The notes under the pieces are model-generated. The model made no database searches, was not told where the DNA came from, and saw only the letters and a list, made by a program, of their open reading frames with translations. The position numbers and the translations under genes are program-made. Positions 1 to 64,000 of a DNA stretch of 64,000 nt are shown one piece after another. The stretch is taken from NCBI RefSeq assembly GCF_963682185.1, contig NZ_OY821667.1:4105501-4169500 (forward strand), in the 5' to 3' direction. The number at the start of each line of letters is the position of its first letter. Position 1 is the stretch's first letter. This DNA comes from an uncultured Cohaesibacter sp. (lineage in GTDB: Bacteria > Pseudomonadota > Alphaproteobacteria > Rhizobiales > Cohaesibacteraceae).

Positions 1-1
1 G

Positions 2-772
2 CTGGAGGATATTCTGAAGTCTGGCGACGGGGGAGATCTTGGTGGTGAACGGTTTCTACTCTGGGGGCAGGAAGCGGTGGAAATGCTGCTGGCTCCGGTT
101 GAGAATGACATCAAGAAGCTGGCGCGTCACATTCCCCTGCAGGCGGAATTATCGGAACTGGAAAATATCGTTATCACGGCCGCCGAAATTCTTTCCCACG
201 GGGTGCATCAGATCGAGATGATGCGTGATCTGGAAGAAGCTCAGGTGGATGGTTTCTTCTCCCGTGACCACATTTGCGACATCGCAGCTCTGCTGCATGA
301 AAAGGCCAGTCGCATCAAGGCCATTGCCGAAGTGCGCAACAGGCCTTTGCAAATTGATTGTGCCGAAACAAAGGGGCTTATGGTCAGCGGAGACGCCAAT
401 GCCTTTGCCCGTATCCTCACCTTGACAGTGGAAGGCGCGCTCAACAGGCAGCTCAGTGATAGCTCAGGCCCGGTGCGGCTCGAGCTGAAGGAATATAGCT
501 CGGGGCAATATGTGGTGCTTGATTGCCTTGATACGGGAACAGCCCTGTCTGCGCGTCAGATTCGTGCCATCCGTGATCCCCTGTCAGAAGATCGGGCGCT
601 AAGTGAATTGGGGCTGGGGCAGATCTTGCCGCTTATTCTCGTCTCCCGGCTCGTCAGAGCCATGGGAGGGGAGTTTGCCATTACGAGTGCGCATCAAGCC
701 GGAACGCAGTTGCGCTGCCGCTTTAGAAAGAGACAGACCAAGCAGCAGCGTGCAGCAAGTAAGGCCGCCTGA
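2..772 (+). CDS. Histidine-kinase-like ATPase, C-terminal part (5' truncated by window)
   Basis: The frame is open from the first bases of the window, so the gene starts upstream; about 256 residues are visible. The last 150 residues have the layout of a GHKL/HATPase_c domain: an N-box-like helix (ILTLTVEGALNRQ), a G1-like DTGTA, and a G2-like LGLGQ followed by a helix and GTQLRCRF. The N-box asparagine position reads glycine, and the second glycine of the usual DxGxG is alanine, so ATP binding may be lost. It could be a sensor kinase or a histidine phosphotransferase-like regulator; the input domain is outside the window. It ends convergently with the next gene. Confidence 0.7.
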   Translation: MEDILKSGDGGDLGGERFLLWGQEAVEMLLAPVENDIKKLARHIPLQAELSELENIVITAAEILSHGVHQIEMMRDLEEAQVDGFFSRDHICDIAALLHEKASRIKAIAEVRNRPLQIDCAETKGLMVSGDANAFARILTLTVEGALNRQLSDSSGPVRLELKEYSSGQYVVLDCLDTGTALSARQIRAIRDPLSEDRALSELGLGQILPLILVSRLVRAMGGEFAITSAHQAGTQLRCRFRKRQTKQQRAASKAA

Positions 773-779
773 GCGGCCT
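762..779. terminator. Weak hairpin at the end of the kinase-like gene
   Basis: A 7-bp perfect stem (aggccgc / gcggcct) with a ctga loop that contains the stop codon. There is no clear T tract on either strand, so it is a weak terminator candidate between convergent genes. Confidence 0.35.
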
Positions 780-829
780 CGCAAAACGCCGTTTGAAAAA
801 GCCGATCTCAGCCGGAGAACCACGAAAGC

Positions 830-2629
830 TCAGTGCAGAGTTTTACGCTCTGTCGGTGCTCGCGCTGCGTTGATGTGGCAAAGGGCAAGGCTGACTTGAT
901 CGCTCACAGGTTTTGTCGCGTCCAGCTCGATCCAGCGCAAAGGCTCCCTGGCCTTCAACTGGTCTTGCGGATGTTCGTTGCCGGTAGACGGGACTGCAAA
1001 GCGCCCCTGATCCCGATGTTGTGGCAAGAAGGCCGAGAGTGCCACGCGCCTGCGTAGGTCCTCCTGACGGCATTTGAGCAGGCTGAGGGCGACAAAAGAG
1101 TTGGACATCCCGATATCTTCAGCCAGATCCGCCAGCTGCTCACTATGGATTGGCTGGTCGAAAGCGCCTTCAAGAATAACCGAATAGCCAGCAGAGATCG
1201 CCAAACGCGCTTTTTCCATCATACGCCGATAAACAAGATCCCAGACGGAATCGCGCAAGGCAGACTGCGGTAGCATGTCTTTGCTGTCTACTTCATACAA
1301 AGCCAAACATTCCTGTTCGGCGGATAGGTAAAGAGCGCCAGGCATGCGTCCGGTAATCGGCGCGAGCAGGCGGGCCAGATTGGAGCGATCCGATTGACTG
1401 GCGCCATTGATGGCAATCAGCCGTGCCTCATCATGCAGCAGACTGTCGCGGGCGGTTTTCACATGCCCCTGCAACACGCTTTCCTCGGTGCCGCCGCGCA
1501 AAAGGGCCGAGGGAATCGACGGATCATCCGATGTGCTTCGGGCATTCACAGTGGCCTTGATCGTCTTGGCATCGGCCAGAGCCTGCAGAAAGATGTAAAG
1601 GTCCAGCACCTGAAGCCCTTCAAGGGCATGGCTGTCGAACAGTCGGTTGCAATAATGCGAGAAGACCCAGTTGGCCTGACGCGAAAAGCCCCGCGACCAC
1701 AATTCTCCGATCAGAGTGGCAAGATCGTAGAATGGATCTCCGATATGATCGCGCATCAGGCTCTTGGAGCCATTGACCTTGGGATTGACCATCCGCAGTC
1801 CATCACTCAGCTTGACCACATTGCGCAGGCGCAGATTGCCATGGATCTGGGCGAAAAGCCCCCGCTCGGCACGCCGATAGATTGCTTCTTTCATGCGGTC
1901 CAATTGATCCTGAGCCCGATTGAAGCAGGCGCGCAGAGTGGTCTTGCGCGATTTCTGGCCCAACTTGCGTACCACGGGCTCTAGATCGTCAAACATTTCA
2001 TCCATCTGCATGAACCACGACTGCACATGGGTGCTGGAATGCTCAAAGGTTTGACCTTGCGGAATAAGACAGGCCAGGTCTCGACAATCAGAGAAATTGG
2101 GTTGATAGATCTCGGCGAAATGGTCGTAGCGTTTTGAGACGTCGTAGCGGCGCAGAACAATGACCCAATCCACGATCGCGCTTTCGTCTCCGTGACTGAT
2201 CCCTTCTAGCGCATTGTGTTTGTCGTCTGCCTGAGGCACTTGCATGGTCAGCTTCGTACCGCGCTGACGGATGGGAATAAGATCAAGATAAAGCTCAGGC
2301 GCATAGCTTTGCCCGAGCAAAACTTCGCGGGCGGCAAGGCTGTGGCGTTGGGCCAGCGAAAAGGGGGCGCTGAAACCAAGCGGATTGTGGCGGCGTAACT
2401 TATAGCAGAAGGGGCCAGCCATGAAGAAAAGGAACTGAGGTGTTTCCAATCGTTCGACAGGCCCATCAAGCCCGTAGCTGTGCGGATCGCTCAGGAAGGT
2501 TACAACCCGGTCCTGAATGGACTGAGTGTGGTCCTTGACTGGTGCACCTGCCCTGCCGAGAGCGCCCTCAGACTCCGGGGCTCTGCCCACTGAAGCGGGT
2601 TGTCTACCTTGGGAATGTTGAATGCCCAT
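830..2629 (-). CDS. Fused aminoglycoside-phosphotransferase-like / P-loop kinase-like protein, motifs degenerate
   Basis: 599 residues. The layout matches bacterial fusions of an APH/choline-kinase-fold domain (about residues 40-370) with a zeta-toxin/gluconate-kinase-like P-loop domain (about 390-580). The family's catalytic loop is normally HGDLHLRNI; here (about residue 261) it is HGNLRLRNV, so the catalytic Asp is Asn. The following DVLYDLAFL-like segment is retained as GDPFYDLATL. The P-loop, normally GxSGSGKST, reads GASQSDRSN near residue 405, losing the lysine. Both active sites therefore look damaged although the frame is intact over 1.8 kb, suggesting a retained non-catalytic role. 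An ATG start with an upstream AGGA was chosen. The substrate is unknown even for active relatives. Confidence 0.7.
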   Translation of the reverse strand: MGIQHSQGRQPASVGRAPESEGALGRAGAPVKDHTQSIQDRVVTFLSDPHSYGLDGPVERLETPQFLFFMAGPFCYKLRRHNPLGFSAPFSLAQRHSLAAREVLLGQSYAPELYLDLIPIRQRGTKLTMQVPQADDKHNALEGISHGDESAIVDWVIVLRRYDVSKRYDHFAEIYQPNFSDCRDLACLIPQGQTFEHSSTHVQSWFMQMDEMFDDLEPVVRKLGQKSRKTTLRACFNRAQDQLDRMKEAIYRRAERGLFAQIHGNLRLRNVVKLSDGLRMVNPKVNGSKSLMRDHIGDPFYDLATLIGELWSRGFSRQANWVFSHYCNRLFDSHALEGLQVLDLYIFLQALADAKTIKATVNARSTSDDPSIPSALLRGGTEESVLQGHVKTARDSLLHDEARLIAINGASQSDRSNLARLLAPITGRMPGALYLSAEQECLALYEVDSKDMLPQSALRDSVWDLVYRRMMEKARLAISAGYSVILEGAFDQPIHSEQLADLAEDIGMSNSFVALSLLKCRQEDLRRRVALSAFLPQHRDQGRFAVPSTGNEHPQDQLKAREPLRWIELDATKPVSDQVSLALCHINAARAPTERKTLH

Positions 2630-2990
2630 TGGATCTGGTCCTGATCACCTTTTACTTGGGGTAAAACTCTCAATGCTTGCAATATTACGCCAAATGAGTG
2701 CTGAGAGGTTGGGGCAGAGTTTGGCGATGATGGCCTAGACATGCATTGATGGAAATCAAGATAAGTCAAAAGTACAAATACATAAGTATTATCATCGTTT
2801 TATGCTATATTTTGTAGTATGATTGAGGGAGTAAAATCGATTGCCTTATTGTCGTTAAATAAGCAGAGATATCGCTGCACATCAATTCTATCGATGATTT
2901 GGTAATCGACAGCGTTACAGCCGGTAAGTTAAGAATGATTATAAAGAAGGAGGCAGAAAATCTGGCTGGAACACAAGGGAGGAACTGGAA
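2630..2990. other. AT-rich intergenic region between divergent genes
   Basis: About 360 bp of clearly lower GC than its flanks. It contains an extended -10-like tgctatatt at 2803-2811 reading toward the next + strand gene. I see no ORF or stable hairpin. Confidence 0.4.
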
Positions 2991-3368
2991 ATGGCCAATA
3001 GCATCATGAAAAAGATTCGTCTTAATCTGGCGCGCAATGCCGACTATCCGAGCGGTAGTGCTCATCATGGCTATGAATTTGTCGCACCTTTGGATGAAGA
3101 GGGATTTATCGACGCCGACAGCTGGCGCGCCAATCGGAAACCGTGTCGTGTTCGTCGCTTCTGGGAAGGGGAGAATGATGACCATGGGCATTTGGTTCAT
3201 CGACCCGGCGGCAGTTGGGCATTTACTTATGATATCGATGGCGAAGAAGATGTGGAGGCAGGCTATCGCTTTGGCAAACATGCCTTCGTGCCCGGCGAAT
3301 ATGTGTCCATCAAGGATGAAGACGGGGAGCTTCTAACCTTTCAGGTCTCAACAGTCGAGACGGTCTGA
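2991..3368 (+). CDS. Conserved small acidic protein, function unknown
   Basis: 125 residues, soluble, no signal peptide or membrane segment. A ggaggaact Shine-Dalgarno lies about 5 bases before the ATG, and codon use fits the neighbours, so the gene looks real. It begins with a basic stretch (KKIRLNLARN), then HGYEFVAPLD and an acidic middle rich in Asp, Glu and Gly. The pattern resembles an uncharacterised family I associate with rhizobial genomes, but I cannot assign a domain. It stands alone, divergent from the kinase-like gene. Confidence 0.65.
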   Translation: MANSIMKKIRLNLARNADYPSGSAHHGYEFVAPLDEEGFIDADSWRANRKPCRVRRFWEGENDDHGHLVHRPGGSWAFTYDIDGEEDVEAGYRFGKHAFVPGEYVSIKDEDGELLTFQVSTVETV

Positions 3369-3783
3369 AATGGTATCTAATCGGTATGAATGCGGTCTTT
3401 TATGGATGGTGTTGACACATAATTCTGTTAATTAAATCCTTGAGGCAGATTGTTTTGCATAAACTTTGGGATTGGTTTTGCGCCATATCAACGTGACCAA
3501 AAGTGCGAATCAAGATGCTACTTATGTCTTTGATAAGGAAACGGTCAGGAATAGCCCCTCCGAGCTTCCGCAAAGATGCGGTTGTCTTCTTGCCAGATTT
3601 AGCAATTGAAACAGAGAGCCCGGAGCAAGAAAGATAGCCATGAAGAGCAGGGAAAGCGAGTGCGGTCCTTTTCCGAAAATGCTTTTCTCAAGGACGGGAG
3701 TGCAATTGTCCCCCAATATTGCACTCCCGTTTATAATTTCTGCCTATGGCGCTTTTTCGCGAATAGAGCCTAGATCAGTTTGG
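3369..3783. other. Gene-free region with a strong hairpin
   Basis: About 415 bp between convergent genes. A ttgaca box lies near 3411 on the + strand and a 13-bp perfect hairpin at 3694-3730. The longest frame between them is about 41 codons from 3514, without a convincing ribosome site. A small RNA ending at the hairpin is possible. Confidence 0.35.
3694..3737 (+). terminator. 13-bp hairpin, terminator-like on the + strand
   Basis: acgggagtgcaat at 3694-3706 pairs perfectly with attgcactcccgt at 3718-3730 around an 11-base loop. The + strand continues tttataattt. On the minus strand no T tract follows, so it suits a + strand transcript better than the converging acetyltransferase gene. Confidence 0.55.
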
Positions 3784-6483
3784 CTATTTTTTCGAGATAT
3801 CCGGTACCTTGAAAATCATGCGCACCAGGTCCGGGTCGTCCGGGTCCATATGGGTTTCAAAGCCAAGCGCCTCACACATCTGCCGCATCGTCTGATTGGA
3901 GCGCAGAACCTCGCCCTCGACTTCCTTGAAATTATCCTTTTCGGCATAGGCCAGAATGAGCTTCATCAGCATCCAGCCCATTCCTAACCCCTTGAGGTCG
4001 GAGCGCACCATCACGGCATATTCGCCTTTTTCGTGGTTTGCGTCGCCCATAAGACGCACCGAACCGAGCATTTCGCCACTTTTCTGATCAACCGCTATGA
4101 AGGCCATGGATCGGGCATAGTCGATCTGTGTCAGTCGGGCAATGAAGGCGTGGCTCAGACTGCGTGCTGATGAGAAGAAGCGAAGGCGCATGTCATCATC
4201 CGTCACCCGATCAAAGAAGGCTGGAAAGAGCGCTTCGTCCTCGGGCCGCATGGGGCGGATGAAAACAATGCGTCCATCTTTGAGAGTGCGCTCCTGCTCC
4301 CATTCGCTGGGGTAGGGCTTGATGGCGAACCGTTCATGGGGATGCTCATGAACATCCACCTTGGCTATCCGCACGCGCGCGTCGGCGATGACATTGCTGC
4401 TGGCATCTGCCAAAACAGGGTTGAAATCGAGCTCCTGAATCTCCGGAAAATCGGAAATCATCTGGCTCATGCGCACGAGCATTTCAGCCAGTGCTCCCTT
4501 GTCGCAAGGCGCGGTATCGCGATAGCCCTCAAGGCGGCGATTGACCCGCGTTTTCTCGATCATTGCTCGTGCCGAGAGCAGATCAAGGGGTGGCAGGGCC
4601 AGTGCCTTGTCGCGGATGACCTCCACCGCCGTGCCACCCCGTCCGAAGACCATCACGGGGCCGAAGACTTCGTCCACCATCATGCCCGCGAGCAATTCGA
4701 TGGCATGGGGCTTGCGGATCATCGGGTGGACGGTCACGCCCTTGATATTCGCATCCGGATAGGCCTCTTTGGCCCGTTCCAGAACCTGCTGCGCGGCTGT
4801 GGCCACTGCGCCCGTGTTGGTCAGGCCCAGAACCACCCCGCCAATATCGGACTTGAAGCGGATATCGGGGCTGTCGATCTTGACAACCGCTGCCCCATGC
4901 GCCGAGAGAATGGGGGCTGCCAACTGCGCCGCTTCCACGGCATTGTTGGCTGCATGAGAGGCCGCCATAGGCAGGCCATAGGCCTTCAGAAGCTTGGAGA
5001 CGTCCACTGCATCCAGACAGTCGTGCCCTTCCATCAGGGCATCATCAATGACCGTGCGCGCTTCTTCATAATCAGGTTGGAAGGTGCCCAGGGCAGGCGG
5101 CATCAGCATTAGTTGGTCCTGCGCCTTCATATGGCGCAGAACATAGGATATGCCCTGTATCGCATCTGCGGGTGTTTCGAAATGGGCGATGTCAGCCTCT
5201 TCATAGAGCTTGACCAAATCCGGCCCACCGCCGAGCCGAACGGCGAACACCGGAACGCGCCGTTTGCCTGCTTTCTTGCGCTCCGCCATCAGGTCTACTA
5301 CCGCGCGGGCAGCATCTTCGCTTGAGCCGATGGCAGAGGGGCAGAAGAGGCCAAGCACCGCATGCACACCCTTGTCATCCATCACCACATCAAGGGCTTC
5401 CTTGTAGCGGGCGGTGTCTGCATCGGTTACGATGTAAACCGGATTGTTGCGCGACCAACCTTCGGGCAGGATGGCGTCCAGACTGGTAATGGTCTCTTCA
5501 CTCAGTGTGGCAAGAGTGCCCCCATGCTCGACCAGATGGTCGACCGCCAGAACGCCGACGCCGTTGCTGTTGGCCACGATGGCCAGATCTGACCCCTTGA
5601 GAGCCCGAATATGGTTGAGCGTTTCAACAGCGTCGAAAATTTCTTGCAAGCTGTAGACCCTGAGCATGCCGGCACGCTCGAATGCGGCATCATAAACTTC
5701 GTCAGCACCCGCCAAGGCGCTTTTGCGCGAGGCCACCGCCGCCAAACCTTGGGGATGCCGTCCGGTTTTCATCAGGATTACAGGCTTGGCGCGGGCGGCG
5801 GCCCGGGCCGAGGTCATGAATTTGCGGGCGTCCCTGATATTCTCGATATAGAGCAGGATCGCGCGCGTGCGGGCATCCATGGCGAAATAATCCAGCATGT
5901 CAGCGATATCGACATCGACCTTGTCGCCCAGCGCTACCAGTCCGGTGAAGCCCACATTGTTATGGCTCGCCCACTCGGCAACAGAGGTCACAATTGCGCT
6001 GGATTGAGAGATCAGGCCCAGATCGCCTGAAAGGCCGGGCACATGGCTAAAGGATGCATTGAGCCCCGCCGCTGGCGATAGCACCCCAATGGTGTTGGGG
6101 CCAAGCAGACGCATATGGTAGCGCGCACCGACCTTGGCGGCTTCTTCGGCCAGAGAGCCTGCGCCGGAGCCCATGTCGATGGATAAAATAATGGCGCCAC
6201 GACAGCCCTTCTTGCCTAGCTGCTCGATGGTCTCAACCACCGAAGGCGGGGCAATGGCAACGATGGCGAGATCAATCTTGGCGTCAATCTCCTCTATGGA
6301 TTTGTAAAGCGGCAGACCTTCCAGCTCGCCCCCTCGGGGGTTGACCAGAAAGAGCTTGTCCTTGTAGCGGCCTTCCAACAGATTTAGCACCAGCGCATTG
6401 CCGATGCTGCCTTGCTTGGAGGAAGCGCCAATGAGGGCGACGTTGCGAGGGCGAAAGAATACATCGAGGTTGAAACTGCTCAT
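3784..6483 (-). CDS. Pat-type protein: NDP-forming acyl-CoA ligase-like fused to GNAT acetyltransferase
   Basis: 899 residues. Order: CoA-binding Rossmann domain (about 8-130, VALIGASSKQGSIGN), succinyl-CoA-ligase-like domain (about 150-300), ATP-grasp domain (about 480-710, with GPVMVFGRGGTAVEV), then GNAT (about 730-895). The GNAT part has the acetyl-CoA loop RSDLKGLGMG near residue 826 and a candidate catalytic Glu in GEYAVMV. This architecture is that of bacterial Pat/PatZ protein lysine acetyltransferases, which modify acetyl-CoA synthetase and other enzymes. The ligase active-site motif, usually SHTGALAG, reads SRKSALAG near residue 250; loss of that His fits the acetyltransferase rather than acetate-CoA ligase role. 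A palindrome sits just upstream of the start. Confidence 0.88.
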   Translation of the reverse strand: MSSFNLDVFFRPRNVALIGASSKQGSIGNALVLNLLEGRYKDKLFLVNPRGGELEGLPLYKSIEEIDAKIDLAIVAIAPPSVVETIEQLGKKGCRGAIILSIDMGSGAGSLAEEAAKVGARYHMRLLGPNTIGVLSPAAGLNASFSHVPGLSGDLGLISQSSAIVTSVAEWASHNNVGFTGLVALGDKVDVDIADMLDYFAMDARTRAILLYIENIRDARKFMTSARAAARAKPVILMKTGRHPQGLAAVASRKSALAGADEVYDAAFERAGMLRVYSLQEIFDAVETLNHIRALKGSDLAIVANSNGVGVLAVDHLVEHGGTLATLSEETITSLDAILPEGWSRNNPVYIVTDADTARYKEALDVVMDDKGVHAVLGLFCPSAIGSSEDAARAVVDLMAERKKAGKRRVPVFAVRLGGGPDLVKLYEEADIAHFETPADAIQGISYVLRHMKAQDQLMLMPPALGTFQPDYEEARTVIDDALMEGHDCLDAVDVSKLLKAYGLPMAASHAANNAVEAAQLAAPILSAHGAAVVKIDSPDIRFKSDIGGVVLGLTNTGAVATAAQQVLERAKEAYPDANIKGVTVHPMIRKPHAIELLAGMMVDEVFGPVMVFGRGGTAVEVIRDKALALPPLDLLSARAMIEKTRVNRRLEGYRDTAPCDKGALAEMLVRMSQMISDFPEIQELDFNPVLADASSNVIADARVRIAKVDVHEHPHERFAIKPYPSEWEQERTLKDGRIVFIRPMRPEDEALFPAFFDRVTDDDMRLRFFSSARSLSHAFIARLTQIDYARSMAFIAVDQKSGEMLGSVRLMGDANHEKGEYAVMVRSDLKGLGMGWMLMKLILAYAEKDNFKEVEGEVLRSNQTMRQMCEALGFETHMDPDDPDLVRMIFKVPDISKK

Positions 6484-6962
6484 TTGAAATCGAAGCCTCT
6501 GCCTGTGTGTACACAGCGTCGTCTATGGCATGTGCCTGAAACTCTTACTGCTTGCAGTTTCCGTGAAAGTGGTTCGATTCTCAAAGACTTTCCCATCAAA
6601 TTGACCAGAAGTATAAGGTGCCTATTGGCCTCAAAATCAGAGCGGTGGGCCTTTTTCTGAAAAGCTGAACAATCTGCAAGGGGATTTTCAAATTATCGTT
6701 AACGAAAGGAAATACATATGTTTGGCGCCATGAGAAGTAATTTTAAAATATTTATTCGGTTTGTCTAATAAAGATGGATGCGTTTGATAACGAAAAGCAT
6801 AAAATTTTAATTGAATTATTTATGTGAATATGTTTTGGGGCTTGGATTATTTAATAAATTTCTTTTCTTTCTGTGCCAAGATTTTGAAGCGTATGAACAA
6901 AAATTTAAAACCTTGCTGCTAGCCTGACGAAAAGTCGTGGAATTGCTGCTGGGAGGCCAACA
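6484..6962. other. Divergent intergenic region, AT-rich toward the right
   Basis: About 480 bp. The left end holds the palindrome at 6506-6515. From about 6690 to 6900 the sequence is strongly AT-rich, with many promoter-like A/T runs. No frame with a ribosome site was found. Confidence 0.35.
6506..6515. promoter_or_regulatory. Palindrome tgtgtacaca, possible operator
   Basis: A perfect 10-bp palindrome starting 23 bases upstream of the acetyltransferase ATG. It resembles operators of some dimeric repressors (GntR-like), but it is short and single, so this is only a candidate. Confidence 0.25.
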
Positions 6963-7316
6963 GTGGAACCAGAAGAGTTTACCAACGAGATCCGAAGGAT
7001 CAGGTCTGATATCAATAGCTTGGGTAATAAGATCCGGGCTGCTGACTATGGACATTCGTCCGATTCAAAAATGGTCGCCAAGCAGATGGGAGACCTGAAA
7101 GAGCAGATTAACATGCTGCTCCATCAAGTCGCCCCTATTGAAGACATTCACCTCAAGAGCCTTGCGGTCGAAACAAGACTGGAACGCCTGGAGCGTCGAT
7201 TGAAGAAGCAAGATGAGATCAAGCAATTGATGTCAGTGGAACAGTTGCGCCACACATGGCTGCCGATTTTCGCGCTGATCCAATTGGTCTTGAGTTGGGC
7301 CATCTTTTTCAAATGA
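6963..7316 (+). CDS. Small coiled-coil, tail-anchored membrane protein of unknown function
   Basis: 117 residues from a GTG start, with gggagg seven bases ahead. Residues 1-90 are charged and heptad-like (EEFTNEIRRIRSDINSLGNK, then VETRLERLERRLKKQDEI), predicting a coiled coil. The last 20 residues (WLPIFALIQLVLSWAIFF) form one hydrophobic helix ending KF-like at the C terminus, so the protein should be anchored by its tail with the coiled coil in the cytoplasm. A strong terminator follows. No family assigned. Confidence 0.65.
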   Translation: MEPEEFTNEIRRIRSDINSLGNKIRAADYGHSSDSKMVAKQMGDLKEQINMLLHQVAPIEDIHLKSLAVETRLERLERRLKKQDEIKQLMSVEQLRHTWLPIFALIQLVLSWAIFFK

Positions 7317-7345
7317 ACGGCAATCTTATCGTGCGAGACAAATAA

Positions 7346-7376
7346 ACCCGGAGCCTTTGCGGCTCCGGGTTTTTTA
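7346..7376. terminator. Rho-independent terminator, probably bidirectional
   Basis: A 10-bp perfect stem, acccggagcc / ggctccgggt, with a tttgc loop, followed on the + strand by tttttt. On the minus strand it is followed by TTTATT. It serves the coiled-coil gene and the converging stress-protein gene. Confidence 0.85.
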
Positions 7377-7399
7377 CATTCCATATTGGCCGGAAAGGA

Positions 7400-8236
7400 T
7401 CAGTGGGCCATCAGGCACGGAACACTCATGGATTCCAGCATTCCACGAGTTGCTCCTCCAAGCACGAATTCCCGAACACGACTATGTCCATAGCCACCCA
7501 TGACGACAAGATCATTGCCATTGGCTTCTACATATTTGATCAGCGCATCCGAAACGCCTTCGTCTGTCGAGGTGATCTTCTGGACCGAGACATTGACACC
7601 GTGGCGTGACAGATAGACCGCCAAATCGGCACCCGGATCGCCCGGCAAGTGCAGTTTTTCCGAGTCCACCATAACCACTTCAACCGCGTCGGCCTTTTCC
7701 AGAATGGACATGGCGGCATAAACCGCATGAGCTGCGGTTTTCGAGCCATCCCACGCCACCATGATCTTCTTGGCAGAGAAGGCCTCAACGCCGACATAAG
7801 GGACAATCATGATGGGGCGACCGGAATCAAACAGAGCGGCCTCGATAAGGTCCACGCGTAGCGGCTCCGGACGGTCCGGATGGTCCTGACCGATAACGAT
7901 CAGATCGCACATGCGGGCGTGATTGAGCAATGTGTCCAGCCCACCGGGCATAATGTCCAGAATGCGCGTTTCAAAGGGCAGGCCGTTGACTTTGGCATAA
8001 TCGGAAAAACGCTCGATGGCGGATTCGGCTTTTTCCTTTGCGCGGTTGCGCGCGTCGGTGATGAACTGGTCAGGGACTGGCTGAACCATGAGCGCCGGAA
8101 CAACCGGTTCGATCAGCGGAGCAACACCGGTCAGATGGGCATCCATCTGCGAAGCCAGCTCGCTGGCGATCTGTACGGTGGCTGTCGTGAGATCCGTTTC
8201 AATGTCCAAAATGCAGACTACGTCTTTTATGGCCAT
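7400..8236 (-). CDS. Universal stress protein, tandem UspA domains
   Basis: 278 residues forming two UspA-fold halves (about 1-145 and 150-278). The second half carries the ATP-binding motif as GGYGHSRVREFVLGGATRG, of the G-2x-G-9x-G(S/T) type, so it should bind ATP. The first half ends in DLIVIGQDHP and lacks that motif. Tandem Usp proteins of this length are common in rhizobia and respond to starvation or oxidative stress; the exact role here is not shown. A gaggag site lies upstream of the ATG. The gene ends at the shared terminator. Confidence 0.88.
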   Translation of the reverse strand: MAIKDVVCILDIETDLTTATVQIASELASQMDAHLTGVAPLIEPVVPALMVQPVPDQFITDARNRAKEKAESAIERFSDYAKVNGLPFETRILDIMPGGLDTLLNHARMCDLIVIGQDHPDRPEPLRVDLIEAALFDSGRPIMIVPYVGVEAFSAKKIMVAWDGSKTAAHAVYAAMSILEKADAVEVVMVDSEKLHLPGDPGADLAVYLSRHGVNVSVQKITSTDEGVSDALIKYVEANGNDLVVMGGYGHSRVREFVLGGATRGMLESMSVPCLMAH

Positions 8237-8516
8237 GGTTTGGCTCCTCTATATGCCGGGCCGAAAGGATGGCTCCCATGACCCTGTTGTTCTATTGCTT
8301 TGCGTCTTTTCCGGCTCCATTTCCTGAAAAACAGGCCGGAGCAATATCCCTGTTTAAAAATTATGCCGCCTTGGTTTGATCGACTGCTTTGACAGGGATC
8401 AAGGATTGATCGGATTTAGCAAGATCCGGCATAGACTTAGGCAGTATACAGAAACGGGAATCTATTCGACGTCGGTCGGGTAGTGTCGCTCACTCAGACG
8501 GCAAAACTATGACAGG

Positions 8517-9422
8517 TCAGCGCTCGAGTTGTGCTCGGGCCGCCGCACGCAGCTCCCGTTCGCTGGCCCTCTTGAGGCTATGCTCGCGCCAAATCGTAAA
8601 GGACCCGGCAGCCACCACAACGGCACTGCCCGTCAGCATGGCCATCGTGATGTCTTCCTGGAAGATGAAGTAACCGATAAAAAGCTCATAGACCAGTTGG
8701 AAGTAAGTGATGGTCTGCACTGTAACGGACTCGGTAAGGGCCAACGCCTTGATGAGGAAATAATGCCCGCTCACACCCGTAAGGCACAGCCCGATGAGCC
8801 AGGCCCAGTCGGTGGGTGTCACTGGAGACCAGAAGAAGGGGCCAATGATGCTGGTGACGATCAGACCGATGATGCCTGTATAGAAGAAGCTGACACTGGC
8901 TGGGTCATAACGCCCCGCGATGCGCGTTGAAATATTATAAAAGCCCAGTGTGATGGTGCAGAGCACGGGCATAAAGAACCAGTAGGTCAGTTCTTGCCCG
9001 AAGGGATTGATGATCAGCAACATGCCGCTCATGCCGATGACAATCGCAACCCAGCGGCGCCAGCCGACCGTTTCGCCCAGAAGAGGGACCGAGAGAATGG
9101 CGACAACCAGAGGACTGGCGGCAAAAATGGCCTGACTGAGCGCCAGCCCCACATAGGCAAAACTCAGAATGGAAATGATGATCTGTCCGACCAGCAGAAA
9201 ACTGCGCGCTATCTGCAGAACGAGATGATTGGTATGGATCGTCTCGCGAAATCCCTTGGGTGAGCGGAGTGCCCAGAGAATGGCAAACAGTGCAAAAGCC
9301 CAGTAGCGCACCATGGTAATCTGAACCGGATGATAGCTGGAACCGATCACTTTGGTGATGGTATCCTGGCCGGCAAAAATCGTTACGGCCAAGAGGGCAT
9401 AGAAGGGACCGGAAAGTCGCAT
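8517..9422 (-). CDS. DMT superfamily (EamA) transporter
   Basis: 301 residues with about ten hydrophobic segments in two repeated five-helix halves, typical of EamA/RhaT-type drug/metabolite transporters. The first repeat holds HPVQITMVRYWAFALFAILW and ALSQAIFAASPLVVAILSVP; the second ends with VQTITYFQLVYELFIGYFIF. The C terminus is cytoplasmic and basic. The substrate (amino acid, purine, metabolite or drug) cannot be read from sequence. It is transcribed alone, 280 bp from the stress-protein gene. Confidence 0.85.
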   Translation of the reverse strand: MRLSGPFYALLAVTIFAGQDTITKVIGSSYHPVQITMVRYWAFALFAILWALRSPKGFRETIHTNHLVLQIARSFLLVGQIIISILSFAYVGLALSQAIFAASPLVVAILSVPLLGETVGWRRWVAIVIGMSGMLLIINPFGQELTYWFFMPVLCTITLGFYNISTRIAGRYDPASVSFFYTGIIGLIVTSIIGPFFWSPVTPTDWAWLIGLCLTGVSGHYFLIKALALTESVTVQTITYFQLVYELFIGYFIFQEDITMAMLTGSAVVVAAGSFTIWREHSLKRASERELRAAARAQLER

Positions 9423-9670
9423 GGTAAGGCTTTCAAAGCGGGGGGACAGTTAGAGACTGCATCAAGCAATGCAAAAGAAGCTGCTTCAATGACTGAACTG
9501 GATGATTATCTGTTTGAACCAGCGTGAATTCAAGTCTTTATTAAAGCGATATCAAAAGTGTCCAAATCTCTTTGCTACAGAGCATGCATTCGCGCGGTGC
9601 GCCATGAAATGGGTGGTGCCCTTTCTCAGAGCTTTCTTCCATGTTGCAACGTCACATGCCAAGCACAGAC

Positions 9671-9696
9671 AAGAAAGGGAGCCTTGAGGCTCCCTT
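9671..9696 (-). terminator. Terminator of the chemoreceptor gene
   Basis: A 9-bp perfect stem (aagggagcc / ggctccctt) with a ttga loop. Read on the minus strand it is followed by a T-rich TCTT stretch. It lies about 30 bp past the stop of the chemoreceptor gene. Confidence 0.75.
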
Positions 9697-9728
9697 CAAG
9701 TGAATCTTCATTTGGGTGTCTGGGCAGG

Positions 9729-11186
9729 TCAGGCAGCCCGGACAGATTGCAGGAAGCTTGAGATCCGATCGCGGATCTTGTCCGTTTCCGCGACCATATC
9801 CTGAGAGCTTTGCAAAACATCTCGGGCATTGTCGGACGTCTCGGACACCGAGGCGGTCACTTCATCGATGTTGCTGTCGACGTCCGTGGTCCCTTGCGCT
9901 GCTTTCTGCACGCTTGCGCTGATTTCAAGAGTGGCATCGCCTTGTTGGGTAACCGCTGCGGCAATCGAGCTGGTGTAGCTGTTAACATTCTGCATCGTGC
10001 TGGCGATCTCTTCGATCGCCTGAACGGCCTCCTTGGTGGAAAGCTGAATGTCGCTGATCTGGCTTGAAATTTCCTCAGTGGCTTTCGATGTCTGAGTGGC
10101 CAGATCCTTCACTTCGGCGGCGACCACGGCAAAGCCCTTGCCTGCTTCACCGGCGCGGGCTGCTTCGATGGTTGCGTTCAGGGCAAGAAGGTTGGTCTGC
10201 TCGGCGATGTCCTTGATGAGGGTCACCACCTGACCGATGCGCTGAGCTGCGCTATCAAGGCTGGCGACCTTTTCATTGGTGCTTTGTGCTGCCTGAGAGG
10301 TTGCGGTCACCACGCGCTGGGTTTCGCTGATCTGGGAAGAGATCTGGTCAATCGATGTGGCCAGCTCCTCGGCCGCGGCAGCAACCGACTCCACATTGGT
10401 GCTGGCATCCGTTGATGCCTGAGCAACTTCGCGAGAACGATTGAGCGTGCTCTCGGTCTTTTTGGCCATCTTCTCTGAGAAGTCCTGTAGGCTACTGCTG
10501 TGATGGCTGACCTGATCTAGTATCTCGCTGATGCTTGACTGGAACTGATCGATCAGTTTGTCGATGGCTGTTGAGCGGGCCTTCTCGCGCTCTTGTGCCT
10601 TGGCTTGGTTCTGAGCAAGAGAGTCAGCTGTGTTGCGATGGGCGTTGGCTTCCTCCGTCGCGCTGTTCGCGGTCGAAATGACTTTGGCAAGCGTAGCCGT
10701 CAGCCAGACAAGAACACCAGCCTGCAAGACAAGAACGGAAGCATGCATGAGCACGCGCACAATGTCAGCTCCGCCCGGGAAAACAGCCATCGGGTAGACA
10801 AAGTTGAGCAGCAGATGGTGTACCGCGATTACCACGGCCCCCACCATGATAGTCCGCCAGTTGCACCAGCCCGCCAAAACCGCAAGCGTAGCGAAGAAAT
10901 ACATGTGCCAGTCGATCTGGTAGGGGTGTTCGGCGAAAATATAGACAATGAGTGCCACTTGTGAAGACAGGGCAACCGCGCTGAGATCCTGGGTGAGGAT
11001 CGAGGCGCGGCTCTTGAGAGCGGAGAGGGTGGTTGCGCCTGCGCCAACCACAGCGACCGCAGTTGCGATCCAGCCGGTGTTGGCCTCCAGCGCAACCGTA
11101 AAGATGGCCGCAAGGGCCGCATTGAGCCAAAGCAGCCCAATGATGAATTTCAGAAATTGTGCTCTGATGCCGTTAAGATCGGTCAT
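9729..11186 (-). CDS. Methyl-accepting chemotaxis protein with polytopic N terminus
   Basis: 485 residues. The first 175 hold about six hydrophobic segments rather than the usual two with a periplasmic sensor, so the stimulus is probably sensed in or through the membrane. A coiled coil from about 190 leads into the MCP signalling domain (about 230-470). The conserved hairpin tip that binds CheA/CheW is clear at about residues 332-365 ([20 protein letters not shown] then GKGFAVVA). No HAMP domain is evident. It starts 21 bp after the stop of the upstream single-TM protein gene, so the two are probably co-transcribed. No other che genes lie nearby. Confidence 0.9.
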
Positions 11187-11207
11187 GACGCTTGCCCATT
11201 ATTATCC

Positions 11208-11624
11208 TTATTCAACTGATCCATTTGCGTAAGACGCCTGAAGAGTGCGTTGTCGCACAAGGCTTGCTGGCAAACAGGCCGAAAAGACCTCGCCGCTACC
11301 AACAAACCAGGCACCTGAATGATAGAGCCGTGCTGTGAAACCCGGCTCTTCAGAGACACCGATTGCGATCCATGGTTTGTTTCCCATGCCAACAAATGCG
11401 CCGCCCGCTCTTGCTATGACTTCAACAGCAGCGGTTGGCGAAGACCATGGAGGAACAAACACGACGATCTTGTTGCCAAGAGCGCGCGGGAGAGACGCAA
11501 AGACTATGACGCCAAGGGTCAGAAAAACGAAAAACGCCCCGACCAGAGCATAATGCTTCAGGCCCGGTTGATCTGGGTCCTGCCTGTTTTTGGTTGGCAG
11601 GGAATGCTCGGCAAGTTTCCTCAT
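11208..11624 (-). CDS. Small single-TM protein upstream of the chemoreceptor
   Basis: 138 residues. A short basic cytoplasmic N terminus is followed by one strong membrane helix (about 25-47, YALVGAFFVFLTLGVIVFAS) and a roughly 90-residue domain likely outside the membrane. That domain includes VFVPPWSSPTAAVEVIARAG and a pair of cysteines is not evident (one Cys). No family recognised. The 21-bp gap to the chemoreceptor gene suggests an operon, and the protein might contribute to its sensing; that is inference from position only. Confidence 0.6.
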   Translation of the reverse strand: MRKLAEHSLPTKNRQDPDQPGLKHYALVGAFFVFLTLGVIVFASLPRALGNKIVVFVPPWSSPTAAVEVIARAGGAFVGMGNKPWIAIGVSEEPGFTARLYHSGAWFVGSGEVFSACLPASLVRQRTLQASYANGSVE

Positions 11625-11935
11625 TGCGCGCTCTTTTCGGCACGTGTGTCATATATCTTTCATAATGAGGCTCGGTCGTTAAAATTGCGTAATTCAATAG
11701 TGCAAAATTAGGGGTAATTTCCTTCTTTTTGCAACTTTGAATATGATGTTTGCATACAATGCCCTCTTTTGGACGAGAGCGAGGAATATCTTTTAACCAG
11801 AAGATCTTAAGAAAAGAAGGGGGTGAAGAAACTGTCCCAAAAGGCTTCTGCGAAACGAGCTGACGCGACGGGACAGGCAAGTGCTGCTGCTCGCCCTTTT
11901 ACGGGCAAGGTGAAGCGCCTTTTTCTTGGTGCCGG
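11625..11935. other. Intergenic region upstream of the chemoreceptor operon
   Basis: About 310 bp between the minus-strand small-TM gene and the end of rsmD. It should hold the promoter of the former (AT-rich part about 11640-11760). Frames across it overlap real genes in other phases and lack ribosome sites. Confidence 0.3.
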
Positions 11936-12493
11936 TTAGCCTTTATAGGTAAGGAATGTAAGTTTGGTGTCGCCGTAACCACGCTCTTCCAGCTGTTCAA
12001 AGCCGGCTGGAATGGCAAGCTCTGCCTTGGCATCTTCTTCCCAGATGACCAGTGCCTCGGGCACCAGCCAGCCGCCCTTTGCGGCACTGGCAAGCGCCTG
12101 CTCGCCGAGCCCCTTGTTATAGGGTGGGTCCATGAAAACCAGAGTGAAGGGGTCCATCGTGCCGACCTCTCCCAGTTTGGTGGCATCGCGCCGGAAGATT
12201 TTGGCTACGCCATTCAGGCCGAGCGTTTCCATATTGGTGCGGATCAAGCCGCGCCCTTCCACGCCTTCTTCGACAAACAAGGCCGCCTTTGCGCCGCGCG
12301 AAAGCGCTTCGCAGCCAAGAGCGCCGGTTCCCGCGAAGAGATCCAGCACCCGTGCCCCTTCGACCGCATTGTCATAGCCATGCGCCAGAATGTTGAACAG
12401 GGTTTCCCGCACCCGATCCGTCGTCGGCCGGATGGCCTGACTTTTCGGAGTTGCCAATTGCTTGCCTTTGCAGCGACCACCAACAATGCGCAT
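11936..12493 (-). CDS. rsmD: 16S rRNA (guanine(966)-N2)-methyltransferase RsmD
   Basis: 185 residues, the usual length. It begins MRIVGGRCKGKQL with RPTTDRVRETLFNIL, the family's N-terminal signature. It continues with the SAM-binding motif VLDLFAGTGALGCEALSRGA and the catalytic DPPY (VFMDPPYNKG). It methylates N2 of G966 in 16S rRNA of the assembled small subunit. It lies downstream of the pseudouridine synthase gene on the same strand, but a strong terminator separates them, so it probably has its own promoter. Confidence 0.95.
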   Translation of the reverse strand: MRIVGGRCKGKQLATPKSQAIRPTTDRVRETLFNILAHGYDNAVEGARVLDLFAGTGALGCEALSRGAKAALFVEEGVEGRGLIRTNMETLGLNGVAKIFRRDATKLGEVGTMDPFTLVFMDPPYNKGLGEQALASAAKGGWLVPEALVIWEEDAKAELAIPAGFEQLEERGYGDTKLTFLTYKG

Positions 12494-12580
12494 GAGCTGG
12501 AATCCTCATCTGGTCTTGATAACAGGTTCAAGCGTCATCAGGCCTATTTTGACTGCCTGATGACGGACAGAACGTGAAAG

Positions 12581-12610
12581 GAAAAAGAAAAGAGGGCGGT
12601 TCCGCCCTCT
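12581..12610 (-). terminator. Terminator of the pseudouridine synthase gene
   Basis: A 9-bp perfect stem agagggcgg / ccgccctct with a two-base loop. The minus-strand continuation is TTTCTTTTTC. It lies 18 bp past the stop codon. Confidence 0.85.
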
Positions 12611-12628
12611 CCATAGGTGATATTTGCC

Positions 12629-14677
12629 TTAGCGGGATCCGCGATCAGAGCCGCCACCCCGTGGCTTGCCGCCCTTGAAGCCGCCGCGACCACCTGAGCG
12701 ATCAGCGAACTTGCCGCCCGAACGATCATCGGAACGACCGCCAAAGCGATTGTCAGAACGGCCCTGAGACGGACCATTGCCAAACTTGCCACCGCGCTTG
12801 CCAGCAAATTTCCCGCTGTCGGCCTTTTTGCCGCCCTTCTTGGCAATCCGTGCATTCGGATCCATCAGATCGGCTTTTTGCGGACGTCCACCCACTTTGC
12901 GTACAGAGCGTTCACCGGTCTTTTTGCCGTCGGCACCTTCTTCGCGATACACATAGTTTGTGCGGCGTGGTGCGCTTGGGTCAAACGGCTTGCGTTCGGC
13001 ATAAGGGATGGCGTTATAGCTCGGCTTGTCCCGCCGATCATAGCCGCGATCATCACCATCGCGACGATCCCTGCGGTCGCCACGATCACCACGGTCTGGG
13101 CGATCCCCTTTGGCAAAACGGTCGCCGCGATCAGGACGGTCTCCGCGATCTGGGCGTCCTCTGCGATCGCCGCGATCATCATCATCAAAGCGCTTCTTGG
13201 CGCCTTTCTTACCGGCAATGACGCGTGCGCCTTCCTTGGCAGAAAGATAACCACCCTTGGCGCCGCCTGACTTCTTGCGGTCGTCCTTCTTGTCCTGCTT
13301 GGGCTCTTCCTTGGGGACTTCCGTGAGGATCGGAGCATCGAAATCGGCGCCGGATTCTTCCACCAGACGTTCTCCAAGCTGATCGCGCAGGATGCGACCC
13401 CGGACTTCCTGTACCTTGCCTTCATCCAGATCCAGAAGTTGGAACGGGCCATAGGAGACACGGATCAGGCGGTTCACATCGAGCCCAAGATGGCCGAGCA
13501 CCTTCTTGACTTCGCGGTTCTTGCCTTCGCGCAGCGCTACAGTGATCCAGACATTGTCTCCGACCTCGCGTTCCAACTGCGCATCAATCGAGCCATAGAG
13601 CACGCCTTCCAGCGCAATGCCATCGGCCAGCGTGTCCAACTGGGCCTGTGTCACCCGGCCATAAGCCCGCACGCGATAGCGACGCAGCCAGCCGGTGGTG
13701 GGCAGTTCGAGAACACGAGCAAGGCCGCCATCATTGGTCAGCAACAATAGCCCTTCGGTGTTGATATCAAGACGACCAACGGTGATGACCCGTGGCAGGC
13801 CCTGCGGCAGTTTTTCAAAGACGGTTGGCCGGCCTTCCGGATCGGACGTGGTGGTCACCAGACCTTTGGGCTTATGGTAGAGCCACAGGCGCGTGCGCTC
13901 ACGCACAGGCAATGGCGCGCCGTCGACCAGAACCTTGTCCTTGGTATGGATGTTGACTGCAGGCGTATCCAGCACCTTGCCATTGACGGAAACACGGCCT
14001 TCCTTGATCCATGTTTCGGCGTCGCGGCGCGAGCAAAGACCGGCGCGTGCCATGATCTTGGCAATGCGTTCGCCTTCTTCCAGTGCGCGTGTCGGCGGGG
14101 TGTAAGCCGGGCCTTTGGGTCTGTTGTCTGATGGTTTGGAGAATTTCTGTCCGCTCATGCGGGGCGATGAGGCATAGCTCTTGCCCTTGAAGCCACCAGT
14201 TCCGCCACCAGCAGAACGGCGCCCCTTGTCAAAACCGCCTTCGCGTTTTGGGCCATTGCCTCGCCGATCATCGCTGCGTCGCTCATTGCGGTCGCCACGA
14301 TTGTTCCAGTCTCCACGATCCTTGCGAGCCGGACGGTCGCTGCGCTCACTCCGGTCTGGGCGATCACCATTCTGGCGCAGGTTTCTCTCTTGAGGGGTCT
14401 CGCGGCGAGCATCCACGCTCGGCGACCAGCCTTCCTTGCGGTCAGCGCTTCTATCGTCGCGCTTCTTGCCAAAGCCCTTTTTGCCGGAGAATTTGCCTCC
14501 GGGTTTGCCAGCGAACTTGTCGCCGAATTTGTTAGAGCCACCTTTGCGCATGCCACCCTTGAAAGAGCCTGATGCGGATTTGTTGCGATGGGCGCCATCC
14601 CGGCGCGCATTTTCGGAGCCTTCTGGCGACGTCGCGTCGGCAGAACGGGGTCCATTTTGAGCAGATTTGCGTTCCAT
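12629..14677 (-). CDS. RsuA/RluB-family 23S/16S rRNA pseudouridine synthase with long basic disordered arms
   Basis: 682 residues from the preferred ATG at 14677 (taaagg eight bases ahead); an in-frame ATG at 14737 would add 20 residues but has a poor ribosome site. The enzyme core is about 195-450: an S4 RNA-binding domain (RIAKIMARAGLCSRRDAETW), then the synthase with catalytic Asp in GRLDINTEGLLLLTNDG near residue 297 and EGKNREVKKVLGHLGL. The order suits RluB-type enzymes, though RsuA/RluE cannot be excluded. The N-terminal 190 and C-terminal 230 residues are low-complexity, rich in Arg, Asp, Gly and Lys (repeated DRGDRPD-like and GGKF-like units), likely RNA-binding disordered arms. Divergent from tadA. 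Confidence 0.88.
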   Translation of the reverse strand: MERKSAQNGPRSADATSPEGSENARRDGAHRNKSASGSFKGGMRKGGSNKFGDKFAGKPGGKFSGKKGFGKKRDDRSADRKEGWSPSVDARRETPQERNLRQNGDRPDRSERSDRPARKDRGDWNNRGDRNERRSDDRRGNGPKREGGFDKGRRSAGGGTGGFKGKSYASSPRMSGQKFSKPSDNRPKGPAYTPPTRALEEGERIAKIMARAGLCSRRDAETWIKEGRVSVNGKVLDTPAVNIHTKDKVLVDGAPLPVRERTRLWLYHKPKGLVTTTSDPEGRPTVFEKLPQGLPRVITVGRLDINTEGLLLLTNDGGLARVLELPTTGWLRRYRVRAYGRVTQAQLDTLADGIALEGVLYGSIDAQLEREVGDNVWITVALREGKNREVKKVLGHLGLDVNRLIRVSYGPFQLLDLDEGKVQEVRGRILRDQLGERLVEESGADFDAPILTEVPKEEPKQDKKDDRKKSGGAKGGYLSAKEGARVIAGKKGAKKRFDDDDRGDRRGRPDRGDRPDRGDRFAKGDRPDRGDRGDRRDRRDGDDRGYDRRDKPSYNAIPYAERKPFDPSAPRRTNYVYREEGADGKKTGERSVRKVGGRPQKADLMDPNARIAKKGGKKADSGKFAGKRGGKFGNGPSQGRSDNRFGGRSDDRSGGKFADRSGGRGGFKGGKPRGGGSDRGSR

Positions 14678-14813
14678 GGCGAAAGCCTTTACCACAACTC
14701 CCAGAGAAAAGGCGAGAAGAAAAGACTTGCCTCTCATGCATAGCTGTCAGATTTTGTCGGTAGGACTAACAAACTCGGCAAAAACAAGTAAAACGCAAGT
14801 AAAGGGAACTGGC

Positions 14814-15308
14814 ATGGCGCATCCCACGGCCAGCACGAAGCCTTCCGAAACGGCAAATGAGCGCAAGGCAAGCTTCATGGAAATGGCGCTGGAAGAAGCG
14901 CGCAAGGCCGAAAGCTGCGGCGAGGTGCCTATCGGAGCCATATTGGTGCATGAAGGGAAGGTGTTGGCGCGGGCCGGTAACCGGACCATTGCGGACAATG
15001 ATCCTACGGCCCACGCCGAGATTCTGGTGATCCGTCAGGCCTGCGCAAAGCTGGGAACCCAGCGTCTGCCAGACTGTGATCTCTATGTCACCCTTGAGCC
15101 CTGTCCCATGTGCGCGGCCGCCATCTCTTTTGCCCGCATCAGACGCCTCTATTATGGCGCAGCAGACATCAAGGGGGGCGCTGTCGAAAGCGGTCCCCGG
15201 CTTTACAATCAATCAATATGCCACCATGCACCGGAGGTTTATTCCGGTATCAATGAGCGGCAGAGTGCTGAACTTCTCAAACATTTCTTCCAATCACGAA
15301 GAGACTAA
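14814..15308 (+). CDS. tadA: tRNA-specific adenosine deaminase TadA
   Basis: 164 residues. Zinc-deaminase motifs are intact: TAHAEILVIRQ (His ligand and catalytic Glu) and PCPMCAAAI (two Cys ligands). It deaminates A34 to inosine in tRNA-Arg(ACG). The frame is open further upstream, but the ATG at 14814 is preceded by aaaggga at good spacing and gives the family's usual length plus about 15 residues; an internal start at SFMEMALEEARK is also possible. It diverges from the pseudouridine synthase gene, a pairing I recall from other alphaproteobacteria. Confidence 0.93.
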   Translation: MAHPTASTKPSETANERKASFMEMALEEARKAESCGEVPIGAILVHEGKVLARAGNRTIADNDPTAHAEILVIRQACAKLGTQRLPDCDLYVTLEPCPMCAAAISFARIRRLYYGAADIKGGAVESGPRLYNQSICHHAPEVYSGINERQSAELLKHFFQSRRD

Positions 15309-15387
15309 GAGCCTGCGGGTTGGAAGTCATTGAAATAATCAGGGGAAGGGGCTTATAGAAAGTTGGATCGACTGATTTTCTAGTGGT

Positions 15388-15702
15388 TTACCAAGCAGAA
15401 TGCGCTCGTTTGTGGCCGCGGGTCTGCATGAGCCTTTCGACGAGTGTAACCATCTTGTCAGCAAAGAACATGCGGGATTCAGTAGACAGAATTCCGTCGT
15501 CATCCTCGTTGCTGAAAAACATGATTGAGGAAACCGGAACGCCGAAAATCTCGGAATATTTTTTGATGGTCTCTGGTGTCGGACGAACCTTGCCGAGTTC
15601 ATAATCCAGCGCAGCCTCGGACGATACACTTAGCTTGCTGGCGACCTCGTGAATGGTCATCCCTTCGTTTTCACGCATCAGAGTGAGAATTTTGTTAAGC
15701 AT
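15388..15702 (-). CDS. XRE-family helix-turn-helix regulator
   Basis: 104 residues. Residues 1-62 form a Cro/C1-type helix-turn-helix (MTIHEVASKLSVSSEAALDY, then ELGKVRPTPETIKKYSEIFG). The C-terminal 40 residues are helical and may mediate dimerisation. An aaggat site lies eight bases before the ATG. It is transcribed toward tadA and away from mutL. Its target is unknown; self-regulation from the AT-rich 335-bp upstream region is plausible. Confidence 0.75.
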   Translation of the reverse strand: MLNKILTLMRENEGMTIHEVASKLSVSSEAALDYELGKVRPTPETIKKYSEIFGVPVSSIMFFSNEDDDGILSTESRMFFADKMVTLVERLMQTRGHKRAHSAW

Positions 15703-16037
15703 GGCAATATCCTTAATTGCACTCCATTAAAACTATTTCTCCTCCTGAATGTAAAAGTAGACCTCTTGGATCGCAATGCAAGACACCAAGTAGTAGCGCG
15801 TAGATATATTTGCCGATATTTTTTCGGATTTGCACAGCTGGTCTTTTAGTTATGCATGGCAGCAATGCCTTCTCGTCAAGATGCGGAAAATAAAGGCAAA
15901 ATTCTTTAAGCAATTGAGCGGTTACAGGCTGGGAGCAAAGCCGTTTGAAGCGCTTGGCCGTCTGTGGCATTCTCCGCGCTTAAGAAACAGAGGGCACTGA
16001 TTCTGATGCCCGCTCTCTCGAACATGCGTGACCCTTT
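15703..16037. other. Divergent intergenic region between HTH gene and mutL
   Basis: About 335 bp, AT-rich between 15705 and 15900. It should carry the divergent promoters. No clear operator repeat or RNA element was found. Confidence 0.3.
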
Positions 16038-18059
16038 ATGAGCGACAGTTCCTCCATCATCAAACAACTGGACGAAGCCACCATCAACAAGATCGCTGCC
16101 GGCGAAGTGGTTGAGCGACCGGCCAGTGTCGTCAAGGAACTGGTGGAGAATGCCATCGATGCGCAGGCCGACCGGATCGAGATCATCACCGCCGGTGGTG
16201 GCAAGAATCTCATTCGCGTGGTGGACAATGGGCTCGGCATGACCAGAGACGATTTGCAAATGGCTGTCCGGCGGCATTGCACATCCAAGCTGGACCCGGA
16301 TGATTTGATGGATATCCGGCATCTGGGCTTCCGCGGCGAGGCGCTGCCTTCCATCGGTTCCATTGCCCGTTTGGGGATCACCTCGCGTCATGCCTCAGAG
16401 TCTCACGCCTGGGAGATTGCCGTGGAAGGAGGGCGCGAGCGCGCGCTCAAGCCTGCCGCACTCAATATCGGAACGCGGATCGATGTGAAGGATCTGTTCT
16501 TCTCGACCCCTGCACGGCTGAAATTTCTCAAGAGCGATCGCGCCGAGAATATGGCTATTTCCGAAGTGATCAAACGCATCGCCATGGCCAACCCCAAGGT
16601 GCGCTTCACTTTGACAGGTGAAGATCGCTCACGGCTGGATTATGCCAATGTCAACGGTCCCGATGCCCATCTGGTGCGCATGGGGCAGGTGATGGGTAAG
16701 GCCTTCCGCGACAATGCCGTGGAGATCGACGCCCTGCGCGATACCGTCCGCCTGACAGGGTTTGCTGGCCTGCCGACGCTGAACCGGGCTAACAGCCTGC
16801 AGCAGTTTGTCTTTGTCAATGGCCGCCCTGTGCGTGACAAGATGATGCTGGGGGCCATCCGCGGCGCTTATGCGGACTATCTTTTCGGTGGCCGCCACCC
16901 TTGCGTGGTGCTGTTCATCGATCTGGATCCTCATGAGGTGGATGTCAATGTGCATCCCACCAAGGCAGATGTGCGCTTCCGCGATGCAGGGCATATTCGC
17001 GGGCTGGTGGTTGGAGCCATTCGGCAGGCGATCGCGGCCGCAGGCCACAGGGCAACCAACACAGGCGGTTCGGCCACGCTGGCCGCTCTGCGTCCCGATG
17101 GGGTGCGGGCAACAGAGGCTGGCAACGCAGTGCTTTCTGGCGGAGGGCAAGGCGTGAGTGCTTCCTCACCTGCCAAGCGGCCAGTGTCATCCTATCAACC
17201 TGCCAAACCGCTCAACTGGGATTGGCGCCAGAGCGTCTATGCGCCGGAGGCGGCAACCGAAGGGCAGCTCTCGTCCGAGAGCGAAGAGGGGGCACCCTTA
17301 CAGGAAATGCGGGAGCAACCACAGGATGGCTTTACCGCGACGCCTGCCCAATCCGAGCTGGCCCAAAGCACGCCTTCGATGTCTGCAATGCCCGAGATGC
17401 AAGGACGGATGGCCGATGTTTCTACCCCTTCGGCCGATGCCCGCGCCAACGATAGCCTCCCCGATCCTGCCGCCCTTGGCAGACCCTTGGGCGCTGCCCG
17501 GGCGCAGATCCACGAGAATTACATCATCGCCCAGACAGAGGATGGCTTGGTCATCGTCGACCAGCATGCCGCGCATGAGCGTCTGGTCTATGAAAAGCTC
17601 AAGGCATCCCTTGCCGCAAAGGGCATCGCCCGTCAGGGGATGCTCATTCCCCATGTGGTGGAAATGGAAGAGGATGATGTCGAGCGCCTTCTGGGGGCGA
17701 CAGAAGAGCTGGAACGTCTCGGTTTGACGCTGGAAAGTTTCGGGCCGGGAGCCGTTGCCGTACGCGAAACCCCTGCCATTCTGGGCAAGCCCAACATAGA
17801 GCGCTTGGTGCGTGATATCGCCGATGATCTGGCTGAATGGGACAAGACGTCCCGCGTGGAAGAGAAAATCCTGCATGTGGCCGCCACCATGGCCTGCCAT
17901 GGTTCTGTTCGTTCTGGCCGCCGGTTGCGCGCTGAAGAAATGGATGCCCTGTTGCGCGAAATGGAGGCCACGCCTCATTCAGGCCAATGCAACCATGGTC
18001 GCCCCACCTATGTGGAATTGAAGCTGAGCGATATCGAACGGCTCTTTTCGCGTAGCTGA
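16038..18059 (+). CDS. mutL: DNA mismatch repair protein MutL
   Basis: 673 residues. The N-terminal GHKL ATPase (about 1-330) has NKIAAGEVVERPASVVKELV, DNGLGM and GFRGEALPSI. A low-complexity linker (about 340-480) joins the C-terminal dimerisation domain. That domain contains the metal-dependent endonuclease motif DQHAAHERLVYEKL near residue 507, ACHGSVRSGRRL, and CNHGRPT at the end. The DQHA(X)2E(X)4E motif indicates a nicking MutL, as expected in bacteria without MutH. It couples MutS mismatch recognition to strand removal. It is transcribed alone, convergent with the next gene. Confidence 0.96.
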   Translation: MSDSSSIIKQLDEATINKIAAGEVVERPASVVKELVENAIDAQADRIEIITAGGGKNLIRVVDNGLGMTRDDLQMAVRRHCTSKLDPDDLMDIRHLGFRGEALPSIGSIARLGITSRHASESHAWEIAVEGGRERALKPAALNIGTRIDVKDLFFSTPARLKFLKSDRAENMAISEVIKRIAMANPKVRFTLTGEDRSRLDYANVNGPDAHLVRMGQVMGKAFRDNAVEIDALRDTVRLTGFAGLPTLNRANSLQQFVFVNGRPVRDKMMLGAIRGAYADYLFGGRHPCVVLFIDLDPHEVDVNVHPTKADVRFRDAGHIRGLVVGAIRQAIAAAGHRATNTGGSATLAALRPDGVRATEAGNAVLSGGGQGVSASSPAKRPVSSYQPAKPLNWDWRQSVYAPEAATEGQLSSESEEGAPLQEMREQPQDGFTATPAQSELAQSTPSMSAMPEMQGRMADVSTPSADARANDSLPDPAALGRPLGAARAQIHENYIIAQTEDGLVIVDQHAAHERLVYEKLKASLAAKGIARQGMLIPHVVEMEEDDVERLLGATEELERLGLTLESFGPGAVAVRETPAILGKPNIERLVRDIADDLAEWDKTSRVEEKILHVAATMACHGSVRSGRRLRAEEMDALLREMEATPHSGQCNHGRPTYVELKLSDIERLFSRS

Positions 18060-18080
18060 GTGCCATACAGCTCTTGTTGG

Positions 18081-18497
18081 TCAGCTTTGGTGCTCAATAT
18101 CATTTGCGGCTGACGCGTCTTCTTCTTGTGGGCATTCATAAAGGAAACGGTAGCGCGGCTCTACAACCAGCTTGCCGCTTTTGATCGGACAGTTGGCTCG
18201 CCCCGTCTCGTCAAGATATTTCCGCGCCGCTTGCGAGTGGCGCTCCTTGTCCGGCAATACATTGGTCATCCCCAGCGCCAGCCCATTGATCAGTGCGCCC
18301 TTGAAGGAAGCGTCAAGGGGAGGCGTTGTCGTGATGGTGTGTTTTTCGCTATTTTCCATGATGCGATAGGCCAGTCCATCAAGGTCTACATGACGTACAT
18401 CGGTGATGGAGGTGATATCCTCGACCATGTCCGATTGGCCTCCATCAGCACAAGCGGCAGGCAAGAGGCAGACAATTAGGCACAGGGCGTATTTCAT
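18081..18497 (-). CDS. Putative small lipoprotein or secreted protein
   Basis: 138 residues from the ATG at 18497 (gaggg ahead); a longer frame to 18536 is less likely. The N terminus (MKYALCLIVCLLPAACADGG) looks like a lipoprotein signal with Cys at about 16, though the -3 residue is Pro rather than Leu, so simple secretion is possible. The mature part is polar, with RYRFLYECPQEEDAS near the end and two further cysteines (in ANCPIKSG and YECPQ) that could form a disulfide. No family recognised. Confidence 0.55.
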   Translation of the reverse strand: MKYALCLIVCLLPAACADGGQSDMVEDITSITDVRHVDLDGLAYRIMENSEKHTITTTPPLDASFKGALINGLALGMTNVLPDKERHSQAARKYLDETGRANCPIKSGKLVVEPRYRFLYECPQEEDASAANDIEHQS

Positions 18498-18760
18498 GGC
18501 GAATCCCTCACGCGGCGGAGTGGGAAAGAAAAGCAATTTTCAGGTGTATTGGATTGTGTTTACACCATTTTGGTGCTCTGTTGGGCGGAAGAGGGCACTA
18601 TCCCCGGATTTTTGCAGCCTCCCGCCCCATGCTGACAGGGAGGCGTCATCTCTCTGTCACACCAATCAAGTGAAACATTGCCCGAGCCTGAGCACCCAAT
18701 TGCCATGCGCAGAATCCTTCGCATCGAAAGCCCGCAGATAAACACGAGAGCAAGCACCTA

Positions 18761-19111
18761 ATGAAGCATTTCCTGCATGTTATGAAAGCCGCGCAATATT
18801 CCTACGCTGGCTGTATAAGGCTGTTTCATGAAACGGCAGCGCAAGCCGAATGCATCTTTTTTGCGGTCTTGCTGGCGATCTATGGCCTCGTTGGGGCAAC
18901 GCCAGAGCAGTTTGCCATTCTGGTTTTTCTTTTTCTGTTGACCATTGCGCTGGAAGCCCTCAACACAGCTGTGGAAGTTCTGGTGGATCATCTCACCAAT
19001 GATTTCGCGGAATTTGCCCGTCAGGCGAAAGATCTTGGCTCATTTGCCGTTTTTTGCGGCTTGACCATGCTCTCGCTATACAGTCTTTATGTGGTCTATA
19101 GTCAACTGTAA
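18761..19111 (+). CDS. dgkA: Diacylglycerol kinase (prokaryotic, membrane-integral)
   Basis: 116 residues with three membrane helices, the DgkA length. The catalytic signature is present: TIALEALNTAVEVLVDHLTN with the conserved Glu/Asn, followed by RQAKDLGSFAV. The enzyme phosphorylates diacylglycerol released during phospholipid head-group transfer to periplasmic glucans. It starts 21 bp before the next membrane-protein gene begins, so the two may share a transcript. Confidence 0.9.
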   Translation: MKHFLHVMKAAQYSYAGCIRLFHETAAQAECIFFAVLLAIYGLVGATPEQFAILVFLFLLTIALEALNTAVEVLVDHLTNDFAEFARQAKDLGSFAVFCGLTMLSLYSLYVVYSQL

Positions 19112-19131
19112 TCAGAAAGACCCAAAGGCTC

Positions 19132-19656
19132 ATGCGCAAGGACAATCCGCATATCACCACGATCAGAAATCATATTGCAGGCACGACCCGTGCAATCAAG
19201 GCGGTGGTTGGTATCGCTCTGCTGCTGTTGGCGCTCTATGTGATCTTCGGCTTTTCTTTCGATGGCGAGAATGCCTATCTCTTGATGGCGGTGCTGATTG
19301 TGGCCTTTACGGCCTTCGGTTTCGGCTGGACCTTTGCCTCGCAGGGCATCATGGGGTGGTCGCGGCAAATCGATTTTGATTTTGAAAAGCGCCAGATGCG
19401 CCAGACATCGGTTTCCATTCTGGGGCGTTCGCGTCCGTTCATCGTCCCCTTTGTCCGCATTTCCGGTTTTCATGTTCATCCGGCAGGGAACAAGGGCCGG
19501 ACCCCAGGCAGCGACGAAGCGGAGATTGAAATGATGGATGTCAATGGTGGTGTCCTGCTCCATGCTGGCATTTTTGAAAGCTCGGCGGCTGCGGAAGAGA
19601 TCGTCACGCGCATCAAGGCTGCCGTTGCCGAAGATGCCGATCCAGACGAAGCCTAA
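19132..19656 (+). CDS. Two-TM protein with a PH-like cytoplasmic domain, paralogue of the gene at 24.2 kb
   Basis: 174 residues. Two membrane helices (about 20-42 and 50-72) are followed by a beta-rich domain: RQIDFDFEKRQMRQ, PFVRISGFHVH, EIEMMDVNGG, then a terminal helix ESSAAAEEIVTRIKAAV. This layout and the spacing of the motifs recur in the protein encoded at 24202-24837, so I take them for paralogues. The domain resembles bacterial PH-like membrane proteins, but no function is known. It follows dgkA by 20 bp. Confidence 0.6.
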   Translation: MRKDNPHITTIRNHIAGTTRAIKAVVGIALLLLALYVIFGFSFDGENAYLLMAVLIVAFTAFGFGWTFASQGIMGWSRQIDFDFEKRQMRQTSVSILGRSRPFIVPFVRISGFHVHPAGNKGRTPGSDEAEIEMMDVNGGVLLHAGIFESSAAAEEIVTRIKAAVAEDADPDEA

Positions 19657-19695
19657 AGCAGACGCTTTCTTCGGGAGGGGTGTTTGTAAAAGCGG

Positions 19696-19920
19696 TTACA
19701 GACCTCTCGGGCTCTTTTCGTAAATGCGTCCCCAACGTACCCGCGACCATACCCGCTCGTGAAAGCAATAGAAGACAAAGCTGGTCAACGCCGAGGCGAG
19801 GGCAATGCCGCCACTCGCGGCAAAGGAGCGGGTGAACAGATAGCCCACGAGGGTCATGGAAAAGAGCCCGAGGATCTGCCAGCTCACAGCCTTGGCAATG
19901 GTTCTTGTTCTTGTATCCAT
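19696..19920 (-). CDS. DUF2061 family small membrane protein
   Basis: 74 residues from the ATG at 19920, which has aaggaaag ahead; the frame extends upstream but without support. It begins TRTIAKAVSWQILGLFSMTL and has two membrane helices and FVFYCFHERVWSRVRWG, the DUF2061 signature. Function unknown. In some genomes DUF2061 is fused to sulfate-assimilation enzymes; nothing of the kind lies here. Confidence 0.8.
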   Translation of the reverse strand: MDTRTRTIAKAVSWQILGLFSMTLVGYLFTRSFAASGGIALASALTSFVFYCFHERVWSRVRWGRIYEKSPRGL

Positions 19921-20158
19921 CTGTCTTTCCTTAAATATGGCCCATGAATAGGGCGCGGGGTCGCAACGCCTGATGAGGCAAAGCAACGCCTTGCGGTGAG
20001 GCGTATCACGCGCCAACCGATTGAAATCAAGTCAAAATTGAATAGTAAGAGCGCAAAGCGCCATGGTCCTTTCTACCCTGTCAAAGGCAGATTGGACATT
20101 CTGTTCTTTTGCTGCATAAAATGCATTTTGCAGATAAAAATCACCAATGGGGAAAGAA

Positions 20159-21013
20159 ATGGACAGACGAGACCGAGCCACCCTGTTCCGCGAGCGCTTG
20201 CTGGTGGCGATGGATCTGTGTGGCATGTCGCGCAGCGCGCTGGCCCGTGCAACCCATGTGGATCGGTCCACCATCGGGCAATTGCTCAAGCCAGACCTTG
20301 CCCGCCTACCCAATGCGCAGTTGGCTGCCGATGCTGCAACCGCGTTGGGCGTGAGCACCGATTGGCTGCTCGGGTTGACAGATCGTCCAGAGCGCCCCGG
20401 CGATGTGCTGGCGTCCAGCTTTGCTCTCAGTCCGGCAGAACGCAGTGCAGCGGATGCACAGATACTGGACTGGCACAAGGAAGCCGCCGGATACAAATTG
20501 CGCCATGTGCCCGCCACCTTGCCAGATATGCTGAAAACCGAGGCGATGCTGAAATGGGAATATGCAAGCGCGTTTGATCATGCTTCCGCCTTGGCCATCG
20601 AAGCGATGCAGGAGCTGTTTTCGTGGCTCAGGTCAGGGCAGTCGGATTATGAAATCGCCATGCCGCTGCATGAACTGAGGGCCTTGGCGGCGGGAAGCGC
20701 CTATTATGCTGGCTTGTCGCGGGAGGTGCGGCTTGAGCAGCTTTGCTTCATTGCGCGCATGTGCGAGGAGCTTTATCCGCGCCTGAGGCTCTTTCTGTTT
20801 GACGCGCGCCAGATCTACAGCGCACCGGTCTCCATTTTCGGGCCCAAGCTGGCTGTGGTTTATATCGGGGAGTTTTACATCGCCTTTCGGGAAAGCGCAC
20901 GCGTCAGCTCGTTGACCAGTCATTTTGACAGACTGGTGCGCGAGGCCTCTGTTGACCCGCGCGCCGTGCCCGGCTTCATCGAAGAGCTGAAAAAGACGAT
21001 GCCGGAACCATAG
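20159..21013 (+). CDS. XRE-family regulator with a large C-terminal domain
   Basis: 284 residues. The ATG at 20159 is favoured because gggga sits six bases ahead; the ATG at 20147 overlaps that site. Residues about 5-65 are a helix-turn-helix (MSRSALARATHVDRSTIGQL, LGVSTDWLLGLTD). The remaining 210 residues, with SIFGPKLAVVYIGEFYIAFR, form a globular domain of unknown ligand. I believe similar proteins occur singly in rhizobial genomes, but the target is unknown. It is divergent from the DUF2061 gene and convergent with the following lipoprotein gene. Confidence 0.75.
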   Translation: MDRRDRATLFRERLLVAMDLCGMSRSALARATHVDRSTIGQLLKPDLARLPNAQLAADAATALGVSTDWLLGLTDRPERPGDVLASSFALSPAERSAADAQILDWHKEAAGYKLRHVPATLPDMLKTEAMLKWEYASAFDHASALAIEAMQELFSWLRSGQSDYEIAMPLHELRALAAGSAYYAGLSREVRLEQLCFIARMCEELYPRLRLFLFDARQIYSAPVSIFGPKLAVVYIGEFYIAFRESARVSSLTSHFDRLVREASVDPRAVPGFIEELKKTMPEP

Positions 21014-21101
21014 CCGCAGCCGTAAAAGCGCCGGGGTGAAGCCCCCGCCGCATGAAGCATAGGGCGCGCATCGCCAGGGCTATGCGCATCCATTTGTCGG
21101 C

Positions 21102-21755
21102 CTATTTATTGCCGGAATCGAAGCCGACCAGAATTTGCACATTGCGCTCTTGCGGCATGGGAATGGCAATTGCTTCATCCACCTTGGCAAACAGGCCCGA
21201 GCGATCTGGCGGCGCAAGCATCACAGGCACTTTATGCAGCTTTGAATAGAGCACATTGTCTTTCTGCTTGACGACAATGCGCAAAGGCAGAACCGCCTTG
21301 TCCTTCTCGCCGGATTTCGGCCCGCCCAACACACGACCGGCGACGCCGACCTTGATATACATCTCCGCGCCCATGTCGGTGCATTCACGTGCGGTTTGGG
21401 TGATGTTGGCCTGATGGATCAGCATGTTGGGGTTGCCTTCGCCGCCCCGAGCATAATTCTGATAAACGTTGGTATCGCCCAGAATGCTCACCGACGGGCA
21501 ATAGCCGTTGATCTTCTTGGCGTTGTTGAGAATGAGGTTGGTCGTGCTGTCCACGATGGTGCCTGCATTGGCAACATCCCTTGCGCTGGACGTTACGCCC
21601 GGTGCTGTCGATGCAGCCTGTGGCGCATCAGTATTGCTGCTGCCAAAGCTTGGCATTTTCAAGCCGCCCGGTCCGCTTGCACAGCCCGATAGCGCCAGTC
21701 CCAAGGCGCTCATGGCGGCCAGTTTGCAGATATTGGAAAAAGACACCGACATCAT
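21102..21755 (-). CDS. Lipoprotein of unknown function
   Basis: 217 residues. A clear lipoprotein signal, LAAMSALGLALSGCASGPGG, gives a lipobox LSGC with Cys at about 25. A Ser/Ala/Pro-rich linker precedes a domain that includes INGYCPSVSILGDTNVY, QTARECTDMGAEMYIKVGVA and GPKSGEKDKAVLPLRIVVKQ. Two cysteines could form a disulfide. I think the pattern is conserved among alphaproteobacteria but cannot name a family. It is probably attached to the outer membrane, since the residue after Cys is Ala rather than Asp. Confidence 0.7.
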   Translation of the reverse strand: MMSVSFSNICKLAAMSALGLALSGCASGPGGLKMPSFGSSNTDAPQAASTAPGVTSSARDVANAGTIVDSTTNLILNNAKKINGYCPSVSILGDTNVYQNYARGGEGNPNMLIHQANITQTARECTDMGAEMYIKVGVAGRVLGGPKSGEKDKAVLPLRIVVKQKDNVLYSKLHKVPVMLAPPDRSGLFAKVDEAIAIPMPQERNVQILVGFDSGNK

Positions 21756-22096
21756 CCACTCTTTCTTTACGCGTCACATCAAGCTCGGAAAAGGCGATCA
21801 CCATGTGCGACTCAAGCCAACCCGTGCCCTATTTGGCCCAGACTTACAGCAAAAATACGGCCAATGCGAATAATAACCGGCAATCTGGCATTTGCAATTC
21901 ATCCAAGCTGCCAAATTACCCCGATTCAGCATTTTCTTGCCTGATCGGGACAGAATTTTCCATCAACTTTTGCCAAGAAATGGCTTTGGATCGGATTTTC
22001 CAATTCATCGTGCCTTGACATCGGTCGGTACACACTCTTCATATCCCTTAGAGCCCATATCGATTTGAATGCAAACACATCGAAGGTAAGGACAGT
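21756..22096. other. Divergent intergenic region upstream of ispH
   Basis: About 340 bp. It holds the likely ispH promoter near 22015 and the promoter of the minus-strand lipoprotein. No RNA structure was recognised. Confidence 0.3.
22015..22050 (+). promoter_or_regulatory. Candidate sigma-70 promoter for ispH
   Basis: cttgaca at 22014-22020 is a good alphaproteobacterial -35. A weak -10 candidate (ttcatat) follows about 18 bases later. It lies about 50 bases before the ispH ATG. Confidence 0.35.
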
Positions 22097-23104
22097 ATGA
22101 GCGAGACGAAACCGCCCCTGGAAATTCTGCTATGTGCACCGCGTGGCTTTTGCGCCGGTGTCGACCGGGCAATCCAGATCGTGGATCTGGCGCTCCAGAC
22201 CTTCGGGGCCCCCGTCTATGTGCGTCACGAGATCGTCCATAACAAATATGTCGTTGAGAGCCTGAAGGCCAAAGGTGCCGTGTTTGTGGAAGAGCTGGAC
22301 GAAATCCCCCAGACCGAACAGCCGGTCATCTTCTCGGCCCATGGCGTGCCCAAGTCGGTGCCCGCAGCGGCAAAGGCCAACAACTTCTTTTATCTCGATG
22401 CCACCTGTCCGCTGGTCTCCAAGGTGCATAAGGAAGCCATGTTGCATGACAGGCGCGGTCATGAGGTTGTGCTCATCGGCCATGCCGGACACCCTGAGGT
22501 GATCGGCACCATGGGCCAGTTGGCTGACAATGTGGTCAAGCTGATTGAAACCGTCGAGGATGTCGCAAGCCTTGAGCCAAAGGATCCGGACAATCTGGCA
22601 TGGATCACCCAGACGACCCTCTCGGTTGATGATACCGCAGGCATCGTTGAAGCGCTGAAGGCGCGCTTCCCCAACATTCAGGGGCCGAACAAGGATGACA
22701 TCTGCTACGCCACGACCAACCGGCAGGAAGCGGTCAAGACAGTTGCTCCGCGTGCCGATGTAATGATCGTGGTGGGCGCGCCCAACAGTTCCAACTCCAA
22801 ACGCCTGCGCGAGGTGGGCGAACGGGCCGGCTGTCGGCAATCTCTGCTGCTGCAACGCGCCGCCGACATCGATTGGGATAGTCTTGGCGATATTTCTTCG
22901 GTGGCCATCACGGCGGGTGCCTCCGCGCCTGAAATTCTGGTGGAAGAAGTGATCGATGCCTTCTCTGAGCGCTATGAAGTGTCTGTGGAAGTGATCAGGA
23001 TCGCCAATGAAGACATGGTCTTCAACATCCCGCGTGAATTGCGCGAAGCGGCGATTGCTGCCGGTGTGCTGGAAGAAGGCCCCAGAGCGGAGCCGGTGAG
23101 ATAG
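22097..23104 (+). CDS. ispH: 4-hydroxy-3-methylbut-2-enyl diphosphate reductase IspH
   Basis: 335 residues. The three cysteines that hold the catalytic iron-sulfur cluster are in [28 protein letters not shown] and [22 protein letters not shown] and [15 protein letters not shown] are also typical. It makes isopentenyl and dimethylallyl diphosphate, the last step of the MEP pathway. It precedes thrB on the same strand with a 90-bp gap, an order I recall from rhizobia, where rnhA often follows; here rnhA is about 17 kb away. Confidence 0.97.
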
Positions 23105-23196
23105 GCCGAGCAGGCAAACTGACATGGCGAAGCCGGGCCAAGGGCCCGGTGGTCAAAGAAAAGACAATAGAGAAGACTAGTTGAAAGGGGACCGAT

Positions 23197-24162
23197 ATGG
23201 CGGTCTATACGGAAGTCAGCGATGAAGAATTGAGCGCATTTGTCGACAGCTACAATGTCGGCGCGCTCACATCCTACAAGGGCATCGCGGAGGGCGTCGA
23301 AAACTCGAACTTCCTCGTGCAGACCGAAACCGGCCCCTATATTCTCACGCTTTATGAGAAGCGGGTGAACCCGTCCGATCTGCCCTTTTTTCTGGGGCTG
23401 ATGGAGCATCTTTCCGAGCGTGGGTTCAATTGCCCGACGCCTCTTAAAAATCGTGAGGGCAAGGCCCTTGGCCACCTGGCCGGACGTCCTGCTGCCATGG
23501 TCACTTTCCTTGATGGCATGTGGGTGCGCCGCCCCTCTGTCGAGCAATGCGAGCAGCTTGGCGTTGCCATGGCCCAGTTACACAAGGCCGGTGAGGGCTT
23601 CGAAATCGAACGGGCCAATGCCTTGTCCGTCGGTGGCTGGCGCCCGCTCTTTGCCATGTGCGCCAACCGCGCCGATGAAGTGCAAAAAGGTCTGCAGGCC
23701 GAGATTGAGAAGGAACTGGAATATTTTGAGGCCCACTGGCCCAAGGATCTACCCAAAGGTGTCATTCACGCTGACCTCTTTGTCGATAATGTCTTTTTTC
23801 TGCGCGGTGCCCTGTCGGGCATCATCGACTTCTATTTTGCCTGTAATGATCTTCTGGCCTATGACATCGCGATCTGCCTGAATGCCTGGTGCTTTGAACC
23901 GGACGACATGTTCAACGTGACCAAGGCCCGAGCCATGCTCAAGGGCTATCAGTCTGTGCGCCCGCTCTCGCTTGAGGAATATAACGCGCTGCCGCTTCTG
24001 GCGCGCGGGGCCGCCTTGCGCTTCCACTTAACGCGCCTATATGATTGGCTGAACGTGCCTGAAGGGGCGCAAGTGACGCCGAAAGATCCGATTGAGTATC
24101 TCAAGAAACTCCGCTTCCATCGCTCCATCCGGACGCCGATGGATTATGGCATAGAGCGATAG
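23197..24162 (+). CDS. thrB: Homoserine kinase (APH-fold, ThrB type II)
   Basis: 321 residues. It has the aminoglycoside-phosphotransferase fold, with start [20 protein letters not shown], nucleotide loop [11 protein letters not shown], catalytic [13 protein letters not shown] and metal-binding [11 protein letters not shown]. This is the form of homoserine kinase found in alphaproteobacteria and pseudomonads, unrelated to the GHMP ThrB of E. coli. It phosphorylates homoserine for ThrC, which is encoded 20 kb away. An aaagggga site lies before the ATG. Confidence 0.95.
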
Positions 24163-24201
24163 GTTGCCTTAATAGAGCATCGCTCGGGCAAGGGAGGCAC
24201 G

Positions 24202-24837
24202 ATGAAAAGCTGCGGCATCAACACCGGCACCAAGGTCAAGGATGATCCCTTCCTCTTCCGCAACCATTATCCGCTGCCTGTGCGCGTGATGATCGGGCTG
24301 TTCGGTGGCGTGCTCTGGCTGTTGCCCTATGCCTTGCTTGTTGCACCCCAATGGAACAGCTTCAGCTGGGTGCTTATTCCCTATGCCATTCTGGGATTGA
24401 TGGGCGCCGTTGGCGGTGCTTTCTTTCTGCTCTCGGCCATTCTGGGCGAGGCGCGGGAAACAAGGCTTGATCTTGAGGGACAGCAGGTGATCCAGACCAC
24501 GCGCGATTGGCTGTTTCGCCGTCGCGCCAAGCGGACCCCCTTTGCCGATATTTCCATTCTGGAATTTCACCGCCCCAACTGGGCAACCGATGAGACGGTG
24601 ATAGAGATCCATCCGGTTCTGGAAAATGGCGATAGCCTGCCCGCCTTTGGGGCTTTCCCCTCAGAGGAAGAAGCCGAAAAGATCCGCACGCTTATGGGCT
24701 TTCGCTCGCAGGGCATGGTGGAAGTATCCGGCTTCAGGGCGCTGGCCAACCGCTGGCGCGGTGCGGCAAGGGTCATTGAGGGTGGTCGCAATGAGGGTGG
24801 CGATCAATCCTCAGGCTCGGTGCATCGCTTGCATTGA
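24202..24837 (+). CDS. Two-TM protein with a PH-like domain, paralogue of the gene at 19.1 kb
   Basis: 211 residues. Two membrane helices (about 28-48 and 57-80), then a beta-rich domain: ETRLDLEGQQVIQTT, TPFADISILEFHR, DETVIEIHPVLENGDSLPAF and a helix SEEEAEKIRTLMGF. The order of elements matches the protein at 19132-19656. It follows thrB by 39 bp on the same strand and may share its transcript. Function unknown. Confidence 0.6.
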   Translation: MKSCGINTGTKVKDDPFLFRNHYPLPVRVMIGLFGGVLWLLPYALLVAPQWNSFSWVLIPYAILGLMGAVGGAFFLLSAILGEARETRLDLEGQQVIQTTRDWLFRRRAKRTPFADISILEFHRPNWATDETVIEIHPVLENGDSLPAFGAFPSEEEAEKIRTLMGFRSQGMVEVSGFRALANRWRGAARVIEGGRNEGGDQSSGSVHRLH

Positions 24838-24865
24838 ACGCACCGCTCGTTGTACAGCGCCGCCT

Positions 24866-25309
24866 TTAGCGCGGAAAATCTTCAAACTGCGGAATTGTTT
24901 CCAGTTCATGGTCCCAGTCGGCGCGTGAGCCCGTGAAGATATGGGCGGTCGGGCGCAGGGGCAAGGGCGTATCCAGACAGCCTGCCGGGATCACCAAGCC
25001 GCCACCCGTGTCTGCCTCACCATCTTTTGCCCTGACGATACGGGGAAGGGGAGAGCCACATTGCTTGCAGAAGTTGCGGGCATGTCGGCTATCCGGCAGA
25101 TGATAGTGCGAAACCATCTCTTCTCCACTCAGCCATGTGAGCGTTGCTGTGCTGCTGAACAGAGTGGATGCATGGGCCGAACCAGACCCCTTGCGACAAT
25201 GGGAACAATGACACAGGAAGAACCCATCAAAAATGGCCTCAATAACAAAAGAGACGCTGCCACAAAGGCACCGTCCCTCATAGTGTTGTGGGTGATCGTC
25301 GTGTGTCAT
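24866..25309 (-). CDS. GFA-family (glutathione-dependent formaldehyde-activating-like) zinc protein
   Basis: 147 residues from the ATG at 25309; the frame continues to a TTG at 25333 that has poorly spaced signals. The family's zinc cysteines are present: RCLCGSVSF, CHCSHCRKGSG and FCKQCGSPL. It continues SRADWDHELETIPQFEDFPR, a typical C terminus. The founding member was described as accelerating glutathione-formaldehyde adduct formation, but most members of the family have no proven activity. It stands alone, convergent with the gene before it. Confidence 0.88.
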   Translation of the reverse strand: MTHDDHPQHYEGRCLCGSVSFVIEAIFDGFFLCHCSHCRKGSGSAHASTLFSSTATLTWLSGEEMVSHYHLPDSRHARNFCKQCGSPLPRIVRAKDGEADTGGGLVIPAGCLDTPLPLRPTAHIFTGSRADWDHELETIPQFEDFPR

Positions 25310-25362
25310 GCAAACAGTCTGGTCTGATCCCAAGCCTTAAAAAATAAAGGGAAGAGGGACAA

Positions 25363-25929
25363 TCAGTTCAGCGCTTCAAAGCCTGCTTTGAAGCCATTGA
25401 GCTCAATGGGAATGCCGATGCCTTCTTCGGGCGTCTGGAAGACGATGAAGGTTGCCGTCTTGCCGCCTTCGAGCAGCTGGAGCAGCTTGTCATCCATGAT
25501 GACTTCGGCGATGCAGCCCTGCGGCAGGCAGCGCACGAAACCGGCGTTGCCCACATCGGTGTCATCCACATGCAGGCCAAGGCCATGGGGCAGCAACACA
25601 CCAAGCGGTGTCAGCACCCTGAGGATACGTGCCGACTTGTCGGCTGTCTTGAGAACGATCACCGTCAGGCCCACATTGTCGCGATCGGATGCTGTGACAT
25701 ATTGCATCAGCGCACATTGCTCAGACGGAGCGCCCGGAGGCGTGTCGCAGCGAATTTCCCAATCTCCATGCTTGGAGCGCACAGCGCCTTGGGCATTTGC
25801 ATCACTGGTCGAAAAGCCGACGGCCATGAGAGATGCCATAAAAAGGGCTGCAACAAGCAGAACGCCATGCTGAAGCTTAGGGAAGAAACGATCCGGGGCG
25901 TGCTTTGGGGTCATTGAAGATGTCACCAT
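25363..25929 (-). CDS. Invasion-associated locus B (IalB) family secreted protein
   Basis: 188 residues. A signal peptide spans about residues 20-46 (VAALFMASLMAVGFSTSDANAQ, cleavage after ANA). The mature part has the IalB pattern: HGDWEIRCD, EQCALMQYVT, TPLGVLLPHGLGLHVD, VRCLPQGCIAEV and LLQLLEGGKTATFIVF. Four cysteines are spaced for two disulfides. In Bartonella IalB affects erythrocyte invasion, but the family is widespread in free-living alphaproteobacteria, where its role is unclear. Confidence 0.87.
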   Translation of the reverse strand: MVTSSMTPKHAPDRFFPKLQHGVLLVAALFMASLMAVGFSTSDANAQGAVRSKHGDWEIRCDTPPGAPSEQCALMQYVTASDRDNVGLTVIVLKTADKSARILRVLTPLGVLLPHGLGLHVDDTDVGNAGFVRCLPQGCIAEVIMDDKLLQLLEGGKTATFIVFQTPEEGIGIPIELNGFKAGFEALN

Positions 25930-26432
25930 GACTATCGCTCTTAGGGGCCTGAATTGGGGTTAACGCAATCAGTAATCTATTTGCCTGATTCGTCATACCC
26001 ATGTCTTGGAAATGCACTCAATGACAGCTCTAAGCCGGAATTGTGGCAATAAAATATTGGGGATATTTCGCCGAAAAAGCGCCTCTACGCCTAAAACCCT
26101 ATGTGGATATTTTTGAATAATAAAGCTTAATTCGCCAAGTGGGGCAGGATGTCGCACTAATGGACTATGTGCAGAGGTTGCGACAGACGGTCGCATGTGT
26201 CTGAATGGATGCAGACTTGATCTGTATCAAATTTCAGGTTGGCGCAGTTGTAAATGCCTGACGTTAAAACCGCAGTTGGAGCGCATGGTTCCAAACTGAC
26301 GGAAGGGAATTGAGACCACAGGCTTAAGGGCACACCGCGTTCAAATCCGGAAGAGGAGACAGGTCACACCGTCAATCTGGCCATTTTAGGGCAGCGGGGC
26401 GGTAAAGAGGATCGACATGAGGAGGATCGAAC
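25930..26432. other. Divergent intergenic region upstream of the cytochrome oxidase operon
   Basis: About 500 bp. The stretch around 26000-26130 is AT-rich. The last 170 bp lead into ctaC and end with the strong site gaggaggat. I found no palindromic operator I would defend. Confidence 0.35.
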
Positions 26433-28990
<2,558 letters not shown>

Positions 28991-29019
28991 GGCAGAAAGG
29001 CCAGCGAGGAGGCCCGCAG

Positions 29020-29045
29020 CCGGGGTTTGATCATTCAAACCCTGG
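29020..29045. repeat. Hairpin in the ctaD-ctaB gap
   Basis: ccggggtttga pairs with ttcaaaccctgg around a short loop, with one or two wobbles. No T tract follows, so it looks like an RNA-processing or mRNA-stability hairpin more than a terminator. Confidence 0.4.
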
Positions 29046-29197
29046 CGCTTCGCCCCCCGCTTGCGCATCGATAAGACCTTGAGAAGGCCAGAAGCAAAAA
29101 GAAGAGTAACAAGAAAGCCAAGAAGACAGAGAAATCAAAGGACCCAAAACAAGCAGGCAGGCTGAAACCTGTCCGGGAGAGACCCAGGAGAAAGACC

Positions 29198-30175
29198 ATG
29201 ACCCTAGTGGACCAGACCGAGCGCAAACAGGCCCTGACCGCCACCGCCATCACCCGCACGGATTTCGGCGCCGATTTCAGTGGAGCGGAGGTGCGCGACT
29301 ATATTGCCCTCATGAAGCCACGGGTGATGTCTCTGGTGATCTTCACGGCTCTGGTCGGTCTCATGGTTGCCCCCGGCAGCTTGCATCCCTTGGAAAGCCT
29401 CATCGCCATTCTGTGCATTGCCATTGGCGGTGGCGCATCCGGCGCGCTCAACATGTGGTATGATGCCGATATCGATGCTGTCATGAAGCGCACGGCCAAC
29501 CGGCCCATCCCCGCAGGGCGCATCACGCCGGGCGAAGCACTAGGCTTCGGGCTGACGCTGTCTTTCGGCTCTGTGCTGATCCTTGGCCTGTTGGTCAACT
29601 GGTTGGCCGGCGGGCTGTTGGCCTTCACCATCTTCTTTTATGCCGTGGTTTATACCATCTGGCTGAAACGCTCCACGCCGCAGAATATCGTCATTGGTGG
29701 TGCTGCAGGTGCCTTCCCGCCGATGATCGGCTGGGCGGCTGTTACCGGCAGCGTCAGCATCGAATCCATCACACTGTTCCTCATCATCTTCATGTGGACG
29801 CCGCCCCATTTCTGGGCGCTGGCTCTCATCAAGAGTGATGACTATCGCGCCGCCAAGGTACCCATGCTGCCGGTGGTGGCTGGGGAAGCCGTGACGCGCT
29901 CGCAAATTCTTATCTACTCGGTGCTGCTGGCTCCCATCGGCGTGATGCCCGCGTTGCTCGGCTTTGCCGGTGTGGCCTATGGCGCCTTGTCGATTGCGCT
30001 GGGGCTGTTGTTCGTGGGCGCTGCCCTGCGGGTCTATTTCATCCGCGAGGGAACGCCTGCCAGAAAGGCCGCCGGACAGATGTTCGGTTTCTCCATTCTC
30101 TATCTGTTTTTGCTTTATGCCACCTTGCTCTTTGAGCGCCTTATTGGCCTTGAAGCGCTGCCCGCAATGATTTGA
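29198..30175 (+). CDS. ctaB: Protoheme IX farnesyltransferase (heme O synthase) CtaB
   Basis: 325 residues with about nine membrane helices. UbiA-family prenyl-diphosphate motifs are present: [19 protein letters not shown] (first Asp-rich motif) and a second around [27 protein letters not shown] is the typical N-terminal segment. It farnesylates heme B to heme O for the oxidase. An aggag site precedes the ATG. Confidence 0.96.
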
Positions 30176-30237
30176 GGCGCGCTGTTCATACGGTCATCAA
30201 GAGCGAGACCCGCAACCAAACCAACAAGGAAAAGCCC

Positions 30238-30399
30238 ATGGCTGAAATCATCGAAAAGGTCACTCTGACCGAAGAGCAGAAAAAGCGTCAGCACAAACGC
30301 TCGGTTGCCATTGCCTTTGCATTGGGAGCGCTGGTGCTCATTTTCTACGCCATCACCATCGTCAAGATGGGGCCGGGCGTGATGAACCGTCCTTTGTGA
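30238..30399 (+). CDS. CoxF-like small membrane protein of the oxidase operon
   Basis: 53 residues from the ATG at 30238, which has aaggaaaag ahead; a longer in-frame start is unlikely. A charged N terminus ([11 protein letters not shown]) is followed by one membrane helix ([20 protein letters not shown]). Small proteins of this shape sit between ctaB and ctaG in many alphaproteobacteria and are annotated CoxF. A role in oxidase assembly is inferred from position. Confidence 0.8.
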
Positions 30400-30426
30400 T
30401 CTGCCGGGGGAAGGAACCAACTGCCG

Positions 30427-31098
30427 ATGAGTGCGCATATCGAGCCCAACATTGAAAATGATGGCAAGGCCAAACCTGCCGACAATGCCCGCGCCAACTT
30501 AAGGCTGGCCTATGGCTTGCTGGGCTTTGTCTGCATTATGGTCGGCATGGCCTATGCTGCCGTGCCGCTCTATTCGCTCTTTTGTCAGGTCACCGGCTAT
30601 GGCGGCACCACACAGGCGGCCAATGCCGCCCCGAGCGCTGCGATTGCGCGCGAAATGACGGTGCGCTTTGATGCCAATGTCTCCGGCGGGCTCAACTGGT
30701 CCTTCCGGCCCGAAACCAAGCCCGTCACCCTCAAGGTGGGCGAAACCGGCGAGGCGAGCTATCTGGTGGTCAATACCGGCTCATCTTCTTCGGCTGGCAC
30801 GGCCACCTTCAACGTGACACCACAGGCCGCAGGGGCCTATTTCAACAAGCTGGAATGCTTCTGTTTCACCGAACAGACGGTCAAGGCAGGCGAGACCAGC
30901 CATATGCCGGTGATCTTCTTTATCGATCCCGATATCGACAAGAATCCCGAACTCAAGACCATCGACACAATTACCCTGTCTTACACATTTTTCCCGCTGG
31001 AGAAGGAGCCGGCTGATAAAGCGGCAAACCTTCACGGGAACACAGCAACCAGCGACAAGACATTGACGCGCTTTGGAGGAGGAGCAGACAATGGCTGA
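30427..31098 (+). CDS. ctaG: Cytochrome c oxidase assembly protein CtaG (Cox11)
   Basis: 223 residues. One N-terminal membrane helix (about 26-48) then a periplasmic Ig-like domain with the Cu(I)-binding ECFCFTEQ motif and an upstream Cys in SLFCQVTGYGG. It inserts CuB into subunit I. Its last 8 bases overlap the start of ctaE (atggctga), so the two are translationally coupled. The 30 residues after the conserved FFPLEKEP are polar and variable. Confidence 0.96.
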   Translation: MSAHIEPNIENDGKAKPADNARANLRLAYGLLGFVCIMVGMAYAAVPLYSLFCQVTGYGGTTQAANAAPSAAIAREMTVRFDANVSGGLNWSFRPETKPVTLKVGETGEASYLVVNTGSSSSAGTATFNVTPQAAGAYFNKLECFCFTEQTVKAGETSHMPVIFFIDPDIDKNPELKTIDTITLSYTFFPLEKEPADKAANLHGNTATSDKTLTRFGGGADNG

Positions 31099-31927
31099 GG
31101 CTCACAGCAAGAACCACGATTATCACATCATAGACCCCAGCCCGTGGCCCATCATCGCGTCGGTATCCGCCTTCCTGATGGCCATCGGAGCCGTGACCAT
31201 GTTTCATGACGGCACAAGCCTTATTCTCATCGCCGGTACGCTTGGTGTGCTCTACACCATGCTTGGCTGGTGGCGCGATGTGGTCAAGGAATCTCTGGAA
31301 GGCCATCACACCCCTGTGGTGCAGCTGCATTTGCGCTATGGCATGATCCTCTTCATCGCCTCTGAAGTGATGTTCTTCGTGGCATGGTTCTGGGCCTTCT
31401 TTGATGCCAGCCTGTTTGCCGATGAGGCCAAGCAATATCTGCGTACCGAATTTCTGGGTGGGGTCTGGCCGCCTGAAGGGCTAGAGGTGATCGACCCATG
31501 GCATTTGCCATTGTTCAACACGCTGCTCCTGCTGGCATCCGGCACCACCATCACATGGGCTCACCATGCGCTTTTGGAAAATGACCGGGAAGGGCTGAAG
31601 AAGGGGCTGGCACTGACGATCATTCTGGGCATCGTCTTCTCTGCCGTGCAGGTTTACGAATATGTCCACGCGCCGTTTGCCTTCAAGGAAAGCATTTACG
31701 GGGCAACCTTCTTCATGGCCACCGGCTTTCATGGCTTCCATGTGTTCGTCGGCACGATCTTCCTGATCGTCTGTCTGATCCGTGTTTATAAAGGACATTT
31801 CACCCCTGAAAAGCATTTCGGTTTTGAGGCTGCTGCCTGGTATTGGCATTTCGTGGATGTGGTCTGGTTGTTCCTGTTCACTACCATCTATGTCTGGGGC
31901 AATTTCGGCGGCACCATCGCCCATTAG
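31091..31927 (+). CDS. ctaE: Cytochrome c oxidase subunit III (CtaE)
   Basis: 278 residues with seven membrane helices. The ATG at 31091 overlaps the end of ctaG and has ggaggaggag ahead. Signature segments include HDYHIIDPSPWPI, RYGMILFIASEVMFFVAWFW, GTTITWAHHALLEND and YWHFVDVVWLFLF. It stabilises the oxidase and the proton uptake path to subunit I. Confidence 0.97.
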   Translation: MAEAHSKNHDYHIIDPSPWPIIASVSAFLMAIGAVTMFHDGTSLILIAGTLGVLYTMLGWWRDVVKESLEGHHTPVVQLHLRYGMILFIASEVMFFVAWFWAFFDASLFADEAKQYLRTEFLGGVWPPEGLEVIDPWHLPLFNTLLLLASGTTITWAHHALLENDREGLKKGLALTIILGIVFSAVQVYEYVHAPFAFKESIYGATFFMATGFHGFHVFVGTIFLIVCLIRVYKGHFTPEKHFGFEAAAWYWHFVDVVWLFLFTTIYVWGNFGGTIAH

Positions 31928-31981
31928 CACCATTCCCATCGGGGCGGAGACAACGCGCCCTGATGGTCAGGAGTGAAGAGT

Positions 31982-32386
31982 ATGTCAGACTATAAGGGCA
32001 GCATTGCCCGCACGGCCCTTGCTGGCAAATGCCCCCGTTGCGGCGAGGGAAAGCTCTACAAGAGCTTCCTCAAGGTGGGGGATCGGTGCGACGTTTGTGG
32101 CCTTGATTATGGCTTCATCGACAGTGGTGATGGTCCTGCACCCTTTGTCATCATGATTGTCGGCTTCATCGCTACCGGCGGGCTGCTCTATACCGAGTTT
32201 ACCTACGAGCCGCCGGTCTGGTTGCAAGCGATTATCTGGGCGCCCGTTGCCACTTTGCTTTGCGTTGCTTTTCTCTATTGGCTGAAAGGTGCGCTCATCG
32301 CCCAGCAATATCAAACCAAGGCCGAGCAAGGCCAACGTCTCGATAGTCCACTTGCCGAGGTGGTCAATAAGGCTGAAGCAGAGTGA
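31982..32386 (+). CDS. DUF983 membrane protein
   Basis: 134 residues from the ATG at 31982 (aggag eight bases before it); a GTG at 31973 is in frame but less suitable. The N-terminal part has a zinc-ribbon-like CPRCGEGKLY and CDVCGLDYGF, followed by two or three membrane helices. DUF983 follows ctaE in many alphaproteobacteria, as here, and is presumed to help oxidase assembly or copper/heme handling; this is not proven. Its 3' end overlaps the end of an opposite-strand gene. Confidence 0.88.
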   Translation: MSDYKGSIARTALAGKCPRCGEGKLYKSFLKVGDRCDVCGLDYGFIDSGDGPAPFVIMIVGFIATGGLLYTEFTYEPPVWLQAIIWAPVATLLCVAFLYWLKGALIAQQYQTKAEQGQRLDSPLAEVVNKAEAE

Positions 32387-32693
32387 TCAGATCGGGCACG
32401 ATCTCCTCCCAGCCTATGACGGACGTGAAGAAAGACAATCCCCCCATCGCAAAGACGGAAACCGCATTGAAAAACATGATGGTTATCATGGCGACCCGTT
32501 GCCATGCCTTGTAATAGAAGGCAAGGCTGATATTGGCCACATTGATCAGGAAAATCACCGGCAAGGCTACGACAAGACTGCGCAAATCCGGCCCCCAAAA
32601 GCCAATGATCGCAACCCCGATCTGCACCGCAAGGGGAAACAGCAGATTGAGCGAAAAGAAAATCAGGGCAAAGCGGGCTGGCTGTGAATGCAT
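32364..32693 (-). CDS. Small polytopic membrane protein on the opposite strand inside the cox cluster
   Basis: 109 residues, three to four hydrophobic helices (ARFALIFFSLNLLFPLAVQI, LRSLVVALPVIFLINVANIS, RVAMITIMFFNAVSVFAMGG). The ATG has a gagga-type site about 11 bases ahead. Its composition and the lack of a plausible + strand gene in the gap suggest it is real, but a four-helix family was not recognised. It sits between DUF983 and SURF1, antiparallel to the operon, overlapping DUF983 by 23 bp. Confidence 0.5.
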   Translation of the reverse strand: MHSQPARFALIFFSLNLLFPLAVQIGVAIIGFWGPDLRSLVVALPVIFLINVANISLAFYYKAWQRVAMITIMFFNAVSVFAMGGLSFFTSVIGWEEIVPDLITLLQPY

Positions 32694-32807
32694 CTTGACA
32701 ATATCCTCTTTGCTCCATCCGTGCGGCGGACGTCTGATAGCGTGGCGGCCAAAAAGCCTGTAGCCTCAGGTGAGGTAGCATAAAGTGAGCAGGAGTGTGC
32801 AGGAAAA

Positions 32808-33587
32808 GTGATTTCCAGATCGAAAATCGTGCTGTTCAGCCTTGCGGCCTTAGGCGCCTTTGCCATTCTGATCGCGCTGGGCAACTGGCAGGTGCGGCGG
32901 CTCGCATGGAAAGAGCAACTGATCGCCGATGTCACCTCCCGCGTGGCATCGTCCCCCGTTGCGGCGCCCGGGCCGAAGCAATGGGCCGATCTGTCGCGCG
33001 ATGATGCCGTCTATCGCCCCGTTCTCCTTACCGGTCATTATGATCATTCTCGCGAAGTGCATGTATGGTTTGCGCTCAATGATCCGCAAGGCGGGCCCCT
33101 TCGCGGACCGGGCTACATGATCATGACGCCCTTTGTCACCACTGATGGCTGGCAGGTGATCGTCAACCGGGGCTTTGTACCCGAACAGCTCAAGGCGAGG
33201 GAAAGCCGCCCCGAAACTCTTGTGAAAGGCACCCAGACGCTCACCGGCCTCATGCGCTTTGACGAGCCGAAAAACTGGCTGAGCCCGAAGACGGACGAAC
33301 AGAAGAATGTCTGGATTGTCAGGCAGGTGGAGGAAATGGCTGATTTTCTCGGTATGGATGAAGGCCGCACCGCGCCCTATTGGGTCGATCTGGTCAAGGG
33401 ACAGGGCGTGCCTTGGGGCACGGAGGCTGCCAGCTTGCCACAAGGTGGGGAGACCCGCATCACCTTCCGCAACAGCCATTTGCAATATGCCGTGACATGG
33501 TATGGGCTGGCAGCAGTCCTTGCCATCATCTTTCTGCTTTTCCTGCGCAAGAGCCTTTCAAGAGACAAAAAAGGCTGGGCAAGATAA
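32808..33587 (+). CDS. SURF1 family cytochrome oxidase assembly protein
   Basis: 259 residues from GTG, with aggaa just ahead. Two membrane helices lie near the ends (about 7-25 and 228-248), flanking a periplasmic domain. SURF1 marks include LGNWQVRRLAWKEQLI near the start, RPVLLTGHYDHSREV, VIVNRGFVPEQLK, and NSHLQYAVTWYGLA before the last helix. It helps place heme A in subunit I. It may be expressed apart from the operon because of the antiparallel gene upstream. Confidence 0.93.
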   Translation: MISRSKIVLFSLAALGAFAILIALGNWQVRRLAWKEQLIADVTSRVASSPVAAPGPKQWADLSRDDAVYRPVLLTGHYDHSREVHVWFALNDPQGGPLRGPGYMIMTPFVTTDGWQVIVNRGFVPEQLKARESRPETLVKGTQTLTGLMRFDEPKNWLSPKTDEQKNVWIVRQVEEMADFLGMDEGRTAPYWVDLVKGQGVPWGTEAASLPQGGETRITFRNSHLQYAVTWYGLAAVLAIIFLLFLRKSLSRDKKGWAR

Positions 33588-33727
33588 TGCTGTTTCCAAC
33601 AAATTGCAGTCCTGAGCATTGACCTATCCGGTATGAAGGTCCACATGAGAGGTCTTGTGGCAAGGCGCCTGTCCGAAGCGCTGATGGTCGCCACGGGACG
33701 GCTTGATATGACAGAAAGTTTACGAGG

Positions 33728-34408
33728 ATGGACACGATGCTGGTGATTTTTGACTGCGATGGCACTTTGGTGGATACGGAAATCATCTGGGCCAAGGCCA
33801 GTCTCGAGATCTTCAAGGAAGAGGATCTCGATATGGATCTTGAAGCCTATAACAGCACCTATGCCGGCATGACAAATGGCGAGATCATCCAGCTCATCGA
33901 AGCAGACATCGAACGGTCCCTGCCGCATGACATCCTGCAGCAGATCAATGACCGCGCAACGAGCAAGCTGGACAAGCTCAAGGTGATTGAAGGCGCTCAC
34001 GAAATGCTGGACCAGCTCGACTATCCGCGTTGTGTCTGTTCCAACACGGCCATGGAACGGCTGGAGAGCAATATGCGTCTTGTCGATCTGTGGGATCGCT
34101 TCCGCCCCTACGTCTATTCCGCCGTTGAAGTGGGAACCAAACAGCCAAAGCCGGACCCCAATGTTTTCCTGCATGCGGCAACGGTGCTTGAGACCGACCC
34201 TGCCGACTGCTTCGTCATTGAAGACAGCACCCATGGGGTTCAGGCTGCCTGTCAGGCAGGAATGCGCGTCATCGGCTTCATTGGTGCAAGCCACAGCTAC
34301 CTTGGCCACGGCGAACATCTGATGGATGCTGGAGCGGAAACGGTGGTGCGTCGGCTCGCCGACCTTCCGGCAACGATTGATGCCCTGAAAGACTGGCACG
34401 AGAAATAA
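33728..34408 (+). CDS. HAD-superfamily phosphatase (beta-phosphoglucomutase/phosphoglycolate-phosphatase-like)
   Basis: 226 residues. All four HAD motifs are present: DCDGTLVDTE (nucleophile Asp), CSNT, the Lys in KQPKPDPNVF, and VIEDSTHGVQAA. A helical cap lies between residues 15 and 85. Closest by pattern to subfamily IA enzymes such as YieH-type 6-phosphogluconate phosphatases. The substrate cannot be read. An acgagg site precedes the start, and a hairpin follows the stop. Confidence 0.85.
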   Translation: MDTMLVIFDCDGTLVDTEIIWAKASLEIFKEEDLDMDLEAYNSTYAGMTNGEIIQLIEADIERSLPHDILQQINDRATSKLDKLKVIEGAHEMLDQLDYPRCVCSNTAMERLESNMRLVDLWDRFRPYVYSAVEVGTKQPKPDPNVFLHAATVLETDPADCFVIEDSTHGVQAACQAGMRVIGFIGASHSYLGHGEHLMDAGAETVVRRLADLPATIDALKDWHEK

Positions 34409-34463
34409 TTTGCTAAGATTAATCTGAAAAATCTGTCAAGGGACGCGAAAACGCGATCATAAA

Positions 34464-34490
34464 AAGGGGCCGTTCAAGGCCCCTTGTGCT
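34464..34490 (+). terminator. Hairpin after the HAD gene
   Basis: An 8-bp perfect stem, aaggggcc / ggcccctt, with a six-base loop, 55 bp past the stop. The following tgtgctattct is only moderately T-rich. Confidence 0.6.
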
Positions 34491-34676
34491 ATTCTGGTTG
34501 GAGATGCGAATTGATCGCAGCCTCGCCCGGCACGCCCCCAACCCTAACGAATTATTAACCATAACAAGACAATTGCCCCCCTTTTTCCGGCCTGAAAATT
34601 TATGGCGGGTGCGGTTTTACGATTTGTGAATGTCCCTTGTGGTTTGATTTGATTAAAATAATTCAGGGGTATTCGT

Positions 34677-35234
34677 ATGGCTTGTTGGGGGACTGGAGCA
34701 GTGTCTTTTATAAGGCTGCTGCAGCGCACATTTTTTGGATTCGCCGCAATGCTTTGCGCCTGTGCAGGTGCGTTGTCCGCGCATGCCTGGGCAGACGAAC
34801 TCGATTATCCTCAAGAAGACATCATTCTGACAATTTCGGGCGCAGTTCAAAACCACAATGCCAAGGGACTTGTTTATCTGGATCGCCCGATGATTGAGGA
34901 CATAGGGCTGAGCGAGTTGACGACCCATACGGTCTATTCAAGCAAGGCCCACCAATGGCACGGTGTTTTGATGCGGGATCTTCTCGCCTATGTCGGCGCC
35001 AAGGGCAAGACCATTGAGGTGCATGCCCTGGATGGCTACCGGACCGAGATTCCCGTTCGGGATTTTTATGATTATGACGTGTTGCTGGCTACCCGACAGG
35101 ATGGCCAAGACTTGAGTATTCGGCGCCGCGGCCCCATCAGAATTATCTATCCGATCGATCACGACGAGTCGCTTCTTGATCCCAAATATACCTCACGCTT
35201 CGTCTGGCAAATCGAGAAAATAATTGTGAAATGA
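34677..35234 (+). CDS. Periplasmic molybdopterin-oxidoreductase-fold protein lacking the cofactor cysteine
   Basis: 185 residues. A signal peptide spans about 14-38 (ending SAHAWA). The mature part has the fold pattern of the SUOX/YedY molybdopterin-binding domain: ILTISGAVQNHN, a hydrophobic loop, GVLMRDLLAYVGAKGKTIEV, HALDGYRTEIPV and RRRGPIRIIYPI. The cysteine that ligates molybdenum in true enzymes is absent; the equivalent stretch reads TTHTVYSSKAHQWHG, and the mature chain has no Cys. It overlaps the next gene by four bases (atga), so it is co-translated with a GGDEF-EAL protein and may act as its periplasmic partner or ligand sensor. aggggt lies ahead of the ATG. Confidence 0.75.
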   Translation: MACWGTGAVSFIRLLQRTFFGFAAMLCACAGALSAHAWADELDYPQEDIILTISGAVQNHNAKGLVYLDRPMIEDIGLSELTTHTVYSSKAHQWHGVLMRDLLAYVGAKGKTIEVHALDGYRTEIPVRDFYDYDVLLATRQDGQDLSIRRRGPIRIIYPIDHDESLLDPKYTSRFVWQIEKIIVK

Positions 35235-37321
35235 AGTTCTATTCCAAAGCTTTGGCCATTGCCTATCTGATTTCCGTCGTCGGACTGCTTCTGCTGGAGT
35301 TAAACCAGTTCCAGAAGGTGGACCGGCTGCGCGGACAGATCTCGCAGAGCTACGAGTTGATCTCCGGGCGCGATGAAGGCATCCGTCTGGAGCTTGAATA
35401 TCGGCGCTTTCGCAGCATAACAGCCAAATATGTCTTTGGGGAAAAGCTGCTGGAAGTGAGTTCCGATCCGGACGCAGCTCAAAATGTCTCTCATGAAATG
35501 GTGGCTCAATGGTTCGATATCCTCTGGAGCCGTGTATTCAGCATCAACTCGGTCGGAGTAGAGATTCCCGAGGCGAAGCATGAAAGATTCAACAATTTAC
35601 TGATTAATTTGCGTGGTACCTTGCGTGAAATAGATCCTCTGGTTCAGAAGCTTAGACTTGGCAATCTCATCGCCTTCAGGGATATAGAAGACGCTCTTGC
35701 CCCTTATGAGGAAGATATAACCAGCATGGCCGCCGCCATCGGCCAAATGCGGGTCGAGCGAGCCTCTATGCTTCAGAAGCGGCTGGATGCTGCGCTCGTC
35801 TCGATGGATACTCTGCTTTTGAGTTCTGCTGCTGGCGGTGTGCTCATTCTTACCCTGTTCGGCGTTGAAGCCTATCGCGCCCGCAAGGAGGAAAGCCGGA
35901 TCAAGGGCCGCGAAGCCCGCATCCGTTTTCTGGCCGAGCATGATGCCTTGACCGGGCTTGGCAACAGGTCTTTTCTCAACGAGAAAATGAACCGCTTCAT
36001 CGACTATGCCGATGCGCACGGTGAGGGGTTTAATCTTATCCTCTTTGATCTGGATAAATTCAAGGATGTGAATGACACCTTTGGGCATCCCATGGGAGAC
36101 CGTCTACTCAAGAATGCGGCAGCGCGTCTGACGGCCATATTTAGCGGCGAAGCCGATATCGTGGCCCGTCTAGGGGGGGATGAATTTGCTGTTTTGCAGC
36201 GGGCTGACTTTGCTACCAGCGAAAAGATGGTTGGAGAGGTTATTAGCGCGCTCAGTTCCGCTTTCGAGCTGTCGGGCAATGATATTCGTATTTCATCCTC
36301 TGTGGGGATTTCCCGCTACCCTGATCTGTCTCATTCCGCCGAAGAGCTGCTGCGCGATGCGGATTTGGCGCTTTATGAGGCCAAGAAGCAGGGGCGGCAG
36401 AGATACTGCCTCTATGAAACGGGTATGAGCGTCGCGATCCAGAACAGGGTTTGCCTTGAGGCTGATCTACGCCATACGCTACAGTGCGGTGGCGATGGAC
36501 TGGAAGTCTATTATCAGCCACAGGTCACCACCGATCTAAAATCGGGCATATGCAAGGTCACTGGCGTGGAGGCCCTCGTGCGCTGGTTCCACCCCGAACA
36601 AGGACAGATCCCCACGCTCGATTTCATCAATATCGCCGAAGATGCCGGGCTCATCGGTACTCTGTCTGACTGGATTTTCAAGGAAGCTTGCACGGATCTC
36701 GTCAACTGGCATCAATCCGGCTTCAAACTGCATCTCTCGATCAACCTCTCACCGCATCAGCTCAATAATGACAAACTCGCCTCAGAGCTGATACAGTTGC
36801 TTGACCGGACTGGCATCGACCCCAACTATCTGACTCTCGAAATCACCGAGAGTGTTGATGTGAAGGACACCCGCAAGGCCGCCAAAATGCTCTCGCAGCT
36901 ATCCGCGCGGGGTATCTCACTGGCGATGGATGACTTTGGCACCGGCTATTCAAACCTTGGCTATCTCAAGAGCTTGCCGCTGGACATTCTCAAGATCGAT
37001 CGGTCTTTCGTAAAGCAGCTTGAAGACAAGGAAGAAGACCGCAAACTGGTGCGCGGCATTATCAATCTGGCGCGCGGTATGGGGCTGAAAATCATCGCCG
37101 AGGGCGTGGAAACCGAAGAGCAGATGCATTTTCTGCAAGCTCAGAAATGCCATACCTTCCAAGGGTATCTGTTTGGCCGACCGATGCATAAATTGTCCGT
37201 GCTGGCCTTGCTTGCCAATGTCGAGCCGAATGTTCTCAACGAGACAATTCTATTGCCAGATCTTTCCGATCCGTCCGAGACGAATATGGACCCCTCGCCA
37301 AAAGAGAAATGCCCGTCTTGA
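35231..37321 (+). CDS. Membrane GGDEF-EAL protein (c-di-GMP turnover)
   Basis: 696 residues. TM helix (about 5-22), a helical periplasmic region (about 23-195), TM helix (about 196-216), GGDEF (about 236-393) and EAL (about 407-656). The cyclase motif is intact (RLGGDEFAVL), but the allosteric I-site RxxD reads GEAD. The phosphodiesterase has EALVRW, LEITES, DDFGTGYSNLGYL, KIDRSF and EGVETEE, so it should be active. The enzyme can make or break c-di-GMP; which dominates is unknown. Coupled to the periplasmic protein upstream. A terminator follows. Confidence 0.93.
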   Translation: MKFYSKALAIAYLISVVGLLLLELNQFQKVDRLRGQISQSYELISGRDEGIRLELEYRRFRSITAKYVFGEKLLEVSSDPDAAQNVSHEMVAQWFDILWSRVFSINSVGVEIPEAKHERFNNLLINLRGTLREIDPLVQKLRLGNLIAFRDIEDALAPYEEDITSMAAAIGQMRVERASMLQKRLDAALVSMDTLLLSSAAGGVLILTLFGVEAYRARKEESRIKGREARIRFLAEHDALTGLGNRSFLNEKMNRFIDYADAHGEGFNLILFDLDKFKDVNDTFGHPMGDRLLKNAAARLTAIFSGEADIVARLGGDEFAVLQRADFATSEKMVGEVISALSSAFELSGNDIRISSSVGISRYPDLSHSAEELLRDADLALYEAKKQGRQRYCLYETGMSVAIQNRVCLEADLRHTLQCGGDGLEVYYQPQVTTDLKSGICKVTGVEALVRWFHPEQGQIPTLDFINIAEDAGLIGTLSDWIFKEACTDLVNWHQSGFKLHLSINLSPHQLNNDKLASELIQLLDRTGIDPNYLTLEITESVDVKDTRKAAKMLSQLSARGISLAMDDFGTGYSNLGYLKSLPLDILKIDRSFVKQLEDKEEDRKLVRGIINLARGMGLKIIAEGVETEEQMHFLQAQKCHTFQGYLFGRPMHKLSVLALLANVEPNVLNETILLPDLSDPSETNMDPSPKEKCPS

Positions 37322-37335
37322 GAGGGAGAGAAAGA

Positions 37336-37380
37336 AAAAGGCACACAAGGGAATGCAAACCGCCCTTGCGTGCCTTTTAA
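37336..37380. terminator. Bidirectional terminator between the GGDEF-EAL gene and gcvH
   Basis: A 16-position stem with one mismatch: aaaaggcac-a-caaggg pairs with cccttg-c-gtgcctttt. The + side ends in ttttaa, the minus side in CTTTTTC. It sits between convergent genes. Confidence 0.85.
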
Positions 37381-37401
37381 TATAAAGACTGGAAAAGAGC
37401 T

Positions 37402-37776
37402 CTATTCCTGTTCGGCAACAAAGGCCTTGTAGGCATCCTCATCCATCAGGTCATCAAGCTGGCTCTTGTCTGCGATCTTGACCTTTAGGAACCATGCGCC
37501 GCCTTCCGCGTCGCTGTTGACCAGTGCCGGATCTTCTTCAAGCGCGTCATTGACTTCGCTGACTTCGCCATCGATTGGCGCATAGACTTCGGAGGCTGCC
37601 TTGACGCTCTCAACCACCGCGGCTTCGTCGCCTTTTTCCAGTTCCTTGCCGACTTCCGGCAGTTCGACGAAAACGACGTCGCCAAGCTGTTTCTGTGCGA
37701 AATCGGTGATGCCGATGGTGGCAACGCCGCCCTCCACTTCAACCCATTCATGGTCTTCGCTGTAATAGGTGGTCAT
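37402..37776 (-). CDS. gcvH: Glycine cleavage system H protein
   Basis: 124 residues. The lipoylation site is in [20 protein letters not shown], with the modified Lys. It opens [20 protein letters not shown], typical for GcvH. It shuttles the aminomethyl group between GcvP, GcvT and the lipoamide dehydrogenase. It lies 108 bp after gcvT on the same strand. The usual third gene, gcvP, is not downstream: the operon ends at the shared terminator. Confidence 0.97.
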
Positions 37777-37884
37777 GTCTGTGATCCCTTTGAATATGCG
37801 ATGATGCTGATTGCTTAAATGTTGCTGTTTCTTTTGAGTTCAAGGGCTCCTTGATGCCAATGAGGCGCATGAGCCCGTTGGTGC

Positions 37885-39021
37885 TCAGGGTTTGCGTATA
37901 TAGCGTTGCGGAACAAACGGTGTGGGGGCCACTTCTGCTTCCAAAGCGCGTTTGCGTACGGCAATTGTAACCTTCATTCCCGGTTCGGCAAAGGCCGGCG
38001 GCACATAGCCCATAGCAATAGGAGCTTGCAGGGTCGGCGCAAAACCGCCCGAGGTCACAACGCCGATGGCATTGCCATCCGTATCCTGAATTTCTGCCCC
38101 TTCGCGGGCCGGAGCCTTGCCGATGATGCGCAAGCCGACGCGAATGCGTGCGGGGCCATCTTCAAGCCCTTTCAATATGCGCTCGGAGCCGGGAAAGGCC
38201 TTGTCTTGTCTGCGGCTCTTCTGAATGGCCCAGCCAAGATCGGCTTCTGCCGGATCGATGCTGTCATCCAGATCATGGCCATAAAGGCAGAGGCCGCTCT
38301 CAAGACGCAGACTGTCGCGCGCGCCAAGACCTGCCGGTTCGACTTCCGGCTCTGCCAGCAACAGGCGCGCCAACGCTTCGGCGTCTTCTGCCGCACAGGA
38401 AATCTCGAACCCGTCTTCACCAGTATAGCCACACCGCGAAATGCCGACGGCAACGCCGTTGATTGCATCAGGTGTTTGCGACATGAAGGTGAGGGCATCG
38501 GCTTTTGGCGCATGGCGTTTGAGAGCGTCTACGGCCTTGGGGCCTTGCAGCGCCAGAAGGGCCTTGTCATCAAGACGCGTAAGGGAAATGCCGTCTGGCA
38601 AATTGGCTTCAAGGAAAGCATAGTCCTTTTCCTTGCAGGCACCGTTGACCACCAGCATGAGCGTGCCGTCCAGAGCCGGATCGCCCGGGCGGGTCACGAT
38701 GAAATCGTCAATGATGCCGCCGGTCTCGTTGAGGAACACGCTGTAGCGCATGCGGCCTGGAGCCAGTTTGGTAAAGGCAGACGGGGTCAGGGCTTCCAGC
38801 GCCTTCGCCGTTGTCTCATGATCAGGGCCTTGCAGCAGGGCCTGCCCCATGTGGGATACGTCAAACAGAGCCGCGCTTTCGCGGCAATGGATATGCTCAG
38901 CCATGATGCCCGCCGGATAGCGCACGGGCAGCGCATAGCCTGCAAAATCAACAAGGCTTCCGCCCAGTTCTTCATGCAGATCAAACAGGGGTGTCTTTTT
39001 GGCGCCACTCAGGTCGGCCAT
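37885..39021 (-). CDS. gcvT: Glycine cleavage system T protein (aminomethyltransferase)
   Basis: 378 residues from the ATG at 39021; the frame extends to 39189, but that would run into the riboswitch expression platform and gives no family-like residues. Signatures: TPLFDLHEELGGSLVDFAGY, FDVSHMGQ, SRCGYTGEDGFEIS and ARDSLRLESGLCLYGHD. It transfers the methylene group to tetrahydrofolate. The upstream 360 bp hold a tandem glycine riboswitch. Confidence 0.96.
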   Translation of the reverse strand: MADLSGAKKTPLFDLHEELGGSLVDFAGYALPVRYPAGIMAEHIHCRESAALFDVSHMGQALLQGPDHETTAKALEALTPSAFTKLAPGRMRYSVFLNETGGIIDDFIVTRPGDPALDGTLMLVVNGACKEKDYAFLEANLPDGISLTRLDDKALLALQGPKAVDALKRHAPKADALTFMSQTPDAINGVAVGISRCGYTGEDGFEISCAAEDAEALARLLLAEPEVEPAGLGARDSLRLESGLCLYGHDLDDSIDPAEADLGWAIQKSRRQDKAFPGSERILKGLEDGPARIRVGLRIIGKAPAREGAEIQDTDGNAIGVVTSGGFAPTLQAPIAMGYVPPAFAEPGMKVTIAVRKRALEAEVAPTPFVPQRYIRKP

Positions 39022-39134
39022 AGCGTCTCTCTTTCTGTTGCAGATGGCCATGTCCGGTCTTCGGAAAGGGGCCTTCTGTGGTTGCACGGGTGCTGAGTGG
39101 AAGGCTCCTTGTATGAAGCGTCCATTCGCATCGG

Positions 39135-39385
39135 TGCCTCCTCTGTCACAGAACCTGAGAGATTTCCCGCTCCCTTTCTCTCCGGCCAATGATGCCGGAA
39201 CAGATAGGGGGCAGCTGCTTCCTTCGGTGAGCTTTCAAGGCGGTGTCCTTTCAAAGACCCGTCTTTAAGCTGCTTTCCAGAGTTCGCTGGTCGGGCGGTC
39301 CCTTGTGCCTGAGAGTTTCCGAGGCGGTTGCTCCTTCGGCGCGCACGGTCCCCGATGGGCCGAACGCTCTCCCGCTGACTTTGAG
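39135..39385 (-). ncRNA. Tandem glycine riboswitch controlling gcvT-gcvH
   Basis: Read on the minus strand, two aptamers follow each other. Aptamer 1 (about 39380 to 39293): gcgggagagcg, then gccgaaggagcaacc, then ctctcaggcacaagggac. Aptamer 2 (about 39283 to 39139): ctctggaaag, then accgaaggaagcag, then ctctcaggttctgtgacagag, whose ends pair as ctctg/cagag. The duplicated ccgaagg and ctctcagg elements are the family's conserved cores. It lies 115 bp upstream of gcvT. In known examples glycine binding turns the cleavage operon on. Confidence 0.9.
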
Positions 39386-39689
39386 CCAGACTGCAACAAA
39401 CGCATCTGGCTGCAGGAGCGCGATTGGTTCTCCTGCCCGACAAAGGTGCTTGGCGGTGCGTGTAAAGTCAAGTCAGCAATGCGGTCTTTCGGTTGGCGAG
39501 CATGACAAAATATGTGTGAAACGGGTTGGATGCCCTATCCGGCGGTGTTGGGTCCGCTGAATGCTGCCTCATGGGCAGGCAAAAGAGGAGAATCGCGCGC
39601 AGTTTGCTTCCATCTCCCCCGCGTCGGTTTGTATGCCACCCAATAAAGGCTCTTAGCATGAAGGTAATGATAAGAGCAGGGCCGGTCTC

Positions 39690-40535
39690 CTAGCCTGCAT
39701 CGGGGCGCTTTTGCGCCAGAACCAGATGGCCATAGATCGGCTTGCCCTCGTCTGTGCGCACCACGATCATCTCGAAATGCTTCACGTCCATGCGGTTTGT
39801 ATCCAGCAACTCACGGACATAGCGTTCCGAATGGGCAAAGCGCTGCTTGGGACCGACCTTGTATGGCGCTCCATCGAAATCTTCCTCCGGCATCGTTTCG
39901 GAGGAAAAGGCAAACAGCCCTCCAGCATCAAGGCACCGGCCCACATGGTGGAATTTTTCATCCAGCTCACCCAGATAGGGCAGCACATCGGTCGAAACAA
40001 TCAAATCCCAGCCGCTGGCTTCGCCTTCGCCATCATCCTCGATTTCGCTGAGGAATTCCACCACATCGCCAGCATAGAGATCATCGTAGACTTCCTTGTC
40101 ATAGGCTTCGTCCAGCATGCCGGTGGAGATGTCCACGCCGATCATGTTGTCCACCTTGTCCTTCATGGAGATACCCGTAAGGCCTGTGCCGCAACCAAGA
40201 TCCAGCATGCGGGCAAAGCGGCGTTCTGGGGCGGCTGAGTGAATCATCTCGCGCACCATCATCGGCACGGCATAGCCCAGATCATCCACGAGAATTTTCT
40301 CAAACGCTGCTGCATGCTGGTCAAACAGGGTTGCCACATAGGCAACGGGTGCTTTGTCCGGCGAGGGGCCGCGCTGCATGGAAGCCAGACGCACCGATGC
40401 ACCGGCATGATCTTCCGGGTCCAATTCCAGAGCTTTGCGGTAGCTTTCTGCGGCTTCATCAAACTTGCCGGCTTTCTCAAGCTCCAATGCATTGTTGTAA
40501 GCCTCTTGCAAGGCGTCGAGGTCAATCTCGGACAT
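39690..40535 (-). CDS. TPR-containing class I SAM methyltransferase
   Basis: 281 residues. About 1-45 form one TPR unit (YNNALELEKAGKFDEAAESY, RKALELDPEDHAGA). The methyltransferase spans about 75-260: motif I MLDLGCGTGLTG, then IGVDISTGMLDEA, and DVVEF / DLIVSTDVLPYLGEL. The substrate is unknown; similar proteins are annotated only as TPR methyltransferases. The ATG is preceded by a weak site. It is divergent from rnhA across the 137-bp repeats. Confidence 0.85.
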   Translation of the reverse strand: MSEIDLDALQEAYNNALELEKAGKFDEAAESYRKALELDPEDHAGASVRLASMQRGPSPDKAPVAYVATLFDQHAAAFEKILVDDLGYAVPMMVREMIHSAAPERRFARMLDLGCGTGLTGISMKDKVDNMIGVDISTGMLDEAYDKEVYDDLYAGDVVEFLSEIEDDGEGEASGWDLIVSTDVLPYLGELDEKFHHVGRCLDAGGLFAFSSETMPEEDFDGAPYKVGPKQRFAHSERYVRELLDTNRMDVKHFEMIVVRTDEGKPIYGHLVLAQKRPDAG

Positions 40536-40773
40536 TGTATTCTTCCAGATCTATTGGCCGCAGGGCCGGTGGCGCTGTTTCTGTTTGGCGTAAGCTCTAC
40601 ACCGCCCCATATGTGAGAGCAAGCATCTTGCGCCTTGAGGAAGGGTTGGCTAGACAGGGCAGCAAATCGAATATCCCTCGTAAGCGGCCATTGCCCTTGG
40701 CGCCCGCAGCGCCTTTGGCGCGAGGACGAGAAAACCCAAAGAGATGCCGCCGCAAGGGGCATAAGGAGCCAGC

Positions 40774-40914
40774 ATGAGCCAAGTGACAATTTGCACGGTA
40801 GGTGCTTGCTCTGAAAATTCCGGGCCATTGCCCTTGGCGCCCGCAGCGCCTTTGGCGCGAGGACGAGATAACCCAAAGACATGCCGCCGCAAGGGGCATA
40901 AGGAGCCAGCATGA
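40774..40914 (+). pseudogene. Truncated rnhA 5' copy 1 (46-codon frame)
   Basis: It starts MSQVTICTVGACSENSG, compared with [17 protein letters not shown] in rnhA, so the catalytic Asp is Val. After 17 codons it runs into the next repeat's leader and stops in a tga that overlaps the ATG of the next copy (atga). The ribosome site is preserved, so it could be translated and couple to the next frame. Confidence 0.7.
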
Positions 40915-41051
40915 GCCAAGTGACAATTTGCACGGTAGGTGCTTGCTCTGGAAATTCCGGGCCATTGCCCTCTGCGCCCGCAGCGCCTTTGGCGCGAGGA
41001 CGAGACAACCCAAAGACATGCCGCTGCAAGGGGCATAAGGAGCTAGCATGA
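40911..41051 (+). pseudogene. Truncated rnhA 5' copy 2 (46-codon frame)
   Basis: Same structure as copy 1, starting MSQVTICTVGACSGNSG. It also carries Val for the catalytic Asp. Its tga stop overlaps the true rnhA ATG (atga) at 41048. If translated, it would be an upstream frame directly coupled to rnhA. Confidence 0.7.
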
Positions 41052-41488
41052 GCAAAGTGACAATTTATACCGATGGAGCCTGCTCTGGAAACCCCGGGCC
41101 AGGCGGCTGGGGGGCCTTGCTGACCATGGGGGATCATGAAAAAGAGCTTTGCGGCGGCGAAGCCAACACCACCAACAACCGCATGGAGCTGACCGCAGCG
41201 ATCGAAGCTCTCAATGCCCTGACGCGGGCCTGCGATGTGGATCTTTATACCGACAGCCAATATGTCAAAGGCGGTATTACGGGCTGGATTTACGGCTGGA
41301 AGAAAAACGGCTGGAAGACCGCTGCCAAGAAACCGGTCAAGAATGCCGAGCTGTGGCAGGCACTGGACGATGCCCTCAAACGCCATAAGGTGGAGTGGCA
41401 TTGGGTGAAGGGTCATGCGGGCCATGATGGCAATGAGCGGGCGGACGAGTTGGCCCGTCGTGGCATGGCGCCCTACAAGGAAGGCTGA
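41048..41488 (+). CDS. rnhA: Ribonuclease HI
   Basis: 146 residues. Catalytic residues are in place: Asp in [17 protein letters not shown], Glu in [12 protein letters not shown], Asp in [13 protein letters not shown] and the C-terminal His/Asp in [17 protein letters not shown]. It cleaves the RNA strand of RNA-DNA hybrids. The start at 41048 follows ataaggag at eight bases and overlaps the stop of an upstream truncated copy of its own 5' end. Confidence 0.96.
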
Positions 41489-41559
41489 AAAGCGGGCGGG
41501 TTATACGTGCGGCTCTAGGCTCAGCGATCCGTTTCCAGTTCTCAGAGTAAAAGTTTAGC

Positions 41560-41883
41560 CTAGCCGTGGAGCATCGTGGTTAGTTGGCGAATGTAGGATT
41601 TCTCGGACGCGCGGACATCTTCAACATCGCCCTCCAGCTCCACGCCCATGTGATGGCCTTTTCTCCAGATCATCTGTACCGGAGCCAGTGTGCCTTCCTT
41701 GCGGTTGAGCAACGTCATTTCTGTGGGGAGCATCAAGCCCGGATCGACCATGAGCTGCATGCCATCGTCGCTTTCATTGCGAATGGTGCAATCCACGCTC
41801 ATCATGTAATTCTGGAAAAAGAGCTTGGCCCCTTTGAAGACCCGGCGCCTCAGGCTCTGGCGTCGTTCCAGGAGTATAGCCAT
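41560..41883 (-). CDS. PilZ-domain protein
   Basis: 107 residues from the ATG at 41883, with agaggag nine bases ahead; an upstream in-frame start is less likely. The c-di-GMP motif is present as ERRQSLRRRV (RxxxR type) and NESDDGM (the [D/N]xSxxG part). The rest, VQMIWRKGHHMGVEL, matches the PilZ beta barrel. It could be a small c-di-GMP receptor. Another PilZ gene follows about 460 bp away on the same strand. Confidence 0.85.
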   Translation of the reverse strand: MAILLERRQSLRRRVFKGAKLFFQNYMMSVDCTIRNESDDGMQLMVDPGLMLPTEMTLLNRKEGTLAPVQMIWRKGHHMGVELEGDVEDVRASEKSYIRQLTTMLHG

Positions 41884-41943
41884 CGAACCAGGCTCCTCTC
41901 TGCTATCCTGTTGGCACCTCAATGATTTTTCAATTCTTATCAA

Positions 41944-42345
41944 AATGTAAACAATCAGACAAAAACTTCAATCTTTCTTAATCAAAACCCATAGGTTGTA
42001 TTAATAAAATCTTAATCAGGAAATTCAATATCCTGAAGTGAGCAATTTCCAAGAGCAAAGACAATCAGTTGAATGGTTAATCAGCTTATGACGATCTGAC
42101 GTCAGGTTGTGTAGTCTTCCCGTTACAAATCAAAGGGGCGCAAGCGGATCGCCTCCTATTGTCGTAAATTTGTTGAGGGGACGCCTTCGATTTCAGCCAC
42201 AATCCCTCCCACGAAAAAATTAAGGCAGGCCACTGGGGCCTGCCTTCGGTTCGGTGTGTGAGTGTGTGCTATTTGGGTCGTGCTAGTTAAAGATGAAGTG
42301 TCGGCCTTCTCTTTTCGTTGTAAACCGGGGCACCCGGCTTAGAGC
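41944..42345. other. Region between the two PilZ genes
   Basis: About 400 bp, AT-rich at 41940-42080 (probable promoter of the first PilZ gene) with a terminator at 42213-42246. No ORF supported. Confidence 0.4.
42213..42246 (-). terminator. Terminator of the second PilZ gene
   Basis: A 10-bp perfect stem aaggcaggcc / ggcctgcctt with a short loop. On the minus strand it is followed by AATTTTTTCG. It lies about 100 bp past the gene's stop. Confidence 0.8.
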
Positions 42346-42690
42346 CTACAGCCTTCTGGCTGCGATAATGGAGAGGCGGCGGATATCGGCGCCGGGTAGG
42401 CGATCAACGTCGGTCCTTTGTCCCGTAAAGTGGATGCCTGCCTTGCTGCCCGTGTGCCATATGATATGCGCATCGACCAATTGCCCTGTGTTTCTGTCCA
42501 GCAGAGAGAAACGAGAAGACAAGTCATGGTCGGAAGCCAGATCAAGCAGAATGTGCATGCCGCTTTCACTCTCGTTTCCGATTTGGCAATCAATCATGAA
42601 TGAGAAATGCTCGCAAAATAGCTTTCCGGGTTTATGGACAAGCGTGCGAGGTTCCTTGCGTCGATCTTCTCTTGGGGCAATGTGTTCCAT
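42346..42690 (-). CDS. PilZ-domain protein
   Basis: 114 residues. PilZ signs are EDRRKEPRTLVH (RxxxR type) and NESESGMHILLDL. The barrel end reads AHIIWHTGSKAGIHF. The layout matches its neighbour at 41.6 kb, so the pair probably arose by duplication, although identity looks low. Both lie between two EAL-protein genes and may report c-di-GMP. The aaggag site is about 11 bases before the ATG. Confidence 0.82.
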   Translation of the reverse strand: MEHIAPREDRRKEPRTLVHKPGKLFCEHFSFMIDCQIGNESESGMHILLDLASDHDLSSRFSLLDRNTGQLVDAHIIWHTGSKAGIHFTGQRTDVDRLPGADIRRLSIIAARRL

Positions 42691-42904
42691 TCCAGATTGT
42701 CTCCTTCATCGGACTATAAGCCTGCTGGAAGTCTTAAATGGATCTTGCTTGTAAAAAGCCGATTTTGTTCAAATTTTATCAATTTTTACGTGTCTTGGCA
42801 CGGTCGAACACGAAAGAGCGTTAATAAAAGGTATACGTAATTATTACTACAGGTTGTCTTTTTATAAATATCATTAATTTCAATTGCTTAGAGAGAATAT
42901 AGTG

Positions 42905-42960
42905 AGGTGTTCTTCAGCGGGTGCCGGTTGAAATCTCATGCCCGAGGGGGAAGCGCACCT
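42905..42960 (+). ncRNA. Structured hairpin of unknown type
   Basis: aggtgt pairs with gcacct, cttc with gaag, and cgggtg with tgcccg, with small internal loops and a 15-base apical loop. Sixteen base pairs in line suggest a folded RNA. A run of seven A follows on the + strand, no T tract on either. Strand and identity are not established. Confidence 0.3.
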
Positions 42961-43188
42961 ACCCACATCAAAAAAAGAATCTAAGGGAAACTGCTCAAAT
43001 GGGTGAGCGGTCAGTGATGAAAAAGAGAACGAAAAGTGTACGACTGGGGATAACAGATTTGTCCGGGCTGGAGTGAAAAAAATAAAATTTTTAGGGTCAA
43101 CTCTTGCTTGACATGCCGGGGTGCTAGATTCCTCAGAGGCTTAAGAATTGGTTAATTGGGGATTTGTGGATAGTGTAAAATTTGCTTG

Positions 43189-43344
43189 ATGGCAGAAGTG
43201 GAAAAGAGCGTGAAAGAATCATTTGCAAATGTGTCTGCGCTTGCCAATGTAGCTCCACGACATCGTCAGATCGGGGTTTTCGGAAAAAAGCACCGGGTCA
43301 AACGCCCGGATTTGTCTTTTTCAACGACAAGTCCCAAGCAGTAA
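43189..43344 (+). CDS. Possible 51-codon small protein
   Basis: The frame MAEVEKSVKESFANVSALAN continues to a basic C terminus (FGKKHRVKRPDLSFS) and a taa stop. Its codon use fits neighbouring genes and the N terminus would form an amphipathic helix. No ribosome site of quality precedes the ATG, so it may be accidental. Confidence 0.25.
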   Translation: MAEVEKSVKESFANVSALANVAPRHRQIGVFGKKHRVKRPDLSFSTTSPKQ

Positions 43345-43441
43345 AAGTCGCAAGCATTGAGGCACAGCAATATTGTTGAGCAAGCGCTTGGTCTGACGGT
43401 GGCGGATATCGGATCATTCTTGATGCGGCACATCAGATAGA

Positions 43442-43840
43442 ATGAGCTCGATATACAGGATGGCAAGACCACACAAGAAAGGCGAAGCTGACGTGAATAA
43501 GACAGACAATGCGGTAGAAATCGGTTCCTACTTCGAACAGTTCATCTCCAAACAGGTGGCAAGCGGTCGTTTTTCCAGCGATATGGAAGTATTGCAGGCC
43601 GGTTTGCGTCTTCTTGAAGAGAAAGAACTGCATTTCCATCTGGAAAAAAGCAAACTGGGTGACACCAGCTCTGAGGGCGTGGACGAAGTGATCACGGCCG
43701 AGAAAGAAGTAGGGGATGTATCCCGATCCGTTACCGAGGCAATGCGTGCACTGGCAACAGCTGCAGGTGATGTCGACAATGCTCTGCCCGCTATTCCCGT
43801 GACAAAAGGTCTGCTGCGTCCGCAAATCGCTGCGGAATAA
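43442..43840 (+). CDS. Orphan ParD-like antitoxin-family protein
   Basis: 132 residues. Residues about 28-62 ([36 protein letters not shown]) match the ribbon-helix-helix region of ParD antitoxins, which bind DNA and usually neutralise ParE. No ParE gene adjoins; a terminator and thrC follow. The C-terminal half is longer than in classic ParD and not toxin-binding in an obvious way. The start is uncertain: ATG at 43442 or 43460, or GTG at 43493. It may act as a lone RHH regulator. Confidence 0.6.
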
Positions 43841-43880
43841 GCTTGAGATTTGTAGCAGGATCCTTGTGAGCCTTTCAACG

Positions 43881-43908
43881 AAAGCAGCGCCCCCCGCGCT
43901 GCTTTCTT
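43881..43908 (+). terminator. Terminator of the ParD-like gene
   Basis: A 10-bp perfect stem aaagcagcgc / gcgctgcttt with a ccccc loop, ending in the T-rich tttctt. It sits 40 bp after the stop. Confidence 0.75.
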
Positions 43909-44081
43909 GCGTTTGAAGCGTCCTTCTTTATGCCGCCACTCTGCTGCTGCGGTCGAGAGGGCTCGCACGGGACTGACGCAAGGCACTTGCCCTCAAAATC
44001 GCGAGGATGTAGGGTGCCGCGCGTAACTGAAAGCGCGCCAACTGGCTTGATACAGGCGCATAGAGATAAGGGCTTGAAGAC

Positions 44082-45536
44082 GTGAAATATGTGAGCACGC
44101 GGGGCAATGCGCCTGAACTGGGCTTTTGTGATGCCATTCTGGCAGGGCTTGCCAGTGATGGCGGCCTGTATGTGCCGAAGGTGTGGCCAACATTGAGCGA
44201 TGAAGAAATCGCTTCGCTGGCAGGCAAAAGCTATGCCGATATCGCCTTTGCGGTCATGTGGCCCTATGTCGAAGGGGAAATCCCCGAAGCAACATTCCGC
44301 ACCATGATCAACGAGGCTTACGCAACGTTCCGTCATGACGCTGTTGCGCCTCTGGTCCAGACCGGCCCGAACGAATATGTGCTGGAGTTGTTCCACGGCC
44401 CGACGCTGGCTTTCAAGGATGTGGCCATGCAGTTGCTGGCCCGCCTGATGGATTATGTCCTGGCCGAGAAGGGCGCCCGCGCCACCATCGTCGGTGCGAC
44501 ATCGGGTGATACGGGTGGGGCTGCCATCGAGGCTTTCCGCGGTCGCTCCAATACCGATATTTTCATTCTCTTCCCCAATGGCAAGGTTTCTCCGGTGCAG
44601 CAGCGCCAAATGACCTCCGTGCTGGATGACAATGTGCATTGCATCGCGCTCAACGGCAATTTCGATGATTGCCAGGGGCTTCTCAAGGACATGTTTGCCC
44701 ATGAGAGCTTCCGCAGCCGCATTGCCATGTCCGGTGTCAATTCGATCAACTGGGGCCGCATCATGGCCCAGATCGTCTATTATTTCTCATCCGCTCTGTC
44801 GCTGGGTGCGCCTTTCCGTCCGGTGTCCTTCACTGTGCCAACGGGGAACTTCGGTGATATCTTTGCTGGCTTCGTGGCCAAGCAGATGGGGCTGCCGATC
44901 GACAAGCTGATCATCGCCACCAACCAGAATGACATTCTGGCCCGCACGCTGGAAAGCGGAAGCTATGAGGTCAAGGGCGTAACCCCGTCTGTGTCTCCAA
45001 GCATGGATATTCAGGTTTCCTCCAACTTCGAACGCCTTCTGTTCGAGGTGCATGAGCGTGATAGCTCTACGGTCAACCGCATGATGGCGGGGCTCAAACA
45101 ATCCGGTTCCTTCTCAATCGATGAGGAGCCACTTGCCATGTTGCGTGATGGCTTCGCGGCTGATCGGGCCAGCGAAGAAGACACCGCAGCCACAATCAAG
45201 GCTGTGCTGGCCGATAGCGGCTATCTGCTCGATCCACATTCTGCCGTTGGCGTACATGTGGCGCGTAAATTCGCAGCAGCGGCCCTCAAGCAGAGCGAAG
45301 GGGAAGAGGCTGTGGCTGGCGGAGCCAATGTGCCGATGATTGTGCTCTCCACCGCGCATCCGGCCAAGTTCCCGGCAGCTGTTGAGGCCGCGTCCGGTCA
45401 ATATCCCTCCCTGCCTGTCTGGCTGGGGGATCTGATGGAGCGTGAAGAGCGCCTCAGCGTCATCGACAACCAGCTCGATGATGTGGAAGCTTTCATTCTG
45501 GAACGCTCCCGCGCTGCCAACGACAAGGAGGGCTGA
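44082..45536 (+). CDS. thrC: Threonine synthase
   Basis: 484 residues from GTG. The PLP lysine is in FHGPTLAFKDVAMQLLARLM; GATSGDTGGAA binds the cofactor phosphate. It begins KYVSTRGNAPELGFCDAILA, the long-form ThrC typical of alphaproteobacteria. It converts O-phosphohomoserine from ThrB to threonine. It leads the thrC / M16 / GNAT / EAL series, which I recall as conserved in order in rhizobia. Confidence 0.97.
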   Translation: MKYVSTRGNAPELGFCDAILAGLASDGGLYVPKVWPTLSDEEIASLAGKSYADIAFAVMWPYVEGEIPEATFRTMINEAYATFRHDAVAPLVQTGPNEYVLELFHGPTLAFKDVAMQLLARLMDYVLAEKGARATIVGATSGDTGGAAIEAFRGRSNTDIFILFPNGKVSPVQQRQMTSVLDDNVHCIALNGNFDDCQGLLKDMFAHESFRSRIAMSGVNSINWGRIMAQIVYYFSSALSLGAPFRPVSFTVPTGNFGDIFAGFVAKQMGLPIDKLIIATNQNDILARTLESGSYEVKGVTPSVSPSMDIQVSSNFERLLFEVHERDSSTVNRMMAGLKQSGSFSIDEEPLAMLRDGFAADRASEEDTAATIKAVLADSGYLLDPHSAVGVHVARKFAAAALKQSEGEEAVAGGANVPMIVLSTAHPAKFPAAVEAASGQYPSLPVWLGDLMEREERLSVIDNQLDDVEAFILERSRAANDKEG

Positions 45537-45731
45537 GGGCATAAAGGCCCCGGAAAAACGGAGAAGCCCGGAACAATCATTTCCGGGGCGATCCAGGAAG
45601 ACCCATCAATAAAAGGGCGCGCTAGGCCCGTCTTTGCCTTTTGTACAAAGGAATGACAACTGAGTTCGAGCGCGCACCTTCGGCCGCTTCAGTCTGGTTC
45701 TGAAGAGGTCGGAAAAAGGAGCAGAAACCCA

Positions 45732-47012
45732 TTGTCCGTCAATATGACCCGCCTTGCCAATGGCATGACCGTCGTGTCCGATCAGATGTCCCACCTGAAA
45801 AGCTCTGCCGTTGGCGTCTGGGTCAATGCGGGGTCGCGCTCTGAAGACGAAAATGAGCATGGTATTTCCCACCTGTTGGAGCATATGGCGTTCAAGGGCA
45901 CGGAGACCCGCTCAGCGGTGCAGATCGTGGAAGAGATCGAGTCTGTTGGCGGCGATGTGAATGCCTCTACGGGGATTGAGAATACGTCCTATTTTGTCCG
46001 TATCCTTGAGGATGACTTGCCGCTGGCCATCGATATTCTGGGTGACATTCTGACCAATTCCACCTTCGATGAGGAGGAGCTTGAGCGCGAAAAGCAGGTC
46101 ATCATTCAGGAAATCGGCGCTGCCTACGATATGCCGGAAGATCGTGTCTTCGATCATATTCTGGAACAGGCCTATCCGGATCAACCGCTTGGCCGCACCA
46201 TTCTGGGGACGCCGGAAACGGTTCAGGGCTTTTCTTCCTTCGATATCGAAAATTACATGGGCACCCATTATCACGGACCCAACATGATCCTGTCGGCCGC
46301 CGGGGCCGTGCGCCATGAGGATCTGGTTGATCTGGGTGAAAAAGCTTTCTCCGGCTTCAGTAAGACCCCGCCCAAACCTTTGCAGAAAGCCGTCTATAAG
46401 GGCGGTGAAAGCCGCGATTTGCAGAAAGACCTGATGGAAGCGCAGGTGGTGCTGGGCTTTGAGGGCTGCTCCTTTACCGATGATAACTATTATGTTGCCC
46501 AACTGCTGGCGGCCATTCTGGGCGGCGGCATGTCTTCTCGCCTGTTCCAGGAGGTGCGCGAGAAGAGGGGGCTTTGCTATTCCATCTACACGCTGCATTG
46601 GGGCTTTGAGGATAGCGGCCTATTCGGCATTCATGCTGCTACTGCTGCGGAACATCTTCCCGAGCTGCTGCCGGTGATCACCGGCGAGCTGACACGGGTG
46701 GCGGAAGACCTCACCCAGCAGGAGCTGGAACGCGCCCGAGCCCAGATCAAGGCCGGCTTGTTGATGGGAACCGAAAGTCCGGCCTCGCGCGCCAGCCAGT
46801 TGTCGCGACAGGTGGTGCTTTATGGCCGCCCGCGGCTGTTGGAAGAGATGGAAGAAACCGTTGCGGATGTGTCCGTTGCGGATGTACGCGCGCTGGCCGA
46901 AAAGATTTTCTGTTCCGGAGTGCCTTCCATGGCGTCGGTCGGACCTGTGCAGAATCTGATGTGGATTGACGAACTCGCCGACCGTCTCGGTGCCCCCCGC
47001 CCCAAAGCCTGA
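45732..47012 (+). CDS. M16 family zinc metallopeptidase (mitochondrial-processing-peptidase-like)
   Basis: 426 residues. The inverted zinc motif is intact: HLLEHMAFKG (HxxEH) with the third ligand Glu in EREKQVIIQEIGAAYD. The second, non-catalytic half follows from about 220. It resembles the processing-peptidase beta-subunit relatives of alphaproteobacteria. Its substrates are unknown; cleavage of small peptides or signal peptides is possible. A TTG at 45732 with aggag ten bases ahead is preferred; ATG at 45744 is an alternative. Cytoplasmic or periplasmic location is not clear, as no signal peptide is seen. Confidence 0.92.
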   Translation: MSVNMTRLANGMTVVSDQMSHLKSSAVGVWVNAGSRSEDENEHGISHLLEHMAFKGTETRSAVQIVEEIESVGGDVNASTGIENTSYFVRILEDDLPLAIDILGDILTNSTFDEEELEREKQVIIQEIGAAYDMPEDRVFDHILEQAYPDQPLGRTILGTPETVQGFSSFDIENYMGTHYHGPNMILSAAGAVRHEDLVDLGEKAFSGFSKTPPKPLQKAVYKGGESRDLQKDLMEAQVVLGFEGCSFTDDNYYVAQLLAAILGGGMSSRLFQEVREKRGLCYSIYTLHWGFEDSGLFGIHAATAAEHLPELLPVITGELTRVAEDLTQQELERARAQIKAGLLMGTESPASRASQLSRQVVLYGRPRLLEEMEETVADVSVADVRALAEKIFCSGVPSMASVGPVQNLMWIDELADRLGAPRPKA

Positions 47013-47345
47013 TCCGCGCCCTGTGCTATCATTTTCGGTACGGCAACACGGCAAAAGCCCTCAAAGAGGCGCATTTGAATGAAAATGTGCCGTAACAATC
47101 GATGATTGGGCAAGAATTTCAAAGCTTTTCAAAAAGTATGTCTTCCCCTTGGTCATTTCTCTGCGTTAAGCTTTGATATTGGCATTGGCTGGTGGTTGCC
47201 TTGGCTCTTTTGCAAGGCCGGGTGCATGAGAGCGTAAGGGGACCTTGCCGCGAATGCCTTGGCCGACAATCCTGCCCGCTCTGCCTTACGACACCAAGAA
47301 AGGTTTGAACGGCTGTTCTTGTTTGCACATTGGAAAGGCATGGAC

Positions 47346-48023
47346 ATGTTTCCTGAGAAAGCTGCCCGCTTCAAGGGGATCCGCGCTGGAGCATCCGCCA
47401 GCTTTTTTACGGCAGCCCTAGGCTCACTCGTAAGACGCACCTCTGCGCGCGGGGCTGTCCACCCGCGCCTGAGTGGACATAGCCTGTATCTGCGTCACCC
47501 GGTAAAGAGCGACTTCGACCAGTGGGTCAGTCTACGCACAATCAGCGCTGGCTTCCTCAAGCCTTGGGAGCCAATCTGGCCACGTGATGACCTGACAATG
47601 CGCGGCTATCGCCGTCGATTGGAGCAATATAGTCGAGACCGCAAGTCAGGCCGCGCCTTGCCCTATCTGATTTTCGATACCAGAGACAATCGCCTGCTGG
47701 GCGGTGTCAATGTCAGCAACATACGCAGAGGCATTTGCCAGACAGCAACCATTGGTTACTGGATGGGGGAAAATCACGCAGGACAAGGAAATATGAGTCG
47801 GGCTCTGGCCTTGCTTCTGCCCTATTTATTTGATTGTCAGGGCCTACACCGCATTGAGGCTGCCTGTTTGCCAACCAACAGTGCATCCATCTCGGTGTTG
47901 AAGAAATCGGGCTTTCAGCTGGAAGGCAAAGCGCGTAGCTATCTCTGCATTAACGGACAATGGGAAGACCATCTGCTCTTTTCTGCCTTGCGCAGTGATG
48001 TCATCATGTCTGTCAGTTTCTGA
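47346..48023 (+). CDS. GNAT acetyltransferase (RimJ/RimL type)
   Basis: 225 residues from the ATG at 47346, with aaagg eight bases ahead; a TTG frame reaches back to 47259. The acetyl-CoA motif reads GYWMGENHAGQGNMSRALAL, with RIEAACLPTNSASISVLKKSG typical of RimJ-type enzymes. It could acetylate a ribosomal protein N terminus or another amine. It lies between the M16 gene and the EAL gene on the same strand. Confidence 0.85.
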   Translation: MFPEKAARFKGIRAGASASFFTAALGSLVRRTSARGAVHPRLSGHSLYLRHPVKSDFDQWVSLRTISAGFLKPWEPIWPRDDLTMRGYRRRLEQYSRDRKSGRALPYLIFDTRDNRLLGGVNVSNIRRGICQTATIGYWMGENHAGQGNMSRALALLLPYLFDCQGLHRIEAACLPTNSASISVLKKSGFQLEGKARSYLCINGQWEDHLLFSALRSDVIMSVSF

Positions 48024-48276
48024 AAAAGGGGCGTGTCGGCTGAGACTGTTGGAGCGATTCCATTGTGTGATGGAAAGCTTGATTGCTGTTGCAGGACGCG
48101 AAGCGATGCTGCGAATAACGCGCGTGTAAGGGGAAACCTTGCCTTCATAACAGTCTAAGCGGCCTTTTCCTTTTAAAAAGGCAAGAAATTGAGAATTACG
48201 CCTTGTATGGCGCAAAGCAAAATTTTAACTATGGTGCACTGCGTCCGTGCGGATGCTGAATGAGAGAGGGCCCCTG

Positions 48277-51200
48277 GTGAATCGCGTATCCGTCCTGATC
48301 ATATCTCTTCTGGCCATGATCCTTGGCTTGGTGGCCACGTCTGCCGCATGGGCCGTGGAAGCCGTCGATGTCAATGCAGACACCAAAGTGCTTAAGCTGG
48401 ACAATGTGGTCGAGTTTTATGAGGGCGATGAAGATCGTTTGCAGGTGTCGACCGCACCCGGCCCCGATGGCATCGTTCGCCGCATTGAAGTGCGGGCCCG
48501 CCAGAAAGGGTCCGTTCCGGGCTGGTTTGTGTTTGCGCTTGCCAACAATACCGATCGTCAGATCGACCGTTTTCTGGTCGTTCCTCATTTCCAGCTCTCC
48601 GGTTCCGGCATGCTCAAGCCAGATTTGGGAGACAGGCGGGTCTATTCTATTTCCACCTCGCAAGGCTTTGCTCCAGAGCGTATTCCCGATACGGAGGCAG
48701 ACGTATTCCGCGTCACGCTCGACCCGGGCAATGTGGTTACCTTCGTCGGGGAGCAAAGCTCCAAGAGCCTGACAAGTCTCACGCTTTGGCAGCCTGAAGC
48801 CTATAAGGACTATGTCAACAGCTACACCTTTTATCGCGGCATCGTGCTCGGTATTGCCGGCCTGTTGGCACTGTTCCTGACGATATTGTTTGTCGTCAAG
48901 GGTGCTGCCATGTTTCCGGCTGCAGCCCTGCTGGCCTGGTCCGTGCTCGCCTATCTGGCGATCGATTTCGGTTTCATGGGGCGGTTGTTCGATATTCCGA
49001 CCGCGCATGAGCCAATCTGGCGCGCCGTGGCTGAGGTCGCTTTTTCCGCTTCCATTCTGATTCTGCTCTTTACCTATCTCACACTGCATCGATGGCATGT
49101 GCGCTATCTGCACGCCTCCGGCGTCTGGCTGCTGTTCCTCATCGTTGTCCTCGGTGTGGCGCTTTATGATCCGTCTCTGGGCGCGGGTATCGCGCGCCTG
49201 TCCATGGTTATCACCGCGGTTGCCGGTTTTGCTGTCATTCTCTATCTGGCCTATACCGGTTTTGACCGGGCCATCATGCTGATCCCTACATGGATTTTGA
49301 TGCTGCTCTGGTTGCTGGCAGCTGGCGCCGCCGTGGCCGGTGTGTTGGACAATGACCTTGTTCAGCCTGCACTCAATGGTGGCTTGGTGCTGTTGGTGCT
49401 GCTCTTCTGCTTCACCATCATGCAGCATGCCTTCTCAGGTGGTATTCTGGCGCAGGGCATTGTATCCGATAGCGAACGGCGTGCACTGGCCATTGTCGGC
49501 TCGGGCGATATCGTTTGGGACTGGGATGTCCCGCGTGATCGTATGCATACGTCCCGCGAAGCGGAAAAGCTTCTGGGCCTCAAGCGCGGCGCTCTGGAAG
49601 GGCCTGCTCGCGATTGGCTGGATCTGATCCACCCGCAGGATAAAGACCGCTTCACCGCCGTTCTTGATGCCATTATCGAGCAACGCCGCGGGCGGGTGAA
49701 TCTTGATTTCCGTTTGCGCGCTGAAGATGGCCATTATCACTGGTTCCGCCTGAGGGCGCGTCCTGTTGTCGGCACCGATGGCGAAGTCGTGCGCTGCGTG
49801 GGCACCTTGCTTGACACCACCAACCAGCGCACCGCAGAAGAGCGTATGCTCCATGATGCCGTTCATGACAATCTCACCGGGCTTGCCAATCGAGAACTAC
49901 TCTATGATCGTCTGAATGCGGCCATGAACCGTACCAAGGCCGAAGGGGCAGCGAGACCCGCTACGCTTCTGATCGACATCGACAATTTTCGCGATATCAA
50001 CGACAATTACGGCCTGTCTGTCGGTGACTCCATTCTGCTGACGGTCGCCCGCCGCCTGACGCGGTTGCTCAAGGTGCAGGATTCGATTGCGCGCTTCTAT
50101 GGCGACCAGTTCGCTATTGTACTGCTCTCTGAACAGCAGCCAGAGCGCATCGCTGTTTTTGCGGATAGTGCCCGCAAGGTGTTGCGTGCCCCGATCGTCT
50201 TTGGCGACAAGGAACTCAGTTTGTCGGTCTCCATCGGCATTGCCATTCATGATATTCAAGCCCATATGACCGCAGCCGACGTGATCAACGATGCCGAACT
50301 GGCTCTGTATCATGCCAAACGCATGGGCGGGGATCGCATTGAACCCTTCCGGCCTTCTCTGCGCCAGCAGGGCAAGTTGCGTGGTCCGCTCGACAAGGAT
50401 CTGCAAGCGGCGATCGAGCGCAACGAGTTCGAGATTGTCTATCAGCCGATCGTTGATCTGGAATCGCGCATGATTCAGGGCTTTGAAGCGCTGACCCGCT
50501 GGCATCATCCGCAGCGTGGGCTCATTCCACCTTCCGAGTTCATTCCGGCAGCTGAGCGCACTGGCTATATTCTGCCGCTTGGGCTGTATGTCATGGAGCA
50601 GGCCGCCCGCCAGCTCAATCAGTGGCAACAGGCGCTGGAGGGCATGGACCGGCTGTTCATGAGCGTGAATGTCTCGTCCCAGCAGCTGCTGCGTCACGAC
50701 CTTATCAACGATGTGAAAACCATCCTGTCACGCTCTAGCGTCAATGCCGGTACTTTGAAGCTGGAACTGACCGAGAGTCTTGTGATGGAAAATCCCGAAT
50801 ATGCTTCTCAGGTGCTGATGCGCCTGCGTCAGCTGGGGGCAGGGCTTTCTCTGGATGATTTCGGTACCGGCTACTCGTCGCTTTCCTATCTGCAAAATTT
50901 CCCCTTCGATACGCTGAAAATAGACAAGAGCTTCGTCGTCAGTGACAAGGGCACCTCGCAGGTCATTCTGCACTCCATCGTCACGCTAGCTCATGATTTG
51001 GGATTGAGCCTGGTGGCTGAAGGCATTGAAACTGAAGAATCTGTTGAGCAGTTGTGCAGCATGGGCTGCCCGTTGGGGCAGGGATATCTATTTGGCAAAC
51101 CGTTGACCGCTGAAGATGCTGAGGTCCTTCTCACCAAGCAGATTGATCTGGCTCGGCAGATGCAGCAAGAACTGCAGGCGCGTCGTCAGCGCGCCGCACA

Positions 51201-52851
51201 GGAAGCCGCAGCCCAGAAAGCCGAGGAAGAAAAACGCCAACGCGAGGAAAAACGCCGCAAAGAGGCTGAAGAACTCGAACGCGCTCAGGCCCATGCGCGA
51301 GAAGTCGCCGCTCAAAGCTTCAAAACCCCTGAACCTGTGCGCAAGCAACCAGAGCCGGCGGAAAAAGAGGCCACTGAAGACGATTCTCTTGAAGCGATGC
51401 TCGCAGAGAGTCTGGCTGTTGATCTGGAAGATACGACAGACCATAAGGGCAGTGGCAATAAAGAAGAGAAGGCCCCGGCTGGCAAAGCGGCGCAGTCTTT
51501 CGAGCTGAAGCCCGGTGACATTACCAGAACGGCTCGTCAAACGCTTTCCAGCCCTTTGCCTCGAAAAGCTGCCCCTCAAGCAGCCGCTGTGCAAGGGAAG
51601 GCAGAAGAGAGCACGGAACCGAGGCGCCAGAACGCTGCGCAGCACGCCGCGCCGCAAACGCCTCATCCGCATCAACCTTCTGCCAAAGAGGCAAAGAAGG
51701 ATGCTGTGGCATTTGATCTTCAGTCATCTCTTGAAGAAGCGGTTGGCTCCGCAGCTCAAGAAGCGGTTGCCGATATGTCTGGCCAAGAGGCGGACGAGAA
51801 GAAAAAGCCCGGCAAAGCGGCTGTTGGTTTCGGCTCTTCTTTGCGCGAAAAGGTGAGTGGAGCCAAATCCCTCCTCTCCAATCCGTTCAAAAAGGCCGAT
51901 AATACCAAAGAAGCCTCAAGTGGCTCTCAGGCAGATGGCCCTGTGCCCATGCCAAAGGTTGCTGCAGCCAATCAGCCAGCCGCCAACAAGGCGCAGCCAG
52001 GAAATGGACCGCGCCGAGGCCCACAGAAAGGCAACCCGCCAGGTGGGCAGGATGGCAAGGTACAAGGGGGCAATAGACAGGGCAACGGGCAAGCCAATCG
52101 ACAAGGCCCGGCATCACAGGCCAGAGGCCATCAGGGTCAGGGCCATGCTCAAGGCCTGCGAAATAACCAAGGCCAGCGCAATGCGCAAGGGCAGCGTAAT
52201 GCTCAGGGGCGTCCTGTGGCACAAGGCCGGCCCAATCCGGCAGCAGCTGCGGCTGATCAGAGCCGTCCGGCAACACCCGGTCAGGGTGGCCCGCGTCAGG
52301 GTGGCGCTTTGGGCGGGCCTCAAGGCAATAACCAGTCTGGGCCAAGAATTGCTCAGCAAGACACTCAGCATGCGCCCGCTGCTCATGCTGCGCAAGGAGC
52401 TCCGGCGGCGAATGCTGCAGACGAGAGCAAAGCGCAATCTCCAGCGCACTCAAAGCCGCAGGCTCAGCCGCTGCCACAACAACAAGCGCCAGCATCCGTT
52501 CCTGTCGAGCCCGTCCGCTCTCCTGAAGGCAAATCGGCCTTGATGGAAACCACGGCAGCGCCAGCCGTAAATGCGGGCGTGGCCTCTGAGCCCAAGCCCG
52601 CTGCGGGAAGTCATCCTGTCGTGGCAGAAGCTGAGGGTCCCACGCAGCCGGTCGAGCCGGAGCAAACAGTCCCCGAGCGTCAGCCGGAAGGGGGCAGTGC
52701 TGCAGGTCCGTCTCAGTTGTCAGACGCCGAGCGCTCCAAGGCTCAGGACGATGGCGAATTCCCGTTTAATATGCCGGATCTTTCCAATATTGATCAGGAT
52801 ATTGCATCGGCTATTCAGCAGGCCATGCGCGGAGGCGGCAAGAAGTCCTGA
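48277..52851 (+). CDS. Giant 7TM-PAS-GGDEF(degenerate)-EAL protein with a long disordered C-terminal tail
   Basis: 1524 residues from GTG at 48277 (agagaggg six bases ahead; starts up to 48247 are in frame). Signal peptide 1-30; periplasmic region to about 185; seven membrane helices (about 187-385), as in 7TMR-DISM sensors; PAS about 400-520; GGDEF about 525-690, where the motif reads YGDQF, so no cyclase activity is expected; EAL about 705-950 with FEALTRW, LELTES, DDFGTGYSSLSYL and EGIETEE intact. The last 565 residues are low-complexity: charged coiled coil, then Ala/Pro/Glu-rich, then Gln/Gly/Asn repeats (NAQGQRNAQGR). Probably a c-di-GMP phosphodiesterase. Relatives I know at this locus are much shorter. 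Confidence 0.9.
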   Translation: MNRVSVLIISLLAMILGLVATSAAWAVEAVDVNADTKVLKLDNVVEFYEGDEDRLQVSTAPGPDGIVRRIEVRARQKGSVPGWFVFALANNTDRQIDRFLVVPHFQLSGSGMLKPDLGDRRVYSISTSQGFAPERIPDTEADVFRVTLDPGNVVTFVGEQSSKSLTSLTLWQPEAYKDYVNSYTFYRGIVLGIAGLLALFLTILFVVKGAAMFPAAALLAWSVLAYLAIDFGFMGRLFDIPTAHEPIWRAVAEVAFSASILILLFTYLTLHRWHVRYLHASGVWLLFLIVVLGVALYDPSLGAGIARLSMVITAVAGFAVILYLAYTGFDRAIMLIPTWILMLLWLLAAGAAVAGVLDNDLVQPALNGGLVLLVLLFCFTIMQHAFSGGILAQGIVSDSERRALAIVGSGDIVWDWDVPRDRMHTSREAEKLLGLKRGALEGPARDWLDLIHPQDKDRFTAVLDAIIEQRRGRVNLDFRLRAEDGHYHWFRLRARPVVGTDGEVVRCVGTLLDTTNQRTAEERMLHDAVHDNLTGLANRELLYDRLNAAMNRTKAEGAARPATLLIDIDNFRDINDNYGLSVGDSILLTVARRLTRLLKVQDSIARFYGDQFAIVLLSEQQPERIAVFADSARKVLRAPIVFGDKELSLSVSIGIAIHDIQAHMTAADVINDAELALYHAKRMGGDRIEPFRPSLRQQGKLRGPLDKDLQAAIERNEFEIVYQPIVDLESRMIQGFEALTRWHHPQRGLIPPSEFIPAAERTGYILPLGLYVMEQAARQLNQWQQALEGMDRLFMSVNVSSQQLLRHDLINDVKTILSRSSVNAGTLKLELTESLVMENPEYASQVLMRLRQLGAGLSLDDFGTGYSSLSYLQNFPFDTLKIDKSFVVSDKGTSQVILHSIVTLAHDLGLSLVAEGIETEESVEQLCSMGCPLGQGYLFGKPLTAEDAEVLLTKQIDLARQMQQELQARRQRAAQEAAAQKAEEEKRQREEKRRKEAEELERAQAHAREVAAQSFKTPEPVRKQPEPAEKEATEDDSLEAMLAESLAVDLEDTTDHKGSGNKEEKAPAGKAAQSFELKPGDITRTARQTLSSPLPRKAAPQAAAVQGKAEESTEPRRQNAAQHAAPQTPHPHQPSAKEAKKDAVAFDLQSSLEEAVGSAAQEAVADMSGQEADEKKKPGKAAVGFGSSLREKVSGAKSLLSNPFKKADNTKEASSGSQADGPVPMPKVAAANQPAANKAQPGNGPRRGPQKGNPPGGQDGKVQGGNRQGNGQANRQGPASQARGHQGQGHAQGLRNNQGQRNAQGQRNAQGRPVAQGRPNPAAAAADQSRPATPGQGGPRQGGALGGPQGNNQSGPRIAQQDTQHAPAAHAAQGAPAANAADESKAQSPAHSKPQAQPLPQQQAPASVPVEPVRSPEGKSALMETTAAPAVNAGVASEPKPAAGSHPVVAEAEGPTQPVEPEQTVPERQPEGGSAAGPSQLSDAERSKAQDDGEFPFNMPDLSNIDQDIASAIQQAMRGGGKKS

Positions 52852-52979
52852 GATTTCTTGCCATTCACTCTGGCTCTTGACTTGGAAAAGTCGGCTTGAT
52901 GATGGCGGTTGTTTGCGTTTCGCGACAATCAGAGAATTTTCGGGGGGGACGCCAAGCGGCGTGTCTCAAGTGGCGCGCC

Positions 52980-53624
52980 TTAGGCGTGCCCGGCCTCGCT
53001 GGATAGCATCGACAGATCAATGCCCAAAAGCTTGAGCCCGGCCTCATAGCGCTGGTCCGGGGCGCATTCAAACAATAGGGACCGGTCGGCGTTGCAGGTC
53101 AACCAGCTGTTATTCTGCAATTCGTCTTCCAACTGTCCGGGAGACCACCCGGCATAGCCAAGAGTCAGCAGCGCCGAACTGGGGCCTTTGCCTTCGGCCA
53201 GAGCCTTCAGGATTTCAACCGTGGCCGTTAGGCAGATTTCACTGGAAACAGCGAGCGTAGATGCTTCCAGTTGATAGTCGGCACTATGCAGCACGAAGCC
53301 ACGCCCCTGATCCACCGGCCCACCATCAAGCACATCCATGCTCTGCAGGGGTTGGGGCAGATTGATCATGTCTTCCTCATCGCTCAGGATATCGACCTGA
53401 CGCAAAAGATCGGGGAAGGTGATTTGGCTGGATACATGATTGACCACAAGGCCCATCGCCCCATCTTCGGAATGAGAGCATAAATAGACAACAGAGCGCT
53501 CGAAATGCGGCCCCTTCAGGTTTGGCATGGCAATAAGAAACTGTCCCTCCAATGAAGAAGGCATCATGCTTGACTGTTGTTTTGTTACGTGCTCGATCAT
53601 ATCAATAAAGGTAACTGCGTGCAT
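52980..53624 (-). CDS. YqgE/AlgH family protein
   Basis: 214 residues. Family marks: LEGQFLIAMPNLKGPHFERS, VYLCSHSEDGAMGLVVN, DGGPVDQGRGFVLHS and GYAGWSPGQLEDEL. AlgH affects alginate synthesis in Pseudomonas, but the molecular role of the family is unknown. It runs antiparallel to the large EAL gene and divergent from the DsbD-like gene. The extension before SSLEGQF is slightly longer than usual, so an internal start is possible. Confidence 0.9.
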   Translation of the reverse strand: MHAVTFIDMIEHVTKQQSSMMPSSLEGQFLIAMPNLKGPHFERSVVYLCSHSEDGAMGLVVNHVSSQITFPDLLRQVDILSDEEDMINLPQPLQSMDVLDGGPVDQGRGFVLHSADYQLEASTLAVSSEICLTATVEILKALAEGKGPSSALLTLGYAGWSPGQLEDELQNNSWLTCNADRSLLFECAPDQRYEAGLKLLGIDLSMLSSEAGHA

Positions 53625-53856
53625 GGCGCGCTGTAAAGCGCTTCAATGGGGTGACTTGTCATCAAGCTATGTTTCATCACATAAAATTGTGTGTAGCCGG
53701 AGATGCAAATCACAATAAGCATAGATGGTAGCCATAATAAGTTCAATTTTGAAGGCCAATGATGAACGAACGGGTTTTTGCCTAGACTGTCCTGCGTCAC
53801 CATGCCGGTGTGACGCGCCACCCGTTAAAGCCCGCGTAGTAAAACAGGTGAAGCCC

Positions 53857-54720
53857 ATGAAGTCCATGAAACCATTTGAAAAATTCCGAAGAATTGCGGT
53901 TGCAGCTATGTTGTTGTCTGCTGGTTCTGCGCTGTTGCTCGTTACGTCTGCTCAGGCTGCGACCTCTGATTGGCAGGAAACCGAAGGCGGTAAAATGCGT
54001 CTTGTGAGTGCGGGCATGCAGAATGGCAGCCTCAAGGCAGGGCTGGAAATCCGACTGGATGAAGGGTGGAAGACCTATTGGAAAGTGCCCGGTGAAGCTG
54101 GCCTGCCGCCCAGTTTCGACACCTCTGCTTCACAGAATGCTGCCAGCATCGAAACCCTGTGGCCGGTGCCCCACCGTATCAAGGCCGGCGGCATTGAGCT
54201 CCTGGGCTACAAGGACGCCATCATTTTTCCTTTCCTTGTCACGCCTGCAGACAAGAATGCACCTGTCGTGATGGATCTTGCCGCTCAGGTCGGGCTCTGT
54301 GCAGAGCTTTGCGTGCCGCTCGATGCGGAATTTTCCCTGAAGATCCCGGCCTCTGGTGATCATGATCTTGGAACCGAGCTGCTGATTGATCGCGATATGG
54401 CGTTGGTGCCAACTGCCCCGCGTGACGATTTTGCCATCAAGGACATCTCTCATGCCAGAACGGATGACGGTGGAGACAGCCTCATCATCAGCGCGCGCAT
54501 TCCGGATGGATATGGTAAAAAAGATCTTTTCGTAGAGGCGCCAGAGGGTTGGTTTTTGCCTCTGACAACCCATATGGAAAACAACGTAGAAGGGCAGGAT
54601 CGCTTTTCTCTACGCCTTGAAGGGCTCCCCAAGGATGCAAAAACCCAAGGGGCCAAATTGACTTTTACACTGACCAATGGCGATGAGGCCGTGGTTGAAA
54701 CAAGAATTCTAGAAAAATAG
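53857..54720 (+). CDS. DsbD N-terminal-domain-like periplasmic protein
   Basis: 287 residues from the ATG at 53857; frames further upstream overlap the promoter. A signal peptide (AVAAMLLSAGSALLLVTSAQA) is cleaved near residue 30. The mature part matches the DsbD alpha/c-type-cytochrome-biogenesis-partner domain, with WKTYWKVPGEAGLPPSF and the redox pair VGLCAELCVP near residue 146. No membrane core follows, so it is a stand-alone soluble domain. It may accept electrons for periplasmic thiol reduction. A peroxiredoxin gene starts 23 bp later, suggesting a shared oxidative-stress task. Confidence 0.82.
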   Translation: MKSMKPFEKFRRIAVAAMLLSAGSALLLVTSAQAATSDWQETEGGKMRLVSAGMQNGSLKAGLEIRLDEGWKTYWKVPGEAGLPPSFDTSASQNAASIETLWPVPHRIKAGGIELLGYKDAIIFPFLVTPADKNAPVVMDLAAQVGLCAELCVPLDAEFSLKIPASGDHDLGTELLIDRDMALVPTAPRDDFAIKDISHARTDDGGDSLIISARIPDGYGKKDLFVEAPEGWFLPLTTHMENNVEGQDRFSLRLEGLPKDAKTQGAKLTFTLTNGDEAVVETRILEK

Positions 54721-54743
54721 ATTTGAAGGAAAGAGAGGCCGAG

Positions 54744-55235
54744 ATGATTAAAGTTGGCGACAAGCTTCCAGAAGCAACATTTCTCGTAATGGGCGAGGAC
54801 GGTAAAGAACAGCGTACCGTGTCTGAGCTTTGTGCTGGCCGCAAGGTTGTCATCTTCGGGGTGCCGGGTGCGTTCACACCAACCTGCCATCTCAACCATC
54901 TGCCGGGCTATATCAACAGCATTGACGGATTGCACGCGCTGGGCGTCGACGAAGTAGCCGTTGTGGCTGCCAACGACGTTTATGTCATGGACGCATGGTC
55001 CAAGGCGAGCGGCGGCAAGGGCCAGATTACCTTCCTGGCTGACGGCAATGCTGATTTTGCAAAGGCAACAGGCCTTGATCTGGACGCCACGGCGGGCGGC
55101 ATGGGCATCCGCTTCCAGCGTTTTTCCATGATCGTGGACAATGGCACCGTGACCCACTTCAATCTGGAAGAAAATCCAGGCGAAGTCGAAAAGAGTGGTG
55201 CAACGGGCATCATTGCCCAGCTCAAGGGCGAATAA
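54744..55235 (+). CDS. Peroxiredoxin of the Prx5 (AhpE-like) type
   Basis: 163 residues from the ATG at 54744 (gagagg six bases ahead). The peroxidatic Cys is in PGAFTPTCHLNHLPGY at residue 48, with the supporting Pro/Thr and an Arg further on (GIRFQRFSM). No second conserved Cys is evident, so it should be a glutathione- or glutaredoxin-linked enzyme. It reduces hydrogen peroxide and alkyl hydroperoxides. The gene is downstream of the DsbD-like gene and is closed by a strong terminator. Confidence 0.9.
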   Translation: MIKVGDKLPEATFLVMGEDGKEQRTVSELCAGRKVVIFGVPGAFTPTCHLNHLPGYINSIDGLHALGVDEVAVVAANDVYVMDAWSKASGGKGQITFLADGNADFAKATGLDLDATAGGMGIRFQRFSMIVDNGTVTHFNLEENPGEVEKSGATGIIAQLKGE

Positions 55236-55298
55236 CAGCCCGCAGATTTCGTGATCTTGTGTCAAGCGAAGCTCTGGATGCTTTGCCTGAGATAAATA

Positions 55299-55340
55299 AA
55301 AAATGCCAGCGGCCGTCAAAAGCTGCTGGCATTTTTGTTT
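55299..55340. terminator. Bidirectional terminator between peroxiredoxin and xseA
   Basis: A 12-bp perfect stem aaaaatgccagc / gctggcattttt around a 14-base loop. It has T tracts in both directions. It serves convergent genes. Confidence 0.85.
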
Positions 55341-55388
55341 CGTTTCATGCTCAAGCGACGTTGGCGCCCCTGTCAAACACATACTGCT

Positions 55389-57386
55389 TTAAAAGAGGCT
55401 TCCCTGCGCGTCATCATCGCTCTTCTTGCTGCTTTTTTTGCGCGGGCGGGCAGGCTTTTGCGGCTCTTTGGCCTTATCCATCTCCTTGAGGCGCGTCAGG
55501 ATTTCCTGCTCAATCGCTTCTGTGAGCTTGGCGGTTGCCTTCTCCAAGCGTTCCGCTGATACGTCTTCTGTGAGAACCTTGGCGACGGCTTTCTCAACCG
55601 GAGCATTCTCCTCTTTCGGGGTTGCTTCCGGTTCGCCTTCTGGTGTTTCCGGTGCGGGCACATTTTCAACCGGAATATCCTTGGCTTTGGCTACGCGCCG
55701 ACGGGCTCGTTTGCCCGCGATGGTGCGCAAATGGGCTTCGATATCTTCCGCGGAAATCGCATCGGCGCTCATGATGCCGGTTGATCCGGTTTCGGGCGTG
55801 GCTCCAACCTCGTCCTCGCCTCCGTCCTCGGCTGCCGGGACAATGGCTTCAGGAGTGCTCGGCGGGTTCGCCATGGAGACCGGTCCGGGCTCGTAGCTAT
55901 CAATCAGGGAAGCAGTGGCGCTGATGGAGCCATCCTCGAAGCTGAGGCTGAGGGGGGAGCCGGGATTGATCTGTTCAGCCCGGCGGATCAGTTTGCCGTT
56001 GCGGTCGCGCACCAGCGCAAAGCCGCGTTTGAGCACGCCCTTGTGCGAAAGGCTCTCGAGCAGGCGGCTGGCCGCATCCAGTTGCTTGCGCTTCTGCTCA
56101 ACGGTGAGAAGAGACACGCGATTAAGCCGCGCTGTCCGGTCCGTCAGCCGCTCTGTCTGTAGCTCGATGCGCCCCGTGACAAGTTCGGCGCGCAGGCGAA
56201 CGGCGGTGCCCGAAAGCTGGGCGCGCTTGGTCTGACTGGAGATGGCAAGACTCTTGTGCAGGCGATCACTGCGCTCGCCAAGGCGGTCTCTCTGCACCTT
56301 CAACCGCTCGGTCACAAGGGTGGGGCGCAAACGGCCCGCTGCAACATCCAGCCGGGAACGGCGCACTTGCGTTGAACCGATCAGGCCCTGCTCGAGACGT
56401 CCCGAAACCATATCAAAGCGTTGACGGGCCAGCGCCAGAATGTCCCGCGGTTGCGGCAGGGCACGCGCTGCCGAGCGCAAATCTGAGCGGCGACGATCCA
56501 TCATGCGCGAAATGGCGCCATATTGCCGCAAATGCAGATCGCCAATGGTGGCGACCAGTTCTGATCGCACCGGCAAAGCCACTTCGGCAGCCCCCGTCGG
56601 GGTGGGCGCGCGCAAGTCGGCGACATAATCAATGAGCGTGACGTCGGTCTCATGGCCGACAGCGGAAATCACCGGAATATCACTCTCGGCAACCGCACGG
56701 GCCGGGGCTTCTTCGTTGAACCCCCAGAGATCCTCAAGGCTGCCGCCGCCACGCGCCACGATAATCAGGTCAGGGCGCGGAATGGGGCCGCCAACCGGCA
56801 GCGCATTAAAGCCACGCACACCATTGGCCACTTCTGCGGCGCAGCTCTCGCCCTGCACCCGCACAGGCCAGACGATGACATGCACCGGAAAGCGATCACG
56901 CACACGATGCAGGATATCGCGGATGACCGCGCCGCTGGGCGAGGTGACAACGCCAATCACACTGGGCAAATGGGGGAGGGGCTTCTTGCGCTCTTGCGCG
57001 AACAGCCCTTCTGCCGCCAGCTTTTTCTTGCGTTCTTCCAAAAGCGCCATCAGCGCGCCAGCGCCAGCGGGTTCCATATGGTCGATGACCATTTGATATT
57101 TGGACTGGCCGGGGAAAGTCGTCAGCTTGCCGGTGGCAACCACTTCAAGTCCCTGCTCGGGTTTGACCGCCAGCTTGCTGGCCGCCCCCCGCCAGATGAC
57201 GCCCGAGAGCACCGACTTGTCGTCTTTCAGATCAAGATAGATATGGCCAGATGCCGGACGAGACACCCGCCCCAGCTCACCACGCACGCGCACATAGCCG
57301 AACTGATCCTCAATGGAGGATTTCACCGCATAGGAAATTTCAGAAACGGTAAATTCGGCTGCATTGCTGGGCGCGCGTTCGACCAT
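55389..57386 (-). CDS. xseA: Exodeoxyribonuclease VII large subunit
   Basis: 665 residues from the ATG at 57386 (aggaat ahead). An OB-fold N domain (about 12-110, FTVSEISYAVKSSIEDQFGY) is followed by the nuclease domain (VIGVVTSPSGAVIRDILHRV, then RGGGSLEDLWGFNEE and SAVGHETDVTLIDYVADLRA). A long coiled coil with repeated RL/DRL heptads runs about 310-450. The C-terminal 140 residues beyond the usual end are Pro/Glu/Lys-rich before the typical QGSLF terminus. With XseB it degrades single-stranded DNA. The small subunit gene is not in the window. Confidence 0.93.
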   Translation of the reverse strand: MVERAPSNAAEFTVSEISYAVKSSIEDQFGYVRVRGELGRVSRPASGHIYLDLKDDKSVLSGVIWRGAASKLAVKPEQGLEVVATGKLTTFPGQSKYQMVIDHMEPAGAGALMALLEERKKKLAAEGLFAQERKKPLPHLPSVIGVVTSPSGAVIRDILHRVRDRFPVHVIVWPVRVQGESCAAEVANGVRGFNALPVGGPIPRPDLIIVARGGGSLEDLWGFNEEAPARAVAESDIPVISAVGHETDVTLIDYVADLRAPTPTGAAEVALPVRSELVATIGDLHLRQYGAISRMMDRRRSDLRSAARALPQPRDILALARQRFDMVSGRLEQGLIGSTQVRRSRLDVAAGRLRPTLVTERLKVQRDRLGERSDRLHKSLAISSQTKRAQLSGTAVRLRAELVTGRIELQTERLTDRTARLNRVSLLTVEQKRKQLDAASRLLESLSHKGVLKRGFALVRDRNGKLIRRAEQINPGSPLSLSFEDGSISATASLIDSYEPGPVSMANPPSTPEAIVPAAEDGGEDEVGATPETGSTGIMSADAISAEDIEAHLRTIAGKRARRRVAKAKDIPVENVPAPETPEGEPEATPKEENAPVEKAVAKVLTEDVSAERLEKATAKLTEAIEQEILTRLKEMDKAKEPQKPARPRKKSSKKSDDDAQGSLF

Positions 57387-57565
57387 GATGATTCCTGATT
57401 GAGATTCGTTTGAATTGGTCCATTGGTGCCCATCTTTGCACCTCTGGTCAAGCATCGGGCCGGAGCTTTTGCGCCAAAGCGGCCCGGATCACACAGTGCC
57501 CCCTTGCTCTTGGGGGAAATTCCGCTAAGAAAAAGGGGAAAACAGATCGACCGAGCGAGGCCGCC

Positions 57566-58348
57566 ATGTCCCATTATGATTTCAAGAGCCAGCGCCTGTG
57601 GGTGGAACAGGATATTGCCGAGCGGATTGCCATTCCGTGCGAACGGGCACAGGCCAACTATCTACTTAATGTCCTGCGCATGCAGGAAGGCGACGAGATG
57701 CTCATCTTTAATGGCAGGGATGGCGAATGGAAGGTTGAAGTCCGTCCCATGGGCCGCAAGAAATGCGCGCTCATTCCGCTTGAGCAGGTACGCCCGCAGC
57801 CTGAGCCGGAAGCGAGTGATCTGCATTATCTGTTCGCACCGCTTAAGTCTGCTCGCATCGACTATATGGCGCAGAAGGCGGTGGAGATGGGCGTTAGTCA
57901 ACTGCGTCCTGTCTTCACCCAGCACACGCAGGAGCGCCGCCCCAAGCTCGACAAGATGCGGATGAATGTCGTGGAAGCTGCAGAGCAATGCGGCATTCTG
58001 GCCATTCCCGAAGTGACAGAGGCGACCCCTCTTGCCAAGCTGCTGGCCAATTGGGAAAGCACTGACGAAGGACGCCACATCATCTTTTGTGATGAAGGGG
58101 AGTTGGGCAAAGATCCTCTGGCCATTCTCGATACCATTCGCGGGGAGGGCAACGCCGTGCCGCCGCTTGCTGTTCTCATTGGTCCGGAAGGTGGCTTCTC
58201 GACAGAAGAGCGCGAGACGCTGCGTGCATCTTCTTTCGTAACCCCCATTCCGCTCGGCCCCCGCATCTTGCGCGCCGATACCGCCGCAGTGGCTGCATTG
58301 GCCATTGTTCAGGCTGTTCTGGGAGACTGGGCTGACCAGCCACACTGA
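57566..58348 (+). CDS. rsmE: 16S rRNA (uracil(1498)-N3)-methyltransferase RsmE
   Basis: 260 residues from the ATG at 57566; the frame extends upstream into the xseA promoter without signals. SPOUT-class features: ERIAIPCERAQANYLLNVLR near the start, KSARIDYMAQKAVEMGVSQL, and the knot VLIGPEGGFSTEERE with LGPRILRADTAAVAALAIVQ. It methylates U1498 of 16S rRNA. It is divergent from xseA. In rhizobia I recall gshA following directly; here two transporter genes intervene. Confidence 0.95.
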   Translation: MSHYDFKSQRLWVEQDIAERIAIPCERAQANYLLNVLRMQEGDEMLIFNGRDGEWKVEVRPMGRKKCALIPLEQVRPQPEPEASDLHYLFAPLKSARIDYMAQKAVEMGVSQLRPVFTQHTQERRPKLDKMRMNVVEAAEQCGILAIPEVTEATPLAKLLANWESTDEGRHIIFCDEGELGKDPLAILDTIRGEGNAVPPLAVLIGPEGGFSTEERETLRASSFVTPIPLGPRILRADTAAVAALAIVQAVLGDWADQPH

Positions 58349-58575
58349 GGACTTCACTGAGCAAAGCAGTTGGGTTGATGGCCATGCCTGACCATGCGTC
58401 CGGGTTGCCGATTTGCCGCTGTGCTTGAGGGTTGTTTCCTTTGCCCTATGGGGCTAGGCTCATTTCACTTTCCAATGAAAGGCTGGCCAACCAAGTCAGT
58501 TTTTTCTTTTTCAGCACGATCCAAGAGCCGGTTTGAGTGAACCATCAAACTGGCGATCCAGAAAGCCGTTCGATT

Positions 58576-59220
58576 ATGTTCATGTCCGCCGAGGCCTGGG
58601 GCCTGTTTCTTGTTGCCTGCCTGATGCTCAATATCGCACCGGGGCCAGATCTTATTTTCATTCTGTCGCGCACATTGGGGCACGGTCGAAAAATCGGATT
58701 TGCAGCCTCGCTCGGCGTTTGTTCTGGTGCCTTGGTGCATGTCATGGCCGCAGCCCTTGGGGTGTCTGCCATTTTGGCAACCTCTGCCACAGCCTTCATG
58801 ATCGTCAAATATGTGGGCGCGGGCTATCTGGTATGGCTCGGTGCCAAGGCTCTGCTTTCACGTGAGAGCGTTCTGCCGACAGAGGCCAAGCCGAAAAAGC
58901 AGCTTTCGGCCTGGGCGGCCTATCGTCAGGGCGTGCTGATCGATGTGCTCAATCCCAAGGTCGCTCTGTTTTTCCTCGCTTTTCTGCCCCAGTTCATCCC
59001 GCATGATGGCACGCTCAGTGGGCATCAGATATTCCTGGATACCGTTCTGCTTGGTGCTATCGTCATTGGTGTCGGGCTGGTCATTGAGGCGGGCTTCATC
59101 ATGCTGGCTGCGCCTTTTGGGGCCTATCTTCGCAACAACAAGACCGTTGCTTTATGGCTTGATCGCGCCTTTGGCGGCCTGCTTGTGAGCCTTGGAGCCA
59201 AATTGGCCCTTACGGATTAG
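58576..59220 (+). CDS. LysE/RhtB family amino-acid exporter
   Basis: 214 residues with six membrane helices. The family motif is clear near the start: NIAPGPDLIFILSRTLGHGR, and GFAASLGVCSGALVHVMAAA. RQGVLIDVLNPKVALFFLAF is the typical second motif. It likely exports an amino acid (homoserine, threonine or a related metabolite) with the proton gradient. The start is uncertain: ATG at 58576 is chosen, with GTG at 58537 or ATG at 58582 possible. Confidence 0.9.
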   Translation: MFMSAEAWGLFLVACLMLNIAPGPDLIFILSRTLGHGRKIGFAASLGVCSGALVHVMAAALGVSAILATSATAFMIVKYVGAGYLVWLGAKALLSRESVLPTEAKPKKQLSAWAAYRQGVLIDVLNPKVALFFLAFLPQFIPHDGTLSGHQIFLDTVLLGAIVIGVGLVIEAGFIMLAAPFGAYLRNNKTVALWLDRAFGGLLVSLGAKLALTD

Positions 59221-59500
59221 CCCTTCTTCCCCCCCCTGCATGGAGTGGAGGCAGGCGAATGAAGCTGTTTGGTTCGATCCATCACAGACACTGTGTGATT
59301 GATCAATAAGTTTCATTTGTTGCATTGCGCACCATACTGTAGGGGAGTTCTGTAACAACATTGCCTGACCGGATTACAGTTCGACCTGGCATCTGGTATT
59401 TTCCGAGATTTTCTTTCATTGACCTGATCGGGAGCAAGCTGCGTCTTCGCTCAAGGCTTGCTCCGAATAATGTCCCAATTGCTGTAGTGAGGCCGAGAGC

Positions 59501-60481
59501 ATGTCTGCCAGTACACCCAAAACTGCCAGTTTCGAAGGGGATAATCCCGTTCTGGGTATTCTCCTTATGGTGCTCTTCTGCATGCTGATTCCCTTTAGCG
59601 ATGCCTGTCTGAAGCTGCTGGGAGAAACTGTGCCGGTGCTTACGGTGATTGTGGTGCGCTTCAGTCTTCAGTTCCTCTTCATGGGGACCATCATGCTGAT
59701 CAGGCAACGAACCATCAGCCATATCTTCCGCTTGTCTTCCTATATTTGGTGGCGGCTTCTGATCCGCGCGGTGATGCAGATTTCCGGGATTGCTTTCATC
59801 TATATTGGCCTCATGTATATGCCGCTGGCGGATACAACAGCCATTTGCTTCATATATCCGATTCTGATGCTGCTGGTTGGTCATGTGGTCATGAAGGAAG
59901 TCGTCGGCCCCCATCGCATTATGGCCGCTCTTGTCGGTTTTGCCGGTACATTGATGGTGGTTCAACCCAATTTCATGGAAGTGGGATTGAATGCTCTGTG
60001 GCCTGTGGGCGTCGCCTTCACATTCGTGATTTTCATGCTCGCAACGCGTCAGACGAGCCGTGGCATCGATCCAGTCACGGTTCAGGTTCTGTCCGCTCTC
60101 ATTGCTCTTGTGATTGTTGCTGTGCCCATTCTGCTGCTCAATGGCGAAGGCTTTGAAGCATTTGATCTGAAATCACCCTCAAGCGAAGAATGGCTGTTTC
60201 TGGTTGGTGCCGGTGTGATCGGCTCGCTCGGACATCTGTTGATGACAGCGGCGGTTCATCTGGCTCCCTCTGCCACTCTGGCGCCGATGCAATATCTGGA
60301 AATTCCCTTTGCCACTCTCATCGGATGGCTCATCTTCTCCGATCTGCCCAACAGTCTGGCTGCATGGGGCATTGCGGTGACCGTTGCCGCCGGGCTCTAC
60401 ATCATCTACCGTGAGCAGAAAGCCTTGAATGAGAGTCGCAGACAATCCCCCATTGAATTGCCTGCTGAAGAGATCGTCTGA
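59501..60481 (+). CDS. DMT superfamily (EamA) transporter
   Basis: 326 residues with ten membrane helices in two EamA repeats (about 15-150 and 168-300). The second repeat ends PMQYLEIPFATLIGWLIFSD, typical of the family. The tail is about 25 residues, polar, ending LPAEEIV. The substrate is unknown. It is only distantly similar to the DMT protein at 8.5-9.4 kb. It sits between the LysE-type exporter and gshA on the same strand. Confidence 0.88.
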   Translation: MSASTPKTASFEGDNPVLGILLMVLFCMLIPFSDACLKLLGETVPVLTVIVVRFSLQFLFMGTIMLIRQRTISHIFRLSSYIWWRLLIRAVMQISGIAFIYIGLMYMPLADTTAICFIYPILMLLVGHVVMKEVVGPHRIMAALVGFAGTLMVVQPNFMEVGLNALWPVGVAFTFVIFMLATRQTSRGIDPVTVQVLSALIALVIVAVPILLLNGEGFEAFDLKSPSSEEWLFLVGAGVIGSLGHLLMTAAVHLAPSATLAPMQYLEIPFATLIGWLIFSDLPNSLAAWGIAVTVAAGLYIIYREQKALNESRRQSPIELPAEEIV

Positions 60482-60619
60482 TCGGGTGGATGCTTGTAAA
60501 GATTTTTCAAGTCTAGCGTAGCTCACCCATTGTAACCCCTGTTTCGAATGCCTAATTTGACAATACGTGACATATGAAGAAGCATTGTCGCGCTTGCCAT
60601 ATTTCAAGGAGCCTGTTTC

Positions 60620-61999
60620 ATGGCCGCTTCCCAAACCAAAGCTGAAGCCCTGACCCTTAACGACCGCAACGCTCTGATTGAGTCCATTTCGACAGGGGAG
60701 AAGCCAAAGGAAAAATGGCGCATCGGCTCCGAACACGAGAAATTCACTTTCTACAAAGACAGCTTTACCCCCGTCCCATATGAGGGGGATCGCGGCATCG
60801 AACGCCTACTGCTGGGCATGGAAGGCCTTCTGGGCTGGAAGCGCATTGAGGACAAAGGAAAGATTATCGGCCTTGTCGACCCCATCGAAGGAGGCGCTAT
60901 TTCCCTTGAACCGGGTGGCCAGTTCGAGCTGTCTGGCGCACCGCTGGACAATCTCCACCAGACCTGCCGCGAAGTGCATCGTCATCTGGCGCAATTGCGC
61001 GAAGTGGCCGACCCGCTAGGGATCGGTTTTCTGGGGCTGGGCGTGTCGCCCAAATGGCACTTGGATGAAGTGCCGGTGATGCCCAAGAGCCGCTACGACA
61101 TCATGATGAACTATATGCCCAAGGTCGGTAGCCGTGGGCTCGACATGATGTTCCGCTCTTGCACCATCCAGGTCAATCTTGACTTCTCAAGCGAAGCGGA
61201 CATGGCGCAGAAGATGCGCGTCGGCATCGCTTTGCAGCCCATCGCGACAGCGCTGTTTGCCAATTCACCCTTCATTGATGGCCACAAGAATGGCTACCAG
61301 TCCCTGCGTGGGGCGATCTGGCATGATACCGACAAGGACCGCACGGGCATGCTGCCGTTCGTCTTCGAAGAAGGCTTCGGCTATGAGCAATATGTGGACT
61401 GGGTGCTCGATGTACCGATGTATTTTATCGTGCGCGATCATACCTATTACGACATGACCGGCCTTACCTTTCGCGAATATCTTGGCGGCAAGCGCAAGGA
61501 CGGTATGCCGGATACCGAGCCGACCCTGCAGGATTGGGAAGACCATCTCACCACCGTATTCCCCGAAGTGCGCCTCAAACGCTATATCGAAATGCGCGGT
61601 GCAGACGGAGGGCCTTGGCGCCGCATTTGTGCGTTGCCGGCGCTTTGGACTGGCTTGCTCTATGATCAATCGTCGCTTGATGCGGCTTGGGATCTGGTCA
61701 AGGACTGGACCGCAGAGGAACGCGAAGCCCTGCGCATCGCAGTGGCCACGCATGGCCTCAAAACCCCGTTCCGTAACACCACCGTTCTGGAGCTGGGCAA
61801 GAAGGTTGTTGAAATCGCCCGCAAGGGGCTGGCTGCTCGAGCGCGGGTCAATGGGGCCGGCTTCGATGAAACCCAGTATCTTGCTGCATTGGAAGAAACC
61901 GTTACGCTTGGTCTGACGCCGTCTGATCAACTGCTCATGCGCTATAACAATGAATGGGGTGGCAACATCAATCGCGTTTTTGAAGATTTCGCTTACTAA
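60620..61999 (+). CDS. gshA: Glutamate-cysteine ligase, plant/alphaproteobacterial type
   Basis: 459 residues. It has the signature of the type found in plants and rhizobia: KWRIGSEHEKFTFYKDSFTP, GGAISLEPGGQFELSGAP, MFRSCTIQVNLDFSSEADM and GLTFREYLGGKR. It makes gamma-glutamylcysteine, the first step in glutathione synthesis. In plants and some relatives a disulfide regulates the enzyme; I have not confirmed the regulatory cysteines here. The gshB gene is outside the window. A caaggag site precedes the ATG. Confidence 0.95.
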   Translation: MAASQTKAEALTLNDRNALIESISTGEKPKEKWRIGSEHEKFTFYKDSFTPVPYEGDRGIERLLLGMEGLLGWKRIEDKGKIIGLVDPIEGGAISLEPGGQFELSGAPLDNLHQTCREVHRHLAQLREVADPLGIGFLGLGVSPKWHLDEVPVMPKSRYDIMMNYMPKVGSRGLDMMFRSCTIQVNLDFSSEADMAQKMRVGIALQPIATALFANSPFIDGHKNGYQSLRGAIWHDTDKDRTGMLPFVFEEGFGYEQYVDWVLDVPMYFIVRDHTYYDMTGLTFREYLGGKRKDGMPDTEPTLQDWEDHLTTVFPEVRLKRYIEMRGADGGPWRRICALPALWTGLLYDQSSLDAAWDLVKDWTAEEREALRIAVATHGLKTPFRNTTVLELGKKVVEIARKGLAARARVNGAGFDETQYLAALEETVTLGLTPSDQLLMRYNNEWGGNINRVFEDFAY

Positions 62000-62220
62000 G
62001 CATCTATCGTTTTTTCGATAGTGAAGGGCGCTGTCTGGGCTTTCCTCAAAAGGATGGTCAATACAGCGCTCTTTCTTTATGTGTTTTCAAGACGCAAACA
62101 CATTCTCGAAGGCACAGACGGAGCCATATCCCTGCCACGAAGCGTTGCACAAGTCGATTTGTCCTGTGGTGCGTGCGAGGGCTGTGCTAGGATGACGCGA
62201 CCTGTCAGAGGGGAAATGCC

Positions 62221-62595
62221 ATGAAACCAGCCATTCGAACGTTCCTTTTCGTCCTACCACTTGTTCTTTTGACAGCCTGTGTGCCTGCAAAGATAAACGG
62301 CCAGAAGCCAGACGGAACAAAAATAAAGATCCTCTTTTATCCCGGTGGACCAAAGCTTGATGATCTGGTGATCTTTGAGGGAAAAAACTATTTCGGCAAG
62401 GTGTCAGAACTTGATAATGATCCAGCCAATGACATTAGCTTTGTCCTGAATGGGGGCAAGACCTTCATAGGCGAATGTACTGCGGTACAAGCGGACAAAT
62501 CCAATTCCCCAAAATGCATGGAATATGAAATCTATCGCAGTGACGATGACGCCATTCCCGAGCGGACCGTCTTTTATCGCCCGCGCTTGTATTAG
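62221..62595 (+). CDS. Small lipoprotein of unknown function
   Basis: 124 residues. A clear lipoprotein signal (FLFVLPLVLLTACVPAKING) has lipobox LTAC with Cys at about 20. The mature 100 residues are polar, with GECTAVQADKSNSPKCMEYE containing two cysteines that could pair. An aggggaa site lies ahead of the ATG. No family recognised. It stands alone after gshA. Confidence 0.75.
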   Translation: MKPAIRTFLFVLPLVLLTACVPAKINGQKPDGTKIKILFYPGGPKLDDLVIFEGKNYFGKVSELDNDPANDISFVLNGGKTFIGECTAVQADKSNSPKCMEYEIYRSDDDAIPERTVFYRPRLY

Positions 62596-62707
62596 GCACA
62601 GCGCCGCGCCCTGACTGTTCGCTGAACTGGGGCGACAAACGCCTCTCTCAGCGATAACAGCAAGGCCTTTGGGCAGACGATGTGCGTTCTATCTTGCCAG
62701 TCAAGAG

Positions 62708-63730
62708 CTAGCGCCAGCGGCCAACCATTTCCACGAAACCGTCGCCGGTGACTTCCTCGCCATACATATAGCCGTTGACATTGATCTTGCCGTCAAACTT
62801 GATCAGGTTGCCAATCTTGGAAACCACCTCGCGCTGTTGGTAGGGCAGGCTGATTTGCAAGCAAGTCTCGAACGGTTCATGGGAAAGAACCACATGGCGC
62901 GGATAGCGACGCCCCGAAAGGCGACTATCCATGAAGTCGTTCATTTCCAGCGGATCAATTTTCTCGACAATATGGGTACCGTCGGGCAAAACCACTGTGC
63001 AGCAGGTATCCTGCCGATTGCGAGCAAAATCCCACAATTGCGAAACACTGAGCCGGATGCCGTTGTCGAGCTGCGGATATAGATTGATCCATTGGCGCTG
63101 TTCAAGGTTCCGGTCCAGACTGAAGCGGCGTGGCAAGGCACCGAACTGGCGATTGAGCCACATGGCACCGGTTACGCTTTGTGGTTTGCCCATGAGTTCG
63201 ACATTGCCAGAAAGCTGAATGGCCGGCAGGGCGAATTTATATTGCTGTGCGCCAAGGAAGTGGAAATTGCCTTCCCCGTTATTCACCAGGATGGGCGCGT
63301 TTACGTGGCCGGAGAGCTCGATGGATGCATCGGGAAGCTCCGCATTGATCGTCAATTCGTTGCCGCTGCCATAGATATCCAGCTCACGGGTCGAGAATTT
63401 GAGCGATTGCTCACTGATCATGATGTCCTTGAGAGGAACAGTATTCTCCACCTCACGAATCCAGCCGGTGTCCTGATCCATCAGACACATGCTGACGGAA
63501 ATCTGAGCCTCGCTGCCACGTTGCTGGATGATGAGCAGATGCACACGGAAACTGAAATGCTGTCCGCCGCCACGCAAGCTGGTCGAGAATTGCCATGATT
63601 CCAGAGGATGCAGGCCACCATGCCAAGCGAGGTCATGGGCGAGGCTTGCATTGGATTTTTTCACCATCTTACCGCGATAGGGTGCGTGAAAAGTGATTTC
63701 TTGGGTTGTTTGAGCCTTATTGAGTTGCAT
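62708..63730 (-). CDS. AttH/CrtC-fold (lipocalin-like) protein
   Basis: 340 residues from the ATG at 63730, which has ggggagg six bases ahead; the frame reaches 63841 without support. The pattern of two lipocalin-like barrels fits the CrtC/AttH superfamily: LAWHGGLHPLESWQFSTSLR near the start, HFLGAQQYKFALPAIQLSGN, GAMWLNRQFGALP in the middle (family: marker Trp and Arg) and CTVVLPDGTHIVEKIDP. CrtC hydrates carotenoids; AttH-like proteins may act on other lipids. No carotenoid genes lie here. No signal peptide is seen. Confidence 0.65.
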   Translation of the reverse strand: MQLNKAQTTQEITFHAPYRGKMVKKSNASLAHDLAWHGGLHPLESWQFSTSLRGGGQHFSFRVHLLIIQQRGSEAQISVSMCLMDQDTGWIREVENTVPLKDIMISEQSLKFSTRELDIYGSGNELTINAELPDASIELSGHVNAPILVNNGEGNFHFLGAQQYKFALPAIQLSGNVELMGKPQSVTGAMWLNRQFGALPRRFSLDRNLEQRQWINLYPQLDNGIRLSVSQLWDFARNRQDTCCTVVLPDGTHIVEKIDPLEMNDFMDSRLSGRRYPRHVVLSHEPFETCLQISLPYQQREVVSKIGNLIKFDGKINVNGYMYGEEVTGDGFVEMVGRWR

Positions 63731-64000
63731 ACAGGACCTCCCCTTAAGCAAATTCCGGTCTGCGACACAGTTGTCGCGGTTGGATGAAGCGCCAGGGTTG
63801 GCTGAAGGGCGGTTCGGAAAAGATGTCTCTCTGGCTTTCAATAGCGCACGAGAAATCCGGGGACCTGTCTAAGTCTCCGACGTTCCTCCTAACATCGAAG
63901 CCGATGACTCATGCGCGAAACTGGTACAACGAAAATAGACTGTTGACACTTGTACGAACACGCCTTGCACTGCTTCCCTGAGCAGTTCTGCTTATTTTTC
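63731..64000. other. Right-end region
   Basis: About 270 bp. It holds the promoter side of the AttH-like gene. A ttgaca box at 63943-63948 could be the -35 of a + strand promoter for a gene beyond the window. No gene is supported. Confidence 0.3.

Follow-up and report, generated by a model that had tools for sequence, protein, structure and literature searches.

The tandem array in front of rnhA in an uncultured Cohaesibacter sp. is probably (at roughly two in three) one case of an arrangement that recurs across the order: a hairpin element (E) stands inside a gene near its end, between two copies of that gene end (T). E flanked by two T is written T-E-T below. E joins such copies at about a dozen genes that are unrelated to one another, in many members of the order, and this has the look of a genetic element not described before. 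What the many unrelated genes have in common is the hairpin as the link between their gene-end copies, which goes beyond the view of the array in the original prediction. The window, i.e. the whole stretch of 64,000 nucleotides that was analysed, belongs to genome G000, a single 5.39-Mb contig. The closest RnhA among named genomes is that of Cohaesibacter marisflavi (99%). The features of the window are:

39690..40535 (-): divergent gene upstream, left of the array, with TPR and methyltransferase domains (ORF, domain search)
40686..40822 (+): unit 1, hairpin E, leader, ribosome site, ATG and 49 nt of the rnhA start (TRF, unit alignment)
40696..40735 (+): E copy 1, core 40701-40728 (R2 model, 52.3 bits, E-value 6.9e-11; this copy is itself in the model)
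40774..40914 (+): decoy frame 1, 46 aa, Asp to Val, TGA overlapping the ATG of decoy 2
40823..40959 (+): unit 2, differing from unit 1 at 3 positions (TRF, unit alignment)
40833..40872 (+): E copy 2 (R2, 46.3 bits)
40911..41051 (+): decoy frame 2, 46 aa, Asp to Val, TGA overlapping the rnhA ATG
40960..41096 (+): unit 3, hairpin E, leader and true rnhA start (TRF, unit alignment)
40970..41009 (+): E copy 3 (R2, 50.6 bits)
41048..41488 (+): rnhA, ribonuclease HI, 146 aa (Pfam PF00075, E-value 8e-55)

Near rnhA lie a PilZ-domain gene (42346-42690, -) and a gene at 41560-41943 (-) that resembles it by eye, with no Pfam match at 0.01. A protein with a ParD-like antitoxin domain is encoded at 43442-43840 (+).

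The original prediction described three 137-bp units standing head to tail, and this is borne out by both TRF (137-bp unit, 3.0 copies over 40686-41101, 93% matches, no indels) and the alignment of the units. Within each lie the hairpin, a leader with the ribosome site AAGGAG, and an ATG that opens a copy of rnhA bases 1-49. The Asp9 codon GAT has become GTA (Val) in both decoys, as had been noticed; by homology we take Asp9 to be the catalytic Asp. The TGA of each decoy frame sits within the following ATGA, which gives the anticipated stop-start overlap at both junctions. Per 137 positions, units 1 and 2 have 3 mismatches, units 1 and 3 have 17, and units 2 and 3 have 15; the decoys are thus closer to each other than to rnhA. 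The exact hairpin pattern has 3 matches in the window versus a mean of 0.00 in shuffles, therefore the array is not due to chance. The suggested search with the 137-bp unit was run: in the genome it returned the three rnhA units only, which rules out a dispersed repeat. Arrays of other copy number stand in related genomes. BLAST against plasmids gave 34 records, the best place covering at most 40% of the query and corresponding to the rnhA gene part. As an RNA fold the rnhA unit is not unusual (z -0.65), and no sigma-70-like site was found in 40500-41120.

E is a 40-nt covarying structure of the form YGCCCGCA-stem-loop-GAGGAC. In an alignment of 34 E hairpins the share of paired cells is 98.4%, versus 84.7% in shuffles; both sides have changed in 7 of the 9 pairs, and covariation is 0.363 versus 0.121 in shuffles. 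None of 500 shuffles reached any of the five structure measures, and slid versions of the alignment pair in 22-47% of cells. Two mismatches and a bulged A are nearly fixed, and a GNRCAAA-like 3' flank is common to many copies. No Rfam match on E was found in the window stretch or at 19 loci.

The exact rnhA-type hairpin is confined to rnhA (7 of 21 genus genomes), so that as such it is not a genus-wide dispersed repeat. With a relaxed core it is also found downstream of groEL in G005 and G010, where the stems are different yet complementary. The groEL 3' end forms a TRF tandem array in G010, G001 and G016. The tandem copies at L195 (G010), L205 (G001) and L211 (G016) comprise the groEL end and its terminator, and the same was seen by eye at L202 (G011); remnants of such copies are visible by eye in other species. 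A second hairpin type, GTGCGC-loop-GCGCAC, occurs at groEL joints in G010 and G011. In G017 a weak match of R1, the first E model, lies where the 3' end of a gene for a PdhS-like kinase is duplicated (133-bp unit). Among the weak R1 matches only 1 of 38 loci (L177-L194, L212-L231) has a TRF array, which counts against the association, with the limit that TRF misses decayed copies too.

When 397 genomes of the order were scanned for the exact core, at least 125 matches came from outside Cohaesibacter, and these were examined for stems. An inner stem of at least 4 was present in 27 of the 125 listed (21.6%), versus 5.4% in shuffled sequence. Among the matches listed, T-E-T was found at 12 of these 27 (11 by BLAST, 1 by eye); no gene-end copy was found at the other 15, which counts against the arrangement. 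With a shorter counted stem 2 of 19 passed, namely tRNA-Gln of G127, a real T-E-T whose stem is mismatched, and an unrelated protein repeat. The genes of the exact-core set are hisF, glyS, a CaiB-type CoA-transferase gene, cimA and tRNA-Gln (one locus per protein gene named by NCBIfam, the others by sequence). About 0.6 kb before glyS of G314 lies a Guanidine-II riboswitch above its gathering score (L376:360-406). Upstream regions of hisF added five T-E-T: a decoy was present in 5 of the 27 multi-match loci shown, so second HisF matches are mostly not decoys. One empty arrangement was found, the hisF of G285, which has neither E nor decoy nor leader while G392, G349 and G143 of the same genus have T-E-T. 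An outer inverted repeat joining decoy end and new leader, suspected by eye at several hisF loci, was discarded (2 of 11 passed 0.05 against shuffles).

The later E model, R2, built from these hairpins, was then searched over the order under strict filtering, with 16 candidates scored in each genome; its counts are therefore lower bounds. At an E-value of at most 0.01 at least 57 of 397 genomes have E: 13 Cohaesibacter, 36 others at 1e-3 or below and 8 weaker (0.002-0.009). Genomes with a match carry 1-5 copies (lower bound). Loci were inspected in the genomes at 1e-3 or below, and T-E-T was present in 35 of the 36 such genomes outside Cohaesibacter. The freshest part of this test comprised 21 genomes absent from the building of R2, and in them T-E-T was found in 24 of 25 places (21 by self-BLAST, 3 by eye). 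The exception, G060, in which E forms a 46-bp array by itself and no copy of a gene end was seen, counts against the arrangement; five E hairpins stand there in tandem (L523:1001-1230). The fresh test yielded further hisF, glyS, cimA and tRNA-Gln loci as well as new genes: tRNA-Met (5' end; presumably the initiator, by reading), ilvC, dnaJ and mmsA (3' ends). T-E-T was identified by eye in G143, L508, L522 and L527, and L382 is among the loci picked by eye.

Outside Cohaesibacter the duplicated end is the 5' end in hisF, glyS, cimA, CoA-transferase and tRNA-Met, and the 3' end in ilvC, dnaJ, mmsA and tRNA-Gln. The polarity is constant. The gene body lies on the GAGGAC side (3') of E at all the T-E-T loci that were inspected, which cover 12 gene kinds (frames or tRNAs mapped for 13 loci, the rest by eye). 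E is sense at 5' ends and antisense at 3' ends, and the gene-body side is unchanged. If the gene kinds are taken as independent, such constancy would arise by coin tossing about once in 2000. The T copy 3' of E is continuous with the gene body, which keeps the gene whole, while the T copy 5' of E is truncated and forms the decoy. The window has the same features: the core YGCCCGCA / GAGGAC in three copies (40696, 40833, 40970), gene-end copies on both sides of E, the gene body 3' of E, and both decoys ending at the next start with TGA at +1, a trait lost in most Cohaesibacter relatives.

On the wider scale of the class, a stricter pattern was matched in 4 of 385 genomes, G000 among them. Two of the three others resemble chance in coding sequence by eye; the third, G540, is a hairpin array. 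In this genome, from another order of the class, E-like hairpins alternate with a second hairpin (L387:1290-1560), and viral contigs L390-L394 contain a similar, longer form.

The stop-start arrangement behind the coupling that the original prediction had proposed is supported for protein 5' ends outside Cohaesibacter. In a first set the decoy stop falls at -6..+7 of the true start in 15 of 15 loci (other frames 1/30), and in a later set in 10 of 13 (1/26), i.e. in 25 of 28 scored loci versus 2 of 56 other frames. The -6..+7 range was set from the spread of the first 15 loci and gene starts were chosen by eye. The three uncoupled loci of the later set all belong to one genus and count against the coupling. 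Overlap forms include ATGA, TTGA, TGATG, TAATG, TGAATG, ATGCTGA and ATGCCTGA. Differences between decoy and gene are mostly synonymous in both sets (pS 0.373 and pN 0.034 in 15 loci; pS 0.444 and pN 0.038 in 13), while a neutral decoy beside a gene fixed as protein would be expected to show a pN of about half of pS. By this comparison of sequences the decoy is conserved as protein. The coupling and pS/pN counts leave out G246, which has lost the start of its decoy, G120, where the contig ends within the decoy, all decoys of G261 except the last, and G010, whose decoy is degenerate. Coupling accounts for the decoy frame but does not alone account for the conserved decoy peptide; the copies may exchange sequence, the end of a related gene may have been imported, or the peptide may itself have a role.

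These observations bring up the possibility that E and the decoy frame form a regulatory leader, in which an RNA hairpin within a translated leader is bound by a factor and controls the hand-over of ribosomes. The core is kept while the stems covary, at 25 of the 28 loci scored the decoy frame reaches the start, and the decoy peptide is conserved, all as such a leader would have it. We consider it rather unlikely as the explanation of E: at the 3' ends of groEL, ilvC, dnaJ, mmsA, the PdhS-like kinase gene and tRNA-Gln, E is antisense and control of this kind would be senseless, and in Cohaesibacter decoys the coupling is mostly lost.

In the genus itself, rnhA decoys are present in 10 of 17 genomes with an rnhA match (G000 included), in 1-4 copies, and the array is thus a copy-number-variable repeat between species, as had been suggested. 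There is one decoy in G009, G001, G007 and G010 (degenerate in the last), two in G000, G014, G003 and G012, three in G011 and four in G006. Six genomes (G002, G016, G017, G015, G008, G005) have neither hairpin nor decoy at rnhA, and G013 has the hairpin before rnhA without a decoy, which counts against the T-E-T reading. The units measure 121 to 182 bp. Leaving aside the degenerate case, all nine others have an rnhA copy that breaks off near codons 17-18, with the hairpin next. No hairpin stands before the first copy in G003, G006, G014, G001 and G007, as T-E-T predicts; one is present there in G000, G009 and G012. Between the rnhA decoy and the gene G007 has two copies of just the hairpin, as a 45-bp unit (L015:1372-1466).

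For 17 of 19 decoys the nearest copy is that of the same genome, therefore copies turn over. The proposed history of one duplication, decay and a second duplication fits G000, and across the genus it gives way to this turnover. The rnhA tree is poorly supported and does not separate one gain from several. Of the 18 decoys scored, 3 retain the ATGA overlap, and these belong to 2 of 9 genomes, G000 and G009; the remaining 15 are uncoupled, which counts against coupling as a general feature of the genus. The Cohaesibacter decoys are relaxed, since pS is 0.168 and pN 0.057 (pN/pS 0.34). In G000 the decoys show 5.5 synonymous versus 5.5 and 4.5 non-synonymous changes, so the peptide conservation seen elsewhere does not extend to them. 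Coupling at the rnhA of G000, with decoys decaying at the protein level, is possible, and because of this decay control of RNase HI by the decoys is likewise only possible.

A rival explanation is ordinary tandem duplication. It would proceed through short homology between leader and gene (GGGGCCA) followed by slippage, with an old leader hairpin caught in the unit by chance and neutral decoys. GGGGCCA is present in the G013 leader as a short match to rnhA, and this match could by itself explain the rnhA junction. Unequal copy number, similarity within genomes, decay of the Cohaesibacter decoys and the decoy-free hairpin of G013 also agree with it. The same E is, however, found in the same orientation in other families, where about a dozen other genes have duplicated ends marked by it, and decoys outside Cohaesibacter are coupled and conserved as proteins. 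As a general account tandem duplication is refuted, because E is linked to gene-end copies order-wide; for the array as a whole it is improbable.

In 9 of the 15 loci of the first set and 3 of the 13 of the later one, the decoy start overlaps at +1 with the stop of an upstream long frame, and therefore holds the place of the native start there. This would be expected if an element integrating at specific sites had brought a replacement gene end and the loci were its scars or minimal forms, the decoy being the displaced native end. The uniform polarity, the targets (tRNA and housekeeping gene ends) and the mostly synonymous differences are also in line with integration. The sequences of the T copies speak for native duplication instead: lineage-specific residues are common to both T (glyS ELRSEE in G087, G152, G316 and G341), and in recent cases (G261, G275) the copies are identical over the compared codons. 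As no integrase was seen within the 1-2 kb flanks read either, we regard such an element as quite unlikely.

Among known systems, MIRUs (mycobacterial interspersed repetitive units) are tandem units whose small frames are chained to their neighbours by stop-start overlaps, and they form one dispersed family between genes. Tandem units and chained frames are alike in the present arrays. In contrast to MIRUs, each array here copies the end of its own gene and the hairpin alone is shared; no dispersal of the MIRU type was seen for the 137-bp unit, which occupies one site of the genome (rnhA). Rickettsia palindromic elements are palindromes inside or at the edge of alphaproteobacterial genes. E resembles them as a palindrome in or at the edge of genes in the same class, and we know of no flanking gene-end copy in the Rickettsia elements. 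They are among the repeats named in the accessible part of PMC3733652.

The same part of that paper deals with CGTC- and GTAG-tagged REPs, which like E are short palindromes near gene ends in alphaproteobacteria, with CGTC at one end. A CGTC REP is described there as having an unpaired CGTC tag, a stem of 8-9 bp that opens with A-T pairs, a loop of 4-5 and a CCA tail. That E is such a REP, moved by a Y1 transposase, is very improbable. On its other strand E does begin with CGTC, and in the account given in that part of PMC3733652 CGTC REPs are mainly alphaproteobacterial, but the CGTC letters of E are paired, there are no A-T pairs at stem positions 1-2 and no CCA tail. The high copy number of REPs is also lacking (at most 5 E matches per genome, a lower-bound count). 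Unlike the REPs of that source E has a bulged and mismatched core and is accompanied by a gene-end copy.

In translationally coupled leader frames, as far as they are covered in the accessible part of PMC12548453, a short frame ends in a stop overlapping the next start, as here. Unlike in those leaders, the leader here consists of the first ~16 codons of its own gene running into a conserved hairpin. No description of T-E-T was found in searches of the open-licence PMC literature, and it is not described in the accessible parts of PMC12306157, PMC5082802 and PMC6006769.

An assembly artefact, the remaining alternative, is practically negligible, because the window genome is one contig and arrays of other copy number occur in other species, including the one-contig genomes G001, G003, G011, G012 and G014.

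The T-E-T reading leads to the following scheme. E would have been inserted near a gene end with duplication of that end, or both would have come about in the same event, and the gene would survive since the T copy adjoining its body is complete. Recombination between T copies could then add or remove units. Where the decoy is translated, ribosomes stopping at the overlap may re-initiate on the true gene. In G000 such steps would have given the two decoys before rnhA, chained by ATGA overlaps. No movement of E was seen in the one within-genus comparison with an empty arrangement and no enzyme was tied to E, which counts against this scheme.

The E core also occurs in viral contigs. R2 matches 21 of 22 viral contigs that were chosen for the core (24.8-44.1 bits). 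In Pfam searches of six viral frames four pass the cut-offs, namely Zot (L267, L295), phage replication protein G2P (L301) and Rep_trans (L310), while the Rep_1 matches of L309 and L331 stay below the cut-off. In L301, L309, L310 and L331 the hairpin is situated within the replication frame or immediately ahead of it. The filamentous-phage hairpins near replication genes are thus like E by R2 and differ in that no flanking duplication was found at the E-like hairpins of the viral contigs. By analogy they hint at an enzyme acting on single-stranded hairpins and are no proof of kinship. We tentatively suggest, at somewhat less than even confidence, that E represents an undescribed element or process which inserts in fixed orientation near gene ends, copies the end and leaves the gene intact. 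An HUH-type endonuclease acting on single-stranded hairpins, as in filamentous phages, may perhaps be responsible, and the copied start may be kept under selection as a leader frame that is translated and hands ribosomes on to the gene.

If the class holds, short structured elements repeatedly sit in important genes (tRNAs, hisF, glyS, groEL, rnhA) without breaking them, because each E stands between two gene-end copies. This would be a way to place DNA in dense genomes. It would also be a source of leader frames that resemble their own gene, of wrong start-site calls and of copy-number-variable markers.
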